NCBI RefSeq assembly: GCF_018283645.1
Contig: NZ_JAGSXH010000024.1
Coordinates: forward strand, 1 to 64,000
DNA length: 64,000 nt
From: Actinocrinis puniceicyclus
GTDB lineage: Bacteria > Actinomycetota > Actinomycetes > Streptomycetales > Catenulisporaceae
Direction: 5' to 3'
Below the pieces are notes generated by a model. The model saw only the letters and a program-made list of their open reading frames with translations, was not told where the DNA came from and searched no databases. Made by a program: the position numbers and the translations under genes. This document shows positions 1 to 64,000 of this stretch, piece after piece; position 1 is the stretch's first letter, and each line of letters begins with the position of its first letter.

Positions 1-460
1 GTGTGGGGTTCGGGCTGGGTAGCGCAGTCGCGGTGTCCACGGGGCCGCCATTCGCGCAGGAGCTGCCGGTTACCGAGTCGAGCAAGTCCAGCGCGGTGAC
101 CTGGTTGCCGCACACGTTGACGGGAATGTTGACAGGGATCTGAATCACGTCGCCGGAAGCGGTTCCGGACGAGCCGGACGAGCCGGACGAGCCGCCCGTC
201 GCCGAGGTCGACCCGCCGCCGGTGGCGCATGTGCTGCCCTGATCGCCGTCGCCGGCGCTGACGAGGCCGGCTTGATTGCCGCACACGTTTACCGGTGCGT
301 TGATCGGGATCTGGATCAGATTGCCGGAGGCGACGCCGTGGGAGAGCGAGGTCTCGCCGGCCGCCGTCGTGTCGGCGTGCGCGCCGGCCATTCCCAGGCC
401 GGTCATCATCAGGCCACCCGTCATTCCGAGCATGAGGCGGCGTTTCGTCGAAGAATGCAT
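1..460 (-). CDS. Chaplin with two chaplin domains (3' end beyond window)
   Basis: Secreted amphipathic surface protein of aerial hyphae and spores; chaplins assemble into amyloid-like hydrophobic films. Translating leftward from ATG 460-458 gives 153 residues without a stop. A basic start (STKRR), a hydrophobic segment and an Ala-His-Ala cleavage-like site near residue 28 make a signal peptide. Two chaplin domains follow: residues about 45-80 (SGNLIQIPINAPVNVCGNQ, Cys60 and Cys78) and 102-137 (SGDVIQIPVNIPVNVCGNQ, Cys117 and Cys135), joined by a Gly/Ser linker with three SSG units. Two domains suggest the long, sortase-anchored ChpA-C type, but the C-terminus with any LPXTG signal lies outside the window. 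No clear Shine-Dalgarno is seen before the ATG. A sigma-BldN-like promoter lies about 110 nt upstream. Confidence 0.93.
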   Translation of the reverse strand, partial: MHSSTKRRLMLGMTGGLMMTGLGMAGAHADTTAAGETSLSHGVASGNLIQIPINAPVNVCGNQAGLVSAGDGDQGSTCATGGGSTSATGGSSGSSGSSGTASGDVIQIPVNIPVNVCGNQVTALDLLDSVTGSSCANGGPVDTATALPSPNPT

Positions 461-567
461 GCGTGAAAACCCCAGGGTCGCCTTGAGAGCCAGTACGGCT
501 TCGGAGTCGGCGCAGCTCGGCGGGCCGGATGTCGATCGCGGGCGCCGAAACCCGCTGCGTCGCCCTG

Positions 568-595
568 GGAACGAGGTACGAAAGTCAGGGTTACC
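568..595 (-). promoter_or_regulatory. Candidate sigma-BldN-type promoter of the chaplin gene
   Basis: On the minus strand GGTAAC (595-590) is followed after exactly 16 nt by CGTTCC (573-568). The Streptomyces BldN consensus is CGTAAC-N16-CGTTGA, and BldN controls chaplin genes there. The match is 9 of 12 positions with exact spacing. It predicts a leader of roughly 100 nt. The motif was seen in the sequence; assignment to a BldN orthologue is inference. Confidence 0.5.
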
Positions 596-717
596 GGAAA
601 TCTTACGAATCCTGCGGATGAGTGAATTTCGACGCTGCGATACAACCATCCGGAGATCTGATGGCTGGTCAGCGAGGTCGACCTGACTCGCATGACCGCG
701 TGTTGCGGCTCGCGGCC

Positions 718-1326
718 TCAGGATCGCGGTGACGTGGGACGGGAACGGGGCGTCAGCCGGATGACGGGCAGTTCCCGGTCGGTTCTGTGCTGGAACCAGG
801 CGAATTGGGGTGCGGCGGTGGTTATCTGCTGCCAGGCTTGCGCGCGCTCCGCGCCGTGGAGCTGTACGGCGGTCACCGCGACCTGGCGGCCTTCGATGCC
901 GATCCGGACTTTGTCGGGTCGGGCGGCGATGTTGTAGTACCAGGCCGGGTTCGTCGCCGTGCCGCCCGCTGCCGCTACGATCAGCCAGCTGCCGTTGCCG
1001 CCGGGGAAGCCGCCGACCGGGGTTGTGCGCTCGGCGCCGCTGCGGTGGCCGACGGTGGTCAGGACCAGGGTGTCGCAACCCATCAGCCTGCGATATGCCC
1101 TGTGCCCGATCCGGTTCATCACCAGCTTGTCGAGCCGCCGCCGGATCGGTCTCGGCGTTCGGCGGCCCCCGCGGGCTCCGGCGCGTGTGTCGAAACCGGC
1201 GCGCTCCGCGGTGATCTGTATGTCGTCCGTCTCGGCGGCGGCCGGGAGGTGCGCCGACCCGGTCGGCTCGTCGGCTGAGTCGAGCAGCCGCTCTTCAGGT
1301 GCCCCGTGGTGGGAATTGCGTTTCAT
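718..1326 (-). CDS. Nitroreductase/deazaflavin (F420)-dependent oxidoreductase, Ddn family
   Basis: 202 residues. The C-terminal 140 or so form a Ddn-like split-barrel fold that uses reduced coenzyme F420 to reduce quinones or nitro compounds. Diagnostic stretches are RRLMGCDTLVLTTVGHRSG (about 80-96) with the family's GRxSGxxRxxPV-like strand, and NPAWYYNIAARP (126-137). The first 60 residues are polar, low in complexity and outside the family domain, so the true start may be internal, although ATG 1326 has a plausible GAGG-like site. It is divergent from the MerR/TipAS regulator at 1515, with a shared intergenic region. Co-regulation is possible but not shown. Substrate unknown. Confidence 0.82.
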   Translation of the reverse strand: MKRNSHHGAPEERLLDSADEPTGSAHLPAAAETDDIQITAERAGFDTRAGARGGRRTPRPIRRRLDKLVMNRIGHRAYRRLMGCDTLVLTTVGHRSGAERTTPVGGFPGGNGSWLIVAAAGGTATNPAWYYNIAARPDKVRIGIEGRQVAVTAVQLHGAERAQAWQQITTAAPQFAWFQHRTDRELPVIRLTPRSRPTSPRS

Positions 1327-1459
1327 CGGCCTCGCCGCCGTCCGACCGTGGACTCATCTCGCCAGCTCACAACATGATCAATGTAGCGGCGGCCGGGACG
1401 GCGCAGCAGAGCTGAAGGTCCCGGGCCGCCCGCCTGTCTGTTCTGGCGACCGCTTGGGC

Positions 1460-1490
1460 TTGCGCTTGACGCAGCGTCAACGCCTAGCGT
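1460..1490 (+). promoter_or_regulatory. MerR-type promoter/operator with 19-bp spacer
   Basis: TTGCGC (1460-1465) and TAGCGT (1485-1490) are separated by 19 bp, the lengthened spacer typical of promoters that MerR activators twist into alignment. Inside the spacer is the dyad TTGAC-GCAGC-GTCAA (1466-1480). It lies 25 bp before the MerR start, so autoregulation is likely. Confidence 0.6.
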
Positions 1491-1514
1491 CGCGGTTGAA
1501 GGAGGATGAACCCT

Positions 1515-2261
1515 GTGAGCTGGACTATCGCACAGGTTGCCCGCCTGTCTCGGATCACGACCCGGACGTTGCGGCATTACGACGCGATCGGTCTGCTGCG
1601 TCCGGCCGGTACTGGACCGGGCGGTGTGCGTATGTACGAGCGCGAGCAGTTGTTGCGGTTGCAACGGATCCTGTTGCTGCGGGATCTCGGTCTTGGACTC
1701 GACGCGATCGCCTCGGTGATCGATGACCAGGACCGGCGCGGCACGCGCGAGGTGCTCGGTCGGCACCGGGCTTGGCTGTTGGCGGAGAGCGAACGGCTGG
1801 CGCGGCTGGCCGGCACGGTCCAGCTCACGATCGACGAACTGTCAGGAGGAGCACAGATGGATGTCGAGGAGCTGTTCGAGGGTTTCGACCCGGCGCGTTA
1901 CGAGAGGGAGGTGGAGCAGCGGTGGCCGCTGGCCGCTGCCGAGTCGCGTCGGCGTACTGGGGACTGGAGTCGGCGGGAGTTCGCGGGTGCCGCGCAGCGC
2001 GGGGTGGACTTGGCGCGGCGCTTCGCCGGGTTTGCGGCGGGGTCGGTGCCGGTCGACGACGCTCGCACGCAGGAGGCTGTTGCGGAGCACTATCAGTGGG
2101 TTTGTCTGTTCTGGACGCCTGACGCGGCCGCGTATCGGGGGCTCGGTGAGATGTATGTGGCCGACGAGCGGTTCCGGCAGTATTACGACAAGCACGGTCG
2201 GGGTACTGCGCAGTACGTGTGCGACGCGATGGCAGTGTACGCGGCGGCGAACCTGCCATAG
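1515..2261 (+). CDS. MerR-family regulator with TipAS effector domain
   Basis: 248 residues from GTG 1515, chosen because GAAGGAGG (1498-1505) then has normal spacing; the ATG at 1506 abuts that site and is unlikely. Residues about 1-70 are a MerR winged helix (WTIAQVARLSRITTRTLRHYD), then a dimerisation helix. From about 115 a TipAS-like globular domain begins (MDVEELFEGFDPARYEREVEQRW), which in TipAL binds thiopeptides and other cyclic ligands. In TipA this domain is also made alone from an internal start; here Met (ATG 1857) follows GTCAGGAGGAGCACAG, a strong ribosome site, so a separate TipAS-like product is likely. The effector is unknown. Confidence 0.9.
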   Translation: MSWTIAQVARLSRITTRTLRHYDAIGLLRPAGTGPGGVRMYEREQLLRLQRILLLRDLGLGLDAIASVIDDQDRRGTREVLGRHRAWLLAESERLARLAGTVQLTIDELSGGAQMDVEELFEGFDPARYEREVEQRWPLAAAESRRRTGDWSRREFAGAAQRGVDLARRFAGFAAGSVPVDDARTQEAVAEHYQWVCLFWTPDAAAYRGLGEMYVADERFRQYYDKHGRGTAQYVCDAMAVYAAANLP

Positions 2262-2487
2262 CTGCGGCGGGACGTGAAGCGGCGCTGAGCCTGACGCGGC
2301 TTCGGGTTCGGCGCGTCGGGGGTCGTCCGAGCGGAAAACCGGCTAGCGTAGACAGCTAAGAAGAGAAACACTCGAATGAGCGACCCGTCGACGGGGCATT
2401 ACTCGCGTGTCACGTAGTGAGTCTTGCGCCGTTCGGGGAAGGCTCGGCGTGGCGGATTGACAGCTTACTCCGGAAGGGAGGCGTGCG

Positions 2488-2856
2488 ATGGCTTCGAGCC
2501 GCAGGGCGACCGCCCCGCATCTTGTGCCGGTCGACGACGGCGAGCGGTGGTACGGCGAGGAGCTTGGTGCGCAGCCCGGCTACCGGATCGCTACCGTGCG
2601 CCCGCAGAGTTTCACCGACGCGAAGGTGATCGGTGAGTATTTCCGGGACGGCATTCCGGTGATCATGAACTTGGCGGATCTTGAGGAGGCGGACGCGAAG
2701 CGGATCGTCGACTTCGCTTCGGGTTTGATCTTCTCGCTGCGTGGCGGGATAGAGCGGGTGGCCTCTCGGGTCTTCTTGCTTTCGCCGCAGGGCACCGAGC
2801 TGATGGATGGCGCGCAGAGCCCGTCTGCGGATCCTGGGTTCTTCAACCAGGACTGA
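2488..2856 (+). CDS. SepF-like (DUF552) protein
   Basis: 122 residues; ATG 2488 follows GGAAGGGAGG. Residues about 34-112 match the SepF fold: a beta strand (YRIATVRPQSF), VIMNLADLEEADAKRIVDFASGLIF and RVFLLSP. SepF bundles FtsZ filaments and ties them to the membrane. The canonical actinobacterial gene lies beside ftsZ in the dcw cluster, but no division genes are visible here, so this is probably a SepF-like paralogue. It lacks the long acidic linker of SepF, and no clear membrane-binding amphipathic helix is visible at the N-terminus. It converges with the mycosin gene. Confidence 0.85.
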   Translation: MASSRRATAPHLVPVDDGERWYGEELGAQPGYRIATVRPQSFTDAKVIGEYFRDGIPVIMNLADLEEADAKRIVDFASGLIFSLRGGIERVASRVFLLSPQGTELMDGAQSPSADPGFFNQD

Positions 2857-3035
2857 GCCTGTCGGCCGTGGGGTCCGGTTGCGGTAGCAGCAGCCGGGTT
2901 GAGTGACGGCTTCGACTGTGTGGGCCGTCGGCTGCGCGAAGCTTTGAATGGTTTCGCGTAGTCGGCGGCCCCTTGGTGTTTTGCGCGCGGCCGCTGCGTG
3001 CCGCTGCCTGCTGCTGGGCTCTGCTGACCGCCGCG

Positions 3036-4418
3036 TTACGGAGTCTGGTTCGGGTGCTGCGGATAGTGAGGCTGTTGAGGGTACGGGTTCTGCTGCTGGT
3101 AGGGGTTTTGCTGCTGGTACGGGTTCTGTTGCTGGTAGGGCGGCTGGTATCCGCCGCCGTATTGGCCTGGCCCGGTGGGTGGTTTCGGGCCGCGCCGGGC
3201 GAGCAGGATGATCAGCAGGATGACGGCGAGTATGACGATGACACCGATGACGATGCCGATGATCAGGCCGGTGTGGGATGACGTGCTCGCTGGTGCTGTC
3301 TCGGTGCTGGGCGCGGTGGTGGGGTTTGCCGCGCCGGTGCCGGCGGTGGAACTGGAGCCTGGGCTCGCGCCTGCGCCGCCTGAAGCGAGCAGCGGGTTCG
3401 AGGTGTCGGATGGCGCGGGCGCTTGCAGGGCTTTGAGGGGGTCGATCACGCCGTAGCCGTATTGGTCGCTGTGCTGGCCGGCGGTTTGTCCCGCACCGGG
3501 GTCGGCGGTGGCTATGAGGTCGCGGATGACCTGGCCGGCGGTCCAGCCGGGGTGTGCGCTGCGGATGAGCGCGGCCGCCGCTGAAACGTACGCGGTGGCT
3601 TCCGACGTGCCTGATTCGGTGCCTTGCTCATTGAGATTGTTATCCCTGAAGATATCCACGCCGGGCGCAGTGACTACAACCTGGCTGCCCACATTAGAGC
3701 GCTGCCAGATCCGGCCTCCCTGATCGACAGCGCCCACAGCGACCACGCCCGGATAGGCTGCGGGATAATCGACTGAACTCGCCGACTCGTTTCCAGTAGC
3801 CGCGACCACGACAACATTCGAATCTATCGCTTGAGTGATGGCAGCTTGGACGGTGGGGTCTGGCACAGCGCTGTTGAGCGAAAGATTGATTACGCCCACG
3901 TGCTGCTGCACGGCGAATTGAATGCCTGCGGCAAGTTCTTGTGCGGTGAAGCCACCGGCACCGGTCATCACCCGCACCGGAAGGATCTTTGCCTCAGGAG
4001 CCAGGCCAGTCACATTGGTGCCGCTGCCGACGATGACTGACGCCATGCCAGTTCCGTGGCCCGAGCTGTCTGTATCGGTCGTTCCGTTGCCACTACTCGT
4101 GGCTCCTTGGGAGAAATCAGCGCCGGAGAGGACCTGGCCATTCAGATCGGGGATCGAGGCGACACCGGAGTCCAGGACTGCGACGGTGACGTTCGCACCC
4201 TTTGAGATCTGCCAGTCCTGGGATGCCTTGAGATATCCCAGCGCCCACTGTTGGCTCGAAAATGCCTGTGCGGGGCTCGCGGTGACCGCAGGAAGAGCGA
4301 GCAGCGCTGCCGCGATGGCCGCGCTGCCCGCACGCCTCAGTGCAGCCTTTTTCGGCTGCCTCGTACGCAAAACTACTCGATGACCGGCGGGGCTACTCGT
4401 TGTGCGCTCTGCCACCAT
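3036..4418 (-). CDS. mycP: Mycosin, type VII secretion subtilisin-like protease
   Basis: 460-residue membrane-anchored serine protease of the ESX apparatus. Signal peptide about 24-52 (Ala-Gln-Ala). Catalytic triad: Asp83 in AVLDSGV, His121 in SSGHGTGMAS, Ser272 in SGTSEAT, with Asn210 as the oxyanion residue. A Pro/Ser/Thr linker (340-382) leads to one transmembrane helix (384-407). The cytoplasmic tail is unusual: four QNPY-type units (YQQQNP repeats, 428-446) in a Pro/Gln/Tyr-rich stretch. Its 5' end overlaps the upstream gene by 46 nt, suggesting coupling; a GTG at codon 15 or 16 is an alternative start. The core ESX ATPase (EccC) and channel genes are not in this window. Confidence 0.93.
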   Translation of the reverse strand: MVAERTTSSPAGHRVVLRTRQPKKAALRRAGSAAIAAALLALPAVTASPAQAFSSQQWALGYLKASQDWQISKGANVTVAVLDSGVASIPDLNGQVLSGADFSQGATSSGNGTTDTDSSGHGTGMASVIVGSGTNVTGLAPEAKILPVRVMTGAGGFTAQELAAGIQFAVQQHVGVINLSLNSAVPDPTVQAAITQAIDSNVVVVAATGNESASSVDYPAAYPGVVAVGAVDQGGRIWQRSNVGSQVVVTAPGVDIFRDNNLNEQGTESGTSEATAYVSAAAALIRSAHPGWTAGQVIRDLIATADPGAGQTAGQHSDQYGYGVIDPLKALQAPAPSDTSNPLLASGGAGASPGSSSTAGTGAANPTTAPSTETAPASTSSHTGLIIGIVIGVIVILAVILLIILLARRGPKPPTGPGQYGGGYQPPYQQQNPYQQQNPYQQQNPYPQQPHYPQHPNQTP

Positions 4419-5899
4419 TCCGGGTCTTCCTTCAGATAATCAGGGCGCTCACGGCGCTCCTCGTCCTCATCGCGACTGACGCCACGCCGGCCAATGCCCT
4501 GCGTCATGTGCAGCGGGTTGCCATCGGCGTCCGTCGCCCCGTCGTACGCCGACGTTACCCGACCGGTGCCTGAGCCGCGTGCGCCGTCGTTGACCAACAG
4601 CGACTCGTTGCCGCCGATCGAGGGCTGCACCCACTCCTCGGGCGCTGATCCGGGCTCGTCGCCGCCGAAGAAGCGACCGCGCGAGTACCGCGAGGATCCG
4701 AGTTCTTCCTCACCCGATGCCCCGCCTCCCTGCCGACCGCCGCCCATGCCGCGCAGACCGGCCTGACCCTCGCCGGACGCCGAACTTCCGGCACCACCGC
4801 CGAGGCGGCCGCCCATCGGCGCTTCCTCGCCGCCCAGTTCGCTCCCGCCGAGGCCGGCACCGTTGCGGCGCGCGGCGCCACCGGATTCGCTGCCGAAACC
4901 GTCTTCGCCGAACACGTTCGATGAGTTGAACTTGGACGTGCGGCCGGCACCGTTCTCCTCGCCCGCGCCGCCGCCGAACAGGCTCTCGCCGCCAAGCCCA
5001 CCGGGCTTGTTCGACTCCTCTGGCGGAGGCAGTGGCAGACCGGCGCCGGGAATACCCATGATCGGTCCCGGAGTCGTGGTGGTCGTTCCGGTTGCGACGT
5101 TCTCGATCCCGGGCGGGGCCGAACTCGGCGGCGAGGTGAGCGGTCCCACGTGCTGCACGGACGTGCCGCCATCGTGGAAGACACCCCCGGAAACGCTGCC
5201 ACCGACGCTCGACTGGTGTGTCGCCGTGCCACCGCCAGTTGTGGAACGACCGCTGTAGGTGTAGCTGCTGGCGGAGCTTGGGCCGCTGTAAGCGCCGCTG
5301 CCGAGACTGAAAGCTCCAGTCGAAGGATTATTGGGCTGGAAGTGCCAGCCTTCGTGTCCGCCCCCTGCGATCGAACTCATGTTGTTCGCAGCGGAGTCGT
5401 AGCTGGTGGACAGCGAGTTGAGCACCTCTGCCGCCTGGTTGCGCGCGGCGGTGTTGTGCTGCTGAGCCTGCTGTACTGGATCGGTCCCGGTGAAGATGTC
5501 CGAGAACGTGTTCGTGATCCCGCTGAACAGGCCGCCGGAGGGCACCGGCTTCTCGCTGGGCACCCTCTGCATCGCGGCCTGCGCCGACGCGGCGGCCGAC
5601 TGCGCCGTCTTCAGCTGCGAGATCGTGTTGTTGACCGTCGCGACGACGTTCTGCGCGTGATTCGACGTCTCCTTGAAGGTCTGGGTAGCCGCCGTCGCCG
5701 CATCACCGCTCCAGGCCGACTGAAGGGACGAATTCGCAGAATTGAGCGTGTCCACAATATTGTTCAGCGACGTGGCTACCTGCTGATAACCAGCGATCTG
5801 GTCACCGATCGCCCCCGGATCCAGCGCGGCGACCTGCTGCTTCGCCCAGGCGACACCGCCGTACTGCTTGATCGTGCCCTGGTTGAACTGATTCGGCAT
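4373..5899 (-). CDS. PPE/WXG-like type VII secretion-associated protein
   Basis: 508 residues. The first 120 or so are helical with a WxG turn (Trp63-Ser-Gly65 in LQSAWSGDA), like PPE/WXG100 hairpins. Residues about 180-450 are Gly/Ser-rich and low in complexity (GGRLGGGAGSSASGEGQ). The acidic C-terminus (YLKEDPEWWQSAQRVAPPVIE-type) resembles tails of actinobacterial ESX-linked proteins placed next to mycosins. It is the middle gene of a WXG-like, PPE-like, mycP order, so it is probably a secreted substrate or cell-surface partner. Function beyond that is unknown. Confidence 0.82.
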   Translation of the reverse strand: MPNQFNQGTIKQYGGVAWAKQQVAALDPGAIGDQIAGYQQVATSLNNIVDTLNSANSSLQSAWSGDAATAATQTFKETSNHAQNVVATVNNTISQLKTAQSAAASAQAAMQRVPSEKPVPSGGLFSGITNTFSDIFTGTDPVQQAQQHNTAARNQAAEVLNSLSTSYDSAANNMSSIAGGGHEGWHFQPNNPSTGAFSLGSGAYSGPSSASSYTYSGRSTTGGGTATHQSSVGGSVSGGVFHDGGTSVQHVGPLTSPPSSAPPGIENVATGTTTTTPGPIMGIPGAGLPLPPPEESNKPGGLGGESLFGGGAGEENGAGRTSKFNSSNVFGEDGFGSESGGAARRNGAGLGGSELGGEEAPMGGRLGGGAGSSASGEGQAGLRGMGGGRQGGGASGEEELGSSRYSRGRFFGGDEPGSAPEEWVQPSIGGNESLLVNDGARGSGTGRVTSAYDGATDADGNPLHMTQGIGRRGVSRDEDEERRERPDYLKEDPEWWQSAQRVAPPVIE

Positions 5900-5968
5900 C
5901 CGACTGCCCTACTCCGCGTCTTCCGGTTCCGTCACGTTCCGTTCGTTCTGATCCGATACCAAACCGCG

Positions 5969-6376
5969 TCAGGTGCTCTTCTGCACCTGGGTCATGTCCA
6001 AGTGCAGGTTGTTCTCGGTCGTCGAGTACAACTGATGGGTCTTCTGGATCCGGTCGTGCAGATCACTGATCTTCTGATTCACCTCAGAGATCAAGCCGTA
6101 GATGGCCTGCTGCACCTGGCCGTTGGCCGAGTTCAGCCGCCAGGCCGCCTCAAGGCCGTCGTTCGTCAACCCGAAATTGGACGAGCCGTCACCCGACTCG
6201 GCGCGCTTGATGCCGCCCGGCGCCGCCGTCTGCTGAATGTCCGACGCCGTGTTGTTGTGAAAGGTGTTCACCGCGAGCGGGCTCGCCGGCGCCTGAAAGT
6301 GGTCCTGCAGCAGTGCCTGAAGCTTGGCACGGACCGCTTCAAGCTCCTCCAACTCGACTCTGAAGCTGCTACCCAT
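5969..6376 (-). CDS. Small helical ESX-type protein with YxxxE signal
   Basis: 135 residues, first gene of the leftward type VII operon. It has two predicted helical segments (3-30 and 78-118) and no WXG turn; instead a long Asn/Gly linker separates them. At the end of the second helix lies Tyr117-Ser-Thr-Thr-Glu121, a YxxxD/E type VII export motif. Probably exported as a partner of the downstream PPE-like protein, in the manner of PE/PPE or EsxA/EsxB pairs. The partner assignment is inference from order and size. Confidence 0.75.
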   Translation of the reverse strand: MGSSFRVELEELEAVRAKLQALLQDHFQAPASPLAVNTFHNNTASDIQQTAAPGGIKRAESGDGSSNFGLTNDGLEAAWRLNSANGQVQQAIYGLISEVNQKISDLHDRIQKTHQLYSTTENNLHLDMTQVQKST

Positions 6377-6644
6377 GACGCCGTTTTCCCCTCGGTTCCC
6401 CTCGTGTTGAAACTGCTCGCGCCACCCGTCGCGACGCCTGGCGCGCCGTCTGGCGGGGACACCCTATCGAAGGGTACCGACATGGACTGCGCACGGCCAC
6501 CGCTTCGACGCCGTAAGTTGGCGCGGCGGACCGGTACGGTTGACATCAGGCCGGCCCGTCGGCCCGAAAGGTCCACTGTGGCCACACCGCGCGCCGCGGT
6601 CCACCCGGTTTTCCCAGGCCCGCGGTTCAGGACGGAGGATCGCC

Positions 6645-8225
6645 ATGTCGGCGCGAGCAGCCGAGCCCGCCCGTCGCTCGGACGGCTCACCGCGCTACAG
6701 CCGCCGTACCGCACTGCGGACTCTCGGTGCCGCGGCGGCAACGGCGACGACGGCCGGGGGCGTCGCGGGATGCGCGGCAGGAACGGGAACCGGAGGTGTA
6801 CCCGCGGCGCCGTGGCAGGCCGCGGAGACCTCCCTGGACCCGTATTTTCCCGGACACGGCGCCGGAGGATTCCTCGTCAACCATTACGCGCTGGATCTGG
6901 CCTACGCGCAGGGCGCCGCACGGGTCGCCGGTACGGCCACAATCAGGGTTCTGCCCTATGAGGCACTCTCCGTGCTCAGCCTGGACCTGGCCGCCGGAAT
7001 GACCGTCTTGTCCGTCCGGGCCGATGGCGCGGAAGCATCGTTCTCCAGGCAAGGCGACAAGCTGCACATCCGGCCGCGCTCTGTGCTGCCGAGCGGGCGG
7101 ATGGCGCAGCTGGAGATCGCTTACTCCGGGCAGCCCGTGCCAAGCCGAATCGCCGGCGTCGGGCAAGTGGGCTGGCAGCCGACCGGCACAAGCGGAGCCG
7201 ACGGTGTGCACGCGCAGGCGGGTGCGCAGCCTGGTGCGCAGGCAAGTGCACAGGCGGGTGCGGACATCGCCGTACTGTCGCTGCCCGTCGGCGCGCCCAC
7301 GTGGTTCCCGTGCGCCGACCACCCGTCGCTCAAAGCCGCCTACGACATCGCGGTGACAGCGCCGACCGGGGTCCGCGTGCTCGCCAACGGGCGCCTCGTG
7401 GACAAGCGCCCACAGGACTTCGGTACCCGCTGGACCTACCGCCACGACGGGCCCATGGCGACATACCTGGCGACGATCGTGATCGGTGACCTCGTGATCG
7501 ACACCTCGTCAGGTCCGGCCGGCATCCAGTTGCGGAACGCGTACCCCGAGCGTCTCGCCGCGCAGGCACGCATCGACCTCGGCAGGCAAAGCCAGATGCT
7601 CACCGTCTTCGCCTCGCTCTTCGGTCCGTACCCGTTCGACGTCTACGGAACCGCCGTGCTCGACGGCGTGCCCGGGCTCACCCCCGCGGGCCCGCTCGGC
7701 GGAGCCTACGCCGCACAGACGCTCGGCCTGCTCGACTCCTCACTGGTCGACGGTCGGCGCACGCAAGAGAGCCTGATCGCCCGCACCCTCGCAGCACAAT
7801 GGTTCGGCGGCAGCGTGACAGTGAGCAAATGGACGGATATCTGGCTCAGCACGGCCTTCGCTCGATACGCGCAATGGGTCTGGCTGGAGAAGTCAGGGGG
7901 TGCTAGCGCCGACGCGGCCGCGCGCGCGGCGATCGGGCGGCTGCGTGCCCTCGCGCAAGACCTGGTCCTAGCCGACCCGGGAGCCGAGCGCATCCTGGAC
8001 GAGCGGGTCGCCCTGCGCGGTGCCTGTTTCCTGCACGCGCTGCGGCTGACGATGGGGGACCAGACGTTCTTCCAACTGCTGCGGATCTGGTGCAACCGCA
8101 ACCAGAGCGGCAACGCTCAGAGTGATGATTTCCTCCAACTGGTGCCGGCTGTCTACACCGCGCAGGACTTGACGCCGTTCATGCACGGCTGGGTCGACGC
8201 GGCGCCCTTGCCCGACTTGCCTTAG
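6645..8225 (+). CDS. Tat-exported lipoprotein, zinc-less M1-aminopeptidase-like pseudoenzyme
   Basis: 526 residues from ATG 6645 (GGACGGAGG upstream). Twin arginines (SRRTAL, 20-21) and a lipobox ending at Cys43 (GVAGC) indicate a Tat-exported lipoprotein. The body follows the M1 family: N-terminal beta saddle, then a thermolysin-like region with LIARTLAAQWFGG (377-389) and DIWLSTAFARY (398-408). In active M1 enzymes these read HELAHQWFG and LNEGFA. Here His, Glu and His become Arg380, Thr381 and Ala384, and the third ligand Glu, exactly 19 residues on, is Thr403. The GAMEN substrate loop is not recognisable either. An Ala/Gly/Gln-rich insert lies at about 188-205. Probably a binding or scaffolding protein rather than a peptidase. 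Confidence 0.85.
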   Translation: MSARAAEPARRSDGSPRYSRRTALRTLGAAAATATTAGGVAGCAAGTGTGGVPAAPWQAAETSLDPYFPGHGAGGFLVNHYALDLAYAQGAARVAGTATIRVLPYEALSVLSLDLAAGMTVLSVRADGAEASFSRQGDKLHIRPRSVLPSGRMAQLEIAYSGQPVPSRIAGVGQVGWQPTGTSGADGVHAQAGAQPGAQASAQAGADIAVLSLPVGAPTWFPCADHPSLKAAYDIAVTAPTGVRVLANGRLVDKRPQDFGTRWTYRHDGPMATYLATIVIGDLVIDTSSGPAGIQLRNAYPERLAAQARIDLGRQSQMLTVFASLFGPYPFDVYGTAVLDGVPGLTPAGPLGGAYAAQTLGLLDSSLVDGRRTQESLIARTLAAQWFGGSVTVSKWTDIWLSTAFARYAQWVWLEKSGGASADAAARAAIGRLRALAQDLVLADPGAERILDERVALRGACFLHALRLTMGDQTFFQLLRIWCNRNQSGNAQSDDFLQLVPAVYTAQDLTPFMHGWVDAAPLPDLP

Positions 8226-8257
8226 ACCAGCCGTTCGATCTCGATTTAAGGCAAGGT

Positions 8258-8309
8258 CCGGTCACGATTCGGTGCCGGTGAGGGCCTCGGTGCGGCAGCC
8301 CGTGACCGG
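8258..8309. terminator. Inverted repeat after the M1-like gene (hairpin, possible terminator)
   Basis: CCGGTCACG (8258-8266) and CGTGACCGG (8301-8309) are perfect 9-bp arms around a 34-nt GC-rich loop. It lies between two rightward genes, so it could end the first transcript or act as a leader element of the second. No T-tract follows. Confidence 0.4.
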
Positions 8310-8359
8310 CGCTCGCTAGGATCAGCCGCTCACGTCTTGAATTCTTAGAGGGGGACATC

Positions 8360-9205
8360 GTGTCCGAACCATGGGGGCAGCAGCCGCAGCAATCCGGCGG
8401 CGACTGGTCGGTACCGCAAAGCGGTGGCGACTCCGGGTCGTTCGCGCCGCCGCCGGTCGATCCGCAGTACGGCGCGCCGCAGCAGCCGCAGCAGCCGTAC
8501 GGGGCCCAGCCGCAGTACGGCGCCCCCCAGCAGCAGATGCCGCCGTACACGGACCAGGCGCAATACGGGGCTCAGCCGCAGTACGGCGCCCAGCCGCCCT
8601 ACGGTGCTCCAGGCGGCTACGGCGGCTACATGCCGCCGGCGCAACAGACGAACGGATTCGCGGTAGCCGGATTCATCCTGTGCTTCACGGCGATCCTCGG
8701 CCTGATCTTCTCGATCCTCGGCCTCGTGCGGTCCGGCAAGGCCGGTGGCAAGGGCCGCGGGCTCTCCATCGCGGGACTGGTGCTCTCGCTGCTGTTCGGC
8801 ATCGGCTACGGCGTCGGAATCGCGGCGGTCAGCAACAGCACCGCGCTCGACCCGGGCTGCACCTCGGCCGAGAGTTCCGTCACCTCCCTGCTCGACAGGT
8901 TGCAGACCGACAGCTCCAAAGTGAGCAACGACAGCAGCGACCAGACCGCGTTGCGGGCGGACCTGGCGACGTTCACCAATGACATCCAGACCCTGAAGAC
9001 GGACCTTGACAACGCGCTCGCCAAGGCGCAGCACCAGTCGGTCAAAGACCGGATCCAGGCCATGGACACCGACCTGGGCACCGTGCTCAGCGGCCTCAAG
9101 GCGCTCCAGAACGGCGACACCAGCCAACTGAGCCAGTTCACCGCAGCCGCAGACCGCCTCCAGGGCGACGGCACGGCGATCGACGACATCTGCAGCAAGC
9201 TCTGA
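8360..9205 (+). CDS. DUF4190-type membrane protein with Pro/Gln/Tyr-rich N-terminus
   Basis: 281 residues, GTG start after GAGGGGG. Residues 1-95 are disordered with repeated PQYGAP/PQYGAQ units. A DUF4190-like hairpin of two transmembrane helices follows (about 98-122 and 133-157, with a Gly/Lys-rich turn). The extracytoplasmic part (160-281) is helical, opens with LDPGC and ends with a Cys four residues from the C-terminus, so one disulfide could close the domain. The next gene is a clear paralogue. Function unknown; such proteins are abundant in actinobacteria. Confidence 0.85.
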   Translation: MSEPWGQQPQQSGGDWSVPQSGGDSGSFAPPPVDPQYGAPQQPQQPYGAQPQYGAPQQQMPPYTDQAQYGAQPQYGAQPPYGAPGGYGGYMPPAQQTNGFAVAGFILCFTAILGLIFSILGLVRSGKAGGKGRGLSIAGLVLSLLFGIGYGVGIAAVSNSTALDPGCTSAESSVTSLLDRLQTDSSKVSNDSSDQTALRADLATFTNDIQTLKTDLDNALAKAQHQSVKDRIQAMDTDLGTVLSGLKALQNGDTSQLSQFTAAADRLQGDGTAIDDICSKL

Positions 9206-9226
9206 CCCCTCCTCGCCGAGAGACAA

Positions 9227-9275
9227 GCAGGGCCGCCGCCGGCAGCACCGCCGGCAGCGGCCCTGCGCCGTTTCT
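9227..9275 (+). terminator. Rho-independent-type terminator
   Basis: Complementary arms GCAGGGCCGC and GCGGCCCTGC (outer) plus GCCGGC inner arms form a long stem at 9227-9266, followed by TTTCT at 9271. It follows the stop of the first DUF4190 gene and would separate it from the paralogue. Confidence 0.65.
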
Positions 9276-9443
9276 CCCGCCCCGGCTGCACGAAGCCGGT
9301 TCATCCTCCGTTTCTGATTCCACGGCCGTCATCACTTTTCGGCCGCGTTTGGTTGCACGTGCTGGTGCACGGTGCGCGCGACTCATACGATCATCAATCG
9401 TTGTCTGTCGCTTATCCGGTTTAACGCAAAGGCAAAAAACAAC

Positions 9444-10061
9444 ATGGCGAACGACTCGAACGAAGCGCTCTCGCTGTTCGAGGTTCCCCCGGCCGAACCG
9501 GCCGGGAACGGGGACTACCCAGGCCACTGGGACGACCACACGACCCCTCCCGCGGACCGGGGCAACCCCCTGGCCCTGGCGGGAGCGGTCGTTTCGTTTC
9601 TGCCTCCGGTCGGGCTCGCGCTCAGCGCGATCGGGTTGCGCCGCTCTCGCTCGCGGCGAGGCGCCGGACGCACGGCGGCGCTGATCGGAATAACGCTCTC
9701 GCTCGTGCTCGGCGGCGTCGAAACCTACGTCGCAGCCACAGCCCCGCTACTGGACTCCGGCTGCCTCAACGCCAACACCGCGGCATCACGGCTCCGCGCC
9801 GTCCAAGCCGCACCCGGCGGCGACCTGAGTGCGCTCGCGGCTGAACTCGACGCGATACACACCACCCTCGACGGCGCCGCCGACAGCGCGGACAGCGCTC
9901 AGGTGCGTACCCGACTGCAACTTGTAGCCGGTGACCTCGAAGCGCTGTCGGTCGACATCACGAACGCGAAAGCGACGGGGGAGACGGGCCAACTGGTGAC
10001 CGACGAGGCCAAACTGCAGGTGGACGGCACCGCGGCCGACTCATACTGCCACTCACTCTGA
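9444..10061 (+). CDS. DUF4190-like membrane protein, paralogue of the preceding gene
   Basis: 205 residues from ATG 9444. Same plan as the gene before it: polar N-terminus (short here, without PQYG repeats), two transmembrane helices (about 45-65 and 75-100) around a basic turn (RRSRSRRGAG), then a helical outer domain that opens with LDSGC and closes with a Cys four residues from the end. Conserved marks in both copies are LD[PS]GC and DGTA.D..C..L. Tandem duplication with loss of the repeat region is the simplest explanation. It is tail-to-tail with the response regulator, 23 bp apart. An in-frame start at 9372 is possible but has no ribosome site. Confidence 0.8.
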   Translation: MANDSNEALSLFEVPPAEPAGNGDYPGHWDDHTTPPADRGNPLALAGAVVSFLPPVGLALSAIGLRRSRSRRGAGRTAALIGITLSLVLGGVETYVAATAPLLDSGCLNANTAASRLRAVQAAPGGDLSALAAELDAIHTTLDGAADSADSAQVRTRLQLVAGDLEALSVDITNAKATGETGQLVTDEAKLQVDGTAADSYCHSL

Positions 10062-10084
10062 CCGCGCGACAGCACTCTGATGAA

Positions 10085-10771
10085 TCATCCGACGAGGCCG
10101 TGCCGGTACGCATAACGCACGGCTTGGGCGCGGTCACGCACACCGGCCTTTGCGAACAGATGGTTGATGTGTGTCTTGACCGTGGCTTCGGACACGAACA
10201 GTTGCGCGGCGATCTGCGCATTGGAACTGCCCGCCGCGATCAGGCGTAGCACTTCGATCTCACGCGCCGTCAGATTGTCCGGTCTCGACGATACGCTCTG
10301 CGCTGTCGCCATCGGCACCGGGCTGCTCGCGGCGGCCGCGGCAGAGACAAGCCTGCGCTGCACCGCGCCGTCGAGGACCGACTGACCGGCCGCGGCCGCG
10401 ATCACGGCGCGGGCGATGTCCTCGCGCCCCGAGTCCTTGGTGAGATAGCCGAGCGCACCTGCCTGAAGTGCCCCGTGAATCGAGACGTCGTCAGCGTAAG
10501 TGGTCAGCACGACCACCCTCGTGCGCGGGTACTGTGCGGTGATCCGCGCAGTCGCCTCGATGCCGTCCATGACAGGCATGTGCAGGTCCATCAGCACCAC
10601 GTCCGGATCCGTCGCCGCGACCGCGTCAAGCGTCTGCCTTCCGTCGCCCGCGGCGGCGACAACGGTGATCTGCGGATCGAGATCAAGCAGGGTGACCAGT
10701 CCGTCGCGCACCGCGGCCTGATCATCCGCGACGAGCACGCGGATCTGGGGCCTTTCCGAACCGGAGTCCAC
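10085..10771 (-). CDS. NarL/LuxR-family response regulator
   Basis: 228 residues. Receiver domain 9-125 with the acidic pair Asp16-Asp17, phospho-acceptor Asp62 (LMDLHMP), Thr90 region (VVLTTY) and Lys112 (YLTKDS). A C-terminal LuxR helix-turn-helix (165-225: LTAREIEVLRLIAAGSSNAQIAAQL) binds DNA. It lies 74 bp downstream of the histidine kinase in the same direction and is its expected partner. A 19-nt palindrome sits just upstream of its start. Targets unknown. Confidence 0.95.
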   Translation of the reverse strand: MDSGSERPQIRVLVADDQAAVRDGLVTLLDLDPQITVVAAAGDGRQTLDAVAATDPDVVLMDLHMPVMDGIEATARITAQYPRTRVVVLTTYADDVSIHGALQAGALGYLTKDSGREDIARAVIAAAAGQSVLDGAVQRRLVSAAAAASSPVPMATAQSVSSRPDNLTAREIEVLRLIAAGSSNAQIAAQLFVSEATVKTHINHLFAKAGVRDRAQAVRYAYRHGLVG

Positions 10772-10783
10772 CGCTCCAGCCTA

Positions 10784-10802
10784 GTGTCCCGCGCCGGGAC
10801 AC
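10784..10802. promoter_or_regulatory. 19-nt palindrome between kinase and regulator genes
   Basis: GTGTCCCG-CGC-CGGGACAC (10784-10802) lies 12 bp before the response regulator start. It could be an autoregulatory operator or a small hairpin that sets the kinase/regulator ratio. LuxR-type regulators do bind dyads of this size, but no target is proven. Confidence 0.45.
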
Positions 10803-10845
10803 CAGGCCGTGGTTGAGAAGTGGCGTCGCGGCCCCGCGAGGTTGC

Positions 10846-12126
10846 TCAAACCCGGCCTGGACCAGGGCGAGGCACCAAAGGCCGCGCGACGGCATCCGGC
10901 CGCTGAGTTCCAAGGGGCCGCGCGCTCGCCGGAATACGCAGGGCGACTCGCCAGCCGTCGCCGTGCGCGCCCGCGTCCAGACTGCCTCCGGCCAGCTCTG
11001 CGCGTTCCCTGAGGCCGGCCAGGCCGTAGCCACCGCCGGACGAGGCGAGCGCAGTGACCGGCGCGGTCGCGGCACCGTTGGTCACCGTCAGGACGGTTTC
11101 GCAAGCAGCGCACACCAGCGAGAGCTCGATCGGTGCGCCCGGGGCGTGCTTGCGCGCATTCGTCAGTGACTCCTGCGCGGTGCGGTACAGCGCCAGCGAT
11201 GTGTCGGGCTGGAGATCAGCCGGTTCACGGTCCGCGACGACGGTGACGGACGCGCCGGTGTCCGACGCGTACGATTCGGCCAGCGCACGCAACAGCGTCC
11301 GCAGGGGCGGAGTGTCCTCACGCAGCGCAGCGATGGCCCGGCGCGTCTCAGTCAGGCCCTCGCGCGCGATGCGCCGCGCGCTGATCACATAATTGTGCGC
11401 CTTCTGCGGGTCGGTCCCGCTGCTCAGCAGCGCGTCGGCGGCTTCGAGCTGCACCGTCAGCGCGGAGAGGGAGTGCGCGAGCACATCGTGGATCTCGCGG
11501 GCGATACGGCCGCGCTCGGCCAGCGCCGCCGCGTGCGCCTGCTCGTCGTTCGCGCGGCGCGTCTCCGCCAGCAACTGCTCGGCGGTGGCAGCGCGCTGCG
11601 ACTGGGCGTGCCGGCCGAGACCCAGGCCGTAGCACCCGAACAGCACACCGACATACCCGGCCGCGGTGCCCGGGTTCGCCCCGGACACCGCGGTGGTGAC
11701 GAGCATGATCACGGAGAAGGTGAGGACGATGGTCAGCGAGAAGCGGACCCGGAAGCGCACGGACGCGGACATCGTGGCGGACGCCGGAAAGGTGACAGCG
11801 ACCGACGGCAGGTCCAGCCCCGTGAGCAGCGCGCCGGCCGCGCCGAACACACACAGCGCGACGATCACGGCCCGCTCGCCGATCCGCTGCGGTGCGAGGT
11901 AGATCCCGGCGGACCAGACGACCCAGCCGGCAGCGCAGAACGCAAGCATCACGGCGGCGAGCAGTCCGACCCCGTGTGTGCCGAACTGCACGTGTTGACG
12001 CTGAGTCAGAGTGGCCCACAGGATGAATCCGAGCGCGGCCAACCGCGCCGGGAACATGCGGTACCTCGCCGGCACGGCACGGTGCTCGGTCGACCACTTC
12101 GCGGTCCAGTCGATCACGTCCGACAC
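10846..12126 (-). CDS. NarL-family sensor histidine kinase
   Basis: 426 residues, GTG start, no obvious ribosome site. Four to six N-terminal transmembrane segments (about 28-42, 53-76, 85-104, 130-148, 156-170) and no large extracellular sensor. HisKA_3 dimerisation domain with phospho-acceptor His213 (REIHDVLAHSL), then an HATPase domain (N-box QESLTNARKHA, G-box GGGYGLAGLRER). The C-terminal 30 residues are Pro/Arg-rich. It pairs with the downstream response regulator. The signal is likely membrane-derived, but nothing in the sequence names it. Confidence 0.93.
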   Translation of the reverse strand: MSDVIDWTAKWSTEHRAVPARYRMFPARLAALGFILWATLTQRQHVQFGTHGVGLLAAVMLAFCAAGWVVWSAGIYLAPQRIGERAVIVALCVFGAAGALLTGLDLPSVAVTFPASATMSASVRFRVRFSLTIVLTFSVIMLVTTAVSGANPGTAAGYVGVLFGCYGLGLGRHAQSQRAATAEQLLAETRRANDEQAHAAALAERGRIAREIHDVLAHSLSALTVQLEAADALLSSGTDPQKAHNYVISARRIAREGLTETRRAIAALREDTPPLRTLLRALAESYASDTGASVTVVADREPADLQPDTSLALYRTAQESLTNARKHAPGAPIELSLVCAACETVLTVTNGAATAPVTALASSGGGYGLAGLRERAELAGGSLDAGAHGDGWRVALRIPASARPLGTQRPDAVARPLVPRPGPGRV

Positions 12127-12306
12127 GGTAATACCCGTGGGCTGATCAGCGAAGTGTCTCGCGCGAACCGCCCGCCGACGACGAAAACGATCATCGTGGC
12201 CGCGATCGCGGTCTGCCCGCGTGTGGCTCCCGTGCTCATCTCCCGCTCCCCGATGCCTGCCGCGTGAAGGTACGGCTCGAAGTTAAGCGCGCGGGCGGCA
12301 CGCCGG

Positions 12307-12337
12307 GATCAACCCGGGGGTTGGCTCCGGGTTGATC
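12307..12337 (-). terminator. Hairpin terminator of the MprF-like gene
   Basis: Perfect 11-bp arms GATCAACCCGG (12307-12317) and CCGGGTTGATC (12327-12337) with a 9-nt loop lie 28 bp past the stop codon. No T-tract follows, which is common in high-GC actinobacteria. Confidence 0.6.
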
Positions 12338-12364
12338 CTCGCAGTGAACGAAGTCGCGCCGGCC

Positions 12365-14140
12365 TCAATCCGACCGCGCTCGCCTGATCGAGGGCAGCGC
12401 GAGGAAACCCTCGGCGCGCGCATAGGCGACGCCGATGCGCGGAAGGTCGCTGGACCGGCCGTAGAGCACGAAACGCGGTTCCCAGATCGGGCGGTACTTG
12501 GCGTTCGCCCGGTACAACGATTCGAGCTGCCACCAGCGCGAGAAGAACAGCAACACCGCGCGCCACAGGCGCAGCACCGGCCCGGCGCCGAGCCGTGAAC
12601 CGCGCTCGAAGACCGCCCGGAACATGGCGAAGTTCAGCGAGATCCGCTCGACGCCCACCTCGGCGGCCCGCTGGATCAACTCGATGACCATGTATTCGAT
12701 CACGCCGTTGTCCGACGCCTTGTCCCGCCGCATCAGATCCAGCGACAGCCCCGAACTTCCCCAGGGCACGTAGGACAGCAGCGCGCACAGCCGGCCCTCG
12801 ACGTCGTGGCACTCGACCATCACGCAGCGCCCGTCCGCCGCGTCGCCCAACCGGCCGAGCGCCATCGAGAATCCGCGCTCGCTCTCGCCGTACCGCCAGT
12901 GGTCCGCGGCCTTGATCAGCGCGGCGAACTCGTCTCTGGGAATGTCCTCGTGCCGGCGGACGCGCACCGTGTAACCGGCGCGCTTGACCCGGTTGTACGC
13001 CTGCCGTACTACGCGCATCGCCCGGCCCTCAAGGGTGAAGTCCGCGACCTCGACAACGGCCTCGTCGCCGAGCTCGAGCGCGGTGAGGCCGTGCCGTTGG
13101 TAGACCGTGCCGCCCTCCTCGCTCGCCCCGGCCACCGCCGGTGCCCACGCGTGTTGATACGCCTCGGTCAGCCATGCCTCGATCGCCCCCGGCCATGCCT
13201 CCGGGTCGCCGAGAGGGTCGCCAGACGCCAGGGATACGCCTCCTACGACGCGGTACGCGATCGCGGACTTGCCTGTCGGGGAAAAGACGACCGCCTTGTC
13301 CCGGCGCAGTGCGAAGTAGCCGAGCGAGTCGCGGTCCCCGTGTTTGTCGAGCAGTGCGCGCAGCCGCTCCTCGTCCTCGGGCGAGTGCAGCCAGCGCCCG
13401 CGTGGCGAACGGAAGAGCGAGTAGAGCGCCAGCAGGAACAGCGCGAGGCTCATCAGGTTGATGATGACGCCGACCCAGTGCGGCACCACCAGGCCGTCCG
13501 GACCCATGTCGTCCCCGGCGAGGGTCGCCACGCGGGCCAGGGTGTAGCCGATACGGTCGCCCAGGCTGGAGACGCCGAGCGACCCGAAGGTGCTGACCAG
13601 CAGCACCCCGATCGCCACCGCGGCCGCGCCGCCGCCGAGCAGCACCCCGGCGGCCAGCTTCGGATTGTTCCGATCGCCCTTCGCGTAGAACTCGCGGCGA
13701 CCGCCCAGCAGCGCCAGCCACAACAGCAGCGTGAACCCGGTGGAGAACCAGTCGAACGGGTGGCCGCGGAACTGCGGGAAGATCATCGCATAGACGTAGA
13801 GCGCGGCGGTCGGCGTCAGCAGGACCATGTTGAAGATCCACGCCACGCGTTTACGCCGCCCCATCGTGACGGCCATGAACGCGGTGAAGGCGGCGGACGC
13901 GTACCCGGCGGTCAGCAGGTACGGCGTGAAGTAGTCGCCGGAATTGTGCCGGTGCACGGTGTTGCCGAAGGACACGAAGATCGCGCCGAGCAGATTCAGC
14001 AGCGCGGCGATCCGCAGGTACCAGACCGCGTAAACCGCCGAAGGACCGCGCAGCCGCCCGCCCAGCAGCCCCTTGCCCGGGGCCGGGGCGCAGTTGCCGC
14101 CCTTCCGGCCGGTAGACCGTTCCACAGTGCCCGCAGACAT
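12365..14140 (-). CDS. MprF-like membrane protein with DUF2156 aminoacyl-phosphatidylglycerol synthase domain
   Basis: 591 residues from ATG 14140 (GAAGGGACG upstream). The open frame continues much further 5' but would collide with the divergent LLM gene and has no homology there. About six transmembrane helices span residues 35-260, followed by a cytosolic DUF2156 double-GNAT domain (about 275-580) with VFSPTGKSAIAYRVVGG, LASGDPLG and LSLDLMRRDK. In MprF and the N-terminal half of LysX this domain transfers lysine or alanine from tRNA to phosphatidylglycerol, giving resistance to cationic peptides. No lysyl-tRNA synthetase domain is fused, so it would draw on the cell's aminoacyl-tRNA pool. 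Amino-acid specificity is not readable. Confidence 0.88.
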   Translation of the reverse strand: MSAGTVERSTGRKGGNCAPAPGKGLLGGRLRGPSAVYAVWYLRIAALLNLLGAIFVSFGNTVHRHNSGDYFTPYLLTAGYASAAFTAFMAVTMGRRKRVAWIFNMVLLTPTAALYVYAMIFPQFRGHPFDWFSTGFTLLLWLALLGGRREFYAKGDRNNPKLAAGVLLGGGAAAVAIGVLLVSTFGSLGVSSLGDRIGYTLARVATLAGDDMGPDGLVVPHWVGVIINLMSLALFLLALYSLFRSPRGRWLHSPEDEERLRALLDKHGDRDSLGYFALRRDKAVVFSPTGKSAIAYRVVGGVSLASGDPLGDPEAWPGAIEAWLTEAYQHAWAPAVAGASEEGGTVYQRHGLTALELGDEAVVEVADFTLEGRAMRVVRQAYNRVKRAGYTVRVRRHEDIPRDEFAALIKAADHWRYGESERGFSMALGRLGDAADGRCVMVECHDVEGRLCALLSYVPWGSSGLSLDLMRRDKASDNGVIEYMVIELIQRAAEVGVERISLNFAMFRAVFERGSRLGAGPVLRLWRAVLLFFSRWWQLESLYRANAKYRPIWEPRFVLYGRSSDLPRIGVAYARAEGFLALPSIRRARSD

Positions 14141-14524
14141 CCGCCGCTCGCGTCCCTTCGCTGTCCGATTCGTCCTTCTCATCCTGACGGACGGAGGCAC
14201 CGCGACGCGAACCGCGCGGCACCGCGTCCGCCCGGCCGTGGCGGGGCCGGGCGAACGCGGTCGCGGGGCCTGTTCCGGCGGCCTGGATGGTCCAGCGACT
14301 TCCCGGCCAACGGCAACAAGCTCCCTCCGGAAAATGACGAGATGCTCGCCTGACCGGTTCCGGGCGAGTCGACACGTTGATGCTGCCGGACGCGTGGCTG
14401 CCGAGACCAGAGCGGTTGGCTGTCGAGCCGGTGAAGGCGACCTTGCCGACGCCCGACGGCTACAGCGGTCGGGCGGCGCGCAAGGCGGCGATGCCGAGTC
14501 CGGTCCCGGTGCCAGGATGGGCCC
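14141..14524. other. Divergent intergenic region, no gene seen
   Basis: 384 bp between the MprF-like and LLM genes. It must hold both promoters. I found no convincing -10/-35 pair, palindrome or RNA. Confidence 0.5.
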
Positions 14525-15451
14525 ATGCAACTGCGCATCTTCACCGAGCCCCAGCAAGGCGCCACCTACGACACCCAGCTGACGATCGCCAAGGCCGCCG
14601 AAGACCTGGGCTTCGACGGCTTCTTCCGCTCGGACCACTACCTCAAGATGGGCGAGGTTTCCGGCCTGCCGGGACCGACGGACGCCTGGATCACCCTCGC
14701 CGGGCTGGCCCGCGAGACCTCCCGCATCCGGCTCGGCACCCTGGTGTCCCCGGCGACCTTCCGGCTGCCCGGCCCGCTGGCGATCCAGGTCGCGCAGGTC
14801 GACCGGATGTCCGGCGGCCGGGTCGAGCTGGGCCTGGGGACCGGATGGTTCGGCGAGGAACACGCGGCGTACGGGATCCCCTTCCCGGACAAGCGGTTCG
14901 AGCTGCTTGAAGAACAGCTGGCGATCGTCACCGGGCTCTGGGACACCCCGCAGGGGCAGACCTTCTCGTTCGCCGGCGAGCACTACCGGCTGGTGGACTC
15001 GCCCGCACTGCCGAAGCCGGCGCAGCGTCCGCACCCGCCGGTCATCGTGGGCGGCAGCGGCCCGACGCGCACCCCGCGCCTGGCCGCCCGCTACGCCGAC
15101 GAGTTCAACGCGAACTTCTGCGACCTGCAGGAGACGGCCGCCAGCTTCGCGCGGGTGCGCGCCGCGACGGCGCAGTCGGGCCGGGACCCGGACTCACTCA
15201 TCCTCTCCGCCGCCAGCACGACCGTCGTCGGCAAGGATGACGCAGAGGTGGCTCGGCGCGCTGAGGCGGCCGGGGTGCCCGTCGAGTGGCTGCGCGAGAA
15301 GGGCTACTACGGCACACCGGGCGAGGTGGTCGACACGCTCGGTCGCCTCAAGGAACTGGGCGCTACCCGGATCTACCTTCAGATCCGGGACCTGGCCGAC
15401 CTGGACCACCTGGAGCTGATCGCCGCCGAGGTGGCGCCGCAGCTGGGCTGA
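14525..15451 (+). CDS. LLM-class F420-dependent oxidoreductase
   Basis: 308 residues, a luciferase-like TIM barrel. Family marks: MQLRIFTEPQQGATYD at the N-terminus, ...EDLGFDGFFRSDHYLKMG (27-46), RIRLGTLVSPATFR, the glycine-rich LGLGTGWFGEEHAAYGIPF (106-124) and PPVIVGGSG (about 175-183). Such enzymes use coenzyme F420 in actinobacteria to reduce or oxidise small organic substrates, here unknown. The ATG lies 8 nt after an AGGATGG-like site. Together with the Ddn-type protein at 718-1326 it shows an F420-using organism. Confidence 0.92.
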   Translation: MQLRIFTEPQQGATYDTQLTIAKAAEDLGFDGFFRSDHYLKMGEVSGLPGPTDAWITLAGLARETSRIRLGTLVSPATFRLPGPLAIQVAQVDRMSGGRVELGLGTGWFGEEHAAYGIPFPDKRFELLEEQLAIVTGLWDTPQGQTFSFAGEHYRLVDSPALPKPAQRPHPPVIVGGSGPTRTPRLAARYADEFNANFCDLQETAASFARVRAATAQSGRDPDSLILSAASTTVVGKDDAEVARRAEAAGVPVEWLREKGYYGTPGEVVDTLGRLKELGATRIYLQIRDLADLDHLELIAAEVAPQLG

Positions 15452-15509
15452 CGGACCGGCCGGACGGCCCGGCGAACGGCGCCGGGCCGGGCCGGGCCGA
15501 GATGATTCC

Positions 15510-15522
15510 GACAACCGTTGTC
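15510..15522. promoter_or_regulatory. Palindromic operator candidate for the metal exporter
   Basis: GACAA-CCG-TTGTC is a perfect 13-nt dyad 46 bp before the likely start at 15568. An AT-rich segment with a TATACT -10-like box (15538-15543) follows. Metal sensors of the ArsR/SmtB or Zur type use AT-rich dyads near such promoters; the regulator is not identified here. Confidence 0.45.
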
Positions 15523-15567
15523 ATTGTCATATCTCAATATACTGTTTCACCGGCTATGCTGTGGCGC

Positions 15568-16563
15568 ATGAAGGTCGACCGCGCGCGCGACGGCGAGGGA
15601 CACGAGGAAGACAAGCCCGATCGTGCCGGCCACGGCCACGGGCACGACCACGGGCACGACCACGGCGCGGCGGTCCGCGCGGACTCGGACCGCCGCTACC
15701 TGACCGCGGCGCTCGGGCTGATCCTCGCCTTCATGGCGGCCGAGGTGACCGCCGGGCTGTCCGCGCGCTCGCTGGCCCTGGTCTCGGACGCCGGGCACAT
15801 GCTCACCGACGCCGCCTCGCTGGGCTTGGCACTGTTCGCCATGCGGCTGGCCGCCCGTCCGGCCAGCGGGCCGTGGACCTACGGCCTGCGCCGCGCGGAA
15901 ATCCTCTCCGCGCAGGCCAACGGCATCACGCTGCTCGTACTCGTGGTCGTGTTCGGCGACGAGGCGGTGCGCCGGCTGATCGAGCCGCCGAACGTGGCCG
16001 GCGGCCTGGTCACCGCGACCGCGCTCGTCGGCATCGCGGTCAACGCGGCGGCCGCGCTGTTGATCAGCCGCGCGAACCGGACCAGCCTGAACGTGGAGGG
16101 CGCGTTCCAGCACATCCTCAGCGACGCCTGGGCCTTCCTCGCCACGGCCGTCTCCGGCATCGTCGTGCTGACCACCGGGTTCGACCGCGCCGACGCGATC
16201 GCCTCGCTCTTCGTCGCCGCGCTGATGGCGCGCGCCGGATACCGGCTGGTGCGCGACTCGTGGCGGATCTTCCTGGAAGGCGCGCCGGCGGGACTGGAGC
16301 CCGCACGGGTCGGCGCCGCGATGGCGGCCGATCCGCAGGTCTCCGAGGTGCACGACCTGCACGTGTGGACGATCACCTCGGGGTTCGCGGCGCTTTCGGC
16401 CCATGTGCTGGTCGTGCCGGGGGAGAACTGCCACGCGGTGCGCGGCCGGCTCCAGGAGTTGCTGCGGGAGAAGTTCGGGATCCAGCACACGACGCTCCAG
16501 GTCGACCACGCGCCGGAGGCCCTGCTCACGATCGAGCGCACCGCGCCGCGCAGCGAGCACTGA
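15568..16563 (+). CDS. CDF-family cation (Zn2+/Co2+-type) exporter
   Basis: 332 residues from ATG 15568, with in-frame ATG 15556 as an alternative; neither has a ribosome site, and the TATACT box at 15538 lies so close that a very short leader or leaderless mRNA is possible. The N-terminus is His/Asp-rich (GHGHGHDHGHDHG, 21-33), a metal-chelating tail. Six transmembrane helices carry two HxxxD-type sites: SDAGHMLTD (73-81) and FQHILSDA (about 178-185). A cytoplasmic ferredoxin-like domain ends the protein (VHDLHVWTITSG). It exports divalent metal in exchange for protons. The family resemblance is to CzcD/ZitB. Confidence 0.92.
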   Translation: MKVDRARDGEGHEEDKPDRAGHGHGHDHGHDHGAAVRADSDRRYLTAALGLILAFMAAEVTAGLSARSLALVSDAGHMLTDAASLGLALFAMRLAARPASGPWTYGLRRAEILSAQANGITLLVLVVVFGDEAVRRLIEPPNVAGGLVTATALVGIAVNAAAALLISRANRTSLNVEGAFQHILSDAWAFLATAVSGIVVLTTGFDRADAIASLFVAALMARAGYRLVRDSWRIFLEGAPAGLEPARVGAAMAADPQVSEVHDLHVWTITSGFAALSAHVLVVPGENCHAVRGRLQELLREKFGIQHTTLQVDHAPEALLTIERTAPRSEH

Positions 16564-16797
16564 CAGTCAACCCCCCCCGGACATAGTGCGTTGGGATGCA
16601 CATCCGACTAATGTCACGGGTAAGTAACGCTTACGTGCGGCACTTGTCCGCGTGGCCGCCGTGGGAGAAAGTCGCAATGCCGGGTAGATCGGCGTACTCG
16701 CCCGATTGCTCCCGGCATCCGGCTTTTGTGCGTGCGGCGCGCGGGCCGCGGCACGCCGGAGCCCGTGCTTACCGGAGCAGAGAGGGGCGGAACGCTG

Positions 16798-16998
16798 ATG
16801 GATCGCCATGGACGCCCGCCGGCCTCGGATGTTGAGGCCTGGCTCGCGCAGGAGCTGTCGTTCCTCTACGCCGTGGAGCGCAAGGTCCTGCGCCGCGCGG
16901 CCCTGGCTAGGCGCAGCCGCTGGCTGTGCGTGGCGTTGCTCGCCGTCGGAGTGTGCTGCTCCGCCTGGGCTGTGGTCGGCGCACTGGGTAAAGGCTGA
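16798..16998 (+). CDS. Small single-span membrane protein, unknown
   Basis: 66 residues from ATG 16798 (AGAGAGGGGCGG about 10 nt upstream). Residues 1-42 are polar and partly helical (VEAWLAQELSFLYAVERKVLRRAALARRSRW); one hydrophobic helix follows (about 43-62), so the N-terminus is probably cytoplasmic because of the Arg/Lys cluster. No family recognised. An amphipathic segment before a transmembrane helix is common in small regulators of membrane complexes, but nothing around it names a partner. Confidence 0.6.
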   Translation: MDRHGRPPASDVEAWLAQELSFLYAVERKVLRRAALARRSRWLCVALLAVGVCCSAWAVVGALGKG

Positions 16999-17611
16999 CG
17001 GGACAAAGGCCGGCTGGACGAAGGGCGAGGGAGTGAAAGCCGACCGGGCGGGAGTTGACGGTCCGTCGGTTTCGGCGCCCGGTAAGCGTTGTGCCCCACA
17101 AGAGCTAATCCGCAGCGACCGTGTATGTATCGGTGCTGCTCAGGGATGTTCTACTGACTCAACGTCAGATAGTCACCCGTACGGGCGCCTGACACATCCC
17201 CGATCCGTCGCATAAGGTCTCCCCGGCGGGACGGCGACGGTTCACGTTCACTCGGCCGAAAGCAGGCCGCCTTCTCGCGGGCAGCGCTCGTTCCACGCGT
17301 TGATCGCCGAATCACGATAGTCTGACGGCGGCCTGACCGGGCCACGGGGAACTTCGCTCTTCTCGCGAGGTGACCCGGGCTCGATTGTGGGGAACACTCT
17401 GCACGACAAGTGCGGATGCACGGTGCATCCGCAGGTACCGATCGCGCGATTGGTCCGGTTGTGTGGTTGCGTTGGCCTGACAACTGAATATACAGACTAG
17501 TACGACTCGCGAAGGCGACACAGCGACGGGCTCGCTGGGTCGGCAGCACGGATGAGGCCGCTGGGGAAGGCGCACCTCGTTCACAGACCGCCGACCGAAG
17601 GAGACACCGAC
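16999..17611. other. 613-bp intergenic region
   Basis: No convincing coding frame, tRNA or known riboswitch. It contains a perfect hairpin at 17411-17433 and, near 17466-17510, an AT-richer stretch that probably holds the promoter of the DUF3145 gene. The length and the hairpin allow a long 5' leader or a small RNA, unproven. Confidence 0.5.
17411..17433. promoter_or_regulatory. 23-nt palindrome in the DUF3145 upstream region
   Basis: TGCGGATGCA-CGG-TGCATCCGCA forms a perfect 10-bp stem with a 3-nt loop. It lies about 180 bp before the DUF3145 start; operator or leader hairpin are both possible. Confidence 0.4.
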
Positions 17612-18103
17612 GTGCCTACTCGTGGAGTCCTGTACATTCACTCCGCGCCCCGCGCGCTGTGCCCGCACGTCGAGTGGGCGGTCGCGGGGGTGCTGGGGGT
17701 GCGCGTGAGCCTGGATTGGGCCAGGCAACCCGCCGCACCCTCCACGTGGCGTGCCGAGCTGCCGTGGACCGCGGAGCCGGGCACCGCCACCCGGCTCGCC
17801 TCCGCGCTGCGCGGCTGGCAGCTGTTGCGTTTCGAGGTGACCGAGGAGCCTTCCTCCGGCGCCGAGGGGGAACGCTATTCCTCGACCCCTGATCTCGGGG
17901 TCTTCCACGCCGTGACCGGAGTGCACGGCGACATCATGGTCTCCGAGGACCGGCTGCGCGCCGCCATGCTGCGCGCCGGCCGCGGCGGCGACCTGGAGGC
18001 AGAACTGCAGAACCTGCTCGGCAAGCCCTGGGACGACGAGCTCGAACCCTTCCGCTGCGCCGGCGACGGAGCCCCGGTGCGCTGGCTGCACCAGGTCGTC
18101 TGA
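17612..18103 (+). CDS. DUF3145 family protein
   Basis: 163 residues. GTG 17612 is preceded by GAAGGAGACACC with good spacing and gives the family N-terminus (PTRGVLYIHSAPRALCPHVEWA). Further conserved blocks are SALRGWQLLRFEVTEEPS, YSSTPDLGVFHAVTGVHGDIMVSEDRL and GKPWDDELEPFRCAGDGAPVRWLHQVV. The family is near-universal and highly conserved in actinobacteria, and its function is unknown. It is tail-to-tail with the DUF2079 gene, 5 bp apart. Confidence 0.93.
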   Translation: MPTRGVLYIHSAPRALCPHVEWAVAGVLGVRVSLDWARQPAAPSTWRAELPWTAEPGTATRLASALRGWQLLRFEVTEEPSSGAEGERYSSTPDLGVFHAVTGVHGDIMVSEDRLRAAMLRAGRGGDLEAELQNLLGKPWDDELEPFRCAGDGAPVRWLHQVV

Positions 18104-18108
18104 CCGGA

Positions 18109-19860
18109 TCAGCGCGGCGAGGGGTCGTGCAGCACGACCCAGCCGTCGCTCTGGAAGACCACCCGATACCCGGCCGACTCGAGACGCCGCACCTCGGCCT
18201 GTTGCGCCGCGACGTTCGTGAACGGATAAGAGGACCGCTGCACGTCCGCGACGATCCACGACGGCGCCGGGTAGGCTCGGTCGCCGGGCGGCCCCCACAT
18301 CACCACCTTGTCGCGGCTGAGCAACTGCGGGCCGAGCTGCGTCGCCGCGGCCACGTAGACGCCGTCCGGAATCCGGGCGGCCGCCTGCTTCGCGGCCACG
18401 ACGCTCGGAGCCGAGGTGTTCCAGAAGCTCGCCATGGTCATGTGATGCATCGGGTAGCGGGCGAACGTGTTCCACCCGTACCCGGCGACGTAGGCGGCGA
18501 AGGCCATCATCAGCGCGCTGATCGCCAGCGGATACCGGCCGGTGACGCGCGCCTCGATGCGTGCGACCGCGGGGCGGGCACGGCTCGCAACGAGCGAACG
18601 CGCACCCCGTCGTGCCGTGCCGCGCAGCGCGGCGACCGCGGGTTTGTCCTTGGCGCTGCGCCAGCTCCAGGCCAGCCACCGCGAGAGCCGCAGAGCTCCG
18701 TCCACACCGCCGCAGAAGATGATCGGAACCAGGAACGCGTTGTAATGGTAGGGCATCACCCAATAGAGCTGATTGACCGACAGGAACCGTTCCGCCACGA
18801 GCGGCACGGCCACCAGGCTGAGGGGGGAGAGCAGACACAGCCCGAGGACCGGCCACAGCAGCATCTCCAGTGTCTGCCGTTTGACCGGTGTGTTGATCAG
18901 AGTGTGCGCGGTGTGGGCCGGATCGGCCAGCATCGCGTGCAGCGCCGCCGACTGCGTCGGGCCGAACTCGGTGTAGGTGAAGTCGCGGTTGGGGCTGCCG
19001 CCGAAAGCCGGCAGCAGCACCTGGGCGACCAGCCACACCATGCCGAGGCCGATCGGCACCAGCGCCAGGAACCAGGCCCGGTCGCGCCGCCGCAGCGTGC
19101 CGAGCAGTAGCAGGGGCCGCCGGGCCGCCCGCCGCAGCAGCCGTGCCCAGTCCCGCAGGGTCGCGTCCTTGGCCGCGAGGTAGAGCCCGAAGAGCGCGAC
19201 GACGAACCCCATGTCGTCCTTGACCCCGAGCAGCAGCAGGCTGATCAGCGCCGCCTGCCGCAGCCGCCCGGCGTGCGCCCGCTCGATCGCCCACATCAGG
19301 ATCGGCAGTTCCAGGAACACCTCGTGGAACTCGAACCACAGCGCCATCTGCAGCGGCCAGGTGACCCCGTAGCCGATGACCACCAGATACGCGGACACCG
19401 TCGCGGCGGTACGGCCGAAGCGCCCGTCGTGCCCGAAGCGGGCGACCGCGCGGCGCGCGTAGATCCACAGCGGGATGATCGGCAGCGCGCTGAGCACCGC
19501 GGTCTCGATGAACAGGGTCTCGGGCCCGTCGTGGATCCAGTAGAAGGGCGCGAGCAGCACCAGCAGCGGAGTGAAGTGGTCGGACAACTGCAGGACTCCC
19601 GCGTCGCCGGGGCCGCGCAGCCCGATGAACGGGGAGTGCGGCCCCATGAAGTGCGCGTAGCCGGAGATCGCCTGGTCGTACTCGCCGACGTCGGCCAACC
19701 CGTCCTTGAGCGTGGCGTGCAGACCGAGCAGGTAGGCGCTGTAGAGCGTCGCGTAGATCGAAGCGATCGCGCCGACACCGAGCACGTGCGGCCAGCGGCG
19801 GCCCGTGCCGGTGGGCCTGCCTGACGCGGATTCGCCGCCGACTGCTGTTGGTGTACTCAT
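18109..19860 (-). CDS. DUF2079 polytopic membrane protein
   Basis: 583 residues from ATG 19860; the open frame continues upstream without homology. About ten or more transmembrane helices span residues 25-450, with GEYDQAISGYAHFMG and LSDHFTPLLVLLAPFYWI near the N-terminus and WFEFHEVFLELPILMWAIERAH, the family's typical blocks. A soluble C-terminal domain (about 480-583: PDGVYVAAATQLGPQLLSRDKVVMWG) ends the protein. DUF2079 proteins resemble GT-C glycosyltransferases and may add sugars to cell-envelope molecules. No substrate can be assigned. Confidence 0.88.
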   Translation of the reverse strand: MSTPTAVGGESASGRPTGTGRRWPHVLGVGAIASIYATLYSAYLLGLHATLKDGLADVGEYDQAISGYAHFMGPHSPFIGLRGPGDAGVLQLSDHFTPLLVLLAPFYWIHDGPETLFIETAVLSALPIIPLWIYARRAVARFGHDGRFGRTAATVSAYLVVIGYGVTWPLQMALWFEFHEVFLELPILMWAIERAHAGRLRQAALISLLLLGVKDDMGFVVALFGLYLAAKDATLRDWARLLRRAARRPLLLLGTLRRRDRAWFLALVPIGLGMVWLVAQVLLPAFGGSPNRDFTYTEFGPTQSAALHAMLADPAHTAHTLINTPVKRQTLEMLLWPVLGLCLLSPLSLVAVPLVAERFLSVNQLYWVMPYHYNAFLVPIIFCGGVDGALRLSRWLAWSWRSAKDKPAVAALRGTARRGARSLVASRARPAVARIEARVTGRYPLAISALMMAFAAYVAGYGWNTFARYPMHHMTMASFWNTSAPSVVAAKQAAARIPDGVYVAAATQLGPQLLSRDKVVMWGPPGDRAYPAPSWIVADVQRSSYPFTNVAAQQAEVRRLESAGYRVVFQSDGWVVLHDPSPR

Positions 19861-20060
19861 GATGGCGGTCACCGCCGGCTCACCATTCCCGTGTCCAGGG
19901 CCCGGTTTCGGTGCGGCCCGGTCGTCCCGCGCCACGCCGACCGACCCTACCGCGAACCCGCGGGTGTTCCCCGCGCCGACCCGGCCGCGTGCCTCGATCC
20001 GGTGGACGGCGGATCCGGGCGGCACGCCCGGCCAAGACGGCGCGCGTCAGCCGGAGTTTC

Positions 20061-20405
20061 TCAGTACTGGTGCCCGTCGCTCTCGCCGGCGTCTTTGATG
20101 ATCTGCCGGCCGCGTTCCGCCATCGTCTCGGCTATGGCCGCGGTCACACCTATCCGCTCGGCCAGTTCGGCGTAGGTGATCCGGTCGAAGCGGCGCGGGT
20201 CGGTCAGTTCCGCCGCGGCGATGGCCTGATACGCGCCGGCGCGGTCCGCGGCCGCGCGAAAGGCCGTGTGCAGATCGGTGGCGCGCTCAAGCAACTCCGC
20301 GGCGTCGGTAATCTCGTCCAGCCCGAAGAACCGGTTGTCCTGCGACTCCTCGGCGACCGGCTCATACAGCAGCGGCACGGGGCGCGTGCGGGGTTGCTCC
20401 TTCAC
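20061..20405 (-). CDS. Small hypothetical protein downstream of otsB
   Basis: 114 residues, GTG start, 12 bp after the trehalose-phosphatase stop and in the same direction, so probably co-transcribed. The C-terminal third (ITYAELAERIGVTAAIAETMAERGRQII) could fold as a small helix-turn-helix, and the middle is helical. I do not recognise the family. Coding support: high third-position GC and tight spacing. Confidence 0.6.
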   Translation of the reverse strand: MKEQPRTRPVPLLYEPVAEESQDNRFFGLDEITDAAELLERATDLHTAFRAAADRAGAYQAIAAAELTDPRRFDRITYAELAERIGVTAAIAETMAERGRQIIKDAGESDGHQY

Positions 20406-20417
20406 CGCGACAGTTTC

Positions 20418-21302
20418 TCACGGAGCGCCGCTCCCGTGGGGTTCTGTCAGGAGGGAATCGAGCAGCAGCGGTACCCGCGGCGGCGCGTCCAGCAGCAGAT
20501 CGGCTCGCCCGCCGAGCGCCGCGCCGCGGCCCTCGGCGACTCCCACCGCGACGCGCACCGCGTGGAATCCCGGCCGCTCGGCGACCAGCCTGTCCAGCGC
20601 GGCGAAGGCCGGCAGGTCGCCCAGGTCGTCACCGAAGTACCAGGCCCCTGCCAGGCCCGCCGCGGCGCGCAGCACCACGGCGCCCTTGTCGGTCTCCACC
20701 GGGGGTTTGAGCTCCACCACCATCCGGCCGTGCTGCAGCAGCAGGCCGTCCGCCTCGGCCCGCGCGCCCGCCCACGCGTCGATCCGAGGTTCGAGATCCG
20801 GGTCGGCGCGGAAGTGCAGCGCGCAGGAGAGCCGCTTGTCCTCGATCAGCGCGCCCGGGAAGGCGGCCCGCGCGTCCGCGACGACCCGGGCGATCAGCGG
20901 GACGTACGATTCGGCCTCGGGCGAGGTCCGCACGCTCGCGCCGCCGTCCGCCGAGTATTCGAGTCCGTACAGGCCGTGCAACCGGAGGCCGGGCACCGCG
21001 CCGAGGCGCCCGGCGAGGAAGGCCACCGGCCGGGCGGAGACCACCGCGGTCACCGCGGCCCTGGCGGCGAGCGCGCTGAGGGCGGCGAGGACTCCGACGG
21101 CGGGCTGGACGCTCTGCGGATCCTGCTGGATCGGCGCGAGCGTGCCGTCGAAGTCGAAGAAGAAGCCGTATTCGCTCAGCCGGGCGGCGGTGCGGGTGGC
21201 GTTGGTGCCGGCCGGGACCATCGCCTCCGCGGCCGGTTCGGTGGCGTTCTCGCGCTGCTTGCTCGCGGCGTCGTCGCGCGCCGCTTCGTCATCCTTGGTC
21301 AC
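20418..21302 (-). CDS. otsB: Trehalose-6-phosphate phosphatase
   Basis: 294 residues from GTG 21302 (GCAGGTTGGACGG upstream); a TTG at 21407 overlapping the PucR stop would add 35 unconserved residues. HAD-superfamily enzyme: motif I FFFDFDGTLAPI, motif II around VVSARPV, the conserved basic residue in KRLSCALHFR, VVELKPPVETDKGAVV and motif IV WYFGDDLGDLPAF. It hydrolyses trehalose-6-phosphate to trehalose, the stress solute of spores. No trehalose-phosphate synthase (OtsA) is nearby, so the substrate must come from elsewhere in the genome. It follows the PucR regulator. Confidence 0.9.
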   Translation of the reverse strand: MTKDDEAARDDAASKQRENATEPAAEAMVPAGTNATRTAARLSEYGFFFDFDGTLAPIQQDPQSVQPAVGVLAALSALAARAAVTAVVSARPVAFLAGRLGAVPGLRLHGLYGLEYSADGGASVRTSPEAESYVPLIARVVADARAAFPGALIEDKRLSCALHFRADPDLEPRIDAWAGARAEADGLLLQHGRMVVELKPPVETDKGAVVLRAAAGLAGAWYFGDDLGDLPAFAALDRLVAERPGFHAVRVAVGVAEGRGAALGGRADLLLDAPPRVPLLLDSLLTEPHGSGAP

Positions 21303-21403
21303 CCGTCCAACCTGCCCGAGCCCGATGCCGGCACGCAAGCGCACCGCCGCACTCACCGGGCGCGGCGGCTGAACCGGCGCGGCGCTCGAACGACCTGAGC
21401 GGT

Positions 21404-22630
21404 TCAACGCAGGTCGCGCAACGCGAGCGTGGTCATCAGCAGTGCCACGCCGCGCGGCGTGGCCGGGTCCAGGCCGGTCAGTTCGGTCACCCGGGCCATC
21501 CGGTTGTCCACCGTGTTCGGGTGCAGGCCGAGCCGGGCGGCCGTGCGGCGCCGGTCGTAATCCTCCTGCAGGAACACCCGCAGCGTCTCCAGCAGGTCGG
21601 GGCGGCCGGCGAGCGGATCGAGCAGCCCGCCGAGCAGGTCGGCGCTCTCGTCATGCCGGGTCAGGTGGTACTCCAGCAGCACGTCCTGCAGTGCATAAAC
21701 CCCGGGAGCGCGGCCGAGCGCGCAGACCAGACGCAGGATCTCGTCCGCCGTTCGCGCCGCCGCGCCGATCCACTCGGGCTGGACGGCGGCGCTCATCGCG
21801 ACGTGTACCGGGCCGCCCCACGTGCGCGTCAGGCGGCGAACCAGGTCCTCGCCGATCGGCGGCGCGGGCTCGGCGCCGCCCGAAGCGGATCCGTGACGCG
21901 GCACGAGCACATGGCCGCCGCCGCGTTCAAGCAGCACCGGAACAAGGCCGCCGAAATGGGCGTCGATGGTTTCGTGCAGCCGGTGCAGCCGGCGGTGAAC
22001 CGCCGCGTCGGCGGCGCCGTCGGCCGGCTCGCCGAAACTCAGCGCCAGCACGGTCGCGCCCTGGTCCAGCCCGAACTCGGCCAGCGCCGCCGGCTCCTTC
22101 GGCGCCACCCCGGCGACCAGGTCGCGAACCAGTTCGCGGCGGCGGTCCCCGCGCGCGGCGGCGAGCAGCGCCAACTCCTCCTCATAGGCGCGCGCCACCT
22201 CCGCGATCGCCTCGTCCTGGCTGACCAGCAACAACCGGGCCACTTCGGGCAGCGCTGCCTGCTCGTCGCGGTCGGCGGCCGCGCACAACTGCTCGAACAG
22301 CGCCCGCGCCCCGATCGTGTAGCAGCGCAGCAGAATGGGCAGCGGCATGCCCTCCTCGGCGCGCGAGGCCGCGCGCCTGCGGAACATGACCCTCGCCTCG
22401 TGCTCGGCCGCGGCGTCTCCCTCAACGCGGCGCAGAAACGTCAGCACCGCCTGCCGTGTCGCCGCCGCGACGTCGGGTCCCCGCAGTGTCGGATATTCGG
22501 GCAGTTGGACGCACCACTGCGCGACCAGGTGCCGCACGAATTGATCCACCCGCGGCTCGCAGCGGCGTGCCAGTCCCCGCGCGCGTTCCGCGGCGCGGGG
22601 ACGGGAATCAGAAATCGAACGCAATGACAT
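21404..22630 (-). CDS. PucR/CdaR-family transcriptional regulator
   Basis: 408 residues from ATG 22630 (GAGGAACGGG upstream); the open frame reaches 22867 without support. The N-terminal half is a helical RsbRD-type input domain (about 20-155), the middle is a GGDEF-like CdaR region (about 165-320), and the C-terminus holds a PucR helix-turn-helix (about 350-408: FLQEDYDRRRTAARLGLHPNTVDNRM). Position before otsB and its small partner suggests an operon or local control; the ligand is unknown. Confidence 0.9.
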   Translation of the reverse strand: MSLRSISDSRPRAAERARGLARRCEPRVDQFVRHLVAQWCVQLPEYPTLRGPDVAAATRQAVLTFLRRVEGDAAAEHEARVMFRRRAASRAEEGMPLPILLRCYTIGARALFEQLCAAADRDEQAALPEVARLLLVSQDEAIAEVARAYEEELALLAAARGDRRRELVRDLVAGVAPKEPAALAEFGLDQGATVLALSFGEPADGAADAAVHRRLHRLHETIDAHFGGLVPVLLERGGGHVLVPRHGSASGGAEPAPPIGEDLVRRLTRTWGGPVHVAMSAAVQPEWIGAAARTADEILRLVCALGRAPGVYALQDVLLEYHLTRHDESADLLGGLLDPLAGRPDLLETLRVFLQEDYDRRRTAARLGLHPNTVDNRMARVTELTGLDPATPRGVALLMTTLALRDLR

Positions 22631-22975
22631 GACCGATCCCGTTCCTCGGTGACGGCGGGGAACCGCGACCGCACGGCTCAAAGTTTCACAGACCCCGTAC
22701 TCATATTCTGCCAGGCCGCACCGGCGCGACGGCGGGCCATATCGCCTTGCGCGCGGCGTGCAACGCGTCGGTCGGACAACGGCCGCTCGAATAGCCCGGC
22801 TCCAACTCGGCCTCATCGGAGTGCGCGATCCGCAGAGGTCGTTGGTGCACGCACCCGTGCGCGGCACGCGGCATTTCGCCGGGTAGCGCCGACCGGTCCG
22901 CCCGCGCGGACCGCATTACCGCCTGTTCGTCAGAGCACTGCGTTTACGGAAGTGGTGCGGCGCCCCGGGGCCCGG
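22631..22975. other. Intergenic region, no gene seen
   Basis: 345 bp between the PucR start and the 3' end of the flavoprotein gene. It must hold the PucR promoter. Only weak short dyads (GGTCCG...CGGACC near 22890) are visible. Confidence 0.45.
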
Positions 22976-24280
22976 TCAGGAAATCGCCCGCAGCGCGGCC
23001 TGGGCGGCGCGGGAGCGCAGCAGTTCGGCGAAGGTCGTGCGGCCGTGGCAGACCTCGGCGAAGGCGCGCCAGGCCGTGGGCAGCGCGGTGACCGCGGCGT
23101 GGAAGAAAGCCGGCCGCTTCTCGAAGGCCGCCAGCAGGCGCTGCCCGGCCGCCATCTCCACGCCGAGCGACGACTCGACGCGCCGGCGGTACTCCTCGGC
23201 CGCGGCGGCGACCGCCGCCGTGTCGGCAACGCCGTCGTCCGTCGTGGCTCGGGATATGCGCGCGGCGGCCGCGCCGGCCAGCCGCCCGGAACGCAGCGCA
23301 TGGGAGATGCCCTCGCGGGTCCACGGTTCCAGCAGGCCCGCCGCGTCGCCCGCCACCAGCACGCGGCCGCGCGAGAGCGGCGAGTCCGCGCTGCGGCAGC
23401 GGGTCAGATGCCCGGAATCCTGCACGGCCGGGTACTCGGCCAGCGCGAGGCGTGCGATGAACTCGCGATAGTAGGCGCGGGTCGCCTCGCCTCCGCCGCG
23501 CGCCGCGATGACGCCGACGGTGAGCGTGTCGCCCTTCGGGAACACCCAGCCGTACGAGCCGGGGACCGGCCCCCAGTCGATGAGTACCCTGCCGGCCCAG
23601 TCCCGCGCGACGTGCGGGGGCACGCTGATCTCGGCCTCCAGGCCGAGGTCGACCTGACGGCAGGTCACCCCGACGTGCCGGGCGATCCGGCTCGCCGAAC
23701 CGTCCGCGCCGACCACCGCGCGGGCGCGCAGCCGGGAGCCGTCCGCGAGTGAAAGGGTGACGGCCGGGTCGTGCGCTGCGGTCGGGTCCTGAGGAGCGGC
23801 CGCGTTGTGAGGCATGGCCGTGTGCTGCTCGATGCCTGTGACGGTCGCGCCCTCGCGCAGATGCGCACCGGCCGCCACGGCCGCCTTGACCAGCCCGTGG
23901 TCGAACTCGGCCCGGTCGACCAAGGCCAGCACGCCGCCGTCCCGGTCCCGGCGGGTGCGCTCCCGGCGGCCCTGGTGGGTGAAGGTGATGGCGTCGATCC
24001 ACTGCCGCACCGGCGGCTCGAAACCCTCCGGCAGTGCCGCGCGGGACAGGCCGATCAGGCCGCCGCCGCAGGTCTTGTAGCGGGGGAAGGCGGCGCGGTC
24101 CAGCAGCACCACGCGGGCTCCGGCCTCGGCCGCGGCCCGCGCCGCGCTCGAACCGGCCGGCCCCGCGCCGACGACCGCCACGTCCCACGGCGCGGACGGC
24201 CCGGGCAATGGGCCGTCCGGCTGGTCGTGTACCTCGGATGAGTGAACCGGTTGCGCTGGACCCTCGGAAGGACTGATCAC
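22976..24280 (-). CDS. Geranylgeranyl-reductase-family FAD oxidoreductase
   Basis: 434 residues, GTG start. FAD-binding Rossmann motif GAGPAGSSAARAAAEAG (about 38-54), the family's FPRYKTCGGGL (64-74), AVVGADGSASRIARHVGV and C-terminal GDAAGLLEPWTREGISHAL. The family saturates isoprenoid chains such as menaquinone or polyprenol side chains, or reduces related lipids. In actinobacteria similar enzymes lie near menaquinone and nuo genes, but no such neighbour is seen here. A His/Ala/Pro-rich insert (about 153-170) is lineage-specific. Confidence 0.92.
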   Translation of the reverse strand: MISPSEGPAQPVHSSEVHDQPDGPLPGPSAPWDVAVVGAGPAGSSAARAAAEAGARVVLLDRAAFPRYKTCGGGLIGLSRAALPEGFEPPVRQWIDAITFTHQGRRERTRRDRDGGVLALVDRAEFDHGLVKAAVAAGAHLREGATVTGIEQHTAMPHNAAAPQDPTAAHDPAVTLSLADGSRLRARAVVGADGSASRIARHVGVTCRQVDLGLEAEISVPPHVARDWAGRVLIDWGPVPGSYGWVFPKGDTLTVGVIAARGGGEATRAYYREFIARLALAEYPAVQDSGHLTRCRSADSPLSRGRVLVAGDAAGLLEPWTREGISHALRSGRLAGAAAARISRATTDDGVADTAAVAAAAEEYRRRVESSLGVEMAAGQRLLAAFEKRPAFFHAAVTALPTAWRAFAEVCHGRTTFAELLRSRAAQAALRAIS

Positions 24281-24839
24281 GGCTCACCAGCGTAACCCGA
24301 TCCCGGACGGGGCTTATCGGGTGACGGACCCGAGTGCGACTGACAACGATTCGGCCACGATGCCAGGACAGGCCGGGACATCGGGCCGATGCTGTTATCA
24401 CAGGCGCATGAACAACCACATACAGCGAGTATGGGATGATCGGGACAACGAGCGCGCTGGAACTCGGACCGATACGGGTTCGATCACAGTTCGGACACAC
24501 ATTGTGCTACGGGTGTTCCGTCGGGCAGGAACGCCGAGGATTGTTCTCCCAGGCAGGGCATGGTAGGAATTCCCGCGATCAGGGACGGCGCGGACCGCAA
24601 AATCCGTTGCGCAGGGAGCCTCGGCCAGTACGTCATGGCCGGCACCCGACCCCGATTACGGCAATAGCCGGACCGTGTCGCACAATCGGATCACATCCGA
24701 CGAAAGCGCGCAGAAGCAGCATGGCCTTTGCAGCACCACCGGGTCCGCGCGGCCCGGGTCAGCACGTAAGATCCCGCGTACCGCTCAATACAAAGGTCCC
24801 GACGGGTTCCACCGCGAACGACGAGGACGTCACATCACG
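24281..24839. other. Divergent intergenic region upstream of the first ABC importer
   Basis: 559 bp. No convincing gene; an open frame from 24675 continues into the permease but has no family homology before 24840. The region must hold the importer's promoter. No clear palindrome. Confidence 0.45.
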
Positions 24840-25829
24840 ATGACTGTGCCGAACACGGCGGCCGACGAAGCCGCCGAAGTGGGTATACCGGCGATCCCGG
24901 GAAACCCGATCGAGGGTCGTTCCCTGGGTCAGATCGCCTGGGGCCGGCTCAGGCGAGACAAGGTCGCCATGGTCAGCGGCACGTTCGTGCTGCTGCTGAT
25001 CCTGTTGGCGATCTTCGCTGACGTCATCACCCACGCGATGGGACTCGATCCGCTCAGGTTCAACGGCAACCTGATCGACCAGGGCACGCTGCTGCCCTAC
25101 GGCGCGCGCAGCGGGATGAGCCTCTCCCATCCGCTGGGCCTCGAACCGGAGAACGGCCGCGACATGTTCGCCCGCATCGTCGTGGGCATCCGGCCCAGTC
25201 TCATCGTGGCGCTCGCCGCCACCGCACTTCAGATGATCTTCGGGATCGTCATCGGTTCCGTCGCCGGCTACTTCGGCGGCTGGGCCGACGGTTTCCTCTC
25301 CCGGATCACCGACATCTTCCTGGCCTTCCCGATCCTGATCTTCCTGATCGCGATCGGCTCGATCGTCCCGAGCCAGGCCTTCGGTCTCGGCGCGTACGGT
25401 GTGCACCTGGTCGTCATGATCGCCGTCATCGGCATCTTCACCTGGGCCTACCAGGCGCGCCTCATCCGTGGCCTGGTGCTCTCGCTGCGCGACCGCGAGT
25501 TCGTCGACGCCGCCCGACTGCTGGGCGCCCACCCCCGCAGGATCATCTTCCGGGAGATCCTGCCCAATCTCGCAAGCCCGATCCTGGTGTACACCTCGCT
25601 GGCAATCCCGGCGAACATCGTGCTCGAGGCTTACCTTTCGTTCCTCGGGGTCGGCACTCCCGCGCCGTACCCCTCCTGGGGACAGACGCTGTCGAACGCC
25701 GTGGCCTACTTCCAGGTGGATCCCACCTACATGCTGGTCCCCGGCATCGCCCTGTTCCTGACCGTGCTCGCCTTCAACCTCCTCGGGGACGGCCTGCGCG
25801 ATGCCCTCGACCCCCGGGCCGGCCGCTAG
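24840..25829 (+). CDS. Opp/Dpp-type ABC importer permease (DppC-like), system 1
   Basis: 329 residues from ATG 24840 (GACGAGGAC upstream). N-terminal OppC domain, then five or six transmembrane helices and the BPD_transp_1 EAA motif (EFVDAARLLGAHPRRIIFREILPNLASPILV). The C-terminus GLRDALDPRAGR is typical of DppC. Unusually it is the first gene of the cluster: dppC, binding protein, dppB, dppD, dppF. It forms the channel with the DppB-like protein at 27809. Confidence 0.93.
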   Translation: MTVPNTAADEAAEVGIPAIPGNPIEGRSLGQIAWGRLRRDKVAMVSGTFVLLLILLAIFADVITHAMGLDPLRFNGNLIDQGTLLPYGARSGMSLSHPLGLEPENGRDMFARIVVGIRPSLIVALAATALQMIFGIVIGSVAGYFGGWADGFLSRITDIFLAFPILIFLIAIGSIVPSQAFGLGAYGVHLVVMIAVIGIFTWAYQARLIRGLVLSLRDREFVDAARLLGAHPRRIIFREILPNLASPILVYTSLAIPANIVLEAYLSFLGVGTPAPYPSWGQTLSNAVAYFQVDPTYMLVPGIALFLTVLAFNLLGDGLRDALDPRAGR

Positions 25830-25897
25830 AAGCGTCCGTCTCGGTTCTCCAACAGAACACCCCTCCGTTGCGCAGTCCTGAAAGGGGCATTCACGGA

Positions 25898-27679
25898 ATG
25901 CAGCGTACAACCAAGATCGCCGCTACCGCGGCGGCAGCCGCGCTGGTCGCGTCGGTCGCATCCGCCTGCGGCAGCAGTAGTGGCGGCGCCAGCGGCTCCG
26001 ACACGATCAAGTTCAACTATGGTGTGACCGGCCTGGTGAACCCCTCCACGAAGCAGGGCGGTACGCTCGTTCTCGGCGGATCGCAGGACCTTGACGCCGT
26101 GGACCCGGTCAACCAGTACTACGCCTACTCCTGGGACTTCTCCCGCTACTACGCACGCACGGTGCTGCAGTACAAGGTCGGCGACCCGAAGCAGGTCAAC
26201 ACCCTCGTACCGGGCCTGGCGGCGTCCATGCCGACCCCGTCCTCCGACGGCCTGACCTGGACCGTGAAGCTGCGCCCCGGCCTGAAGTTCTCCAACGGCG
26301 AGCCGATCACCTCCAAGAACGTCAAGTACGCGGTCGAGCGCTCCTACGCGGTCGACACGGTCAACCCGGCCGGTCCGGAGTACTTCTCCGGCCTGCTCAC
26401 GGACCCCAAGTACCCGGGCCCGTACAAGGACACCGCGTCGGACCACCTGGGCCTGAAGGGTATCGACACCCCGGACGACACCACGCTGATCTTCCACCTC
26501 CAGTCGAAGTACGCGGACTTCCCGTACCTGATGACGCTGGCCCAGACGGCGCCCGTCCCGATCGACGTGGACCAGAACTCGGCGACCGGCGGCAAGAACT
26601 ACACCGGTACGAACGTCGTCTCCAGCGGTCCGTACAAGATCTCGGCCTACACGGCGGGTAAGGACATCGAGCTGGTGCGCAACCCGAACTGGGACCGGAG
26701 CACCGACCCGAACGACCCCGCCCTGCCGGACAAGATCAGCGTGAAGACGGACTGGGACCCGACCCAGCTCGACCAGGCCGTCCTGGCCGGCACCGTCGCC
26801 TACGACTACACCGGCGCCGGCCTCCAGCCCGCCGACATCGGCCCGGCGCAGAACATCGCGGCCAAGAAGAAGCTGACCGACAACCCGGCGGCGAACACCA
26901 CCCGGTACGTCTCCATCGACCAGGATGTCGCGCCGTTCGACAACATCCACTGCCGCAAGGCCGTGGCATACGCGATGAACAAGGTCGACCTGGTCGCCGC
27001 CCGCGGCGGCACGGTGGCCGGGGCGAAGGTCACCGGCACGATGCTGCCCCCGGGCGTGCCCGGCTACGCGAACGTGAACCCGTACCCGGCCGGCCCGGAC
27101 AACAAGGGCGACCTGGCCAAGGCCAAGGAAGAGCTGACGGCCTGCGGTCATCCGAACGGCTTCAGCACGGGCATCATCACGGTCAACACCGGCAAGGGCC
27201 CCGGCTTCGCCACCGCCCTGCAGAACGCGCTGACCCGGGTCGGCATCACCACCCAGATCACCCAGGTGGAGGGCTCGAAGTACTACAGCCAGAACCTGGA
27301 CCGCCCGGACGTGATGAAGAGCAAGGGCTACGGCCTGGCCGCGGCCGGCTGGGGTCCGGACTTCCCCACCGCCTTCGGCTTCTTCTCGCAGATCACCGAC
27401 GGCTCCGTGCTCACCGCGACCAGCAGCGGCTCGAACTACGGCCGGCTCAACGACCCGATGGTCAACAGCCTGCTGGGCCAGATGAAGGCGGCTTCCAGCA
27501 CGCAGGAGGAGGCTTCGCTCGGCACCAAGCTGGACGCGCAGGTCATGTCCGACGCCGTGTACATCCCCTACGGCAACGACACGCTGCTGCTCGCGCGCAG
27601 CCCGAAGGTGACGAACTACTACATCGACTCGGCGCTCAACAGCCTGCCGGATGATGCGGCAGTCGGCGTCCAGCAGTAG
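25898..27679 (+). CDS. Family-5 solute-binding lipoprotein (peptide/nickel/sugar type), system 1
   Basis: 593 residues from ATG 25898 (GAAAGGGGC upstream). Signal peptide with lipobox SAC (Cys24) and a Gly/Ser linker. SBP_bac_5 fold: GGTLVLGGSQDLDAVDP, LTWTVKLRPGLKFSNGEPITSKNVKYAVERS and the C-terminal LDAQVMSDAVYIPYG. It captures the ligand outside the membrane for the DppB/C channel. Family-5 proteins bind oligopeptides but also cello- or xylo-oligosaccharides, so the ligand cannot be read from sequence. A strong hairpin follows the gene. Confidence 0.93.
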   Translation: MQRTTKIAATAAAAALVASVASACGSSSGGASGSDTIKFNYGVTGLVNPSTKQGGTLVLGGSQDLDAVDPVNQYYAYSWDFSRYYARTVLQYKVGDPKQVNTLVPGLAASMPTPSSDGLTWTVKLRPGLKFSNGEPITSKNVKYAVERSYAVDTVNPAGPEYFSGLLTDPKYPGPYKDTASDHLGLKGIDTPDDTTLIFHLQSKYADFPYLMTLAQTAPVPIDVDQNSATGGKNYTGTNVVSSGPYKISAYTAGKDIELVRNPNWDRSTDPNDPALPDKISVKTDWDPTQLDQAVLAGTVAYDYTGAGLQPADIGPAQNIAAKKKLTDNPAANTTRYVSIDQDVAPFDNIHCRKAVAYAMNKVDLVAARGGTVAGAKVTGTMLPPGVPGYANVNPYPAGPDNKGDLAKAKEELTACGHPNGFSTGIITVNTGKGPGFATALQNALTRVGITTQITQVEGSKYYSQNLDRPDVMKSKGYGLAAAGWGPDFPTAFGFFSQITDGSVLTATSSGSNYGRLNDPMVNSLLGQMKAASSTQEEASLGTKLDAQVMSDAVYIPYGNDTLLLARSPKVTNYYIDSALNSLPDDAAVGVQQ

Positions 27680-27756
27680 GGATCCCGGCCGCGGCCGGAA
27701 GGCAAACCCTCCTTTCGCGAGCAGAACTGGAAGCAGGTGAAGGCGTAGGGCGGCGT

Positions 27757-27786
27757 GGGGGCGGATCTCGACCGGGATCCGCCCCC
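27757..27786 (+). terminator. Intercistronic hairpin between binding-protein and permease genes
   Basis: GGGGGCGGATC (27757-27767) and GATCCGCCCCC (27776-27786) are perfect 11-bp arms around an 8-nt loop, 23 bp before the DppB start. In ABC operons such hairpins often stabilise or attenuate, giving more binding protein than membrane parts. No T-tract follows. Confidence 0.6.
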
Positions 27787-27808
27787 GTGCCGGAACCGGC
27801 CGATATCA

Positions 27809-28810
27809 GTGTTCGCTTACATCGCCCGGCGACTGTTCCAGGCAGCCCTGGTCGTCGTCGTCATCAGCATAATTACATTCATCATCTCGTACGTGATGCC
27901 GCAGTGGTTCGGTGAGGACCTCGCCGCGACCTACGCGGGCAAGGCCGCGAACCCCGCGACCTTCGCCGCCATCGGTCACGCGCTCGGTTTCGACAAGCCG
28001 CTCGTGGTGCAGTACTGGGATTACTTCTCCGGCATCTTCACCGGGCGCACCTTCGTCAACGGCTCGGTGTCACTCGACTGCCCGGCGCCCTGCCTCGGCT
28101 ACTCGTACATCACCAACGAGCTGGTGTGGCCGAAGCTGATCGCGGACTTCCCGGTCACCCTCTCCCTGGCGGTCGGCGCCGCGGTGCTGTGGCTCTTCTT
28201 CGGTGTGCTCGGCGGCGTCGTCGCGGCGCTTAACAAGGGCAAGCTGGCGGACCGCTCGATCATCGTGGTCGCTCTGGCCGGCATCTCGATGCCGGTCAAC
28301 TTCACCGCGCTGGTGGTCGCGCTGCTGGTGCAGTACCAGTTCCACTTCATCGACCAGATCCAGTACGTGCCGATCACCCAGGATCCCTGGAACTGGGCCC
28401 TGAACATCTTCTGGCCGTGCCTGACCCTCGCGTTCATCTCGGCCGCGGCATACACCCGGATCACCAGATCCACCATGCTCGACACGCTCAACGAGGACTA
28501 CGTGCGCACCGCGCGCGCCAAGGGCCTTCCCGAGCGTGTCGTGGTCGGCAAGCACGCGATGCGCGCCATCTACACACCGATCATCACGATGTTCGGCCTG
28601 GACTTCGGATACCTGCTCGGCGGCGCGGTGGTCACCGAGAAGATCTTCGGATTCCACGGGATCGGCTTCGACGCGGTGGACGCCATCTTCCGCGCCGACA
28701 TCCCGGTGGTCATGGGCGTCACGCTCATGGCGAGTTTCTTCATCGTCCTCGCCAACCTGATTGTGGACCTGCTCTACGGAGTGCTCGACCCGCGAGTGAG
28801 GCTGGCATGA
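27809..28810 (+). CDS. Opp/Dpp-type ABC importer permease (DppB-like), system 1
   Basis: 333 residues from GTG 27809, which gives the family N-terminus (FAYIARRLFQAALVVVVIS). Six transmembrane helices and an EAA loop (YVRTARAKGLPERVVVGKHAMRAIYTPI) that docks to the ATPases. The first extracytoplasmic loop has an insert with Cys residues (SLDCPAPCLG). Its stop overlaps the next start (ATGA). Confidence 0.93.
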   Translation: MFAYIARRLFQAALVVVVISIITFIISYVMPQWFGEDLAATYAGKAANPATFAAIGHALGFDKPLVVQYWDYFSGIFTGRTFVNGSVSLDCPAPCLGYSYITNELVWPKLIADFPVTLSLAVGAAVLWLFFGVLGGVVAALNKGKLADRSIIVVALAGISMPVNFTALVVALLVQYQFHFIDQIQYVPITQDPWNWALNIFWPCLTLAFISAAAYTRITRSTMLDTLNEDYVRTARAKGLPERVVVGKHAMRAIYTPIITMFGLDFGYLLGGAVVTEKIFGFHGIGFDAVDAIFRADIPVVMGVTLMASFFIVLANLIVDLLYGVLDPRVRLA

Positions 28811-29892
28811 CCGAGGAACAGCTCGAACCGACCTTCGAGACGGGCGAGCGGGGGCCCACCGCCTTCCTCGACGTGCGGGATCTGAAGGTGCACTTCGCCA
28901 CCGAGGACGGCCTGGTCAAGTCCGTGGACGGGATCAGCTTCAAGCTGGAGCGCGGGCAGACCCTCGGCATCGTGGGCGAGTCCGGTTCCGGCAAGTCGGT
29001 CACCTCGCTCTCGCTGATGGGCCTGCACAGACGAGCGGGCAAGAGCGGGCGCGGCGGCGCGACGATGTCCGGCGAGATCTGGCTGGACGGCGACGAACTG
29101 GTGCACGCCGACCCGGCAGAGGTGCGGCGGCTGCGCGGGCAGAAGGTGGCGATGGTCTTCCAGGACCCGCTCTCCTCGCTGCACCCGTACTACAAGGTCG
29201 GCGACCAGATCGCCGAGGCGTACCGGGTTCACAACAAGGCCTCGAAGTCCGAGGCGCACAAGCGCGCGATCGAGATGCTCGACCGCGTCGGCATCCCGCA
29301 GCCCGCGCAGCGCGCCGCCGACTTCCCGCACCAGTTCTCCGGCGGCATGCGGCAGCGCGCGATGATCGCGATGGCGCTGGTGTGCAATCCGCAGCTGCTG
29401 ATCGCGGACGAGCCGACCACGGCGCTGGACGTGACGGTGCAGGCGCAGATCCTGGACCTGATGCGGGACCTGCAGCAGGAGTTCAACAGCGCCCTGATCG
29501 TGATCACGCACGATCTGGGCGTGGTGGCGGAGCTCGCGGACGACATCATGGTGATGTACGCGGGCAAGGCGGTGGAGTACGGGCCGGCCAAGACGGTGTT
29601 CACGGACCCGGAGGATCCCTACACGTGGGGTCTGCTCGGTTCGATGCCGCGGCTGGACCGGGCCGTGAAGGAGCGGCTGCTGCCGATCCCGGGCAACCCG
29701 CCGTCCATGATCAACGTGCCCTCCGGCTGCGCGTTCCACCCACGCTGTCCCTTCGCGCCACGCAATCACGGACGGTGCGAGACCGAGGTGCCCGAGCTGC
29801 TGCCGGTCGACTCCCGTCATCTTGTCCGCTGCCATCTGCCCATCGCCGAGCGCAGGCAGATCTTCAACGAGGAAATCCGGCCGCACCTATGA
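28807..29892 (+). CDS. Opp/Dpp-type ABC ATPase (DppD-like), system 1
   Basis: 361 residues; ATG 28807 overlaps the permease stop by 4 nt. Walker [10 protein letters not shown]-loop [12 protein letters not shown], signature [15 protein letters not shown], Walker [14 protein letters not shown]-switch [11 protein letters not shown]. The C-terminal oligopeptide-transporter domain has the Cys pattern C..HPRCPFA...GRC.TE that can bind an iron-sulfur cluster in this family. It pairs with the DppF-like ATPase. Confidence 0.95.
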   Translation: MTEEQLEPTFETGERGPTAFLDVRDLKVHFATEDGLVKSVDGISFKLERGQTLGIVGESGSGKSVTSLSLMGLHRRAGKSGRGGATMSGEIWLDGDELVHADPAEVRRLRGQKVAMVFQDPLSSLHPYYKVGDQIAEAYRVHNKASKSEAHKRAIEMLDRVGIPQPAQRAADFPHQFSGGMRQRAMIAMALVCNPQLLIADEPTTALDVTVQAQILDLMRDLQQEFNSALIVITHDLGVVAELADDIMVMYAGKAVEYGPAKTVFTDPEDPYTWGLLGSMPRLDRAVKERLLPIPGNPPSMINVPSGCAFHPRCPFAPRNHGRCETEVPELLPVDSRHLVRCHLPIAERRQIFNEEIRPHL

Positions 29893-30929
29893 GCACTGGC
29901 ACCCAATCGACGAGCGACGCGCTGCTGAGCGTCTCCGGGCTGCAGAAGCACTTCCCGATCCGGCGCGGGCTGCTGCGCCGGACCGTGGGCGCGGTCAAGG
30001 CGGTGGACGGGATCGATCTGTCCGTGCAGCCGGGCGAGACGCTGGGCCTGGTCGGGGAGTCCGGTTGCGGGAAGTCCACCACCGGGCGGCTGCTGACCCG
30101 GCTGCTTGAGCCCACCGGCGGGCAGGTCGTGTTCGAGGGCCAGGACATCACGCACCTGTCCCCGAGAGCGCTGCGGCCGCTGCGGCGGGACATCCAGATG
30201 GTGTTCCAGGACCCGCAGTCCTCGCTCAACCCGCGCCAGACCATCGGTTCGATCGTGGGCGCCCCGTTCCAGATCCAGGGCGTGAAGACCGAGCACGGGA
30301 TCAAGCGCGAGGTGCAGGACCTGCTCGCGCTGGTCGGGCTCTCGCCGGAGCACTACAACCGCTACCCGCACGAGTTCTCCGGCGGCCAGCGCCAGCGCAT
30401 CGGCATCGCCCGCGCGATAGCGCTGCGCCCCAAGCTGATCGTGGCGGACGAACCGGTCTCAGCCCTCGACGTCTCGATCCAGGCGCAGGTGGTGAACCTG
30501 TTCGAGGACCTGCAGGGCGAACTCGGGCTCGCCTACCTGTTCATCGCGCACGACCTGTCCGTGGTGCGGCACATATCGGACCGCGTCGCGGTGATGTACT
30601 TGGGCAAGGTGGTGGAGACAGCGGCTCGTGACGACCTTTACGGCCGTCCGATGCACCCCTACACCAATGCGCTGCTGTCCGCGGTGCCGATACCGGATCC
30701 GGGGCGCAAGGAGTCCACCGGCCGGGAGCGCATCCTGCTCACCGGCGATGTGCCCTCGCCGGTCAACCCGCCCTCCGGCTGCCGGTTCCGCACCCGCTGC
30801 TGGAAGGCCCAGGAGATCTGCGCCGCGGTCGAGCCGCCGCTGGAGGCGAAGTCCGGGGGCGGGGCGACGCAGCTGACGGCTTGTCACTTCCCCGTCATGG
30901 CGGACGAGCGGGTCGGCTCCTACACCTGA
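29889..30929 (+). CDS. Opp/Dpp-type ABC ATPase (DppF-like), system 1
   Basis: 346 residues, ATGA overlap with the gene before it. Walker A GESGCGKST, Q-loop MVFQDPQSSLNP, signature [15 protein letters not shown], Walker [13 protein letters not shown], switch [11 protein letters not shown]-terminal Cys pattern GCRFRTRCWKAQEIC. Last gene of the system 1 operon; a 19-bp terminator stem follows. Confidence 0.95.
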   Translation: MSTGTQSTSDALLSVSGLQKHFPIRRGLLRRTVGAVKAVDGIDLSVQPGETLGLVGESGCGKSTTGRLLTRLLEPTGGQVVFEGQDITHLSPRALRPLRRDIQMVFQDPQSSLNPRQTIGSIVGAPFQIQGVKTEHGIKREVQDLLALVGLSPEHYNRYPHEFSGGQRQRIGIARAIALRPKLIVADEPVSALDVSIQAQVVNLFEDLQGELGLAYLFIAHDLSVVRHISDRVAVMYLGKVVETAARDDLYGRPMHPYTNALLSAVPIPDPGRKESTGRERILLTGDVPSPVNPPSGCRFRTRCWKAQEICAAVEPPLEAKSGGGATQLTACHFPVMADERVGSYT

Positions 30930-31361
30930 CAACTCAAGACTGCCTCTCGGTCGCCTGCCGCCGGACCGGGCACAGCGCGGTGCACGCCTCCTGTGCCCGG
31001 TCCGGCGGCCGGGCGCATCCCGGGCGATTCCCCTGCCCGAACATGGGGAACGAATTCTCGCTTTCTGTCCAACCCGAGGGTTTTCCCTACATCTCGGCGA
31101 CCCTTATTGACGTGTTTCGTCCAGGCGCGTAACAGGGCGGAAATAGCGTTTCTAAGGCTGCGCCTTAACGTAATTAGTTCTTGATCTGAAGCCTATGGAC
31201 AGCACCGGGCGCCCGCCGTCAGGCTGTGTCACCAGGCGGTAATACCCGGTAGAGGCCCACAAAGCCTGCCGCGCCGTCGTACGATCCGAGAACAACTCGG
31301 TGCCAGCTCGGAGCGAGCGACGTCTCCCGCCGGTGCCGGTTGCAGGGTGAGGGAGTAGCGC
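30930..31361. other. Intergenic region between the two importers
   Basis: 432 bp. It holds the system 1 terminator (30957-31009) and the presumed promoter of system 2. A short dyad TAAGGC-TGC-GCCTTA (31153-31167) in an AT-richer patch is a candidate operator. No gene seen. Confidence 0.5.
30957..31009 (+). terminator. Terminator of importer system 1
   Basis: Perfect 19-bp arms at 30957-30975 (GCCGCCGGACCGGGCACAG) and 30991-31009 with a 15-nt loop, 27 bp past the last ATPase stop. GC-only stem without a T-tract. Confidence 0.75.
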
Positions 31362-32339
31362 GTGGGCGCATATCTGCTGCGCAGATTGCTCAATTATGTG
31401 ATTTTGACCTTTGTCGGGGCGTCGATCGCGTACCTGTTGGCCGCGCTCGCGCTCAACCCGAGGTCGAACTACGAGGGCAAGCACCCCACGCCGCCGCCCG
31501 CCGAGATCACGCGCATGCTCACCGAAAAGAATCTGAACCCTGACACGGACGTGCTGGTCCGCTACGGGCACTGGCTGGACGGCCTCGCGCACGGCGACTT
31601 CGGCACCGAGGTGCAGGGCGGATCCGTCGGCCAGGACCTGGCCCGGCGCGTCGGGGTCTCCACCCGCCTGCTGCTGTTCGCCACCATCATCGGGGCGGTC
31701 GGCGGCGTCCTGGTCGGCGCGTGGAACGCCGTGCGCCAGTATCGGGCCAGCGATCAGCTCTCCGCCCTGGCCTCCTTCCTGATCATCTCAACTCCCGTAT
31801 TCGCGCTGGCGATCCTGCTCAAGGCGCTGGCGGTCTGGTTCAACAACGCCTCAGGGACCAGCTTCTTCCAATACGACAACGAATACGACGCGACGATCAC
31901 GGCCTTCTGGCCGCAGCTGCTCAGCCGCGCGCAGCACCTGGTGCTGCCGACGATCACGCTGGTGCTCGGGGAGATCGCCATCATCAGCCGGTACCAGCGT
32001 TCCACGATGCTGGACGTCTTGGGAAGCGATTTTCTGCGCACCGCCCGCGCCAAGGGTCTGACTCGCCGCAAGGCGATCTACAAGCACGGGCTGCGCACCG
32101 CGATCATCCCGGTGATGACACTGCTGGTCTACAACACGGTGCTGCTTTTCACCGGCGCCACGTTCACCGAGACCATCTTCGACTGGAACGGAATGGGTCA
32201 GTGGGTGGTCACCTCGATCCAGGGCAACGACACCAACGCGGTCGCCGCGGTCTCCCTGTTCGTCGCCGGACTGGTCCTGGTCGCCGGCGTGCTCTCGGAA
32301 CTGGCCTACGCGGCCCTGGATCCCCGGGTGCGTGCCTGA
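31362..32339 (+). CDS. Opp/Dpp-type ABC importer permease (DppB-like), system 2
   Basis: 325 residues, GTG start after GAGGGAG. N-terminal GAYLLRRLLNYVILTFVGASIAYLL matches the OppB family; the EAA loop is FLRTARAKGLTRRKAIYKHGLRTAIIPV. First gene of a second importer operon (permease B, permease C, fused ATPases, binding protein). It is not closely similar to the system 1 permease, so system 2 is probably not a recent copy. Confidence 0.93.
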   Translation: MGAYLLRRLLNYVILTFVGASIAYLLAALALNPRSNYEGKHPTPPPAEITRMLTEKNLNPDTDVLVRYGHWLDGLAHGDFGTEVQGGSVGQDLARRVGVSTRLLLFATIIGAVGGVLVGAWNAVRQYRASDQLSALASFLIISTPVFALAILLKALAVWFNNASGTSFFQYDNEYDATITAFWPQLLSRAQHLVLPTITLVLGEIAIISRYQRSTMLDVLGSDFLRTARAKGLTRRKAIYKHGLRTAIIPVMTLLVYNTVLLFTGATFTETIFDWNGMGQWVVTSIQGNDTNAVAAVSLFVAGLVLVAGVLSELAYAALDPRVRA

Positions 32340-32430
32340 TGCGGAACCGGCATTGTGAGCTTGTGACGCAGTACTTTGATTCAATGAACCGGAACACCGA
32401 AGCGACCAGCCGCGGAGAGGAGCCCCGGCG

Positions 32431-33420
32431 GTGAGCGCCCTCGACGCCGCGAAGGAGATCGACGAGACCGCCCTGGCCCCGATAGTCGGGGGCGGCGGCC
32501 GCGGCCGGCTGATCGCCCGGCGCTTCACCCGCAACCGGCTCGGCCTGTTCGGCCTGATCGTCATCGTGCTGCTGTTCCTGGCGGCCTATCTGGGCCCGTA
32601 CCTGACGCACTGGCAGCTGACGGACATCGACTTCGACAACTTCCAGACCGGCCCGTCCTCCGCGCACTGGTTCGGCACCACCCAGACCGGCCAGGACATG
32701 TTCGTGCTCACCATGCGCGGCGCGCAGAAGTCGCTGGTCATCGGCCTGATCGGCGGCCCGCTGACCACCGCGATCGCGGCGCTGGTCGGCTCGGTCGCCG
32801 GGTATGCGGGCGGTTGGCTGGACCGGGCGCTGGTGTGGTTCATCGACGTGATGCTGGTCATGCCCTCGTTCCTGCTGCTGGCGATCCTCTCGCCGACCTT
32901 CAAGGGCAAGACCTGGCTGCTGTTCGTCGTGCTGCTGGCGGCCTTCGCCTGGATGATCACCGCGCGGATCGTGCGCTCGCTGACGCTCAGCCTCAAGAGC
33001 CGCGAGTTCGTGCTCGCGGCCAAGTACATGGGCGTGTCGGCGCCGCGCATCATCCTGCGGCACATCCTGCCGAACATGGCCTCGCTGCTGATCATCGACG
33101 CGACCATCAGCGTCGCGGTCACCATCCTCGGTGAGTCGGGCCTGTCCTACTTCGGCTTCGGCATCCAGCCGCCGGACGTCTCGCTCGGAACGCTGATCGG
33201 CAACGGGCAGGACGCGGTGAACACCTATCCGTGGCTGTTCATGTTCCCCGCCGGGATCCTGATCCTGATCATCCTCGCGGTGAACTTCGTGGGCGACGGG
33301 CTGCGCGACGCCCTCGACCCGAACGCCGCGGGCGCCAAGGCCAAGGCGAAGCGCAAGCAGCGGCAGACGGACGAAGAGAGCCTGCCCGGCGACACGACGG
33401 TAGTGGAGATCGCACAGTGA
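32431..33420 (+). CDS. Opp/Dpp-type ABC importer permease (DppC-like), system 2
   Basis: 329 residues, GTG start after GGAGAGGAG. OppC N-terminal domain, six transmembrane helices, EAA loop EFVLAAKYMGVSAPRIILRHILPNMASLLI. The C-terminal tail is long and Lys-rich (AKAKAKRKQ) beyond the usual GDGLRDALDPN. The stop overlaps the ATPase start (GTGA). Confidence 0.93.
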   Translation: MSALDAAKEIDETALAPIVGGGGRGRLIARRFTRNRLGLFGLIVIVLLFLAAYLGPYLTHWQLTDIDFDNFQTGPSSAHWFGTTQTGQDMFVLTMRGAQKSLVIGLIGGPLTTAIAALVGSVAGYAGGWLDRALVWFIDVMLVMPSFLLLAILSPTFKGKTWLLFVVLLAAFAWMITARIVRSLTLSLKSREFVLAAKYMGVSAPRIILRHILPNMASLLIIDATISVAVTILGESGLSYFGFGIQPPDVSLGTLIGNGQDAVNTYPWLFMFPAGILILIILAVNFVGDGLRDALDPNAAGAKAKAKRKQRQTDEESLPGDTTVVEIAQ

Positions 33421-35522
33421 CCCAGGTGTACCAGGAGCCGTCCCTCGGTCCCAGCGGGAGCGGCGACGCCGTGCTGGACGTGCGCGACCTGTCCGTCCTG
33501 TTCCCCTCGGAGGCAGGCACGGTCGAGGCGGTGCGCGGCGTGAGCTACCGGCTGCGGCGCGGTGAGGTGCTCGGCATCGTCGGCGAGTCCGGCTCCGGCA
33601 AGTCGGTCTCCGCGATGGCCGTGCTCGGGCTGCTGCCGGACACCGCGAAGGTGGAGGGCTCGATCCGGCTGGACGGACGCGAACTTCTCGGCCTGCACGA
33701 CGACGAGATGTCCAAGATCCGCGGCAAGCAGATGGCGATGGTCTTCCAGGACCCGCTCTCCGCGCTGACCCCGGTCTACGCGATCGGCACGCAGATCGTC
33801 GAGGCCCTGCAGATCCACACCGAGATCTCCAAGCAGGCCGCGCGCGCCCGCGCGATCGAGTTGCTGGACATGGTCGGCATCCCGGACCCCAAGCGCCGGG
33901 TGGACGCCTTCCCGCACGAGTTCTCCGGCGGCATGCGCCAGCGCGCGATGATCGCCATGGCCATCGCCAACGACCCCCAGGTGATCATCGCCGACGAGCC
34001 GACCACCGCGCTGGACGTGACCATCCAGGCGCAGATCCTCGACGTGCTCAAGGTCGCCAAGGAGGCCACCGGCGCCGCCATCGTGATGATCACGCACGAC
34101 CTGGGCGTCGTCGCGGGGTTCGCCGACCGGGTGATGGTCATGTACGCGGGCAAGCCGGTGGAGACCGGAACCGTCGACGAGCTCTACTACACGCCGCGGA
34201 TGCCTTACACCATCGGCCTGCTGGGCTCGATCCCGCGGGTCGACGAGGGAGTCAAGCACGCGCTGGTCCCGATCGAGGGCAATCCGCCCTCGCTGGTCGA
34301 CCTGCCGCCCGGCTGCCCGTTCCGCGCCCGCTGCCCGGTCGCCGTGCCGGTCTGCGCGAGCGTCGAACCCGACCTGGAGAGCGCCACCGGAGAAGACCAC
34401 CCCTCCGCCTGCCACCGCCGCGGCGAGCTGGCCGCCGGCACGCTCACCGCGGCCGAGGTCTTCCCGGTGCCCGAGCTTCCCGAGCCCGCCTCGGCCCGGG
34501 TGCCGCGCGAGCAGCGCCCGTCCGTGCTCGAACTCGACGACGTGCACCGGCACTTCCCGCTGACCGTGGGCACCGTGTTCAAGCGCCGGGTCGGCACGGT
34601 GCGCGCGGTGGACGGCATCTCCTTCGACATCCGCTCCGGTGAGACCCTCGGCCTCGTCGGGGAGTCCGGCTGCGGAAAGACCACCACCCTGCTGGAGATC
34701 CTCAGCCTGGCGGACCCGTCGCAGGGCTCGATCGCGGTCTTCGGCAAGCGCACCGGGGGCCTGCGCGGCTCCGAGCGCAAGGCGCTGCGCAAGGACATCC
34801 AGGTGGTCTTCCAGGACCCGATGGCGGCGCTGGACCCGCGGCTGCCGGTCTTCGACATCCTCGCCGAGCCGCTGCGCGCGCACCGCTGGGCCAAGGAGAA
34901 GATCGGGCCGCGCGTCAATGAACTGCTTCGCCTGGTGGGCCTTGAGGTCGGGCACGCGTCACGCTTCGCCTCCGAGTTCTCCGGCGGACAGCGCCAGCGC
35001 ATCGGCATCGCCCGAGCCCTCGCCCTGGACCCGAAGGTCGTGGTGCTCGACGAGCCGGTCTCAGCCCTCGATGTCTCCATCCAGGCCGGCGTGATCAACC
35101 TGCTCGACGAGCTCAAGGCGCGGCTGGACCTGAGCTACCTGTTCGTCGCGCACGACCTGTCGGTGGTGCGGCATGTGGCGGACCGGATCGCGGTCATGTA
35201 CCTGGGGCGCATCGTCGAGATCGGAGAGAGCGCCTCGGTGTTCCGCCGGCCCAGCCACCCGTACACGCAGGCGCTGCTGTCCGCGATCCCGGTTCCCGAC
35301 CCGCACAAGGAACGCGAGCGGCGCCGGATCCTGCTCGACGGCGACCTGCCCAGCCCGACGAACGTCCCCTCCGGCTGCCGCTTCCGCAACCGTTGCCCGA
35401 AGTTCAAGACCCTGAGCGAGGGCGACCAGCGGCGGTGCGTCGACGAGGATCCGGCCCTGACCGCGCAGGGCCCGGACCACGAGGCGGCCTGCCATTACGC
35501 AAGCGTGCTCGAAGTGGTCTGA
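33417..35522 (+). CDS. Fused DppD-DppF dual ABC ATPase, system 2
   Basis: 701 residues; GTG 33417 overlaps the permease stop. Two complete ATPase modules in one chain: first (about 10-340) with [35 protein letters not shown] and Cys pattern [14 protein letters not shown]; second (about 365-700) with [34 protein letters not shown] and [11 protein letters not shown] Pro/Glu-rich linker (about 340-365) joins them. In system 1 the same two proteins are separate genes. Fusion fixes a 1:1 ratio. Both modules keep all catalytic motifs. Confidence 0.95.
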
Positions 35523-35642
35523 TCCATCGCGGCCGAGTCCGGCGGCTGACAGACGTCCGGCACGCATCGCTGCGCGCCGGGTGCACGACCCTATCCACGA
35601 TGACCCGCAAGCCAACCCAACCAACCAGAACGGAGAGGCGAA

Positions 35643-37331
35643 ATGCGATCCACCCGCATCGGCGTAGGGCTGACCGCGGCATCGCTCGCGGTCGCTCTCG
35701 GCGCGAGTGCCTGCTCGAGCTCGAAGGCGGCCCCGGCGCCCAAGTCGGCGCCCAAGGCGACCGTCAATGACATCAACGCGGTTCCCCGGTCCGAGCTAAA
35801 GCAAGGTGGAACGCTCACCTGGCCGCTGGACCAGTTCTCCACCCAGTGGAACTACAACGAGGCCGACGGCCCGGAGCAGTCCACCTTCGACGTCGTCAGC
35901 GCCCTGCTGCCGGGCCCGTTCCACTTCGACGCGGGCGGCACGCCGTCCGCCGACACCGACTACCTGGCCGGCGAGCCGACGGTGACGACCGTGGCCGGCA
36001 AGCAGACGGTGACCTACGAGCTGAACCCGAAGGCCAAGTGGTCCGACGGCACGCCGATCACCGAGGCCGACTACGCGGCCCAGTGGAAGGCGCTCAACGG
36101 CTCCAACAGCGCCTACAACGTGGCTTCCACCACCGGTTACGCGCAGATATCGAACGTGGCCGCGGGCAAGAGCCAGTACGAGGTCGTGGTGACCTTCTCC
36201 AGCAACTTCGCGGACTGGAAGTCGCTGTTCTCCCCGCTGTACCCGGCCTCGACCAACAGCACTCCGGAGGCGTTCAACAAGGGCTGGCTCAGCAAGATCC
36301 CGGTGACCGCCGGCCCGTTCAAGTTCGACTCCTTCAACGCGACCGACAAGACGGTGACGGTCGTGCGCGACCCGAACTGGTGGGCCGATCCGGCGATCCT
36401 GGACAAGATCGTGTACAAGACCGTCGACACCGCCGCGCTGCCGGACGCCTTCGCCTCCGGTGAGATCGACTGGTTCGACATCGGCCCCTCCGCGAGCGCC
36501 TACAAGAAGGCGGTCGGCGTCTCCGGAGCGAAGATCCGGGTGGCCGGCGGGCCGAACTTCCGGCACCTGACGATGAACGGCAAGTCGCCGAACCTGGACC
36601 AGAACGTGCGCCAGGCGGTCGCCGAGGCGATCGACCGCGGCGCCATCGCCAAGTCCGACCTGGCCGGCCTGCCGTGGCCGGACAAGCCGCTGAACAACCA
36701 CTTCTTCGTCAACAACCAGAACGGTTACCAGGACAACGCCGGCACGGTCGGCAAGTACGACCCGACCGCGGCCAAGGCGCTGCTCCAGCAGGACGGCTGG
36801 ACCCAGGGCAGCGGCCAGTACCTGACCAAGAACGGCAAGCCCCTGGAGCTGAAGATCGTCATCCCGGACGGCGTCAAGGTCTCCGCGAACGAGGCCACCC
36901 TGATCCAGCACTTCCTGGCGCAGGTCGGCATCAAGCTGGACATCGACGCGGTCAACTCGGACGACTTCTTCGACAAGTACGTCAACCCGGGCCAGTTCGA
37001 TCTGACCGTGTTCTCCTGGATCGGCAACGACTTCCCGGTCTCCTCGAACGCCTCGATCTACCAGAACCCGCAGGGTACGAACATCTTCCAGAACTTCGCG
37101 CGGGTCGGTTCCGCCGGCCTGGACGCGATGCTCACCAAGGCCCAGGCGGACCTGGACCCGAAGCAGGCGATCGCGGACGCCAACGCCGTGGACGCGCAGA
37201 TCTGGCAGGAGGCGGGCGTCATCCCGTTCTACCAGCGGCCCGACTTCGTGGCGGAGAAGGCCACCCTGGCCAACTTCGGCGCCTTCGGCTTCGCGGACCG
37301 CGTTTACCAGAACATCGGCTTCACCAAGTAA
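35643..37331 (+). CDS. Family-5 solute-binding lipoprotein, system 2
   Basis: 562 residues; ATG follows CGGAGAGG. Lipobox GASAC (Cys24) and a Lys/Pro/Ala linker, then a family-5 fold (KQGGTLTWPLDQFSTQWNYN, VTYELNPKAKWSDGTPITEADY, VRQAVAEAIDRGAIAK). It resembles the ABC transporter family substrate-binding proteins found with fused ATPases in actinobacteria. Ligand unknown. It is the last gene of the operon, unlike system 1 where the binding protein is second. Confidence 0.93.
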   Translation: MRSTRIGVGLTAASLAVALGASACSSSKAAPAPKSAPKATVNDINAVPRSELKQGGTLTWPLDQFSTQWNYNEADGPEQSTFDVVSALLPGPFHFDAGGTPSADTDYLAGEPTVTTVAGKQTVTYELNPKAKWSDGTPITEADYAAQWKALNGSNSAYNVASTTGYAQISNVAAGKSQYEVVVTFSSNFADWKSLFSPLYPASTNSTPEAFNKGWLSKIPVTAGPFKFDSFNATDKTVTVVRDPNWWADPAILDKIVYKTVDTAALPDAFASGEIDWFDIGPSASAYKKAVGVSGAKIRVAGGPNFRHLTMNGKSPNLDQNVRQAVAEAIDRGAIAKSDLAGLPWPDKPLNNHFFVNNQNGYQDNAGTVGKYDPTAAKALLQQDGWTQGSGQYLTKNGKPLELKIVIPDGVKVSANEATLIQHFLAQVGIKLDIDAVNSDDFFDKYVNPGQFDLTVFSWIGNDFPVSSNASIYQNPQGTNIFQNFARVGSAGLDAMLTKAQADLDPKQAIADANAVDAQIWQEAGVIPFYQRPDFVAEKATLANFGAFGFADRVYQNIGFTK

Positions 37332-37364
37332 CGCAGATGCGTCGCCGGTAGCCGCTTGACGGCC

Positions 37365-37398
37365 GGCCCCGGAACCCGTGTGAGCGGGCTCCGGGGCC
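37365..37398 (+). terminator. Terminator of importer system 2
   Basis: Outer arms GGCCCCGGA and TCCGGGGCC with inner CCCG/CGGG pairs form a compact GC hairpin at 37365-37398, 34 bp past the stop. Confidence 0.65.
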
Positions 37399-37454
37399 GA
37401 CCCGCGTGCGGGCGGTGCCGCTTCGTTCGGGCGGCGCGCTGCGACGGCGATTGA

Positions 37455-37494
37455 TTTTTCATATCCCTGAAAGTACTTTAAGAGATATGAAAAA
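37455..37494. promoter_or_regulatory. 40-bp near-perfect palindrome covering the MNT start codon
   Basis: Outer arms TTTTTCATATC (37455-37465) and GATATGAAAAA (37484-37494) are perfect; the centre holds AAAGTACTTT (37470-37479). Of 20 possible base pairs, 18 match. It is far more AT-rich than its surroundings, and the start ATG (37487-37489) lies in the right arm. It is very likely the operator of the winged-helix protein that it starts. Confidence 0.75.
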
Positions 37495-38080
37495 CGGTGG
37501 CCCGACGCTGCTTCCGCTGCTGCGGTCGCGTACCCAGGGAGCCCTGCTGGCGCTGCTCTATCTGCATCCGGACGACGAATACAGCCTGACGCACGTGGCC
37601 CGGCTGGTCGGCGTCTCGGTCGCGTCGGTCCACCACGAGGCCGAGCGTCTGGTGGAGGCCGGGTACTTGCTGGAACGCAGGCAGGGCAACGTGAGACTGA
37701 TCCGGGCGGCCACGGACACGATCGTGGCGCGCCCGCTGACCGATCTACTGGCCGTCACCTACGGTCCGCGGCCGGTGCTCGCGGATGCGCTGCGAGGCGT
37801 CGCAGGCATCAGCGAAGCGGTCATCTTCGGCTCGTGGGCGGCGCGCTATCGGGGCGAGCCGGGACCGATTCCCGCCGACGTGGACGTCCTGGTGATCGGA
37901 GACGCCGATCTCGACGATCTCGACGCGGCGGCCGCGGCCGCGTCGCGCGCGCTGCACCGCCCGGTGAACATCCAGCGCGTGCGACCCGCCGCGTGGGCCG
38001 AAGACCCGCCGACGGATCCGTTCCTCACCTCGGTGCGTGAGCGACCGCGGGTGCGGCTGTTACCTGAGGGGTCCGAGTGA
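37487..38080 (+). CDS. Winged-helix/minimal-nucleotidyltransferase fusion (MNT partner of HEPN)
   Basis: 197 residues from ATG 37487. Residues about 8-75 form a winged helix (SRTQGALLALLYLHPDDEYSLTHVARLVGVSVASVHHEAERLVEAG), and residues about 95-180 an MNT nucleotidyltransferase with FGSWAARYRG and ADVDVLVIGD, i.e. Gly-Ser plus the Asp-x-Asp metal pair. MNT proteins are the antitoxins of HEPN ribonucleases and in characterised cases inactivate them by AMPylation. The fused winged helix could bind the 40-bp palindrome at its own start. It overlaps the HEPN gene by GTGA, as usual for such pairs. Upstream frame to 37406 rejected because the palindrome intervenes. Confidence 0.85.
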   Translation: MKNGGPTLLPLLRSRTQGALLALLYLHPDDEYSLTHVARLVGVSVASVHHEAERLVEAGYLLERRQGNVRLIRAATDTIVARPLTDLLAVTYGPRPVLADALRGVAGISEAVIFGSWAARYRGEPGPIPADVDVLVIGDADLDDLDAAAAAASRALHRPVNIQRVRPAAWAEDPPTDPFLTSVRERPRVRLLPEGSE

Positions 38081-38541
38081 AGTGGGGACAGGGCCGGGCC
38101 GACATCGAACGGATGATCTCGGCGGGCGAACTCCAGCGCGTGCCCGCGAGCCGCGAGTTCGCCGACGGCCTGCTTGACCAAGCGCGCGCACACCTGGGGT
38201 CCGGCGAACGCATCAAGGACGAGGATGCGCACGGCGCGTACGTCCTCGTCTACGACGCGGCACGCAAGGCGCTGGCCGCAGTACTCGAAAACCAGGGACT
38301 GCGGGCGACCAGCCGCGGCGGCCATGTGGCACTGGGACAGGCCGTGCGAGCTCAGCTCGACCCCCCGATGGGTTCGGCGCTGCGTCCCTTCGAACGCATG
38401 CGCAGGCGCCGCAACACGATCGAGTACGCACCCGCCGACACGCCGCGAACCACGGCGCAGGACGTCGCGGACGATCTTCCCAAAGCCCGCGCGCTGATCG
38501 ACCTGGCCGCCACGCTCCTGGACGAGATGTCGCCGTGGTGA
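38077..38541 (+). CDS. HEPN-domain protein (partner of MNT)
   Basis: 154 residues, GTG start overlapping the MNT stop by 4 nt. All-helical HEPN fold (FADGLLDQARAHL, DEDAHGAYVLVYDAARKALAAVLENQGLR). The active-site-like stretch is FERMRRRRNTIEYAP (about 104-118). Canonical toxin RNases have Rx4-6H; here the Arg-Asn pair is kept but the His position is Tyr (RNTIEY). It may therefore be a weak or non-RNase HEPN subfamily, or use Tyr as the AMPylation acceptor. Co-transcribed with the winged-helix MNT gene. Confidence 0.85.
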   Translation: MKWGQGRADIERMISAGELQRVPASREFADGLLDQARAHLGSGERIKDEDAHGAYVLVYDAARKALAAVLENQGLRATSRGGHVALGQAVRAQLDPPMGSALRPFERMRRRRNTIEYAPADTPRTTAQDVADDLPKARALIDLAATLLDEMSPW

Positions 38542-38715
38542 GCGAGGCGGGGCGTTTCCGCGCCGTTACCCGCGATTGCCGCGATCTCACCGGCTCCGAC
38601 ACCGGCTCCGACACCGGCCGGCCCCGGCTGAGAACGCGCTAAGACCTTCCCCGCGGCGCGTGAAAGTCGTGAAAGACCGTTCCGCGCGCCGCCCGGCGAT
38701 CTCTACTTTGGCGCA

Positions 38716-39546
38716 ATGAGCCGCTGGAGTGGATCAGCTCGCGTACATGATCGCCGTCGCTGCCTGCCGCGGCGGAGGCCCGCCGGACCGGCGCTCGCCG
38801 TCGTCGTCGTCGCGCTGGGAACCGCCGGCGCGCTGGGCGGGTGCTCCAGTTCGCCGCGGGCGACCGCGGGCGAGAGCGCCACGACGCAGCTCGCGCAGGC
38901 CGCAGGCGGCCTCGACGCGGCCAAGACCTTCAAGCTGACCGTCGACACCCGCGTGCCCAAGAGCACCGGTGTGCCCGTGACGGCCAGCCCGCTGCCCGGG
39001 CCCTCGCCCGAGCCGCAGACCGAGACGATCAAGATGTCAGGAACCTGGGACGTGACCACCGGTCTGGCCCGGATGGACGGGACGGTCAACTCCGTCAAGA
39101 CCACGATCCTGTCCGCGTCAGGCGTCGAGTACGTCTCGCTGACCGCCGGCACGGCCCGCAGCGCCGGCAAGAAGTGGCTCAAGGTCGACGACTCCGATGC
39201 AACTTTCGGGGATTTCTGCAATCCGCACCTCGTCGCGCAACTTCTTCGGGCGTACCACGAGGTGCATCTGGTCTCCGCCGGACACCTGTCCGGCACCATC
39301 GACAGCTCCGAGGCGGACCAGCACATCGCCGACCCCAACCTGGTCGCGTCGCTGTCGGGGCTTCCCGCGACGCTGCACTTCGACGTGTGGACGGACGGTT
39401 CCGGGGCGCCGACGAAGATCGAGTTCGCCCTGGCCGGAACCGGTCCGGTGACCACCGGCAGCGTCCGCCTGGACGCCTTCGGGACCGAAGCGGCGCAGGT
39501 CAGCGTCCCGACCATCAACGAGGTCGAACAGGCTCCCGTCGGATAG
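38716..39546 (+). CDS. Lipoprotein, LppX/LolA-fold-like
   Basis: 276 residues. Signal peptide with twin basic clusters (RRRCLPRRR) and lipobox LGGC (Cys43). The mature part is a beta-rich domain with KTFKLTVDTRV, MSGTWDVTTGLARMDGT, VEYVSLTAG and KKWLKVDD, the pattern of actinobacterial LppX_LprAFG-type lipid-binding lipoproteins. No ribosome site precedes the ATG, while a TACTTT -10-like box ends 9 nt before it, so the mRNA may be leaderless. Ligand unknown. Confidence 0.8.
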   Translation: MSRWSGSARVHDRRRCLPRRRPAGPALAVVVVALGTAGALGGCSSSPRATAGESATTQLAQAAGGLDAAKTFKLTVDTRVPKSTGVPVTASPLPGPSPEPQTETIKMSGTWDVTTGLARMDGTVNSVKTTILSASGVEYVSLTAGTARSAGKKWLKVDDSDATFGDFCNPHLVAQLLRAYHEVHLVSAGHLSGTIDSSEADQHIADPNLVASLSGLPATLHFDVWTDGSGAPTKIEFALAGTGPVTTGSVRLDAFGTEAAQVSVPTINEVEQAPVG

Positions 39547-39876
39547 CCTGTCAAGGGCCTTACTTGACCGGTTTATGAAACTTACAGCCGGGCCGAGCCG
39601 ATCAGCGCGCTGTTGACCTGTCGGAAGTTGCGGCTTCAACACTCTTCGACGGCTCGCTCTTGACGTCAGGTTTCCGGCTCGCAACGCTGTGCCCACCTCC
39701 GAGAGAGCGCTCCCACGCTTCGCGCTCACTCGCAACCCCCGCTTCACCCGGCTTCCGCGAGGATGCCGAAAAAAGTTCGTGCGGACCGGCAACCCACCCG
39801 GGTCCCCGATCGACTTAGAGTCGCCGCCCGATCAACCGTGCGTCGTGTTACTGAAACCTCACCGTGGAGGTCGCAG
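39547..39876. other. Regulatory region of the LacI gene
   Basis: 330 bp without a supported gene. It contains the CebR-like box at 39702-39715 and the GTGGAGG ribosome site before TTG 39877. An open frame from 39763 would extend the LacI protein but lacks a ribosome site and homology. Confidence 0.5.
39702..39715. promoter_or_regulatory. CebR-like operator
   Basis: AGAGAGCGCTCCCA matches the Streptomyces CebR box TGGGAGCGCTCCCA at 12 of 14 positions, including the full AGCGCT core and right arm. It lies 162 bp before the LacI start, consistent with autoregulation. Confidence 0.6.
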
Positions 39877-40929
39877 TTGCCCCAGCAAACCGACACCGCG
39901 CCCGCCGTCGGAAACCACCTGGACAAGGCTCAGTTCGGCAAGCCAACCCTGGCCGACGTCGCCGCGCTCGCCGGAGTTTCCGAGGCGACCGCGTCGCGAG
40001 TGCTCAATGGATCCGCCCGCGTCAGCATCGGCGCGCGCAGCCACGTCGAAGACGCCATGGCGCGTCTCGGCTACGTGCGCTGGCGCGCTCCGCGTGCGCA
40101 GACCTCGCGCAGCGGCTCGGTCGCCGCGATCGTGACCGAGTCAAGCGCGCGGTTCTTCTCAGATCCGTTCTTCGCCCGGCTGCTGTGGGGAGCGTCCCGC
40201 ACGCTGTCCGCGGCGGGCCTGCAGTTGGCGTTCCTGGTCGTACACGACCAGAACGAGTACGCCGCCGCAGAGCGCTACATCCGCCGCGGCAGCGCCGACG
40301 GCGTGATGCTGGTCTCCGCGCACGGCCGTGACCCGTTGCTGCTGACCCTGCAGGCGGCGGGCATCCCGACCGTGGTGTGCGGCAGGCCCCTGGTGCCCTG
40401 CGGCGCCTGGTACGTCGACGCCGACAACGCCGGGGGCGCGCGCACCGCGGTGGGCCACCTCCTGCGCGCCGGGCGGCGCCGCGTGGTCACCATCGCGGGG
40501 CCGCGCGACATGGCCGTCGGCATCGACCGGCTCTCCGGCTACCGCGACATGCTGGAGGCCGCCGGCCTGCCCGCACTGATCGGTTACGGGGACTTCTCGC
40601 AGGCATCCGGGGAGCACGCCATGACCCGCCTGCTGGAGCGCCGGCCGGATCTCGACGCGGTCTTCGCCGCCTCCGACCTGATGGCGGCCGGCGCGCTGCG
40701 TGCGCTGCGCCGGGCCGGGCGGCGCGTGCCCGAGGACGTCGCGGTGGTCGGCTTCGACGACGACCCGATCGCCCAGCACACCATGCCGCCGCTGACCACC
40801 GTGCGCCAGCCGGTGGAGGAGCAGGGCGCTGTGATGGCCCGGCATGTCATGGCACTGATCGAACACGAGTCCATCTCGGAGACCCAGAACAAGCTGCCGA
40901 CCTCGCTGGTCCAGCGCGAGTCCGCCTGA
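39877..40929 (+). CDS. LacI-family regulator, CebR-like
   Basis: 350 residues from TTG 39877, chosen because GTGGAGG sits at the right spacing. LacI helix-turn-helix (TLADVAALAGVSEATASRVLNGSARVS, residues about 23-50) and a periplasmic-binding-like sensor domain (SVAAIVTESSARFFSDPFFARLLWG, VVGFDDDPIAQHTMPPLTTVRQPVEEQGA). CebR represses cellulose-use genes until cellobiose binds. Position before a GH48 cellulase and a near-consensus CebR box support the same role here; no cebEFG or bglC homologue is in the window. Confidence 0.9.
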   Translation: MPQQTDTAPAVGNHLDKAQFGKPTLADVAALAGVSEATASRVLNGSARVSIGARSHVEDAMARLGYVRWRAPRAQTSRSGSVAAIVTESSARFFSDPFFARLLWGASRTLSAAGLQLAFLVVHDQNEYAAAERYIRRGSADGVMLVSAHGRDPLLLTLQAAGIPTVVCGRPLVPCGAWYVDADNAGGARTAVGHLLRAGRRRVVTIAGPRDMAVGIDRLSGYRDMLEAAGLPALIGYGDFSQASGEHAMTRLLERRPDLDAVFAASDLMAAGALRALRRAGRRVPEDVAVVGFDDDPIAQHTMPPLTTVRQPVEEQGAVMARHVMALIEHESISETQNKLPTSLVQRESA

Positions 40930-40961
40930 TCGGCCGGGACGGCGCCGGACCTTGAGAGCCG

Positions 40962-40990
40962 GGCGGGCGCGCCACAGTTGCGCGCCCGCC
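40962..40990 (+). terminator. Hairpin after the LacI gene
   Basis: Perfect 10-bp arms GGCGGGCGCG and CGCGCCCGCC with a 9-nt loop, 33 bp past the stop: a likely terminator that would separate the regulator from the cellulase gene. Confidence 0.6.
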
Positions 40991-41051
40991 GGGCCCGCGC
41001 GTGCCCAGAACCTGGGAAACGCCGATTCCGCCGCCCTGCCCGCCGCACTTT

Positions 41052-41071
41052 TCGGCGCGACGTCGCGCCGA
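41052..41071. promoter_or_regulatory. 20-nt perfect palindrome in the GH48 leader
   Basis: TCGGCGCGAC|GTCGCGCCGA, a gap-free dyad ending 11 bp before the AAGGAG ribosome site. The 9-mer TGCCCAGAA occurs at 41002-41010 and again at 41072-41080, flanking the palindrome side. Operator or RNA hairpin near the ribosome site are both possible. Confidence 0.5.
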
Positions 41072-41096
41072 TGCCCAGAAGGAGAAACCCCTACCC

Positions 41097-44069
41097 ATGA
41101 GACAGAAAGTGAGCAGCAACCCGCTGCGAAGAAGGCTGAGAAGGGTCGTCGCGTCCCTGATCGCCACGGCCTTCGCCGCGGCCGGGCTGAGCGCGCTGCC
41201 GGCTCAGGCCGCTACCACCCAGTGTAAGGTCACGTACACCGACCAGTCCGACTGGGGCTCCGGTTTCACCGCCGCGGTCACCATCACGAACCTCGGCTCG
41301 GCCTGGACCAACTGGACCCTCGGCTACAGCTACTCGGGCAGCCAGACGCTGACCAACGGCTGGAGCGCGAACTGGTCGCAGAGCGGCACGAAGATCACCG
41401 CGGTGAACGCGGCCTGGAACGGCAACGTGGCCACCAACGGCTCGGTGACCATCGGCGCCAACTTCAACTACTCGGGGACCAACACCAACCCGACGGTGTT
41501 CTCGATCAACGGCACCGTCTGCGGTGGCGCGCACACCGCGCCGAGCGTGGCGATCACGAGCCCGGCGGCAGGTGCCACCTACTCGGCGCCGGCCACCGTC
41601 GCGCTGACCGCGACCGCGTCCGCGTTCGACAGCGCCACGATCACGTCCGTGGCGTACTACAGCGGCACGACCCTGATCGGGTCGGCGACCGCGGCACCGT
41701 ACTCGGTGAGCTGGACCGGCGTGGCGGCGGGCAGCTACTCGATCACGGCCGTGGCCACCGACAGCCAGGGCTCGACGACGACGTCGGCTCCGGTCGGGAT
41801 CAGCGTCACGGCGTCGACGAACCCCGCCATCGTGGCGAACCCGACCACGCTGACCATCGCGCAGGGCCAGACCGGCACGTTCGGTGTGACGCTGAACAAG
41901 GCGCCCACGGCGAACGTCACGGTCACCGTGGCGGCCGCCGCCGGCGGCGACGCGGGTCTGACGGTCACCTCGGGCTCGACGCTGACCTTCACCCCGTCGA
42001 ACTACAACACGGCGCAGAACGTCACGATCACCGCGGACGCCTCGTCCACGGGCTCGACGACGTTCAACGTCACCTCCTCGGGCTACACCGCGGCCGCGGT
42101 GAGCGCCACCGAGATCGCCTCGAGCGGCGGCGGCACGTACACGCAGGACTTCCTGACGCTGTACAACCAGATCACCAACCCCGCCAACGGGTACTTCAGC
42201 TCGAAGGGCATCCCGTACCACTCGGTCGAGACGCTCATGGCCGAGGCGCCCGACTACGGCCACGAGACCACCTCGGAGGCGTGGAGCTACTACATCTGGC
42301 TCACCGCCACCTACGGCGAGGTCTCGGGCGACTGGTCGAAGTTCAACAACGCGTGGACGCTCATGGAAACCTACATGATCCCCAGCCACGCCGCGCAGCC
42401 GACCAACAGCTCGTACAACCCGTCCTCCCCGGCGGCCTACGCCCCCGAGGAGCCGCTGCCGTCCGACTACCCGGTGGCCACCACCACCTCGGTGTCGGTC
42501 GGTAACGACCCGCTCGCGTCCGAGCTGGACCAGACCTACGGGACCTGGGACATCTACGGCATGCACTGGATCGAGGACGTCGACAACAAGTACGGCTTCG
42601 GCGACACCCCCTCCGGTGGTTGCGAGCTCGGCCCGGGCGCTGCCAACAGCCCGTCCTTCATCAACACCTTCCAGCGCGGCGCGCAGGAGTCGGTCTGGGA
42701 GACCGTCACCCAGCCGACGTGTGACAACCTGAAGTACGGCGGCCCGAACGGCTACCTGGACCTGTTCATCGCGGGTTCCGGCACGCCGCAGTGGAAGTAC
42801 ACCGACGCTCCCGACGCCGACGCGCGCGCGATCCAGGCCGCCTACTGGGCGGACACCTGGGCCAAGGCGCAGGGCAAGGAGTCGCAGGTGACCGCGACCG
42901 TGGCCAAGGCCGGCAAGATGGGCGACTACCTGCGGTACTCGTTCTTCGACAAGTACTTCAAGCAGATCGGCAACTGCGTCGGCCCGACCACCTGCCCCGC
43001 GGGCTCCGGTCGCTCCAGCGAGCACTACCTGCTCTCGTGGTACTACGCCTGGGGTGGCTCGCTGTCCACCTCCAGCGGCTGGGCCTGGCGCATCGGCGAC
43101 GGCGCGGCGCACTTCGGTTACCAGAACCCGCTGGCGGCGTACGCGCTGACCACCGACACGGCGATGGAGCCGAAGTCCCCGACCGGTGTGAGCGACTGGA
43201 AGACCAGCCTCTCCCGCCAGCTTCAGTTCTACCAGTGGTTGCAGTCCTCTGAGGGTGCGATCGCCGGTGGCGCGACCAACAGCTGGGACGGCAACTACGG
43301 CACCCCGCCGTCGGGCGACTCCAGCTTCTACGGCATGTACTACGACTGGGAGCCGGTGTACCACGACCCGCCGTCGAACCAGTGGTTCGGCATGCAGGCC
43401 TGGTCGATGGAGCGCGTCGCGGAGTACTACTACGTGACGGGCGACACCACCGCCGGGGCACTGCTGAAGAAGTGGGTCACCTGGGCCGAGTCGCAGGTCA
43501 CGGTCGACACCTCGACCGGGAACTGGCAGATCCCGTCCAACCTGTCCTGGTCCGGCCAGCCGGACAACTGGACCTCCACGACGACCTCGGTGACCAACGC
43601 CGGGCTCCACGTGACGGTCTCCAGCTACGGACAGGACTGCGGCGTGGCCGCGGCGCTGATCAAGGCGCTGGCCTACTACGGCAAGAAGGCCAACGACACC
43701 ACCGCCTCGGGCATGGCGAAGAACCTGCTCGACGTCATGTGGGCCAACGACCGTGACACCCTCGGTATCACGACCCCGGAGACCCGCACCGACTACAGCC
43801 GGTTCAACCAGGTCTACCCGTCGGGCACCAACCAGGACGGCGTCTACATTCCGTCCGGGTGGTCCGGCACCATGCCCAACGGCGACAAGATCGCTCCCGG
43901 AGCGACCTTCCTGTCCATCCGCTCCTGGTACCAGCAGGACCCGCAGTGGTCCAAGGTCCAGGCCTACCTGAACGGCGGCGCGGCCCCGGTGTTCAACTAC
44001 CACCGGTTCTGGGCGCAGTCGGACATCGCGATGGCTTACGCGGTGTACGGAATGCTGTTCAACGCGTGA
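41097..44069 (+). CDS. Secreted GH48 cellulase (CBM2 - Ig-like - GH48)
   Basis: 990 residues; ATG 41097 after AGAAGGAG. Signal peptide ends at Ala-Gln-Ala (39-41). CBM2 binds crystalline cellulose (about 42-145; Trp-rich, Cys43 and Cys144 bracketing). Two beta-sandwich linker modules follow (about 150-240, an Ig-like module PSVAITSPAAGATYSAPA; about 243-335). The GH48 domain (about 345-990) has MAEAPDYGHETTSEAWSYY: Glu383 and Glu394 match in spacing Glu44 and Glu55 (the acid) of clostridial CelF. GH48 enzymes are processive cellobiohydrolases acting from reducing ends. It is the window's main polymer-degrading enzyme, placed right after the CebR-like gene. Confidence 0.95.
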   Translation: MRQKVSSNPLRRRLRRVVASLIATAFAAAGLSALPAQAATTQCKVTYTDQSDWGSGFTAAVTITNLGSAWTNWTLGYSYSGSQTLTNGWSANWSQSGTKITAVNAAWNGNVATNGSVTIGANFNYSGTNTNPTVFSINGTVCGGAHTAPSVAITSPAAGATYSAPATVALTATASAFDSATITSVAYYSGTTLIGSATAAPYSVSWTGVAAGSYSITAVATDSQGSTTTSAPVGISVTASTNPAIVANPTTLTIAQGQTGTFGVTLNKAPTANVTVTVAAAAGGDAGLTVTSGSTLTFTPSNYNTAQNVTITADASSTGSTTFNVTSSGYTAAAVSATEIASSGGGTYTQDFLTLYNQITNPANGYFSSKGIPYHSVETLMAEAPDYGHETTSEAWSYYIWLTATYGEVSGDWSKFNNAWTLMETYMIPSHAAQPTNSSYNPSSPAAYAPEEPLPSDYPVATTTSVSVGNDPLASELDQTYGTWDIYGMHWIEDVDNKYGFGDTPSGGCELGPGAANSPSFINTFQRGAQESVWETVTQPTCDNLKYGGPNGYLDLFIAGSGTPQWKYTDAPDADARAIQAAYWADTWAKAQGKESQVTATVAKAGKMGDYLRYSFFDKYFKQIGNCVGPTTCPAGSGRSSEHYLLSWYYAWGGSLSTSSGWAWRIGDGAAHFGYQNPLAAYALTTDTAMEPKSPTGVSDWKTSLSRQLQFYQWLQSSEGAIAGGATNSWDGNYGTPPSGDSSFYGMYYDWEPVYHDPPSNQWFGMQAWSMERVAEYYYVTGDTTAGALLKKWVTWAESQVTVDTSTGNWQIPSNLSWSGQPDNWTSTTTSVTNAGLHVTVSSYGQDCGVAAALIKALAYYGKKANDTTASGMAKNLLDVMWANDRDTLGITTPETRTDYSRFNQVYPSGTNQDGVYIPSGWSGTMPNGDKIAPGATFLSIRSWYQQDPQWSKVQAYLNGGAAPVFNYHRFWAQSDIAMAYAVYGMLFNA

Positions 44070-44123
44070 CAGAACGCGGATCCGTGACGTATGGCAACCT
44101 CTTGCGTCACTGCTGAACCGCCC

Positions 44124-44142
44124 GGGTGACGGACCGTCACCC
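44124..44142. promoter_or_regulatory. 19-nt palindrome downstream of GH48
   Basis: GGGTGACGG-A-CCGTCACCC is a perfect 9-bp dyad around one base, 55 bp past the cellulase stop and just before its terminator hairpin. It may be an operator for the next gene or an extra 3' hairpin. Confidence 0.35.
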
Positions 44143-44163
44143 CGCGCCACCTGGTAAGACGCG

Positions 44164-44199
44164 AGGCCGCCGACTCCGAATGAACGGAGTCGGCGGCCT
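44164..44199 (+). terminator. Terminator of the GH48 gene
   Basis: Perfect 15-bp arms AGGCCGCCGACTCCG and CGGAGTCGGCGGCCT with loop AATGAA, followed by TTCGCG. Confidence 0.75.
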
Positions 44200-44363
44200 T
44201 CGCGTGTAGTACCTTGCGACGTGCGAACACCGGAACGGTTCAGCAGGGACGGCAAAATCTTGGACATGAATGACCCATGGATACCCTTTTGGGCGAACCG
44301 GTCTGTTGCAATCTCAGTGCCACTGGGGGGCAGTGCCATCTCGGTAGGGAAACGGAGTCCGCG

Positions 44364-46319
44364 ATGACAGACCGAGCCGACGGCGATCCGGCCTGGCTCA
44401 GAGACTTCCCCTGGCTCGGCGGTATCGCGCCGCAGTGGGTGCAGCAGCAGCGTGAGCACTGGCTTCGCCGCCAGGAGGAAGAGCGGATGCTGCGCGAGAA
44501 GCAGCGCCGGCTGATGCAGCAGTGGGCTGAATACGACGCGCAGCAGCATGCTGTTCTGCAGGGGCACGTGGACGTGACGGCCACCGGCCGGCACGTCGCC
44601 ATCGCCGACCCGAACGCCCTGGCTCGCGACGCGGCCTCGCCCGCGGCGTCCGGCCGAGCCCTGGATCAGGGTACGAACTCTGTAACGAGCACGGGCACGC
44701 ACCGGACTGTTTCCAGTACCGGAACCCACCGGGCGGTCACGAGCACGGGCACGCACCGGGCGGTCACGAGCACCGGGACCCACCGCGCCGTCGGGTCCGA
44801 CGCGGTCAGCAGTACGGGAACGCATCGGGCGATCCCGCGCCAGGGGCGGGCGGACACGCAGACGGGAACGCTCGGGCCGCAGCGCGACGGGTACGTCGCC
44901 CCGCCGGACCGCTTCGCGATACCCGAGCGGCCCGGGCTGCCGCAGGTCTGGGTCGACCCGGCCAGAGCCTGGACCTACGCGCGGCCCGCGCTCTCCCGCC
45001 ACGCGCTGGCCGGGGTGCTGGTGCTGCTGGCCTTCGCCGGCGGCGCCGAGGTGATCTTCCTGTGGTGGCTGCAGACCCCGGCCTCCCGGCTCCAGCACCT
45101 GGCCGATGAATACATCATGGGCGCGCAGCTGACCGGTCTGCTCGGCGCGTACCTGCTGCTGATCGAGGTCGCGCTGATGGCGCGCATCCCGTGGCTGGAG
45201 CGGCGGATCGGCTCCTGGCTGGCCACGCTGCACCGCGGCCTGGGCGCGTACTTGATCATGCTGCTGGCCGCGCACACCGCCCTGGTCATCGTCGGCTATT
45301 CGATGAGCCTGCAGGCGCCGGCGAGCGTGGTGGTCAAGTCGATCTTCGCGACGTACCCGTACGTGCTCATGGCCACCGGCGGTTTCGCGCTGCTGATCGC
45401 GATCGGCGTCTCGTCGATCAAGCACTTCCGGCAGAAGCTCGGCTACGACCGCTGGCACAGCCTGCACCTGGTCGCCTACCCGGCCGCGGTCATGGCCTTC
45501 TTCCACCAGGTCTTCCTCGGCGCGCAGTTCACCCGCAACCAGGTCGCCAAGGACACGTGGATCGCCATGCACGTGGTGGTCGCGGCCGCGATCGTGCTCT
45601 ACCGCGTCTACGTCCCGTTGAACCGGACGCTCAAGTACCGGCTGCGCGTCGTCGGTGTCGTGGTCGAGTCGGCGGACACGATCTCGATCTACGTCGGCGG
45701 CGTCAACGTGGACCGGCTCGGCGCGCAGGCCGGCCAGTACTTCCGGTGGCGGTTCCTCGGCCGCGGGCTCTGGCACCAGACGCACCCCTTCTCGCTCTCC
45801 GCCGCGCCGACCAACGGGGTGTTGCGGTTGACGGTCAAGGGCGTCGGCAACTACACGCGCAGGCTCAAGCGGCGCATCCGCCCGGGCGTGCGTGTCGTCG
45901 CGGACGGGCCGTACGGCGCGTTCACCGCGGAGTTGCGCCGGCGCCAGCGGGTCCTGCTGATCGGCGGCGGCGTCGGCGTGACGCCGCTGCGCGCGATCGC
46001 GGAGGCGCTGGACGGCGGCCCGGGCGACGTGATGTTCCTGCAGCGCGCGTCGAGTGCGGCGGATCTGCTGATGGTGGACGAGCTGGAGAAGATGGACGCC
46101 GAGGGACGGCTCATGTACGTCCCGGTGCTCGGCAAGCGCGGCAAGACCCCGCGTCAGGACCCGATGGCGCCGCACCGGCTGCGCGAGATCGTGGGCGATC
46201 TGGACGAGCGCGAGGTGTTCATCTGCGGCTCGCCGTCGATGGCGCGCTCGACGATCAAGAACCTGCGTAAGGCCGGGGTGCCGTGGCGGCGCATCCACAC
46301 CGAGCTGTTCGACTTCTGA
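44364..46319 (+). CDS. Ferric-reductase-like transmembrane flavoprotein with N-terminal STGTHR repeat
   Basis: 651 residues from ATG 44364 (ACGGAGTCC upstream). Residues 1-105 are charged and coiled-coil-like (WVQQQREHWLRRQEEERMLREKQRRL). Residues about 105-160 carry five copies of a nine-residue repeat with the core STGTHR. Six transmembrane helices follow (about 210-420) with the haem-binding His residues of the ferric-reductase fold (LHRGLGAYLIMLLAAHTALV; WHSLHLVAYPAAVMAFFHQVF). The FAD/NAD(P)H-binding half is at about 430-651 (GQYFRWRF, HPFSLSA, GGGVGVTPLRAIAEAL, FICGSPSM). It passes electrons from NAD(P)H across the membrane via two haems. The acceptor (iron, copper or oxygen) is not readable. 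Confidence 0.9.
   Translation: MTDRADGDPAWLRDFPWLGGIAPQWVQQQREHWLRRQEEERMLREKQRRLMQQWAEYDAQQHAVLQGHVDVTATGRHVAIADPNALARDAASPAASGRALDQGTNSVTSTGTHRTVSSTGTHRAVTSTGTHRAVTSTGTHRAVGSDAVSSTGTHRAIPRQGRADTQTGTLGPQRDGYVAPPDRFAIPERPGLPQVWVDPARAWTYARPALSRHALAGVLVLLAFAGGAEVIFLWWLQTPASRLQHLADEYIMGAQLTGLLGAYLLLIEVALMARIPWLERRIGSWLATLHRGLGAYLIMLLAAHTALVIVGYSMSLQAPASVVVKSIFATYPYVLMATGGFALLIAIGVSSIKHFRQKLGYDRWHSLHLVAYPAAVMAFFHQVFLGAQFTRNQVAKDTWIAMHVVVAAAIVLYRVYVPLNRTLKYRLRVVGVVVESADTISIYVGGVNVDRLGAQAGQYFRWRFLGRGLWHQTHPFSLSAAPTNGVLRLTVKGVGNYTRRLKRRIRPGVRVVADGPYGAFTAELRRRQRVLLIGGGVGVTPLRAIAEALDGGPGDVMFLQRASSAADLLMVDELEKMDAEGRLMYVPVLGKRGKTPRQDPMAPHRLREIVGDLDEREVFICGSPSMARSTIKNLRKAGVPWRRIHTELFDF
44681..44835 (+). 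repeat. 27-nt coding repeat (STGTHR motif, five copies)
   Basis: Units of nine codons, consensus V-[TS]-S-T-G-T-H-R-[AT], four in a row plus a fifth after a short gap (GSDA). The protein motif is perfectly kept while the DNA varies at third positions (acgggcacg versus accgggacc), which means selection on the peptide rather than recent slippage. Confidence 0.85.
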
Positions 46320-46342
46320 TCCGCCCGGTCGCGCCGCACCGC

Positions 46343-46391
46343 GTTGAGCGAAGGGGAGAGGTAGCCCGGCTACCTCTCCCCTTCGCTCAAC
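46343..46391. terminator. 49-nt perfect hairpin, bidirectional terminator
   Basis: A 23-bp stem without mismatch (left arm 46343-46365, right arm 46369-46391) and a 3-nt CCG loop, in the 111-bp gap between two convergent genes. The stem is purine-rich on one side (AAGGGGAGAGG). Best read as a shared terminator. Confidence 0.85.
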
Positions 46392-46430
46392 TCAGGCATC
46401 GAGCAGTCGTCCGCCGCGGCCCTCCTGCGG

Positions 46431-48671
46431 CTACCCTTGCCGCAGTAACTCGATCACGAACGACTGGCCCGGCTTGTCGACCAGCCGCGGCGCCTCGACC
46501 CCGATCGTCGTCAGCACCCTGCCGGGTAGCACCGCCGGTTGTCCGCCGGCCGCCCACTGCGGCCAGGTCTGCGGCGCGGCCGAGACCACGGGCAGCACGG
46601 TCAGCTCGTAGTCGGCGTCCTCGTCCAGTCCGGGAAAGCGCAGCGCCGCGCCGTGCTCGAAGGCCGAGGTCTCCAGTTGTACGTACGCGAACAGCGCGTG
46701 TTCCCGGCCGGGCGCGACCACTCCGTGCAGCCACGCGGCCGGATCCGGGTGGTCCGCGCGCACCACCTCGCCGGAGTGCAGCAGCGGGCGCAGCCGCTTG
46801 TACTCGGCGATCCACTGCGCGAGCTGTTCCAGGTCGCGCTCGTCCCAGCCGGTGATGTCCGACTCGATTCCGGCGTGCCCGAACAGCGCGGTCGCGGCCC
46901 GGAAGGACAGGTCGGTGGCCCGCGCGCTCACGTGCGCGGGGGAGGAGCCGACGTGCGCGCCGATCAGCTCGTAGGGAATCAGCAGGCTGGTCCAGCGCTG
47001 GATCGACTGCCGCTCGATCGGGTCGATGTTGTCCGAGCCCCACACCCGGTCGGTGCGTTCCAGGACGCCGAGGTCGACCCGCGCGCCGCCCGAGGAGCAG
47101 GACTCGATCTCAAGACCCGGGTTGCGCGCGCGAAGTTCGTCGAGCAGTCGGTAGACGGCGAGCGTCTGCGCGTGCACGCCCGGGGTGCCGTCGTGCAGCG
47201 GCTCGGCGATGTCCCGGTTGTGGTCCCACTTGATGTAGTCGATCCGGTATTCGCCCACCAGCGAGTCGAGCCGCTCCAGCAGGTAGCCGAACGCCTCGGG
47301 GCGCGCCACGTCGAGCACCTGCTGGTTGCGCTGTTCGGCCGGCAGGCGCGCCGGATCGGCCAGGAACCAGTCGGGGTGTGCCCGTGCCAGGTCCGAATCC
47401 GGGTTCACCATCTCCGGTTCGAACCAGAGCCCGAACTGCATGCCGTGCTTGCGCACCCGCTCCACGAGCGGGTGCAGGCCGCCGGGCCACACCGTCTCGT
47501 CCACGTACCAGTCGCCGAGCCCCGCGTCGTCGGTGCGCCGGTGCCGGAACCAGCCGTCGTCCACAACGAAGCGTTCGACGCCGATCGCCGCGGCCTTGTC
47601 GGCCAGGTCGAGCAGCCGGTCGAGCGTGTGGTCGAAATAGACCGCCTCCCAGATGTTCAGGGTGACGGGGCGCGGCGTGGCCGGGTGGTGTGAACGGCCG
47701 CGCAGCATCCGGTGCAGCCGCGCGCTCAGTTCGTCCAGCCCGCTCTCGCCGGACGCGAAGTACACCCACGGGCTCTGATACGACTGCCCGGTGCGCAGCC
47801 TGATCTCACCGGGTTCGAGCAGTTCACCGCCGCCGAGCACGGCTCGGCCGTCGGCGAGCCGTTCCACGTACTGCACGTGGTTTCCGCTCCAGGCGGTGTG
47901 CACCGCCCACACCTGGCCGCTGCGGAAAGCGAAGCCGGCGCTCCCGGCGATCAGCGGCCCGGCGTCGAAGCCGGTGCGCCCGCGCCGGTTCTCGCGCACC
48001 CACGCGCCCTGCCGCAGTGCGGCGCGCTGCGGCGAGCGCTCGCGGGACCAGCGGCCGGCGAAGTCGAGTATCTCGACGGCCTGCGCCGGCACCGGCATCA
48101 GCGCGGCGAGCCGGTCGAGCGTATAAGGGGTCTGCGCCGTGTTGGTCAGCGTGTGGCGAACGCGCAGCACGCCCTGCGCGGTCAACTCCAGTTCGCTGTC
48201 CAACGCGAGCCCGGCCTGCGGGTCCGCGGCCCGTACGACGATCTTCCCGCCCGCGCCGGGGCCGGCGTCCGCGCCGGCGCCGGCAGCAGGCGGTTGTGCG
48301 GCCAGTGGTTCGGTGAGCTCGAACCGTGTCGGCCGCCAGGTGCCGTCGCGGTGCCCGCTCAGCGCGGGCCGGCCGAACCAGCCTTCGCCCTGCGAGGGGA
48401 TCAGCGGGCGCGGCGGTCCCGGCGGGCGCAGCGCGAGGAGCGCCGCCGTGCCCTGCGACGAGCCCGGATCCGCGCCCCAGTGCAGTACCTCGGGCAGCCC
48501 GGGGCCCCGTGCGTCGAGCACGAGGCTCGCTCCGGCCGCGCTCAGCGCGATCAACCCGGTCGCGGCCGCGACCGTCCCGGCCTGGTCTGCTTCGTTCCCG
48601 GCGCTCTCGTTCCCGGCGCTCTCGATCCCGGCGCTGTCAATCACAGGGCTCTCAATTCCAACATTTGTCAA
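46431..48671 (-). CDS. GH36 alpha-galactosidase
   Basis: 746 residues from TTG 48671; the N-terminal repeats (GIESAGNESAGNE) and a later GTG make the exact start uncertain. It has an N-terminal beta supersandwich, a central TIM barrel and a C-terminal beta domain, as in GH36. Nucleophile Asp483 in YIKWDHNRD; acid/base in WGSDNIDPIERQS (Asp547 or Asp550); further marks FVVDDGWF and GLWFEPEMVNPDSDL. No signal peptide, so intracellular: it would cleave alpha-1,6-galactosides such as melibiose or raffinose after uptake. It ends at the shared 49-nt hairpin. Confidence 0.93.
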   Translation of the reverse strand: MTNVGIESPVIDSAGIESAGNESAGNEADQAGTVAAATGLIALSAAGASLVLDARGPGLPEVLHWGADPGSSQGTAALLALRPPGPPRPLIPSQGEGWFGRPALSGHRDGTWRPTRFELTEPLAAQPPAAGAGADAGPGAGGKIVVRAADPQAGLALDSELELTAQGVLRVRHTLTNTAQTPYTLDRLAALMPVPAQAVEILDFAGRWSRERSPQRAALRQGAWVRENRRGRTGFDAGPLIAGSAGFAFRSGQVWAVHTAWSGNHVQYVERLADGRAVLGGGELLEPGEIRLRTGQSYQSPWVYFASGESGLDELSARLHRMLRGRSHHPATPRPVTLNIWEAVYFDHTLDRLLDLADKAAAIGVERFVVDDGWFRHRRTDDAGLGDWYVDETVWPGGLHPLVERVRKHGMQFGLWFEPEMVNPDSDLARAHPDWFLADPARLPAEQRNQQVLDVARPEAFGYLLERLDSLVGEYRIDYIKWDHNRDIAEPLHDGTPGVHAQTLAVYRLLDELRARNPGLEIESCSSGGARVDLGVLERTDRVWGSDNIDPIERQSIQRWTSLLIPYELIGAHVGSSPAHVSARATDLSFRAATALFGHAGIESDITGWDERDLEQLAQWIAEYKRLRPLLHSGEVVRADHPDPAAWLHGVVAPGREHALFAYVQLETSAFEHGAALRFPGLDEDADYELTVLPVVSAAPQTWPQWAAGGQPAVLPGRVLTTIGVEAPRLVDKPGQSFVIELLRQG

Positions 48672-48752
48672 CGTAAACCGACGAGTTCATCCTAGAGACC
48701 GCGCAGAACGCGACGCAACGCCTTGCCGCGCCTGGTCGGAACGAGGCTCGTC

Positions 48753-48797
48753 GCCGCTTCAGCCGCTTCAGCCGCTTCAGCCGCTTCAGCCGCTACC
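48753..48797. repeat. 9-bp tandem repeat downstream of the WXG-like gene
   Basis: GCCGCTTCA occurs four times perfectly (48753-48788) followed by one degenerate copy. It lies between two minus-strand genes, 46 bp past the stop at 48843. In the other strand it would encode a Glu-Ala-Ala run (AAEAAEAAEAA) in an 80-codon frame that overlaps the end of the WXG-like gene. Confidence 0.8.
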
Positions 48798-48842
48798 GGC
48801 GCCACGGCGGCCGTCCGCCACCGCGCTGTCGGAGCGTGGACT

Positions 48843-49577
48843 TCAGTCGCCGAAGCGGACCCCCGCGACGTTCGCCGCGAAGGTCTCGGCGTGCCCGGCG
48901 ACCGCGTCAGCGTGTCCCTGTAGTGCGGTCGCATGCGACGCCAGCGCCTCGGGCATGATGCTGAAGCTCGCGCCGACCGAGCCGCCGCCGCCCGCGGACA
49001 CCCCCAGCGCGCCTTCCAGGCCCTTGAACACCAGGCCGCCCAGGGCCCGCTCGACGACCTGCTCGAGCGGGCCGACCGCCGCTTCGATCACCTGGCCGAT
49101 GATCTGCTGCTCCAACTGCTGGATGAGGGCGTTGATCAGCTTCTTGCCGGCTTCGATCACCAGCGCCTCGGCCGCTTCGGCGGCGCCGAAGGTGAGCACG
49201 GCCGCGGCCTGGTCGGCGACGAAGGATGCGACGAGGGCGACCAGTTCCGCGATCGCCGCGACCTTCGCCGCCACGATCGCGTCCGCCGCCACGTCAAGCG
49301 CGGTGGCCACCACGTGGCAGGATTCGACCAGTTCCTTCATGTGGTCGTTCGACATGCGCGCCCAGGTCTCGACCAGCTGCTCGTAGGAGTTGCCGGTGTA
49401 GGCCGAGCTCATCTGCTGGATCGTCGAGGTCGCGGCCTGGTGCGTGCTGTCCAGGTTGGTCGCGAAGTCGCGCACGTGGCCGGCGAAGGCCCGCACCTGG
49501 TCCTCGTCGACGTTCGGCCACTGCACGCCGATCAGGTTGAGGAACCATACGACCTCGCCGGGCAGTTCGATGCTCAT
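48843..49577 (-). CDS. Orphan WXG100-like/CpnT-type type VII toxin-delivery domain
   Basis: 244 residues. N-terminus MSIELPGEVVWFLNLIGVQWPNVDEDQVRAFA is typical of the N-terminal domain of CpnT-like proteins and other actinobacterial polymorphic toxins exported by type VII systems. Long helices follow with YTGNSYEQLVETWARM in place of a WXG turn, then an Ala-rich region and a Gly-rich hinge (SAGGGGS, about 201-207). Normal toxins continue with a C-terminal enzyme domain; here the frame ends at residue 244 with no toxin. It may be a delivery partner, immunity decoy or a remnant after toxin loss. Confidence 0.82.
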   Translation of the reverse strand: MSIELPGEVVWFLNLIGVQWPNVDEDQVRAFAGHVRDFATNLDSTHQAATSTIQQMSSAYTGNSYEQLVETWARMSNDHMKELVESCHVVATALDVAADAIVAAKVAAIAELVALVASFVADQAAAVLTFGAAEAAEALVIEAGKKLINALIQQLEQQIIGQVIEAAVGPLEQVVERALGGLVFKGLEGALGVSAGGGGSVGASFSIMPEALASHATALQGHADAVAGHAETFAANVAGVRFGD

Positions 49578-49797
49578 TCCGATGCCCCGTCCCCTCGTCC
49601 GAAAGCTTCAGCTGGTGAGTCTTCCAGAGCCGGTGAACCAGTGTCCAGACAACCTGCACGCCGGCCGCGGGCGAAGCGGCCGCCGCACCCGGGCGAAGCG
49701 GCGGGACGCGGCGGGACGCGGCGCCACATGAAACGCCGTCGCTTGGGTAACAGATGCCGTCCCGACGCAGGCCGGGTACCGGAGCCAGGAGGTAGCA

Positions 49798-49980
49798 ATG
49801 CCCTACGCCCGCAGCTATCCACATCGCAGAAGGCTGTTCGCGAGTCACCACTACCGTCGCCGGAACAGTCGTAGATATAGCCGCCGATACAGTCGCCGGG
49901 GTGGTCTTTCGCGAGACTTGACGCTGCTGCTCCTCGCGGCTGTTGTGCTCTTCGTGATCGCCCTGATGTCCGGGCACTGA
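49798..49980 (+). CDS. Small basic membrane peptide
   Basis: 60 residues with a strong ribosome site (CCAGGAGGTAGCA then ATG). The first 40 are Arg/Tyr/Ser-rich with a repeated RRYSRRYSRR; the rest is one transmembrane helix (DLTLLLLAAVVLFVIALMSGH). Codon use in the first half is less GC-rich at third positions than in its neighbours. No family recognised. Possible roles: membrane-acting peptide, small toxin or nucleic-acid-binding anchor. Confidence 0.6.
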   Translation: MPYARSYPHRRRLFASHHYRRRNSRRYSRRYSRRGGLSRDLTLLLLAAVVLFVIALMSGH

Positions 49981-50093
49981 TTCAGGAAGCGTGTCGGCGT
50001 CAGCAGGCACCCGACCCGCACCAGCATCAGCACAGCAGGCGTGGTCATGTCGTGGCGCATCCACCCGCTCCGGTTCGGCGAACGTAAACGGAT

Positions 50094-50357
50094 TCAGCCG
50101 TCTGCGACATCGCCGTCCAACCGCCGCGCGCGGGCCAGCGCGACCTCGGCTTTCACCGTCTCGGTCGTGATACGCAGACCGTCCACCGTGCGTTGCAGGG
50201 CTCTCATATGGCCGGTAAGCCTGGCCTCATACTCCCTCACGACGCGCAGTTGGCCGTTGGTACCGCGTTCGCTGACCGGGCTGCCGGGTGCGAGCCTGCC
50301 GAGTAGGTCGCCGCTCGGCCCGCACCGGGTGCGAGCGAAGCCGGGCGCGTCGAGCAC
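50094..50357 (-). CDS. Small coiled-coil hypothetical protein
   Basis: 87 residues, GTG start, 19 bp downstream of the DUF262 gene in the same direction. Residues about 36-80 form a helix (LRVVREYEARLTGHMRALQRTVDGLRITTETVKAEVALARARRL) suited to a coiled coil. The ribosome site is weak. If real it is probably co-transcribed with the DUF262 gene. No family recognised. Confidence 0.4.
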   Translation of the reverse strand: MLDAPGFARTRCGPSGDLLGRLAPGSPVSERGTNGQLRVVREYEARLTGHMRALQRTVDGLRITTETVKAEVALARARRLDGDVADG

Positions 50358-50376
50358 GTCACGGTTTCCCGACAGT

Positions 50377-52167
50377 TCAGAGTTGGTCGAAGTAGGAGCG
50401 GATGACGTCGGCGATCAGCTTTCGGCGCTCTGCCAGGAACTGCGGGTACGTGCTTGCGCTGACCGTGCCGAGCGTCGCCGGGATGGCGTTCTCGATCAGG
50501 TTGCGCTCGAGGTCCGCAGCGTCCGTGATCTGTCCGAGGGTGAGATGGCCCGACTCGATCTGAGCGGCCACGTCGGCCATGTACTGAGTCGGAGGCTTGT
50601 TGCCGATGCTGATGTTGATCGACGTCTCGGTCAGTGCGAGATTGGCGACCTGGTTGTAGTCGGCCCGGTCCGGAAAGCCGTTCTTCCGCAGGTAGTCCTT
50701 CGGGACGATGTGGTGGATGTCCCCGGAATGTTCGTGCATGGCGGCCACGGTGATGCTCCTGGAGAGGAATCCGCGCACTTTGGTGGCGACCTGCGCGGCG
50801 AGGAACGTCTGAAAGTACGGGCTGGCGTTGCTGGTGGTCTCAAGAGCCGCCGGTAGCGCGACGTCCCAGAACCCGTCGGTCAGGTCCGATTCCTCGATCT
50901 GTTTCAGATAGGCGGCGGCGCCCACTGATCCGATCCGCCGGATGTCCTGCTCCCAGGTCGACTCGAAGCTTCCGGAGTGCCGTCCGGTCAGCATCGACAT
51001 CACGAACCAGCGCCGGACGATGTGCTGGCGGTCGCCCTCCGAGAGTGTGTTGTCCGCGCGCAGACGCAGGTAAAGCGCGTAAGCGAAGTTGAGGGCGTTC
51101 TTGGAACCGATCATGTCGGCGGTGATGAAGCCGGCCGACTTGATGATCATGATGAAGTTCTCGAACTGGTACTTCTTCACGATCTCGAGCAGCGCGGATT
51201 CGAGCTTGCCGTAGGCGTCCGGGATCCGGGCTTCGTCGACCTTGCGGGTCTCGGGGTCCCTGCCGGACAGTTCACTGACGATCGAGGACGCCTTGCCTCG
51301 GCTGAAGCCAAGAAGCCCGGCGACGCGGATGATGTCGCTGAATGCGGGATCGTACAGATCCTCGGCGTCGTCCTTCAGCCACGCGATGGCCTTCAGGTAC
51401 GTCGTGGCTGCGAACTCGGCGTCGTTCTCCTGGATGTCGGAGTAAGCGTGTGGAGCGACGGCCAGATGACAGAAGTAGTCGATGAGCTTACGCAGGTTGC
51501 GGCCGCGTTCGCCGTAGGTCGCGATCTTGCTCATGGCGAAATCGGCGCTGCTCAGTGGCACGCCCTTGGAGTTGATGCGGATGAAGATCTCGGCGACTGT
51601 TTCGACGTCGAGGTCGCCGTTGAGCGAGATGATGCCGATCTGCGCGTTCTTGATGCTTACCAGACGAGTGATGTTGGTCTCGACCGCCACGCGGTCGACG
51701 TGCGAGTTGGCCTCGAAGTAGGCCCTGACGAAACCGAAGATCGCGGTCGTGTTGAACAGTTCACTGATATCGGAGATCCACTCCGGGTTCTTGGCGATCA
51801 CCGGAGTCAGTGTCGCGAACTGCTCGGTGACGGGGTTGAACGCGATGATGATGCGCACTGACTTGTAGCGCTTGTTGACGACCTTCAGACCGGCTACCGC
51901 GGCGCGAAGCGCGGTGATGCGCTGCTGGCCGTCGATCAGGATCTGCTGATGCGCCGCGACCTGGCCCCCTTTGAGGTGTGCTCCGACGGACTGCCACGTG
52001 ATCAGGTAGCCGACCGGATAGCCTTTGTACAGCGAGTCCATGAGGTCGCGAACCTTGATGCTGTCCCACACGAAGGGACGCTGAAGCTCGGGGATGGCGA
52101 TCCTGTCGTCTTTGACATCTGCCAAAAGACTCTCGACGGCCTTCTGCGTCACGTCGTACTTCGCCAT
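50377..52167 (-). CDS. DUF262-DUF1524 (GmrSD-like) nuclease candidate
   Basis: 596 residues from ATG 52167 (AACGAGGAGAGC upstream). DUF262 (about 12-220): IPELQRPFVWD, the nucleotide-binding LIDGQQRITAL (DGQQR 79-83) and FIRINSKGVPLSSADF. DUF1524 (about 440-596): HNH-type DIHHIVPKDYLRKNG (His485-His486) and DYNQVANLALTETSINISIGNKPP. In GmrSD this pair restricts phage DNA with modified bases; single-chain forms occur in defence islands (SspE, BrxU and relatives). All visible key residues are kept, so it is likely active. Codon use and composition are less GC-rich than its neighbours, fitting transfer. Confidence 0.88.
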   Translation of the reverse strand: MAKYDVTQKAVESLLADVKDDRIAIPELQRPFVWDSIKVRDLMDSLYKGYPVGYLITWQSVGAHLKGGQVAAHQQILIDGQQRITALRAAVAGLKVVNKRYKSVRIIIAFNPVTEQFATLTPVIAKNPEWISDISELFNTTAIFGFVRAYFEANSHVDRVAVETNITRLVSIKNAQIGIISLNGDLDVETVAEIFIRINSKGVPLSSADFAMSKIATYGERGRNLRKLIDYFCHLAVAPHAYSDIQENDAEFAATTYLKAIAWLKDDAEDLYDPAFSDIIRVAGLLGFSRGKASSIVSELSGRDPETRKVDEARIPDAYGKLESALLEIVKKYQFENFIMIIKSAGFITADMIGSKNALNFAYALYLRLRADNTLSEGDRQHIVRRWFVMSMLTGRHSGSFESTWEQDIRRIGSVGAAAYLKQIEESDLTDGFWDVALPAALETTSNASPYFQTFLAAQVATKVRGFLSRSITVAAMHEHSGDIHHIVPKDYLRKNGFPDRADYNQVANLALTETSINISIGNKPPTQYMADVAAQIESGHLTLGQITDAADLERNLIENAIPATLGTVSASTYPQFLAERRKLIADVIRSYFDQL

Positions 52168-52506
52168 GCTCTCCTCGTTCCTTACTCGACAACGGGCCGC
52201 AGCGGCCGCGATGAGTCGCCTGCGACGCCGTACTTCGTCGTGGTCGTGCTCGTCGGAAGGGATCTCGAAGACTCGCGGAGACTCCGTCTCGGTGTCCTCG
52301 GCCGGAACTTCGATCCGAATCAACATTCGTACCACGAGCCCTCATGGCAGAACCGCGATGAACGCCGCCCTACGGGTGCTCACGCGGCAGTGTCCCACCG
52401 TTTGCGTGTCGAGAAGCCGCGCATGCGAAAGCTTTGAGGCGAAGACGGTTACCCCGAGCTATACGAGCAGCCCAGGATTCCAGGTGTGCCCGATAGGCTG
52501 GTGAGC
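52168..52506. other. Divergent region between the DUF262 gene and a small gene
   Basis: 339 bp. The DUF262 frame stays open to 52335, but the strong ribosome site at 52167 argues that this is not translated. No palindrome or RNA seen. Confidence 0.45.
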
Positions 52507-52776
52507 ATGGTGCAGGACGAGCCGGCCGTGCGGTATTTCGCCCTTATCAGTGACGGCGGAACGGCCGATGACGCGACTGGACTCGTGCGCCGTACCCACA
52601 CCCGTCCGGTACCGACCGACGAGGCCATTGGCAACGATCTCGACTGGCACCCGACCGAGTACTTGTACCTCTACTGGTTGGGGCACAACGACCAGGCCCA
52701 CGTCGAGGTCAGCGCCGAGTTCGCCGCCCAATTGGTCCAGCGCTGGCGCGCGAAGGCAGCCGAACACCGCAGCTGA
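52507..52776 (+). CDS. Small conserved-looking hypothetical protein
   Basis: 89 residues from ATG 52507; an in-frame ATG-like start at 52486 is possible. Compact alpha/beta protein with RYFALISDGGTADDATGLVRRTH and WHPTEYLYLYWLGHNDQAHVEVS. Such small proteins are seen in actinobacteria; no function known to me. A hairpin follows. Confidence 0.65.
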   Translation: MVQDEPAVRYFALISDGGTADDATGLVRRTHTRPVPTDEAIGNDLDWHPTEYLYLYWLGHNDQAHVEVSAEFAAQLVQRWRAKAAEHRS

Positions 52777-52785
52777 CCTGGCGAA

Positions 52786-52817
52786 CCGGGCGCCTTCCCG
52801 ACGGGGAAGACGCCCGG
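52786..52817. terminator. Bidirectional terminator
   Basis: CCGGGCG-C-CTTCCC pairs with GGGAAG-A-CGCCCGG (one mismatch) around GACG, in the 92-bp gap between convergent genes. Confidence 0.7.
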
Positions 52818-52868
52818 CCCCTGTTGACTCACACGCTCCGCGGCGCGTTCAACTGCGCAGCACCTGCG

Positions 52869-55800
52869 TCAAGACGCCCTCAGCGCCATCGGTCGATACC
52901 TGACCGTGCCCGTCGTGGCCGGAGGCGCGGCCGTGTTGATCAGGTACTGCTGGGCGAGTTGCTGGTAGTAGGCCGTGCTCGGCAGGACGTTGCCGTTCGA
53001 ATCCGTCCACAGATACGCCGGGTTGACCGTTGTTCCCGCGTCGGTGCCGGTGCTGCTGAGGGCCGCGGCGAAGTCGATCACTCCGTCCGCGTTGCCGGCC
53101 GCGTAGCTGTCGGACGTGCCGAGAATCCAGTTATTGACATACTCGCGCACCTGTTCCTGCGCGGCGGTCAGGCCCGTGTTCGAGTTCGCGCCCGGGTCTG
53201 GCGGGATGGTGGCGATGTATACCGTCAGCAGGCCGGCCAAGTTGTTGATGTTGACGCTGTAGTCGGTCACGTCATCGGTGTAGTAGTGCCGGACCTGCTG
53301 GCTGAGTGCGGCCAGTTTGTTCTCGATGTCGCCCGCGGTGTCCCCGGCGAGGATGTCGGCGGTCCCGGTGGAGATCAGGACGGTGCGTACGTTCGCGTTG
53401 TCGAGGATGTAGCGGTCCGCCGGGTTCATCGCGTTGAGTGGTGAGTACTGATTCGAGGAACCGGACAGCGCGGGCAGCAGGTTGTTGCCCGCCGTCCAAC
53501 TGTTCTGGCCCTCGTTCAGCACGCCGTAGGGCACGGTGCCGTTGTTCTGGCTCTGGTTCGCGAGCGCGGCCGCGATGTCGTCGGACAGGTGGCTCTTGCC
53601 GTTCCCGGCCGCCGTGTCGGAGTTGATCGTCTGGTCTCCGAACAGCACCAGCGATCCGGAGGTGGCCCCCGGGGCGAGCACGTCCACGCCGGTGAGGTAG
53701 GGCTGGTAGGACATGGTCACCGTGTAGTTGGTCGCCGCGGTGTCGGTGGTGTGGTCGCCGGTGTTCTGCGCCGTGGCGTACGAGGTGGTCTGTGCCGCCG
53801 CGTGTGCCGGGCTGTTGTTGACCGTGCCGCCCAGGTCGATGCTCACCAGCAGCGTCGACTGCTGCGGGACGGTGAGCGTGACCGGGTCGCTGACGATCTC
53901 GCCGCCGGCGGGCAGCGTGATGCTCGCGTTGTTGTTGAACGTCACCGGGACCGGCGCTGCTGAGGCGTTCGCCCCGCCCGCGGTGGGGTCCTGGAGCGCG
54001 ACCGACACGTGCAGGAAGGACGCGGCCGCCGTGCCGAGTGCGTTGGACAAATGCAGGCGCACCTTGCCGCCGCTGGACCCATTGCCCACGGTGACGGTGA
54101 CCGGCAGCCGCAGGGTCTGGTTGACCCAGGTGCCCATGGTCGAATCCTGTTTCGCCGCGAAGCTGCCGGTCCAGTTGGATGACAGCGAACTGTCGGTGTA
54201 GGACGAGGCGCGGATGCCGATGCCCATGATGTGCAGTGCCGCCACTCCGGGCAGGGTCTTGTTCGTCACCACCGGAAGCGAGATCGAAGTGATCGCCTGT
54301 CCCGGGCAGACGAGCGGGACGCTGATGGCGTAGAACTTCGGCGCCTTGGTGTCCTGGCCGGCTCCGGGCAGGTTGCGGTGCGGGAACGTGATGTCCGCCG
54401 CCGAGGCCGGACCGCTGACCCAGTCCGGGACCTGGTCGAGGGTGTACGCCTGGGCGCTCGACTGGCCGCACGTCCCGGCGTAGGTGATCTGGCCGGTCGC
54501 GCCGGTCACCGCGCCCATGGTGCCGAAGGCCAGGAACTCGACCGCGTTGCCGGTGTTCGCGTAACCGCTGGACGGCACGGTGACGGTCTGCCCGGAGGAA
54601 AGGATGTTGTCGCCGGTGCCCACAGCGTAGGCGGGCACGTACATCGGCGCGCCGTTGACGGTGATCGGGTTGTGCGTGGTCGAGGTGCTGGCGTTCCAAC
54701 CGGCGGCGGCCAGATCCCCAGCCGAGAAGCTGTTGCCGTAGCCGTCCGCGTCGGCGGCGCCGTGGTTGCTGTCCGAGCTGATCGCGATGTTGTTCAGGCA
54801 GTTGGTCAGGTTGTTGATGGCGCAGGTGGCGCTCATCGGGGCGAGCCGCAGCGCGTCGATCCCGGCCTGGTAGCCGCCCGAGGCGGCGTTCTTGCCGGTG
54901 ATCGTCAGCGTCACCGTGTGCAGGCCCGCGGACAGTTGCACCGGGTTGCCGTTGTTGTCCTTGACGGTGCCGAAGTCCTGGTAGCGGGTCGTGACGTGGC
55001 TGCTGGACGCGTCGAAGCCGGACAGCAGCGGCGAGTACGCGTTCGTTGACTGGTCCAGCGTCAGGTTGTACTTGCCGTAGTCGCCGGATTGGGTCAGGTT
55101 CGCACCGAAGTCCCAGTACCCGGCCTTCGGCAGGTAGAAGCTGAGGGTGGCCGAGTCGCCGACGGCGACGCTGCCGCTGCCGTTGGCGAGCATGGCCTGC
55201 TTGCCGTCCGCGAAGACGATGTAGCAGCAATTGGACTGGGCGATGATCGAGGCGCCGGCCGTGACGGTGGCGGTGGCGGCGGGGACCGTGACGGTGTTGC
55301 CGTTGCATGTGTTGATTGCGCAGCCGTTGACGAGCTGGTCACCGTACACGTAGACCGGCGATGTGAGCCCGGCGTAGAACAGGTACGTGGTCTCGGCCGA
55401 GGTGTTGGCTGCTTGGTCCACGGCCTTGACGAACAGGCGATGCGGTCCGACGGTCAGCGGCGCGAAGGAGACCGTGGCGGGCCCACCGACCGATACGGCT
55501 GCGGCCCAGTAGGTCTTGGCGGGGGTGATGGTGCCCCCGCTCCAGGTCGGGGGAAGCGAGGCCGGGTTGTAAACCGTGGTGCCCAGGTCGTTGTCGAGGG
55601 CGAACATGTACCCGGAGACGTTGTCCGTACCGTTCACGGTCATGGTGAATGACCCGGTGTCGGTGTAGGCGGCGCCGAACTGGTTCGCCGGGAACTGCGG
55701 CGACTCGACGCCGGGAGCCTGAGGAGTGGAGGTGTCGACAGTGAACAACTGCCACGGCGACCAGCCCGACCACTGCCCACCGTCTTGGCTTTCGGTCACG

Positions 55801-57611
55801 CCGCGCCACGCATAGGTGCCGTCCGGCAGGTTGCCGGAGTAGGTGTAGGCGCCGCCGGTGGCGGTGTAGGAGGTGAACAGGGAGTTGGCCACGTTGGTGG
55901 TGTTGGTGCCGTTGGCCCAGTTCCAGATCTCGTAGCCGCTGCGCACGTTCTCGCCGTCGGTGTCGCCGCCGAGCGCGCTCATGGTGACGTAGCCGGAGGT
56001 GGCGAAGAACGTGCCGCTGTTCGTGATGCCGGGCGTCGTGGTGTAGGTGCCGGACAGGTACGGGGCACGGAAGTACGTGATCGAGATGGTCGCGCCGCCC
56101 CCTGAGGCGAACTGCTTCCACTGGGAGTTGTCGCTCTCGTTGGGGGCGCGCACCACGAAGGTGATGTCGGGCCAGTCGCCTGAGGCGGCCGACTGGGCGG
56201 CGTCGAGCATGTTGAAGGCGAGCGTGCCGGGGCTGACGGTGCCTGAGCTGGTCTCGTAGCTGGTCCGTTCGTCCTGCTTGACGTTCGGGAGGGGCTGGTT
56301 GGACCAGTTCAGGTCGGCCGAGTTCCAGCCGTTGTTGACTGGGCGGGTGCAGTCGTACAGATCCACAGGTGTGGCTGACGAGGACGCGGCCCAGTCGTCG
56401 TTGATGTACATGGTCGCGGCGGTCACGGTGGCCCCGCCGATGCCGCTGGTGCCGGTTGAGCCGCCGGTGTTCATGTTGTAGAAGGTGCGGGCCACCTCCC
56501 CGGCGCCACCCGGCCAGTTGTCGTAGCCGACTCGCGGGTGGTCGCCGGTAGCGGTGGAGGTGGAGTCGTAGATATTCCAGCCGTTGGAGGAGACGCGGGC
56601 CCAATGCAACTGGCTGGGGTTACCGGACCAGGCCGGGTCGATGTACACCGGGTACTTCGTGTCGGAGGCGCCGAGCAGCGTCCGGTCCGGGGTGAGCGTC
56701 TCGCTGCCGGTCGCGGCCGCGACCTGGACGCGGGCCACGTGATCGCCCGAGTTCGGGGCGGTGGCCGCCGAACTCTTGAGGGTTGAACCCGTGGCGGCCG
56801 TCGCGGCCGATGCGGGCGCGCCGTTGGCGCCCGCCGAGTCCCACATGGTGGCGGTGTCGGTGTGGAAGACGGTCGTCCCGGAAGCGTCCGTGGCCGCGGC
56901 GCCACCGTCCTGCGTGCTTGACAGGTTCACGCCGACGGCCTTCACGGCGAGTGTCAGCGTGTCGAGCGTCGGGTTGGCTGCCGCGGCCGCGCTGTGAACC
57001 ACGAGCAGTTGGCTGAAGCCGCCTGCGTTCGCGGTCAGTTGCAGGTCCACTTCGGGCAGCACGTCCGGGTACGTCGCGGTGGCGCCGGAGAGCGTCGGGG
57101 CGGGCAGCGCGCTGGGAAAGGTGAACGACAGTGTGCTCGTGCCCTGCGTCAGCGTGGCCATGGGGCCGTCGCCGCCGTCGGAGAATGCCACGCCGGTGGC
57201 GGTCGCTGCCGGGCGGATGGTTCCGTCGGTCCGCACGGACAGGGTGGTGTCGATGGGTACCCACGCGCCGTTCTGCTTCGTGCGCACGGGCGCGGAGGTC
57301 TGCGTCCGGGTGAGGGAACCGTCCGGGTTGGCGGTGACCAGCGTGCCTGTGTCGGTCTCAGCGTCCACGGTCACCGGCGAACCCGTCGTCTTGGCCTTGG
57401 CCGAGGCAGCGGTTTCCGCAGCGATCACCGTCGGGTCCACCTGCGTGGCCGGGAAGTCGGGCGGTGTCGGCGCGGCGGTGTCGGCGCGCGCCACGCCCGC
57501 GCCCGCCGTGATCGTGCCGGCGACCAGCGCGGCTGCGAGCAGGACGGCGCTGACGCGCGTCCGTGCTGGATTCGCTGTCAGTTGAGTGCGGGTTCGTCGA
57601 TGTGCGTGCAT
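52869..57611 (-). CDS. Giant secreted protein with DNRLRE-like repeats and degenerate SGNH-like C-terminus
   Basis: 1,580 residues from ATG 57611 (GGAGGGAAGGGG upstream). Signal peptide (about 20-44, Ala-Arg-Ala). Residues about 50-310 match the N-terminal region of actinobacterial DNRLRE/LamG/RHS-type secreted proteins (AWVPIDTTLSVRTDGTI, DVLPEVDLQLTANAGG). A DNRLRE-like part follows (about 335-530), then beta-sandwich modules with Cys pairs. The C-terminal region (about 1315-1570) has the SGNH layout: LVLFGDQTINSD, STGTADILAGDT, DGVIDFAAAL, WTDSNGNVLPS. But GDS has become GDQ (Gln1327), GxND has become GTAD, and the catalytic His is absent. It is divergent from the RHS gene. A surface-binding role is more likely than hydrolysis. 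Confidence 0.85.
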   Translation of the reverse strand: MHAHRRTRTQLTANPARTRVSAVLLAAALVAGTITAGAGVARADTAAPTPPDFPATQVDPTVIAAETAASAKAKTTGSPVTVDAETDTGTLVTANPDGSLTRTQTSAPVRTKQNGAWVPIDTTLSVRTDGTIRPAATATGVAFSDGGDGPMATLTQGTSTLSFTFPSALPAPTLSGATATYPDVLPEVDLQLTANAGGFSQLLVVHSAAAAANPTLDTLTLAVKAVGVNLSSTQDGGAAATDASGTTVFHTDTATMWDSAGANGAPASAATAATGSTLKSSAATAPNSGDHVARVQVAAATGSETLTPDRTLLGASDTKYPVYIDPAWSGNPSQLHWARVSSNGWNIYDSTSTATGDHPRVGYDNWPGGAGEVARTFYNMNTGGSTGTSGIGGATVTAATMYINDDWAASSSATPVDLYDCTRPVNNGWNSADLNWSNQPLPNVKQDERTSYETSSGTVSPGTLAFNMLDAAQSAASGDWPDITFVVRAPNESDNSQWKQFASGGGATISITYFRAPYLSGTYTTTPGITNSGTFFATSGYVTMSALGGDTDGENVRSGYEIWNWANGTNTTNVANSLFTSYTATGGAYTYSGNLPDGTYAWRGVTESQDGGQWSGWSPWQLFTVDTSTPQAPGVESPQFPANQFGAAYTDTGSFTMTVNGTDNVSGYMFALDNDLGTTVYNPASLPPTWSGGTITPAKTYWAAAVSVGGPATVSFAPLTVGPHRLFVKAVDQAANTSAETTYLFYAGLTSPVYVYGDQLVNGCAINTCNGNTVTVPAATATVTAGASIIAQSNCCYIVFADGKQAMLANGSGSVAVGDSATLSFYLPKAGYWDFGANLTQSGDYGKYNLTLDQSTNAYSPLLSGFDASSSHVTTRYQDFGTVKDNNGNPVQLSAGLHTVTLTITGKNAASGGYQAGIDALRLAPMSATCAINNLTNCLNNIAISSDSNHGAADADGYGNSFSAGDLAAAGWNASTSTTHNPITVNGAPMYVPAYAVGTGDNILSSGQTVTVPSSGYANTGNAVEFLAFGTMGAVTGATGQITYAGTCGQSSAQAYTLDQVPDWVSGPASAADITFPHRNLPGAGQDTKAPKFYAISVPLVCPGQAITSISLPVVTNKTLPGVAALHIMGIGIRASSYTDSSLSSNWTGSFAAKQDSTMGTWVNQTLRLPVTVTVGNGSSGGKVRLHLSNALGTAAASFLHVSVALQDPTAGGANASAAPVPVTFNNNASITLPAGGEIVSDPVTLTVPQQSTLLVSIDLGGTVNNSPAHAAAQTTSYATAQNTGDHTTDTAATNYTVTMSYQPYLTGVDVLAPGATSGSLVLFGDQTINSDTAAGNGKSHLSDDIAAALANQSQNNGTVPYGVLNEGQNSWTAGNNLLPALSGSSNQYSPLNAMNPADRYILDNANVRTVLISTGTADILAGDTAGDIENKLAALSQQVRHYYTDDVTDYSVNINNLAGLLTVYIATIPPDPGANSNTGLTAAQEQVREYVNNWILGTSDSYAAGNADGVIDFAAALSSTGTDAGTTVNPAYLWTDSNGNVLPSTAYYQQLAQQYLINTAAPPATTGTVRYRPMALRAS

Positions 57612-57720
57612 GGACCGATCAGGCCCCTTCCCTCCCCGGCGCGGCACCCCGTGGCGCCCTTGGCCGCCATTCTTGCCAGCACCGCCGACAGCGGCCATGA
57701 CGGGAAGCCGCCATCGACGG

Positions 57721-57760
57721 CTGATATGCCTGGTTTGATCATAGATTCGCTCTATATCAG
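57721..57760. promoter_or_regulatory. Spaced dyad in the divergent SGNH-like/RHS promoter region
   Basis: CTGATAT (57721-57727) and ATATCAG (57754-57760) are perfect arms 26 bp apart, in the AT-richest part of the 274-bp gap. Between them lies TTGATCATAGATTCG. Likely a shared control site for both genes; no regulator gene is nearby. Confidence 0.4.
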
Positions 57761-57885
57761 GCTACTGCCTTTATGGAAACGTTATTGATTTCTCACGAGT
57801 CACTCGCCTACCTTGTGCTCTGGATGCGGTATCGCAGGGGGGCGATTCACCTCCACCCGCATCGGGGCTGGGAGGGGAACTCATC

Positions 57886-60800
57886 GTGCAGTTCTACCGG
57901 AGGGCGCGTCGGCGCTCTGGCCGACGACTCGTTCGCGTTTCAGCTCTGTCCTGCGCGTTCACCCTCGCGGTCACGCTGACCGCCGGTGCGGCGCAAGCCA
58001 TGCCCGCGCCGGCGGCGAAGAGCATTCCCGCGCCACCACCGATCCCGGCCGAGAAACAGATCCCTTACTCGTTGCAGAGTCCGGGTAAAGCCAGGGCACT
58101 GCCGTCGTTCCCGAAATTCGACCCGACGGTCGACTCCAGGCTGCCTGCCGCGGGCTCCGCCACGGTGGACCTGAACGCCGCCACGCCGGCACCTAGGGCC
58201 GACGGGGCGTTCCGCACACCGTCAACGAACTCTGCGATCGCGCCCAAGCGGGCGGGGACGCTGCCCGTACTGGTCGGCCGGCCCGCCGCCGGCGCGAAGT
58301 CCACGGCGCCATCCGGCCCGTCCCGGGTCGCCGTGACGCTGACCGATCAGAAGAGCGCGCAGGCCGCCGGTATCCACGGGATCCTGTTCACGCTCGCGGT
58401 GGCGCCCGGGTCCACCGGCACCGGGCCGGTGACCGTGTCGGTGGATGATTCGACGTTCTCTGCGGCGTTCGGCGGGGACTACGCCGCGCGCCTGCACCTG
58501 GTGCGCCTGCCCTCCTGCGCCCTGACCACACCCCGACTGGCCGCCTGCCAGGTCCAGACCCCGATCGCCGCGTTGGGCCGCGACCCGCTCAGCGCCCGCA
58601 TCGACCTCGGCGCACATGCCACGGTGAAGTCGCACACGACGGCGGTGGCCGCACACCCGATTCCCGCCGCATCCCCCGGCGCGGTGGTGCTGGGCCTGAC
58701 ATCAGGCAGCAGCGGACCGTCCGGCACCTACGCCGCCACGCCGCTCTCGCCGGCGGGCACGTGGTCGATGGGAGGAAACACCGGCTCGTTCGACTACTCC
58801 TACCCGATCCAGGTGCCGGCTGCGATCGGGGGCGGGGCGCCGAACGTGGACCTGTCCTATGACTCCTCCAGCCAGGACGGGCGCACCGAGGGCACGAACA
58901 ACCAGTCCTCGTGGATCGGCGACGGCTGGAGTTCGACCGAGAGCTACGTCGAGCGCAGCTACGAGAACTGCTCGGACGAAACGACGAGCGGAGCGCCCCA
59001 GTACTCCGGTGACGAGTGCTGGGCCGGGCAGGTGCTCACCCTCTCACTCAACGGCGAATCGACCCAGATCGTCTACGATGCCGGCGCCAAGACCTTCCGT
59101 CCCGTCAACGACTCGTCGACCACGAAGATCGAGCAGCTGACCAACTGCACGAACGGCACGTACAACAACGAGTGCTGGCGGGTGACAGAGAACGGCACCC
59201 AGTACTATTTCGGCCTGAACCGCTTGCCCGGCTGGGCTTCCGGCGACACTGCCTCGCAGTCCGCCTGGACGGTGCCGGTCTACTGCGGTCCCGACGTTCC
59301 GACCTGCACCTCCAGCAACTTCGCCAGTTCCTCGAAGTTGATGGGCTGGCGCTGGAATCTGGACTACGTCGTCGACGTGCATGACAATGCAGCGGCCTAC
59401 TACTACACCGCCGAGCTCAACAACTACGGCGCGGACATGCAGACCACGCCGGTCAAGTACACCCGCGGCGGGTACCTGAACCGGATCGACTACGGCATGA
59501 CCGCCTCGACGGTCTATTCCACCGCCGCGCCGGAGCGGATCGTCTTCAACACCGCCGAGCGCTGCATCCCGGGCACGCCGAGCGGCAATACGTGCGCTGA
59601 TTCGCAGTTCACCGTGGCGGACGCCTCCTACTGGCCGGACGTGCCTATCGACCAGGACTGCTGGACGCTGAACACCTCCTCCTGCCCGAACCACGGCCCG
59701 ACCTTCTGGTCCCGCAAGCGCCTTACCTCGATCGTCACCCAGGTCCAGGTCGGCGGCGCCACCAAGCAGGCCGACGAGTACGACTTCACCCAGACCTTCC
59801 CGGACGGCGGTGACCACGCGCCGACCCTGTGGCTGGACTCGATCCTGCACACGGGCCTGGACACCACCGCCGGCGCCACGACGAGCGTCCCTGACCCGCC
59901 GGTCTCCTTCGACCCGCCGCTGCAACTGCCCAACCGGGTCGGCACGATCCCGAGCGTGCCGGTGATGTACCACGACCGGATCCACGACATCAAAACCGAG
60001 ACCGGTGCCAAGATCACGGTGTCGTATAACCCGACCACGTGCACCACATCCAACGTACCGTCGGATCCGTCCACGAACACGATGCCGTGCTTCCCGGTGT
60101 ACTGGACGCCCTACGGGGCGGCCGGCCCCGAGCTCGACTGGTTCCAGAAGTACACGGTGCAACAGGTAGAGACCCAGGACCAGAACAACACCAATCCGGA
60201 CGGCAGCTATCCGGACCTGCTGACCACGTATAAATATGACGGCGGCGCCGCCTGGCATTACGACGACAACGAGGTCGTCAAATCAAAGAACCGCACCTAC
60301 GGGCAGTTTCGCGGCTACGCGACCGTGGAGACGGTCACCGGCAACCCGAACGTCTTCCATCTGACCAACGGCACGAAGGTCTACGACCAGCAGTCGCTGA
60401 CTAAGACCACGTATCTGCGCGGCATGGATTCCGATACGCCGACCGGTACCGGCGGTACCGCCGTGACTGTCACGTCGCTGGACGGCAAGTACTCGGTCAC
60501 TGACAGCAACGCCCTGGCGGGTAAGCCCTTCGAGACTGACACCTACACCGACGCCACCGGCACGACTCTCTACTCCGCCGCGGTCAACGCTCCGACGATC
60601 ATCGGTCCGACCGCGACGCGCACCCGCACCGGACTGCCGCCGCTCACGGCCCAGATGGTGCGCACCGCGAACACCTACACGCGCACCGCCGTCTCCTACA
60701 GCCCCGGCTGGCGGTACACCGAGACCGACGACTTCTACAACACCACCCTCGGCACGGCCACCACCGGCAACCCGATCCAGGCGGATGACCGCGGCGAGAT

Positions 60801-63800
60801 CGCCGACCCGCACAACATCCCCAAGTGCACCTGGACCCGCTACATCGAGAGCGCCGACGGGACGCTCGTGCTGCCGGCCGAAGTCATCACCAACGCCCAG
60901 GACTGCACCGCCGCCGGCGCCACCCCGACCGGCCCGCTGATCTCCGACGCGCGTACCTCGTACGACAGCAACGCGTTCACGTGGGACGGGACGAGCCCCG
61001 CCGGAACCGCGCCCACCAAGGGCGACGTGACTGCGACTGAGCAGGCGGTCGGTCCGACCGGCGCGGTGACGGCCTCGGCGTTCGTGACGATGGCCACCAG
61101 CAGTTACGACACGTACGGCCGCGTCATCTCCGTCACGCGGACCCCGAACTCCTCCGCCCCGAACGGCAGCTCGCTCGCGCAGATCACCACCACGAGTTAC
61201 TCCCCGGCCAGTGGCGCACTGCCGACCCAGGTGCAGACGCAGACCCAGGTGACGCCCGGCGCGAGCATGAACCCGTGCACCGCCCCCGCCTGCCAGAGCG
61301 CCACCACCACGATGGACCCGGTGCGCGCCCTGCCCACCGAGAAGATCGACGCCGCGGGCCTGAAGACCGACTACACCTACGACGCGCTCGGCCGGGTGAC
61401 CGCGGTATGGCTGCCCAACGAGGCCAAGTCCGCAGGCATGTCGGCGAACTACACCTATTCCTATACGCTCTCGCAGACCGCCCCCGAGGTCGTCACGACC
61501 AACCGGCTGCTGGAGAGCGGTGGCTACGTCTCCTCCGAAACTCTCTACGACGCGATGCTGCGCACCCGCGAAACCCAGCAGACCTCGGAGAACTCAAGCA
61601 ACACCGTGTCGGACACCCAGTACAACTCGCTGGGCAAGCCGGTGCTCACCGAGAACGCCTACAACGTCGCGGGCAGCCCGAGTACCGTGCTGGTGACCAA
61701 CGTGCCGCAAGGCAGCATCCCCGACGCCAGCGTCACCGACTACGACGCCATGGCCCGCCCGGATCTGGCGACCGAGGAGCATGACGGGGCGAAGAGCTGG
61801 ACGACGACCACCGCCTACGCGGGCGACCACACCACCGTCATCCCGCCCTCGGGCGGCATGACCCAGACCACGTACACCGACGCCCGTGGCCAGACCAGCG
61901 AACTGGACCAGTACACCTCCGCGCCCACGCTCTCCGGCACCGCGCAGTCGGGATTCACCGTCACCGGCGGCACCACAAACGTGACGAAGTACACGTACAC
62001 GGCCTCCGCCAAGCAGGCCACCGTCACCGGCCCCGACAGTAAGGTGTGGTCGTTCACCTACGACCTTTCCGGCCGCAAGACCCAGCAGAGCGACCCCGAC
62101 GCCGGCGCGAGCACCCACGCGTACGACGACGCGGGCAACCTGGTGTCAACCACCGACTCGCGCGGCATCGAACTCGACTACACCTACGACCTGCTCGGCC
62201 GCAAACTCACCGCGACCGACAAGCACGCCGCCGGATTCGAATACGCCTCATGGCTCTACGACACCCTCCAGGTCGGCAAGCTGACCTCCTCCACCCGGTA
62301 CGTGTCGGGCGTCACCGGCGGCTACACCGTGGCGAGCACCGGATACACGAGCCTTGGCAAACCCGTCGGTACGACGATCACACTGCCGAGTGTCGAGTCG
62401 CCCCTGCCCACCACATACACCACCACTTACTCCTACTCGACCAACGACCAGCTGATGACCGGGCAGACCGACCCGCGCACCGTCGGGCTCAGCGGGGAGG
62501 CGCTGACCTACGGCGTCGACACGCTCGGCAACCCCGTCGACACCTCCAGCGGCAGCTGGACGTACGTGACCGGGACCGTCTACACGAACTACGGCGAACC
62601 CTCTCGGCTCACTCTCGGCCCGTCCACCAACCCCGCGTATGTGACCTACACGTACGACGATGAGACCCGCCGCCTCACTGACGTGCTGACCAGCCGCACC
62701 CAGGCGCCCGGCCCCACGGTCGACGACACCTCCTACACCTACGACCCGGCCGGCAACCCGACGTCCACCACCGATAAGCAGTCGGAGACCGGCAATACGG
62801 TCACCGACACCCAGTGCTACCAGTACAACCCGCTCGACGAGCTGACCCGGGCATGGACCGACACCGCCGGCGTCAACTCGGCCGGCGTCGGCGGCGTCGG
62901 TGGCTGCAAGACCACCACCCCGTCCTCGGCGACGCTCGCCACCGGCACAGCCGCGTACTGGCAGTCCTATGCCTACGACGCGACCGGCGACCGGCGCACC
63001 GAGACCGATCACACCGCCACCACCTCCACCACGACCACGTACACCAACGGCGGGACGCCCTCCGCGAGCTGCGCCAACACGTCGGTCCAGCCGCACGCGC
63101 TGACCTCGGTTTCGACCGGCACCGCGACCACGAGCTTCTGCTACGACAAGCTCGGCGACACCGTCTCGCGTACCCCGTCCACCGGTAGCGCCCAGACCCT
63201 CGCCTGGGATGACGAGGACCACCTGCAGTCCGTGACCCAGAGCACGAACATCACCGGCTACCTCTACGACGCGGACGGCAACCAGCTGATCCGCCGCGAC
63301 CCCGGGCAGACCACCCTGTTCGCCGGGGACACCGAGATCGTCGTCAACACCGCCGTCACCCCGCACACGCTGCTCGGCGCCGTGCGCAGCTACCACATCG
63401 GCGGCACCGGCCCCGTCATCGCCGTGCGGTCCTCGCTGCCCGGCAAGAGCGGCGTCGACTACCAGCTGACCGACTCGCACGCCACCGCCACCCTGGAGAT
63501 GGACACCAACACCCAGGCCGTCTCCCGCACCCAATACGCCCCCTACGGACAGGTCCGGGGCACCGCGAGCAGCAGCTGGATCGACCCCACCCGCGGCTAC
63601 CTCGGCCAGCCCGCCGACACCAGCACCGGCTACACCGACCTCGGCGCCCGCAAGTACGACCCCACCCTCGGCCGCTTCATCAGCATCGACCCCGTCCTGG
63701 AAACCGGTGACTCGCGACAGCTCGGCGGCTACACCTACGCCGCCGACAACCCCAGTACCGGTGCCGACCCCAACGGCCTGCGCGCTATGGGCGACGCACC

Positions 63801-64000
63801 CGGCAGCTCCTGCGACTGGAACGGCGACTGCTCGTCACCGAGCGCGTCGGGCAGTCCCGGCCAGGACGTCGAAGTGGGCGGCGGTGTGTTCGTCAACACG
63901 AACAACGCACACTTCTACCAGCTCCAGAACTGGGGCATCCGCATCGCGTTCGGCACGCACGAGGTCTCAGGCAGCCAGACGGTCCGGACGCAGGAGGCCA
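57886..64000 (+). CDS. Secreted RHS-repeat protein, C-terminal tip beyond window
   Basis: GTG 57886 follows GGGAGGGG; the frame is open to the window end (2,038 codons). Signal peptide with Arg-rich start and Ala-Gln-Ala cleavage (about 36-38). A SpvB-like shell region follows (YPIQVPAAIGGGAPNVDLSY, then SSWIGDGW at about 305-350), then many YD/RHS repeats (YTYDALGRVTAVW, YTYDLLGRKLTATD, YLYDADGNQLIRRD). The core ends with GARKYDPTLGRFISIDP and ADNPSTGADPNG (about 1921-1965), after which variable sequence begins (GLRAMGDAPGSSCDW...). RHS shells encapsulate a C-terminal toxin or effector. The tip's identity cannot be read here. Confidence 0.93.
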   Translation, partial: MQFYRRARRRSGRRLVRVSALSCAFTLAVTLTAGAAQAMPAPAAKSIPAPPPIPAEKQIPYSLQSPGKARALPSFPKFDPTVDSRLPAAGSATVDLNAATPAPRADGAFRTPSTNSAIAPKRAGTLPVLVGRPAAGAKSTAPSGPSRVAVTLTDQKSAQAAGIHGILFTLAVAPGSTGTGPVTVSVDDSTFSAAFGGDYAARLHLVRLPSCALTTPRLAACQVQTPIAALGRDPLSARIDLGAHATVKSHTTAVAAHPIPAASPGAVVLGLTSGSSGPSGTYAATPLSPAGTWSMGGNTGSFDYSYPIQVPAAIGGGAPNVDLSYDSSSQDGRTEGTNNQSSWIGDGWSSTESYVERSYENCSDETTSGAPQYSGDECWAGQVLTLSLNGESTQIVYDAGAKTFRPVNDSSTTKIEQLTNCTNGTYNNECWRVTENGTQYYFGLNRLPGWASGDTASQSAWTVPVYCGPDVPTCTSSNFASSSKLMGWRWNLDYVVDVHDNAAAYYYTAELNNYGADMQTTPVKYTRGGYLNRIDYGMTASTVYSTAAPERIVFNTAERCIPGTPSGNTCADSQFTVADASYWPDVPIDQDCWTLNTSSCPNHGPTFWSRKRLTSIVTQVQVGGATKQADEYDFTQTFPDGGDHAPTLWLDSILHTGLDTTAGATTSVPDPPVSFDPPLQLPNRVGTIPSVPVMYHDRIHDIKTETGAKITVSYNPTTCTTSNVPSDPSTNTMPCFPVYWTPYGAAGPELDWFQKYTVQQVETQDQNNTNPDGSYPDLLTTYKYDGGAAWHYDDNEVVKSKNRTYGQFRGYATVETVTGNPNVFHLTNGTKVYDQQSLTKTTYLRGMDSDTPTGTGGTAVTVTSLDGKYSVTDSNALAGKPFETDTYTDATGTTLYSAAVNAPTIIGPTATRTRTGLPPLTAQMVRTANTYTRTAVSYSPGWRYTETDDFYNTTLGTATTGNPIQADDRGEIADPHNIPKCTWTRYIESADGTLVLPAEVITNAQDCTAAGATPTGPLISDARTSYDSNAFTWDGTSPAGTAPTKGDVTATEQAVGPTGAVTASAFVTMATSSYDTYGRVISVTRTPNSSAPNGSSLAQITTTSYSPASGALPTQVQTQTQVTPGASMNPCTAPACQSATTTMDPVRALPTEKIDAAGLKTDYTYDALGRVTAVWLPNEAKSAGMSANYTYSYTLSQTAPEVVTTNRLLESGGYVSSETLYDAMLRTRETQQTSENSSNTVSDTQYNSLGKPVLTENAYNVAGSPSTVLVTNVPQGSIPDASVTDYDAMARPDLATEEHDGAKSWTTTTAYAGDHTTVIPPSGGMTQTTYTDARGQTSELDQYTSAPTLSGTAQSGFTVTGGTTNVTKYTYTASAKQATVTGPDSKVWSFTYDLSGRKTQQSDPDAGASTHAYDDAGNLVSTTDSRGIELDYTYDLLGRKLTATDKHAAGFEYASWLYDTLQVGKLTSSTRYVSGVTGGYTVASTGYTSLGKPVGTTITLPSVESPLPTTYTTTYSYSTNDQLMTGQTDPRTVGLSGEALTYGVDTLGNPVDTSSGSWTYVTGTVYTNYGEPSRLTLGPSTNPAYVTYTYDDETRRLTDVLTSRTQAPGPTVDDTSYTYDPAGNPTSTTDKQSETGNTVTDTQCYQYNPLDELTRAWTDTAGVNSAGVGGVGGCKTTTPSSATLATGTAAYWQSYAYDATGDRRTETDHTATTSTTTTYTNGGTPSASCANTSVQPHALTSVSTGTATTSFCYDKLGDTVSRTPSTGSAQTLAWDDEDHLQSVTQSTNITGYLYDADGNQLIRRDPGQTTLFAGDTEIVVNTAVTPHTLLGAVRSYHIGGTGPVIAVRSSLPGKSGVDYQLTDSHATATLEMDTNTQAVSRTQYAPYGQVRGTASSSWIDPTRGYLGQPADTSTGYTDLGARKYDPTLGRFISIDPVLETGDSRQLGGYTYAADNPSTGADPNGLRAMGDAPGSSCDWNGDCSSPSASGSPGQDVEVGGGVFVNTNNAHFYQLQNWGIRIAFGTHEVSGSQTVRTQEA

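Follow-up and report, generated by a model that had tools for sequence, protein, structure and literature searches.

The gene at 6645-8225 of the window (the 64,000-nucleotide stretch of Actinocrinis puniceicyclus DNA analyzed here) encodes a protein that belongs to peptidase family M1 by homology and, judged from its sequence, would not be an M1 peptidase by function. The family assignment is solid. Pfam profiles PF01433 (61.9 bits, cut-off 27.7) and PF17900 (43.7 bits, cut-off 25.8) both match above their cut-offs. All six catalytic positions of the protein are replaced. We put the probability at about 0.6 that it is an exapted, catalytically dead, lipid-anchored relative of PldII-like M1 proteins with a binding or scaffold role. 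The gene and its features, all on the plus strand, are these:

6645..8225, +, pseudo-M1 gene, 526 aa, predicted PldII-like lipoprotein (ORF, profile matches, alignment, tree)
6634..6638, +, GGAGG ribosome-binding site of the pseudo-M1 gene (sequence)
6645..6773, +, Tat-like signal (S19-R20-R21) and lipobox V-A-G-C43 (by eye from the translation)
7281..7283, +, L213 at the M1 substrate-pocket Gln/Glu position, Gln in nearly all relatives (alignment)
7710..7712, +, A356 replacing the GAMEN-type Glu, VENQ/VEAQ to YAAQ (alignment)
7782..7796, +, R380-T381-L-A-A384 replacing HEXXH, two Zn ligands and the catalytic Glu (alignment)
7851..7853, +, T403 replacing the third Zn ligand, Glu (alignment)
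8010..8012, +, A456 replacing the catalytic Tyr, VYxRGA to VALRGA (alignment)

The gene product and its catalytic positions

The reading frame is intact across 526 codons, and its ATG lies 6 nt past the GGAGG. GC content by codon position (0.71/0.57/0.82) is of the normal coding type. A search of the gene's surroundings for sigma-70-type promoters and terminators gave none, which is uninformative for a high-GC actinomycete. The earlier note had proposed Tat export and a lipid anchor, and both elements can be read in the translation. Following the twin-Arg signal (R20-R21), V40-A41-G42-C43 matches the lipobox pattern [LVI][ASTVI][GAS]C, which predicts a protein that is exported and lipid-anchored. 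The nearest Streptomyces relatives have the twin-Arg signal and lack the lipobox Cys; the lipid anchor therefore looks derived.

In a PDB sequence search the closest solved structures were 6a8z/6iff, a short M1 peptidase matched over residues 44-526 (E 1e-40), which we take to come from Deinococcus radiodurans. An AlphaFold2 model built from a two-row alignment was too poor to interpret (pLDDT 41.5, pTM 0.36). A low-complexity Ala/Gln/Gly insertion, AQAGAQPGAQASAQAGA, occupies residues ~185-207 of the N-terminal domain (window 7197-7266). It is absent from a diverged but intact relative in Streptomyces sp. SDr-06 (L031) and is probably derived by slippage.

According to the earlier note, the three zinc ligands and the catalytic Glu were replaced (R380, T381, A384, T403) at exact spacing. 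The alignment confirms this, with HEXXH-X18-E spacing preserved as 384-X18-403. Two further losses extend these four: A356 at the GAMEN-type Glu and A456 at the catalytic Tyr, positions that are Glu and Tyr in 100% of the relatives. Neighboring cleft residues have changed as well, an 8-residue insertion lies at ~342-350, and the mature part holds 8 His, compared with 11-26 in the relatives compared. The HEXXH-X18-E motif is kept in 65 of 65 short-M1 relatives retrieved at order and class level, so its loss here is neither chance nor a family-wide feature. The other M1 proteins aligned from 14 family genomes, including divergent ones checked as possible orthologues, all have an intact HEXXH, as do the two PepN-type M1 proteins of the window genome. 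One of these two seemed to carry an H-to-R change, but that came from misalignment, and its motif is in fact HEMAH. Sequencing error as the cause of the substitutions is ruled out by at least 13 separate base changes from functional codons over the six codons. The prediction that the protein is catalytically dead is well supported.

The position held by L213 aligns with what is presumably the substrate-pocket Gln of M1 enzymes such as LTA4H/PepN. With Q213 changed to Leu and E356 to Ala, both holders of the peptide N-terminus are gone, and canonical aminopeptidase-type binding is therefore unlikely. A peptide-binding receptor, as suggested in the earlier note, is possible, but would be unlikely to hold its ligand in the canonical way.

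The rest of the protein looks constrained. We took as near-invariant those columns at least 97% identical among the relatives, 71 non-catalytic and 6 catalytic. The window protein retains 61 of the 71 (86%) and none of the 6, whereas L031 retains 85% of the non-catalytic columns and all 6 catalytic ones. As column variability rises, retention in the window protein drops smoothly (70%, 45%, 29%, 23%), as expected if the sequence has been under constraint. Eight of the ten lost non-catalytic columns fall within 10 residues of a catalytic position (Fisher p 0.005); the same clustering test gave p 0.75 for L031 as a control. The Q213 to Leu change is one of the two losses that lie elsewhere. This pattern fits an old loss of catalysis with a retained scaffold, not a recent knock-out. 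Some of the constraint could be older than the catalytic loss. Overall, these comparisons lend moderate support to the protein being functional.

Searches of 14 family genomes, 198 order genomes, 395 class genomes and a GTDB contig scan turned up no orthologue that shares the substitutions. In these sets, in 99 relatives and among plasmids, nothing exceeded ~46-47% identity to the window protein. The pseudoenzyme is known from one genome, and a second species was not found in the genomes searched. The earlier note had spoken of a conserved surface pseudoenzyme. The case for a pseudoenzyme is stronger than it claimed, with every catalytic position lost and the fold constrained; in the absence of an orthologue with the same substitutions, "conserved" is unsupported. 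It had also held that orthologues with an intact HEXXH would point to recent decay. Intact relatives do exist, but they are only ~46% identical, and the loss is extensive.

Ancestry in a PldII-like, Pls-linked clade

A tree of short M1 proteins, built without the catalytic columns, places the window protein within an 11-row clade whose other 10 members are Streptomyces-type M1 proteins (100/97). It stands apart from the M1 proteins of its own family, and its branch is the longest in the ingroup. A clade with the pls-linked M1 proteins of the family was rejected on the tree, and with it vertical descent from them (p-AU 9e-5), a result to be read with caution given the long branches. The exact sisterhood of the window protein and L031, both on long branches, may reflect attraction. 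When L031 was omitted, the window protein was still nearest the same Streptomyces rows.

At least 59 of the 65 relatives lie directly downstream of a large synthetase matching TIGR02353 (Pls/PosA family); of those without a counted synthetase, two are the outgroup and one is at a contig edge. In Streptomyces albulus, translation of the aminopeptidase PldII is coupled to that of pls (PMC9223678), and the two genes share an operon (PMC8117764). PldII breaks down epsilon-poly-lysine and shields the producer (PMC9223678, PMC8117764). From gene context and this literature, the window protein is best read as a dead descendant of a PldII-like clade, an ancestry beyond the reading of the earlier note. 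The loss of its zinc site argues against degradation of epsilon-poly-lysine or related cationic isopeptides by the protein itself. The L031 locus (8121-16270) carries genes for the short M1 protein, an aspartate kinase, a diaminobutyrate transaminase and a Pls-type synthetase. This arrangement is that of a poly-diaminobutyrate cluster (PMC8117764), here apparently equipped with a PldII-like peptidase.

No Pls-family synthetase lies beside the pseudo-M1 gene, and the window genome has no TIGR02353 match over the cut-off. Its best score is 21.6 bits (cut-off 423), in a 430-contig draft that is 98.85% complete and from which a Pls gene may have been missed. A synthetase over the cut-off is present in 13 of the 14 family genomes, the window genome being the sole exception. 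At 6.8 Mb, compared with mostly 8-13 Mb in family relatives, the window genome also has no copy of the usual intact pls-linked M1.

The ESX-like and DUF4190 neighborhood

The earlier note placed the gene between ESX and DUF4190 genes. This holds, with WXG100-type and mycosin genes on one side and two weak DUF4190 matches on the other:

1506-2261 and 2488-2856, +, TipAS-type MerR regulator and SepF homologue beside the WXG/mycosin block
3036..4418, -, mycosin-like subtilase (S8) (PF00082)
4373..5899, -, long WXG100-domain protein (PF06013)
5969..6376, -, small ESX-like/WXG-type protein without a Pfam match, divergent neighbor with a conserved counterpart in the sister genus
8360..9205, +, first DUF4190-like protein (a), on the strand of the pseudo-M1 gene and downstream of it; match under the Pfam cut-off
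9372..10061, +, second DUF4190-like protein (b), probably duplicated in tandem; weak DUF4190 match
10085..12126, -, two-component pair of a LuxR-type response regulator and a histidine kinase, conserved block members (profile matches, sister-genus comparison)
12365-15034, -, lysX-like long ORF, block member (NF002821 639 bits, below the 742-bit cut-off)

The lysX-like ORF corresponds to the lysyl-phosphatidylglycerol synthetase part of LysX, without the lysyl-tRNA synthetase half. In the sister genus the corresponding block consists of the lysX-like gene, histidine kinase, response regulator, DUF4190 gene and two WXG-type genes, with a mycosin gene in one locus. Two genomes show it whole, and a third has a contig end before the DUF4190 gene. 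SepF is also found inside the corresponding loci of two sister-genus genomes (L106, L108). In the sister-genus block no M1 gene separates the WXG genes from the DUF4190 gene, and the intact M1 of these genomes lies elsewhere, adjoining pls. The simplest reading is therefore that the M1 gene was inserted in the window lineage. By the same comparison, the ESX link of the pseudo-M1 gene, which is divergent from the ESX-like genes, is positional only. The sister-genus loci have one DUF4190-like gene, compared with two in tandem in the window (8360-10061). The second looks like a duplicate that arrived with or after the M1 insertion.

Possible roles and comparison with known systems

In the mechanism we propose, a gene from the Pls-linked clade of Tat-exported M1 proteins would have come to sit between the WXG/mycosin genes and a DUF4190 gene in this lineage. 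The zinc site, the catalytic Glu and Tyr, the exopeptidase Glu and residues nearby were replaced and a lipobox Cys is present, whereas the M1 scaffold would have been kept under selection. Anchored in the membrane, the product would most likely act outside the cell as a binding protein or a scaffold. The leading candidate ligands would be a cationic polypeptide, the ancestral substrate class, or a partner from the envelope or ESX locus. A cationic polypeptide fits both the ancestry and the LysX-like neighbor. Because the ancestral substrate class is known, the binding hypothesis is directly testable. A more specific version, which we offer as speculation, is that a poly-lysine-degrading peptidase became a lipid-anchored, polycation-binding sensor, decoy or shield. 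The species, no longer making the polymer, would use it to guard against or detect cationic poly(amino acids) of neighboring actinomycetes, from a locus with a LysX-like lysyl-phosphatidylglycerol synthase and a two-component system.

It is conceivable that the gene is simply decaying: once the Pls synthetase was lost, a degrading peptidase would be useless and would drift toward a pseudogene. The synthetase missing from this genome and present in the 13 others would agree with such a history, as would the longest ingroup branch and the want of any orthologue to show that the dead form is maintained. We nevertheless find decay unlikely. The frame is intact, with a good ribosome-binding site and coding-type GC, and the non-catalytic conserved columns are kept as well as in the intact relative. 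The losses cluster at the active site instead of being spread, and the gene sits in another operon-like setting, not at a pls-M1 locus. The remodeling of the whole cleft, including the 8-residue insertion and the Arg and Thr side chains that now occupy the former metal site, could instead signal a new zinc-independent catalysis built in the old M1 cleft. But no catalytic triad or metal site is recognizable, the His count has gone down, and such a site occurs in none of the relatives; we consider this highly improbable.

The protein could also serve the ESX-like (WXG/mycosin) secretion locus as a scaffold or regulator, using its outer surface rather than the old cleft. The insertion between the WXG pair and the DUF4190 gene, at a site with no M1 gene in the sister-genus block, is in line with this, and the lipid anchor would put the protein on the face of the membrane expected for ESX substrates and mycosin. 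Yet the sister-genus block exists without the M1 gene, the M1 gene and the ESX-like genes are divergently oriented, and it is the neighborhood alone that speaks for the idea, which we hold to be doubtful. Taken together, the evidence leads us to prefer the exapted, catalytically dead binding or scaffold protein. It suggests one possible fate of a self-protection peptidase once its antibiotic-like polymer is no longer made, although the weight of the finding is limited by its coming from one genome.

The window protein resembles PldII of S. albulus in that its relatives are short M1 proteins directly beside Pls-family synthetases, and it falls inside their clade. It differs from PldII in lacking the catalytic residues, in having a lipobox and in not lying beside pls; the two are likened by context, not by sequence. 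The short M1 aminopeptidase of 6a8z/6iff, called a zinc metalloprotease in its entries, is of similar length but is a zinc enzyme with HEXXH and the downstream Glu, neither of which the window protein has. PepN-type M1 proteins (TIGR02412) belong to the same superfamily, and the window protein scores 92 bits on that profile against a cut-off of 591. M1 pseudopeptidases are rare in the literature. A 2024 review names Tma108 alone, a yeast candidate whose zinc site is kept and whose fold is thought to bind rather than cut (PMC11266112). Tma108 retains HEXXH-X18-E and is cytosolic, binding nascent chains there, whereas the window protein has no zinc site and is predicted to be extracellular; their likeness implies no close homology. 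A bacterial, lipid-anchored M1 protein that has lost six catalytic residues and kept its fold would be a clear case of a pseudopeptidase.
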